This document shows positions 1 through 5,562 of a stretch of DNA of 5,562 nucleotides, piece after piece. The stretch comes from an uncultured Lachnospiraceae bacterium (lineage in GTDB: Bacteria > Bacillota_A > Clostridia > Lachnospirales > Lachnospiraceae). The notes below the pieces were generated by a model. That model was not told where the DNA came from. It worked only from the letters and a program-made list of their open reading frames with translations, and searched no databases. The first letter of the stretch is position 1; each line of letters starts with the position of its first letter. The translations under genes were made by a program, and so were the position numbers. Where the stretch lies: contig CADBNG010000382.1 in the NCBI GenBank assembly GCA_902795985.1, forward strand, positions 1 to 5,562, read 5' to 3'.

Positions 1-198
1 AAAGATCACGTCCTGCATATTCCCGCCGCGAAGCTGTTTGGCGCTCTGTTCGCCCAGAACCCAGCGGACGGCATCCGCGACATTGCTTTTGCCGCTCCCG
101 TTCGGGCCGACGATGCCGGTGACGCCGTCATGGAAATCCATTTTTATTTTTGACGCAAAGGATTTGAACCCCTGCATTTCAATGCTTTTAAGATACAT
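1..198 (-). CDS. smc: Chromosome segregation ATPase SMC, N-terminal fragment
   Basis: This is the first 66 codons of SMC, cut by the window edge. SMC dimers, with ScpA and ScpB, entrap and organise newly replicated chromosome arms. The fragment begins [14 protein letters not shown], the typical SMC opening strand, and contains the Walker A P-loop GPNGSGKSN at residues 31-39, with K37 and S38 as nucleotide and Mg contacts, followed by the conserved [12 protein letters not shown] helix (residues 40-51). The ATG overlaps the rnc stop in the arrangement TAATG, so the two genes share one base and are probably translationally coupled; I see no separate promoter. The rnc-smc order is standard in Bacillota. 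Identification rests on a motif-perfect head domain; only the missing remainder (hinge, coiled coils, signature and Walker B) is unseen. Confidence 0.96.
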
Positions 199-887
199 TA
201 CTGCCGTTTTCCTTTTAACCGGAGCAGCGCGCCGTAAGCGGCTTCCTGCTCAGCCCGTTTCTTGTTTCTTCCCTCTCCGCTTCCGAAGACCTCTTCCGCG
301 ATCCGTACTTCCGCCATAAAGACCGGAGCATGATCCGGACCGGCCGACCCGGTAATCCGGTAGGACGGTGTGGCGCCGAGAATTTCCTGCGCGAGGACCT
401 GAAGTTCCGATTTCGCGTCGATCTTCAGGCGTTTGGTTTCGATATCGTTCAGGATAAAAGTATGAATCAGTCTGCGGGCCGGTTCGATTCCTCCGTCCAG
501 GTAGACGGCGCCGATCACCGCTTCCACCGCATCGGAAACCACGGAATCACGATAGCGCCCGCCGCTTTGATCCTCTCCCTTGCCGAGGAGCAGATACCGG
601 CTGATATCCATCTCCTTCGCGTCCTCTGCCAGGGCCGGTTCACAGACCAGCGCCGCGCGAAGACGGGTCAGGTCTCCTTCCTCCAGCATCGGATATTTTT
701 CATAGAGCAGTTCACTGGTGATCAGTTCCAGTACAGCGTCGCCCAGGTACTCGATGCGTTCATTGCAGCGTTCCCGGGGCAGATCATGTTCATTCAGATA
801 AGAGCTGTGTGTCAGGGCTGTGACCAGCAGGCCGCGGTCCCGGAACCCATAGCCGATTCGGTTTTCGAATGCCGCCAGATTGTTCAT
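198..887 (-). CDS. rnc: Ribonuclease III
   Basis: RNase III cuts double-stranded RNA, including the 30S rRNA precursor, in the cytoplasm. The protein has 229 residues, close to the roughly 226-230 usual for the bacterial enzyme. The catalytic domain carries the signature [14 protein letters not shown] (residues 42-55), with metal-site acids E46 and D50, and the second acidic pair D119 and E122 in [17 protein letters not shown] double-stranded RNA-binding domain follows from about residue 157 to 226, ending in the typical [12 protein letters not shown] helix that contacts RNA. All catalytic residues are intact. The start ATG is preceded by only a weak CGGA Shine-Dalgarno, 23 nt after plsX, so coupling to plsX translation is likely. 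The stop codon overlaps the smc start. A hairpin lies just upstream and could affect expression (see separate entry). Confidence 0.97.
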
Positions 888-900
888 TTTATCCGTGAAA

Positions 901-924
901 TGGGACTGATTCAGATCAGTCCCA
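901..924 (-). promoter_or_regulatory. Hairpin across the plsX stop codon, upstream of rnc
   Basis: On the minus strand TGGGACTGAT pairs perfectly with ATCAGTCCCA, a 10-bp stem closed by the tetraloop CTGA. The last three loop bases are the TGA stop codon of plsX. The foot of the stem is 13 nt from the rnc ATG, next to its weak CGGA ribosome binding site. No U-run follows, so it does not look like a terminator. The hairpin is seen directly; a role in rnc control, such as RNase III autoregulation (known for E. coli rnc through its 5' leader) or translational coupling, is inference. Confidence 0.6.
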
Positions 925-1918
925 GTCGATTTCTGATGATCCCGTTGAGATCGTTTTCTTTAAACTTTACGCACTGAAGGATGGTATTCTTGAAATTCGT
1001 CCCCTTCGCGCTTCCGTGGGTCTTGACAACCAGCCCGCGCAGTCCCAGCAGCGGAGCGCCGCCGTAAATGTCCACATCAAAGGATTTCAGGGTTTCCTTC
1101 AGTGCCGGTTTCACAAGCAAAGCACCCATCTTGCTGCGGGTTGAGGACATCATTCCGGCCTTGATGCTGTTGATCAGGGTGGTTGAAACGCCCTCGTACA
1201 GTTTCAGGATGACGTTGCCGACAAACGCTTCGGTCACAATGACATCGGCGTCCCCCGCCGGAATATCCCGGGCTTCGATATTGCCAATAAAATGGATATC
1301 CCTGCATTCTTTCAGCAGAGGAAAGGTTTCCTTCACGAGCGCATTGCCCTTTTCCTCTTCCGCGCCGATATTGACGATCGCCACACGGGGCTTTTCAACC
1401 CCCATCATCGCCTGCATATAAGCATTGCCCATAACGGCAAACTGGACCAGATGCTCGGGACGGGCATCCACGTTTGCCCCGCAGTCGATCAGGAGGGAAA
1501 CGCCTTTAGCCGTAGGAATCAGCGGGGCCAGGGGAGCTCTCATAACTCCCTTTTCCTTGCGTACGATGACCTGTCCTCCCACAAGGACGGAGCCGGTATT
1601 CCCGGCGGTCACCACCGCGTCCGCTTCGCCGTTGCGTACTTTATAAAGGGCCACCACCAGCGAAGAATCCTTCTTCTTCTGGATCGACTGAACCGGCGGT
1701 TCCCCGGTTTCGATCACTTCGGAGGCAAAAACCGGTATCATCCGGTTTTTGTCATAAACATGCTTTGCCAGTTCGGCGCCGATCTTTTCCTTCTGGCCAA
1801 CCAGAAGGATTTCGATGTCTTCTCTTTCGTTTAAAGCTTCAACCGCTCCGCGGATCGGTTCCGCGGGAGCGAGATCTCCGCCCATCGCATCAACGGCGAT
1901 TCGGATCCGTTCACTCAT
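911..1918 (-). CDS. plsX: Phosphate acyltransferase PlsX
   Basis: PlsX converts acyl-ACP and phosphate to acyl-phosphate, the acyl donor for PlsY in the first step of glycerophospholipid synthesis; it is a peripheral membrane enzyme. The 335-residue length matches the family. Recognisable family blocks run in order: IAVDAMGGDLAP near the N-terminus (residues 7-18), VVTAGNTGS in the middle, then LIDCGANVDARPEHLVQFA, NIGAEEEKGN, FIGNIEARDI, VIVTEAFVGNV, and near the C-terminus YGGAPLLGLRGLVVKTHGSA. The start ATG has an AGGGA ribosome binding site 7 nt upstream. It lies 14 nt after the lipoprotein gene and 23 nt before rnc and so is read as an operon member. In many Bacillota fabD, fabG or acpP sit between plsX and rnc; none does here. 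Confidence 0.96.
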   Translation of the reverse strand: MSERIRIAVDAMGGDLAPAEPIRGAVEALNEREDIEILLVGQKEKIGAELAKHVYDKNRMIPVFASEVIETGEPPVQSIQKKKDSSLVVALYKVRNGEADAVVTAGNTGSVLVGGQVIVRKEKGVMRAPLAPLIPTAKGVSLLIDCGANVDARPEHLVQFAVMGNAYMQAMMGVEKPRVAIVNIGAEEEKGNALVKETFPLLKECRDIHFIGNIEARDIPAGDADVIVTEAFVGNVILKLYEGVSTTLINSIKAGMMSSTRSKMGALLVKPALKETLKSFDVDIYGGAPLLGLRGLVVKTHGSAKGTNFKNTILQCVKFKENDLNGIIRNRLGLI

Positions 1919-1932
1919 GATTCTTTCCCTGT

Positions 1933-2997
1933 TTACTCTCCGGATTCATCGTAGTAACCGTCGTCTTCGACGTATCCGCCTTCATCGGAATAGTCTTCCT
2001 CGTAGTACGTCTCTTCTTCCGCTGCCGCTGCTTCTTCTGCCGCCTGGGCCTCCGCCTGTGCCGCTTCCTCCGCTGCCTGGGCTTCTGCCGCCGCGGCTTC
2101 CTCGGCTGCCGCCGCTTCCGCTGCCGCTGCTTCTTCGGCTGCCTGGGCTTCCGCCTGTGCCGCTTCCTCCGCGGCAATCGCTGCGGCTTCCGCTTCCGCC
2201 GCCGCGGCTTCCTGCGCCGCCTGCGCGATTTCAGCCGTTGTAGGAGAAAGTTCCGGCGCGCCGGCGCCGATCAGTCTTCCGTCCGCATCGGTATCATAGC
2301 CATCCGGTGTCTTGCCGTTCCGCAGCAGTTTCCCGTTTTCGTCAAAATAATAAAACGTGTCATTGACGCCGAACCAGCCGACGGAAACATAGCCGGCGGA
2401 ATCGAAATGATAGGTATCGCCCTGAATCCGGATCCAGGTCTCGGTGGGGAAAGTACCATCTCCATTGACGTATTTTTTTCCGAATTCATCGGATTCCCAT
2501 TTTCCGTTCTTGACGGCATCAATTTCAAAGGTATTGCTGGTACCCATATTGCACATTTCGCCGTGGGTGTTAATGGCAACAACATAATAGAAGACACTTC
2601 CGGGCACCGCCGCTCTCGCGACATATTTGGAAGAAGTCTCCCCGACGATCGGTGAGCCGCCGCCGTTGGAATTCACGTTGTTCCGGTACCACTGGTATTC
2701 AATGACTCCGCCGTCGGGACTTTCCGCCTCGGCCTCCAGCTCCCAGGTTTCTCCTTCCGGAATGGTAACGCTTCCCCTCAGATTCTTTGAGAATTTCGGG
2801 GCCTGGATGGAGGTATCGATCTTGCGCAGTTCGGTGATGGCTGTTTTCGGAAGGGGCGTTTCCACGGCTTCCTGTGCAGCCGTATCTTCCACCAGGTCAT
2901 CGAAAACGTCGGTCACCTGTGATGCCGAGCAGGCGGAAAGCGAAATTGCCAGTACGGCCGCTCCCGCGAAACAAAGTCCTTTTTTAAACATTTTCAT
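1933..2997 (-). CDS. Cell wall-binding lipoprotein with Ig-like domain and Ala/Glu hendecad tail
   Basis: This is a 354-residue exported lipoprotein with no assignable gene name. A lipoprotein signal peptide (residues 1-22, basic MKMFKK then hydrophobic) ends in the lipobox LSAC, with C23 the lipidated residue. Residues about 66-160 look like a bacterial Ig-like domain (EYQWYRN, then SSKYVARAAVPGSVFYYVVAINTHG). Residues 163-243 resemble choline-binding or cell wall-binding repeats (TWIRIQGDTYHFDSAGY, then FYYFDENGKL), ending in TPDGYDTDADGRLIG, which contains a DxDxDG calcium-loop-like string. Residues 255-329 are Ala/Glu/Gln-rich with an 11-residue period. The last 25 residues are acidic and Tyr-rich. 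The start is set by GGGAG, 7 nt before the ATG; Met3 would be too far. It is the first gene after a consensus promoter and lies 14 nt before plsX. A structural or cell-envelope binding role is inference. Confidence 0.85.
   Translation of the reverse strand: MKMFKKGLCFAGAAVLAISLSACSASQVTDVFDDLVEDTAAQEAVETPLPKTAITELRKIDTSIQAPKFSKNLRGSVTIPEGETWELEAEAESPDGGVIEYQWYRNNVNSNGGGSPIVGETSSKYVARAAVPGSVFYYVVAINTHGEMCNMGTSNTFEIDAVKNGKWESDEFGKKYVNGDGTFPTETWIRIQGDTYHFDSAGYVSVGWFGVNDTFYYFDENGKLLRNGKTPDGYDTDADGRLIGAGAPELSPTTAEIAQAAQEAAAAEAEAAAIAAEEAAQAEAQAAEEAAAAEAAAAEEAAAAEAQAAEEAAQAEAQAAEEAAAAEEETYYEEDYSDEGGYVEDDGYYDESGE
2011..2169 (-). repeat. 33-bp coding repeat encoding an 11-residue Ala/Glu hendecad
   Basis: Residues 277-329 of the lipoprotein consist of four consecutive units of the form EE-AA-(Q/A)-A-E-A-(Q/A)-A-A (starting at residues 277, 288, 299 and 310) and a fifth, shortened one from 321. 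Two degenerate units precede them (255-276). In the DNA the same 33-bp phase is visible: GCCTGGGC(C/T)TCCGCCTGTG begins at 2042 and again at 2141 on the plus strand, 99 bp (three units) apart. An 11-residue period suggests a long, slightly right-handed helix or coiled coil rather than a heptad coil. The near-identity of some units suggests expansion by recombination or slippage. Confidence 0.85.
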
Positions 2998-3051
2998 AGT
3001 TCTACTCCCGTATGAAGCGATTTTCAGGTTCCTCTTCCGCTCCGCTTCTAT

Positions 3052-3116
3052 CCGGCTGCATCAGCCGGTCTCCCCTGTCTCTTTGAAAACGGTCTGAATC
3101 TTTCAGACAAGCCGTT
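3052..3116 (-). promoter_or_regulatory. Two 5'-leader hairpins of the lipoprotein-plsX operon
   Basis: The leader of about 115 nt between the predicted start (near 3112) and the lipoprotein ATG contains two perfect 7-bp stems. The first, GTCTGAA/TTCAGAC with a 3-nt loop (3092-3108), begins a few bases from the predicted 5' end. The second, CCGGCTG/CAGCCGG with a 3-nt loop, lies at 3052-3068. A 5'-terminal hairpin can protect an mRNA from decay; that role here is inference. Neither stem has a proper U-run, though CGTTTTC follows the first one. Confidence 0.45.
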
Positions 3117-3118
3117 AG

Positions 3119-3147
3119 ATTATATCACGGTGCAGGATTCCTGTCAA
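3119..3147 (-). promoter_or_regulatory. Perfect-consensus sigma-A promoter of the lipoprotein-plsX-rnc-smc operon
   Basis: Read on the minus strand, TTGACA (3147-3142) is separated by exactly 17 nt from TATAAT (3124-3119), and the -10 is preceded by TG plus one base (TGATATAAT), an extended -10. Both hexamers match the housekeeping consensus in every position. The predicted start is near 3112, giving a leader of about 115 nt. No other promoter was found before plsX, rnc or smc, so this one probably drives all four genes. Confidence 0.88.
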
Positions 3148-3183
3148 TTTCCGACGCTCTGTCCGGCCGGCTCCGGCTGCCGT

Positions 3184-3219
3184 AATCCTTCCCTTTTTTC
3201 AGGCTCTTCGGGAAGGATT
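3184..3219. promoter_or_regulatory. 10-bp inverted repeat between divergent promoters
   Basis: AATCCTTCCC (3184-3193) and GGGAAGGATT (3210-3219) are perfect inverted copies around a 16-nt spacer that includes a T6 run. The repeat lies between the left-facing -35 box (3142-3147) and the right-facing -35 box (3245-3250). The spacing of the two arm centres, 26 bp, is about two and a half helical turns. It could be a regulator site serving one or both promoters, or the remnant of a hairpin; no transcription start is seen that would place it in an RNA. Confidence 0.4.
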
Positions 3220-3244
3220 CGCCGCTGAACCCTGCTGTCGTCCA

Positions 3245-3274
3245 TTGAACTGCGGCCGGCCTTTATGCTAAACT
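3245..3274 (+). promoter_or_regulatory. Promoter of the QueG-like gene
   Basis: TTGAAC (3245-3250) is followed after 18 nt by TAAACT (3269-3274), with TG at 3266-3267 forming an extended -10 (TGCTAAACT). The expected start is near 3281, leaving a leader of about 44 nt before the ATG at 3325. The -35 matches consensus in four of six positions and the -10 in four of six, so this is weaker than the divergent promoter. A palindrome overlaps the end of the -10 and the start site. Confidence 0.6.
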
Positions 3275-3290
3275 GTTTTCACAGAAAACA
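3274..3290. promoter_or_regulatory. Perfect 17-bp palindrome over the start site, possible operator
   Basis: TGTTTTC and GAAAACA are perfect inverted 7-mers around ACA. The palindrome shares its first base with the -10 box and covers the predicted transcription start, the classical place for a repressor site. I cannot match it to a named regulator family. It could also form a small hairpin in the leader. Confidence 0.4.
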
Positions 3291-3310
3291 ATCCCGGGGT
3301 CCGCTGTCTG

Positions 3311-3318
3311 AAGGAGGG
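3311..3318 (+). promoter_or_regulatory. Strong ribosome binding site fixing the start of the QueG-like gene
   Basis: AAGGAGGG carries a full AGGAGG core (3312-3317) 7 nt before the ATG at 3325. This decides against the in-frame ATG at 3265, which lies inside the promoter upstream of the predicted transcription start and has no ribosome binding site. Confidence 0.9.
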
Positions 3319-3324
3319 TTGGTC

Positions 3325-4158
3325 ATGAACCGGTACAAAGAACGGCTGCATCGCGAATTTCTGCGCATTTTCCATGAAACCAAAGGCAATCTCATTGAGG
3401 CCGGCAGCGAAAACGGAAAAGACTATCCTGCTTTTCACCTTATCGATGAACCCGTCGAAGGCTATGCTTCCGCCGATGATCCTCTCTTTTTGACATTCCG
3501 GAATGAGGCCGTCATCGGCCCCTCGTTTCTGCTTCCGTCCCAATGGCTGGAGGGAGCCCGAACCGTTATTTCTTTCGTTATGCCCTTTTCGGAAGCTGTC
3601 CGTGCCGGCAACCGTTCCGGTACAATGCCCTCCCGTGAATGGCTTTATGCCCGGTATGAAGGACAGCAGTTCATCAATGCGTTTGCTGAAGGAATTAAAG
3701 ACTTTTTCCTGTCAAACGGTGTCCGTGCGGTCGTTCCCTCTTCGGATGCCCGGTTTTCGGTCCGCCATCGTTTTTTTGAAGAGGAAGGTCGGAAAACCTT
3801 CCAGACGGAAAGCGCCTGGTCGGAACGGCATGCCGCCTATGCCTGCGGTCTGGGAACCTTCGGGATTTCCAAAGGTCTGATAACGGAAAAAGGCACGGCA
3901 GTCCGTTTTGCCAGTATTATCATCGATCAGCCGGTCGATGCGGACGTCCGCCCCTATACCCGTTATGATGAATACTGCATTCGCTGCGGCGCCTGCATCC
4001 CTTTATGTCCGGCAGCAGCCATCACACTGGAACATGGAAAAAACAACATTCTCTGCAAGGAATGGGTTGATAAAATGGGAATTCTCTATGCCCCGCGGTA
4101 CGGATGCGGAAAGTGCCAGACAGGCGTACCCTGCGAGCACGGTATTCCCGGCAGGTAA
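3325..4158 (+). CDS. QueG-related double [4Fe-4S] cluster protein
   Basis: This 277-residue soluble protein is related to epoxyqueuosine reductase QueG but is unlikely to be QueG itself. The block SERHAAYACGLGTFGISKGLIT (residues 166-187) corresponds to the QueG core around AGLGWIGK. Near the C-terminus C218, C221, C224 and C228 (CxxCxxCxxxCP) form a ferredoxin-type motif, and C244, C261, C264 and C270 complete eight cysteines, the order seen in QueG for two [4Fe-4S] clusters. The usual QueG DSxP-type stretch carrying the proposed catalytic aspartate is not recognisable; TES (161-163) occupies about that place. It ends soon after the second cluster motif, without the HEAT-like tail of longer QueG proteins. 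It is monocistronic, with its own promoter, and converges on the YhhN gene with a 13-nt gap. The substrate and whether cobalamin is bound are unknown. An anaerobic redox role is inference. Confidence 0.82.
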   Translation: MNRYKERLHREFLRIFHETKGNLIEAGSENGKDYPAFHLIDEPVEGYASADDPLFLTFRNEAVIGPSFLLPSQWLEGARTVISFVMPFSEAVRAGNRSGTMPSREWLYARYEGQQFINAFAEGIKDFFLSNGVRAVVPSSDARFSVRHRFFEEEGRKTFQTESAWSERHAAYACGLGTFGISKGLITEKGTAVRFASIIIDQPVDADVRPYTRYDEYCIRCGACIPLCPAAAITLEHGKNNILCKEWVDKMGILYAPRYGCGKCQTGVPCEHGIPGR

Positions 4159-4171
4159 CCGGGCGTCCCGC

Positions 4172-4894
4172 TCAGCCGCCGGCCACTGCAGAGGCTGCGA
4201 TCAGGAACTGGGCCGCGTAATAGAGAATATGATTGGAAATGATATCCGCCGGCCGGTTCTTCCCTTTTCCGAAATAAGTGCCGGAAAGCACCAGGTCGGA
4301 AAGCAGGAACAGGACGGCGCCGATAAAGAACAGGATCAGAGGCCGTCTCTGTCCGCCGGTTTTCAGAATCAGACCGGCGCTGATCAGAGCCGAAGAAATC
4401 AGCAGCGCGCCATAAAACATGGTTACATTCCGGAACCGGCCGTAATCCAGCTTCAACAGCTTTCCGCCCATGCCGATGGCAATGCCGCAGACAGCCGAAA
4501 GGGCAAAGGGAAGAACAAAATGAAGGCCGGCAGACGCGCCTTCCCCGAAGCAGCGGATCAGAGCAATCAGGAAGAATACATGTCCTGCCGCAAAGGAATA
4601 GAAGCCCGCAAAGGTATAGCGGTCACTCTCTTCAGGGCAGTTGTATTTCAAGTCCAGCCAGATATCTCCCAGAAGTCCGAAGAACAGGCCGATTGTCACA
4701 AAAAGCGGATAGCTGTTCTTTGCTCCGGGAATCCCGGTAAACGAAAGCAGCAAAAAGCAGCACGACGCAAGGCCCTTCGCTATCAGCGAAGACGCGTTTG
4801 CTCGCTGCACCCGGATTCGCAGGAAAACCGTCAGAAAGCACGCCCCCAGAACCGGAAGCAGTATGATTAAAAATAACGGTGCTGACGTACTCAT
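4172..4894 (-). CDS. YhhN/TMEM86-family membrane protein, possible lysoplasmalogenase
   Basis: This is a 240-residue multi-spanning inner-membrane protein of the YhhN (TMEM86) family. Hydrophobic segments lie at about residues 6-25, 40-58, 62-82, 97-115, 124-144, 157-177, 185-205 and 221-238, about eight helices. Family landmarks are GDIWLD (76-81), AAGH (102-105), FLLSD (196-200) and HILYYAAQ (222-229); the aspartates D77 and D200 are the likely active-site acids. Characterised members hydrolyse the vinyl-ether bond of lysoplasmalogens, giving an aldehyde and a glycerophosphodiester; plasmalogens are common in anaerobic Clostridia. I chose the ATG at 4894 rather than an in-frame TTG at 4912, because the TTG lies inside the promoter spacer. 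No Shine-Dalgarno precedes the ATG, and the transcript may be leaderless. The family call is fairly firm; the substrate is inferred. Confidence 0.85.
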   Translation of the reverse strand: MSTSAPLFLIILLPVLGACFLTVFLRIRVQRANASSLIAKGLASCCFLLLSFTGIPGAKNSYPLFVTIGLFFGLLGDIWLDLKYNCPEESDRYTFAGFYSFAAGHVFFLIALIRCFGEGASAGLHFVLPFALSAVCGIAIGMGGKLLKLDYGRFRNVTMFYGALLISSALISAGLILKTGGQRRPLILFFIGAVLFLLSDLVLSGTYFGKGKNRPADIISNHILYYAAQFLIAASAVAGG

Positions 4895-4900
4895 ATCTGA

Positions 4901-4929
4901 ATTATAATCCAACTTTTAAACATCGACAA
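4901..4929 (-). promoter_or_regulatory. Promoter of the YhhN gene, predicted leaderless transcript
   Basis: On the minus strand TTGTCG (4929-4924) is followed after exactly 17 nt by a perfect TATAAT (4906-4901). Six bases (TCAGAT) then separate the -10 box from the ATG at 4894, so the usual start site coincides with the A of the ATG. The eight bases ATTATAAT (4901-4908) are self-complementary, so a TATAAT also reads rightwards (4903-4908), but without a good -35 box. Confidence 0.7.
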
Positions 4930-4970
4930 CAAAAACGGCTCAAAACGGGGAGGAAATAAAACAAGCACAC

Positions 4971-4995
4971 GGGAGGGAGCAAGGGTCCGAAAGGG
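4971..4995 (+). other. G-quadruplex motif
   Basis: Four GGG tracts at 4971, 4975, 4983 and 4993 are separated by loops of 1, 5 and 7 nt, fitting the canonical G3N1-7 pattern on the plus strand. It lies in a strongly purine-rich plus-strand stretch (about 4940-5047) and its last G-tract is part of the first extragenic palindrome. Whether it folds is not known from sequence. Confidence 0.4.
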
Positions 4996-5061
4996 ACTGT
5001 CCCCTTCGGAACAGGGGCCAGAAGGGACGGAGCAGGGAGCGAAGGGGACTGTCCCCTTCGG
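4988..5061. repeat. Pair of REP-like extragenic palindromes (GGGGACTGTCCCC type)
   Basis: The right copy (5040-5060) is a perfect palindrome with 10-bp arms CGAAGGGGAC and GTCCCCTTCG around a central T. The left copy (4988-5008) has the same sequence except for one arm base (A at 4992), so the copies start 52 bp apart and are direct as well as inverted. Between them lies related purine-rich sequence (AGGGGCC, GAAGGGAC). I see no transposase in the window. The form resembles REP elements that are mobilised by REP-associated tyrosine transposases; that link is inference. In the minus strand the repeats create spurious open frames with KGTVPF and GDSPF. Confidence 0.7.
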
Positions 5062-5071
5062 TTCACCGTCA

Positions 5072-5253
5072 GATCGGATGAGGTCCACAGTACAGACACC
5101 ATCAGCCAAACGAGCTCGAAGACGATTTGCTGCCGGAACTTGCCTGCGGTCTTTGAGGTACGCTTACGCCGAATTTGACCGCAGGCTTAGTGGAGACGTA
5201 AATTGGCTGAGAGGGAGGACGCCTGGTTTCAGTACTGTGAGCCTCATCCGATC
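5072..5253 (+). ncRNA. Candidate structured non-coding RNA with 30-bp-class closing stem
   Basis: Three nested helices span 182 nt. P1: 5072-5101 pairs with 5224-5253, 30 nt on each side with only three 1x1 mismatches; it opens with GATCGGATGAGG against CCTCATCCGATC and continues with ACAGTAC against GTACTGT. P2: TCAGCCAA (5102-5109) pairs with TTGGCTGA (5203-5210) and abuts P1, with a 13-nt purine-rich bulge GAGGGAGGACGCC (5211-5223). P3: GCCTGCGGTC (5142-5151) pairs with GACCGCAGGC (5177-5186) below a 25-nt loop. A small hairpin AGCTCG-AAGA-CGA-TTT-GCT lies at 5113-5131. A terminator follows 44 nt downstream on the plus strand, which favours that strand; wobble pairs do not decide. I see no clear promoter and no riboswitch box I recognise. 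6S-like RNA, raiA-type RNA or another class are open; a MITE with 30-bp ends is the alternative. Confidence 0.6.
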
Positions 5254-5297
5254 CGATCGTACGTTATCTCCAACAGATCTTCTCTCTTTTTAATACA

Positions 5298-5334
5298 GCC
5301 GGGAAAACTGATATCTCAGCTTTCCCGGCCTTTT
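5298..5334 (+). terminator. Rho-independent terminator
   Basis: GCCGGGAAA (5298-5306) pairs perfectly with TTTCCCGGC (5321-5329); the stem extends inward by CTG/CAG after one mismatch, and CTTTT follows. It would end transcription from the structured RNA element. In the other direction it stands 17 nt after the hydrogenase stop codon, but only TGTATT follows the stem there, so it may serve both transcripts with the plus strand favoured. Confidence 0.85.
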
Positions 5335-5346
5335 AGTGTATACAGC

Positions 5347-5562
5347 TTAAAGCGTCCATGTCTCCTGATGCGTATGCAGGAGCTTATGGGAGAGTTCCCC
5401 AAGGGGTTCCTTCAGGAAATCCCGATACAGTTCCTGAACATCCGGATTGTCATGAGAACAGCGGATGGGGTTCTCCTCATCCAGGCGGTACAGGATCTTC
5501 GCCCGCTCGCCGGCAAGTTCCTTCCCGTCTTCGATCGGCTGGCCGCCGCCGCCGGCGCATCC
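5347..5562 (-). CDS. [FeFe] hydrogenase catalytic subunit, C-terminal fragment
   Basis: The last 71 residues and TAA stop of an [FeFe] hydrogenase are present; the rest lies beyond the window. These enzymes reduce protons to hydrogen at the H-cluster, reoxidising ferredoxin or NADH in fermentation. The fragment opens with GCAGGGGQP, the end of the family's third H-cluster motif (MxCxxGCxxGGGQP); its cysteine (codon 5557-5559) is the one that bridges the [4Fe-4S] and di-iron parts. The tail has the familiar order LYRLDEENPIRCSHDNPDVQELY (LYxxD, R-SH-NP, LY) then FLKEPLGELSHKLLHTH. Whether it is a monomeric HydA or a subunit of a bifurcating HydABC/Hnd complex cannot be told from this piece. 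No downstream gene follows on this strand before the terminator. Confidence 0.93.
   Translation of the reverse strand, partial: GCAGGGGQPIEDGKELAGERAKILYRLDEENPIRCSHDNPDVQELYRDFLKEPLGELSHKLLHTHQETWTL

Follow-up and report, generated by a model that had tools for sequence, protein, structure and literature searches.

A probable new family of dispersed, nested palindromic repeats with a folded core and exchangeable arms

The locus and its genes

The window, by which we mean the whole analysed stretch of 5,562 nt from an uncultured Lachnospiraceae bacterium, carries six genes or gene ends on the minus strand and one gene for a 4Fe-4S protein on the plus strand (Table 1). Three of the minus-strand genes are putatively assigned to an SMC-like protein, RNase III and PlsX. 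The best full-length match to PlsX among 98 relatives of genome G001 is 68% identical, so that no close relative is found among those compared, and the nearest named relatives of YhhN, at 57%, belong to metagenome-assembled genomes labelled Lachnospiraceae (RUG12916) and Eubacterium (RUI485). Viral contigs searched for PlsX gave none. The lipoprotein has a choline-binding-type repeat and a long Ala/Glu-rich tail from a degenerate tandem repeat.

The palindromic element that forms the subject of this paper lies between the YhhN and iron hydrogenase genes, both of which are on the minus strand. A candidate sigma-70-like promoter for YhhN (10/12, with a 17-nt spacer; 4929-4901, minus strand) separates the element from the gene. 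If this promoter is the active one, the YhhN leader does not include the element, and the idea of a YhhN leader was rejected on this ground. Within 4894-4929 on the minus strand, the perfect -10 box (TATAAT) ends six nt ahead of the ATG and no ribosome-binding site is evident by eye, so that the YhhN mRNA may be leaderless. A coding origin of the element was likewise rejected, as a search at E up to 10 gave no relative for the 71-aa plus-strand frame.

Beside the element, a REP-like palindrome is present as two inverted copies (4987-5008 and 5040-5061) around GGGGACTGTCCCC. Its pattern, GGGGACTGTCCCCTTCG with one mismatch allowed, is found in 0 of 61 relatives. Outside the element, Rfam at E up to 1 gives two matches in the window, one on this REP-like pair (4985-5064, E 0.012, below gathering) and a second at 1092-1170 (E 0.51).

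Table 1. Genes of the window and parts of the element
Feature	Position	Strand	Remark
SMC-like gene (start)		minus	putative
RNase III gene		minus	putative
PlsX gene		minus	putative
Lipoprotein gene	1933-2997	minus	
YhhN gene	4172-4894	minus	
Left outer arm	5072-5101	plus	pairing reaches 5069; 27/30 paired
Outer-stem mismatches	5085/5240, 5094/5231, 5097/5228		
Conserved folded core, GAG...GGA	5112-5216	plus	105 nt in 12 of 13 long-form copies, 107 nt in the remaining one
Core motif, 5' strand, GAG-CTC-GA-AG	5112-5121	plus	CTC is the variable triplet
ACT helix strand	5138-5140	plus	pairs with AGT 5189-5191; adjoins a purine-rich 3 x 3 loop
P3, 5' strand	5142-5151	plus	10 bp
Apical hairpin	5155-5172	plus	GA, 3-bp stem GGT/GCC, loop ACGCTTAC, GA; stem covaries
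P3, 3' strand	5177-5186	plus	
Core motif, 3' strand, CT-GA-GAG-GGA	5207-5216	plus	GAG before GGA is the variable triplet
Right outer arm	5224-5253	plus	pairing reaches 5256
Iron hydrogenase gene (end)	5347-5562	minus	
4Fe-4S protein gene		plus	

The fold of the window copy

The initial annotation described a 30 x 30 nt closing stem with three single mismatches, and this description holds. The two outer arms pair at 27 of 30 positions, 26 of them Watson-Crick and one G.T, with 122 nt between the arms. This is the best of all 30-nt stems in the window with arms at most 300 nt apart; once the element is removed the best reaches 24/30, and the maximum over 40 whole-window shuffles is 26. The fold energy of 5040-5350 is -126.4 kcal/mol, compared with -91.7 +/- 4.8 for 100 shuffles (z -7.2).

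The same annotation stacked two further helices inside this stem. The 10-bp helix (P3) is confirmed, with a mean pair probability of 0.999. The letters of the 8-bp helix (P2, 5102-5109/5203-5210) are present, yet their mean pair probability is 0.44, the 5' strand is not kept in homologues, and the fold that includes P2 lies 15 kcal/mol above the minimum. The 3' letters of P2 are instead part of a conserved tandem-GA motif with a different pairing partner, and the GGAGG stretch of what had been read as a bulge is the 3' strand of the conserved core. Compensatory changes among homologues are present in P1 and P3, and P2 is not supported. A terminator had also been placed 3' of the element. There is a stem-loop at 5298-5329, which follows the stop codon of the hydrogenase gene (minus strand) by 17 nt, but a scan of 4850-5420 for intrinsic terminators (a hairpin followed by a T-tract) scored no terminator-like site on either strand.

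Copies and their distribution

The element is not alone. We count 27 copies, made up of the one in the window, counted from the window itself, and 26 more in five genomes (G537 12, G535 8, G365 4, G047 1 and G102 1), where copies within one genome are related to each other. A DNA search with the element at E 0.001 returned nothing from 295 relatives of G001. BLAST at E 0.01 against 397 genomes of the family of G001 gave matches in three, with two strong matches in G365 and a single 32-nt match in each of the other two; these short matches (L114 and L115) were rejected, as they do not match R1, a covariance model built from the window element alone. R1 detects four full-length copies in G365 and none in 145 relatives of G001, and a partial match from the R1 search (L121, E 1.45) was not accepted as a copy.

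A second covariance model, R2, built from the window element and the four G365 copies, matches 5 of 145 relatives of G365, with four matches in G365 itself, eight in G535, of which two begin at contig ends, two in G537, and one each in G047 and G102. A looser R2 pass over G537 gives eight matches, two of them weak, and a 20-nt pattern of the G537 apex with up to three mismatches is found at 12 places in that genome and at no control place. Nine of these 12 have a complete core, two have an extra hairpin within the core, and one is cut by a contig end. The copies are thus dispersed, at 4, 8 and 12 places in three genomes and at one place in each of two. R2 at E up to 10 finds none in the close genomes G532, G533, G534 and G536. 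A short-apex core pattern is absent from 291 genomes of the class, a set that includes the carrier G365, in which the apexes exceed the length that the pattern allows.

Searches of plasmids and phages gave no match spanning the query, and exact patterns of the element are absent from the viral contigs; viral pattern matches L134-L136 were rejected, as none has fully paired triplets and by eye they resemble chance occurrences in coding sequence. A literature search of partial coverage returned no title or abstract describing such an element. The expectation that the element fits no known RNA family is upheld, with no Rfam match inside it at E up to 1. Rfam matches touching the elements on L117-L120 and L122-L127 are all far below gathering scores; they are a Burkholderia sRNA model overlapping the element end on L119 (E 0.15) and three microRNA-precursor models on a perfect hairpin in L123. 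Likenesses of the core to a hammerhead, a kink-turn or a lysine-riboswitch piece, which are resemblances of letters alone, were discarded, Rfam having given nothing.

The conserved core

Among the copies, the core has the consensus GAG-XYZ-GAAG on the 5' side and CTGA-Z'Y'X'-GGA on the 3' side, in which the central triplets vary and pair with each other. Three G537 copies (L178, L181 and L182) have GAAA/TTGA in place of GAAG/CTGA, and the final GGA is replaced by GAA, CGA or TGA in L185, L181 and L183. The two tandem GA/GA steps are invariant in 12 of 12 long forms. The apical stem is variously GGC/GCC, GGT/GCC, GAT/ATC or GCC/GGC, and it closes the loop AYGCTTAC in 11 of the 12 listed long forms and ATCATTAC in L138. 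Shorter cores are found in G047 (67 nt), G537 (70 nt) and G102 (34 nt). In L175 and L176 (also L157 and L158), a hairpin of about 50 nt lies inside the core motif, identical in the two over the aligned stretch, so that one hairpin is nested in another.

The triplet helix was compared across 24 of the 27 copies, with L175 and L176 left out for their extra hairpin and L184 for the contig end. Watson-Crick pairs occupy 70 of 72 positions, with one G.T and one A.C, although 11 different 5' triplets occur; 20,000 shuffles give a mean of 38.0 and a maximum of 54. The triplets are paired in 23 of 24 copies when G.T is allowed and fully Watson-Crick in 22. These figures slightly favour pairing, as the best-pairing pattern match was taken at each locus, and the GA letters were demanded by the search pattern.

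Covariation extends through the whole core. RNAalifold predicts 28 pairs for 12 long forms, 19 of them with changes on both sides. In the 12 copies, 95.8% of cells are paired, against 75.5% when shuffled and 25-47% when slid, and the covariation score is 0.672 against 0.292, with none of 500 shuffles reaching the observed paired fraction or score. Further pair types, at 30 against 35.0, are not above shuffles, so that four of five measures exceed them for the core. For the whole element in five copies all five do so, with double changes in 34 pairs against 15.3 shuffled. In both cases the structures were derived from the same alignments on which they were tested.

The plus strand is likely the one on which the core folds, because the tandem G.A mismatches of the plus strand would read as T.C on the minus strand. 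Predicted fold energy is lower on the plus strand in 24 of 24 cores; relative to each core's own shuffles, z is lower on the plus strand in just 12 of 24. Within the core, G.T outnumbers A.C by 5:1 and 6:2 in the two subgroups, while the common fold has a ratio of 9:6, and a core fold derived from the minus strand gives 24:4 in its own favour. The models and patterns were themselves built on the plus-strand fold.

Strong covariation and invariant unpaired letters are what a family of structured trans-acting RNA genes would display, each copy having its own promoter and a GA-rich core that binds a protein or a target, and the initial annotation had favoured an RNA of 6S-like or raiA-like type. 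Both 6S RNA and raiA RNA are rod-like and similar in length to the element. However, the element is without an Rfam match and occurs at up to 12 places in one genome. In the 13 copies that could be aligned with their flanks (seven of G537 and six of G535) similarity stops at the arms, so there is no shared promoter region. The lack of copies in the four close genomes and the frequent placement of copies antisense to both neighbours, described below, also count against RNA genes, and we consider this explanation improbable.

The outer arms

The arms behave differently from the core. They were compared in 21 of the 27 copies, those left out lacking an arm (L147, L148 and L184), carrying the insertion (L175 and L176) or having a cut right arm (L181). 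In all 21, the pairing score of a copy's own arms is 16-30, whereas 322 cross-genome arm pairings reach at most 12; in L149 the arms pair at 30 of 30 positions. Alongside 738 matches there are 20 G.T, 25 A.C and 104 other mismatches. G.T and A.C are about equally frequent, which speaks against the arms being maintained by selection on a single RNA strand.

Several pairs of copies are alike in the core without being alike in the arms. In G537, the cores of L180 and L183 are 93% identical and their arms no more alike than shuffles, and in G535 the same is true of L143/L145 (cores 90%) and L144/L145 (91%). The cores of L141 and L142 are 93% identical, with arms like shuffles save for a weak likeness of the left arms (z 1.9, reached by 23 of 300 shuffles), and in G365 the cores of L138 and L139 are 84% identical with arms not above shuffles. 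Conversely, the arms of L141 and L143 are alike (z 5.4 and 10.0) although their cores are only 75% identical. There are also pairs in which core and arms are both similar, as in L178/L182 (core 97%, arms z 12.9 and 11.1) and many more, a good number of them in G537, as plain whole-element copying predicts. Core and arms are inherited separately.

Likeness of arms between copies is seen in most G537 pairs and several G535 pairs, and is absent in nearly all comparisons in G365. A 19-nt arm pattern occurs at 15 places in G535 and at no control place. On two G535 contigs, similar arms spaced 252 and 255 nt from start to start enclose another long palindromic interior, which R2 does not match at E up to 10, and the left arm of L141 is 97% identical over 36 nt to one of the two, L162. 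L160 (1226-1833) and L162 (934-1541) of G535 have in common a 600-bp inverted repeat, 89% identical, that holds a long palindrome with arms like those of the GA-core elements; this is probably another repeat family. On L139 (about 8070-8310, L118), a 56-nt direct repeat of the arm region, 77% identical, is found on both sides, as if the arm had been duplicated in tandem.

An ordinary MITE, with a transposase that recognises the arms as terminal inverted repeats, would explain why several G535 copies have arms in common, both among themselves and with elements whose interior is different, and why most G537 copies share the ends GCAAATT...AATTTGC. Against it, the ends are the least conserved part of the element, and among the four G365 copies only the right arms of L139 and L140 are alike above shuffles. 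Many copies per genome with target-site duplications had been expected of such a repeat; many copies were indeed found, but in 21 copies, whose arm ends are uncertain, the words shared by the flanks sum to 65 against 64.5 shuffled, and no duplication signal is present. We regard the MITE as very unlikely. A single-stranded DNA site for a hairpin-reading recombinase, akin to attC or REP, would fit a kept fold, free arm sequence and both orientations relative to genes. In integron attC sites the fold of one strand is kept while the sequence varies, the boxes at the foot being conserved and the tip variable. The element likewise keeps a one-strand fold, but conservation is reversed, with the middle rather than the foot conserved, and such a site is the least credible of the explanations considered here.

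Position of the copies relative to genes

No common neighbour gene is present among 17 copies compared, in which homologous neighbours occur in two pairs, an oxidoreductase near L137 and L148 and dehydrogenases beside L143 and L144. In 19 of 24 copies the orientation of both neighbours is known (those of the window copy and L140 having been set by hand): both are opposite to the core in eight, both are on its strand in four, and they are convergent in six and divergent in one (L137). The core lies within 135 nt of a gene 3' end in 17 of 24 copies; of the other seven, four have no gene 3' end within that distance and three have a neighbour beyond the contig end. The core of L149 falls within an open frame of 504 aa, and in L141 and L185 the core lies in a putative frame of about 92 aa; it is thus not certain that all copies are intergenic.

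The proximity to gene 3' ends and the near absence of divergent neighbours would suit a cis-acting element, a 3' untranslated hairpin, tolerated on either strand, that stops transcription or that shields or cleaves mRNA. Some arms do end in an A tract on the left and a T tract on the right (L138, L139 and L152), but the T tract is inconsistent across copies, being missing from the window copy and L137, and four copies have no gene 3' end nearby. Furthermore, insertion at harmless sites predicts the same bias. A cis-acting role therefore seems to us rather unlikely.

A probable new family of nested palindromic repeats

It is established that the element belongs to a family present in many copies, that the core of this family covaries, and that its arms are paired and vary independently of the core. 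The explanation that we favour, and consider probable, places the element in a new family of palindromic repeats, dispersed and nested, broadly of the REP/ERIC/MITE kind, with a folded core and exchangeable arms. The core, of about 55-125 nt, would fold as a rod, probably on the plus strand, in which short covarying helices are separated by tandem G.A mismatches and which in long forms is capped by a GRY-AYGCTTAC-RYC hairpin, the whole sitting inside a longer palindrome with exchangeable arms. The core would be the unit under selection, and movement of the family is suggested by its copy number and patchiness, some genomes having many copies while close genomes yielded none. Spread of the core into other hairpins could be due to some enzyme, or palindromes could recombine or undergo conversion with one another. 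If the host is affected, this would presumably come through the hairpin at gene 3' ends.

REP and REPIN sequences are short dispersed palindromes, compared with which the element is far longer and has variable arms. Closer in size are the ERIC/RU-1, Correia, RUP, YPAL/RU-2 and RU-3 repeats, which two reports describe as dispersed, mostly intergenic and about 100-200 bp long (PMC2229807, PMC10969869). According to the same reports, a transcript of ERIC/RU-1-type repeats would, like one of the element, fold as one long stem-loop, and several of these repeats have short terminal repeats, 7-24 bp in the entries compared, and target duplications (PMC2229807, PMC10969869). Here the ends are variable, no duplication was seen, and the conserved part is an inner core with G.A motifs.

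The pairing of the arms may owe less to RNA function than to mutation bias. Template switching between inverted repeats is reported to make arms alike (PMC8604942, PMC7202029). Such a process could keep the arms paired without selection and may in part do so here by evening the inverted repeats. Without selection, the core could hardly have kept its invariant G.A mismatches through such switching.

A further reading, which we judge unlikely, takes the GA-clamped core as a hairpin parasite of hairpins, which would place copies of itself at the tips of unrelated palindromes already present. The arms would then come from the host site and the core alone would be inherited, possibly with folded RNA or single-stranded DNA as an intermediate that some enzyme reads.

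In bacteria, palindromic repeats are usually identified from their conserved ends, whereas the family of nested repeats that we favour retains a folded middle and exchanges its ends. It also separates two things that are normally confounded, namely compensatory change from selection on a fold, as in the core with its invariant mismatches, and paired arms without strand preference, which are likely mutational or modular in origin. The family is a suitable case in which to study how small non-coding repeats move and how they stay paired.
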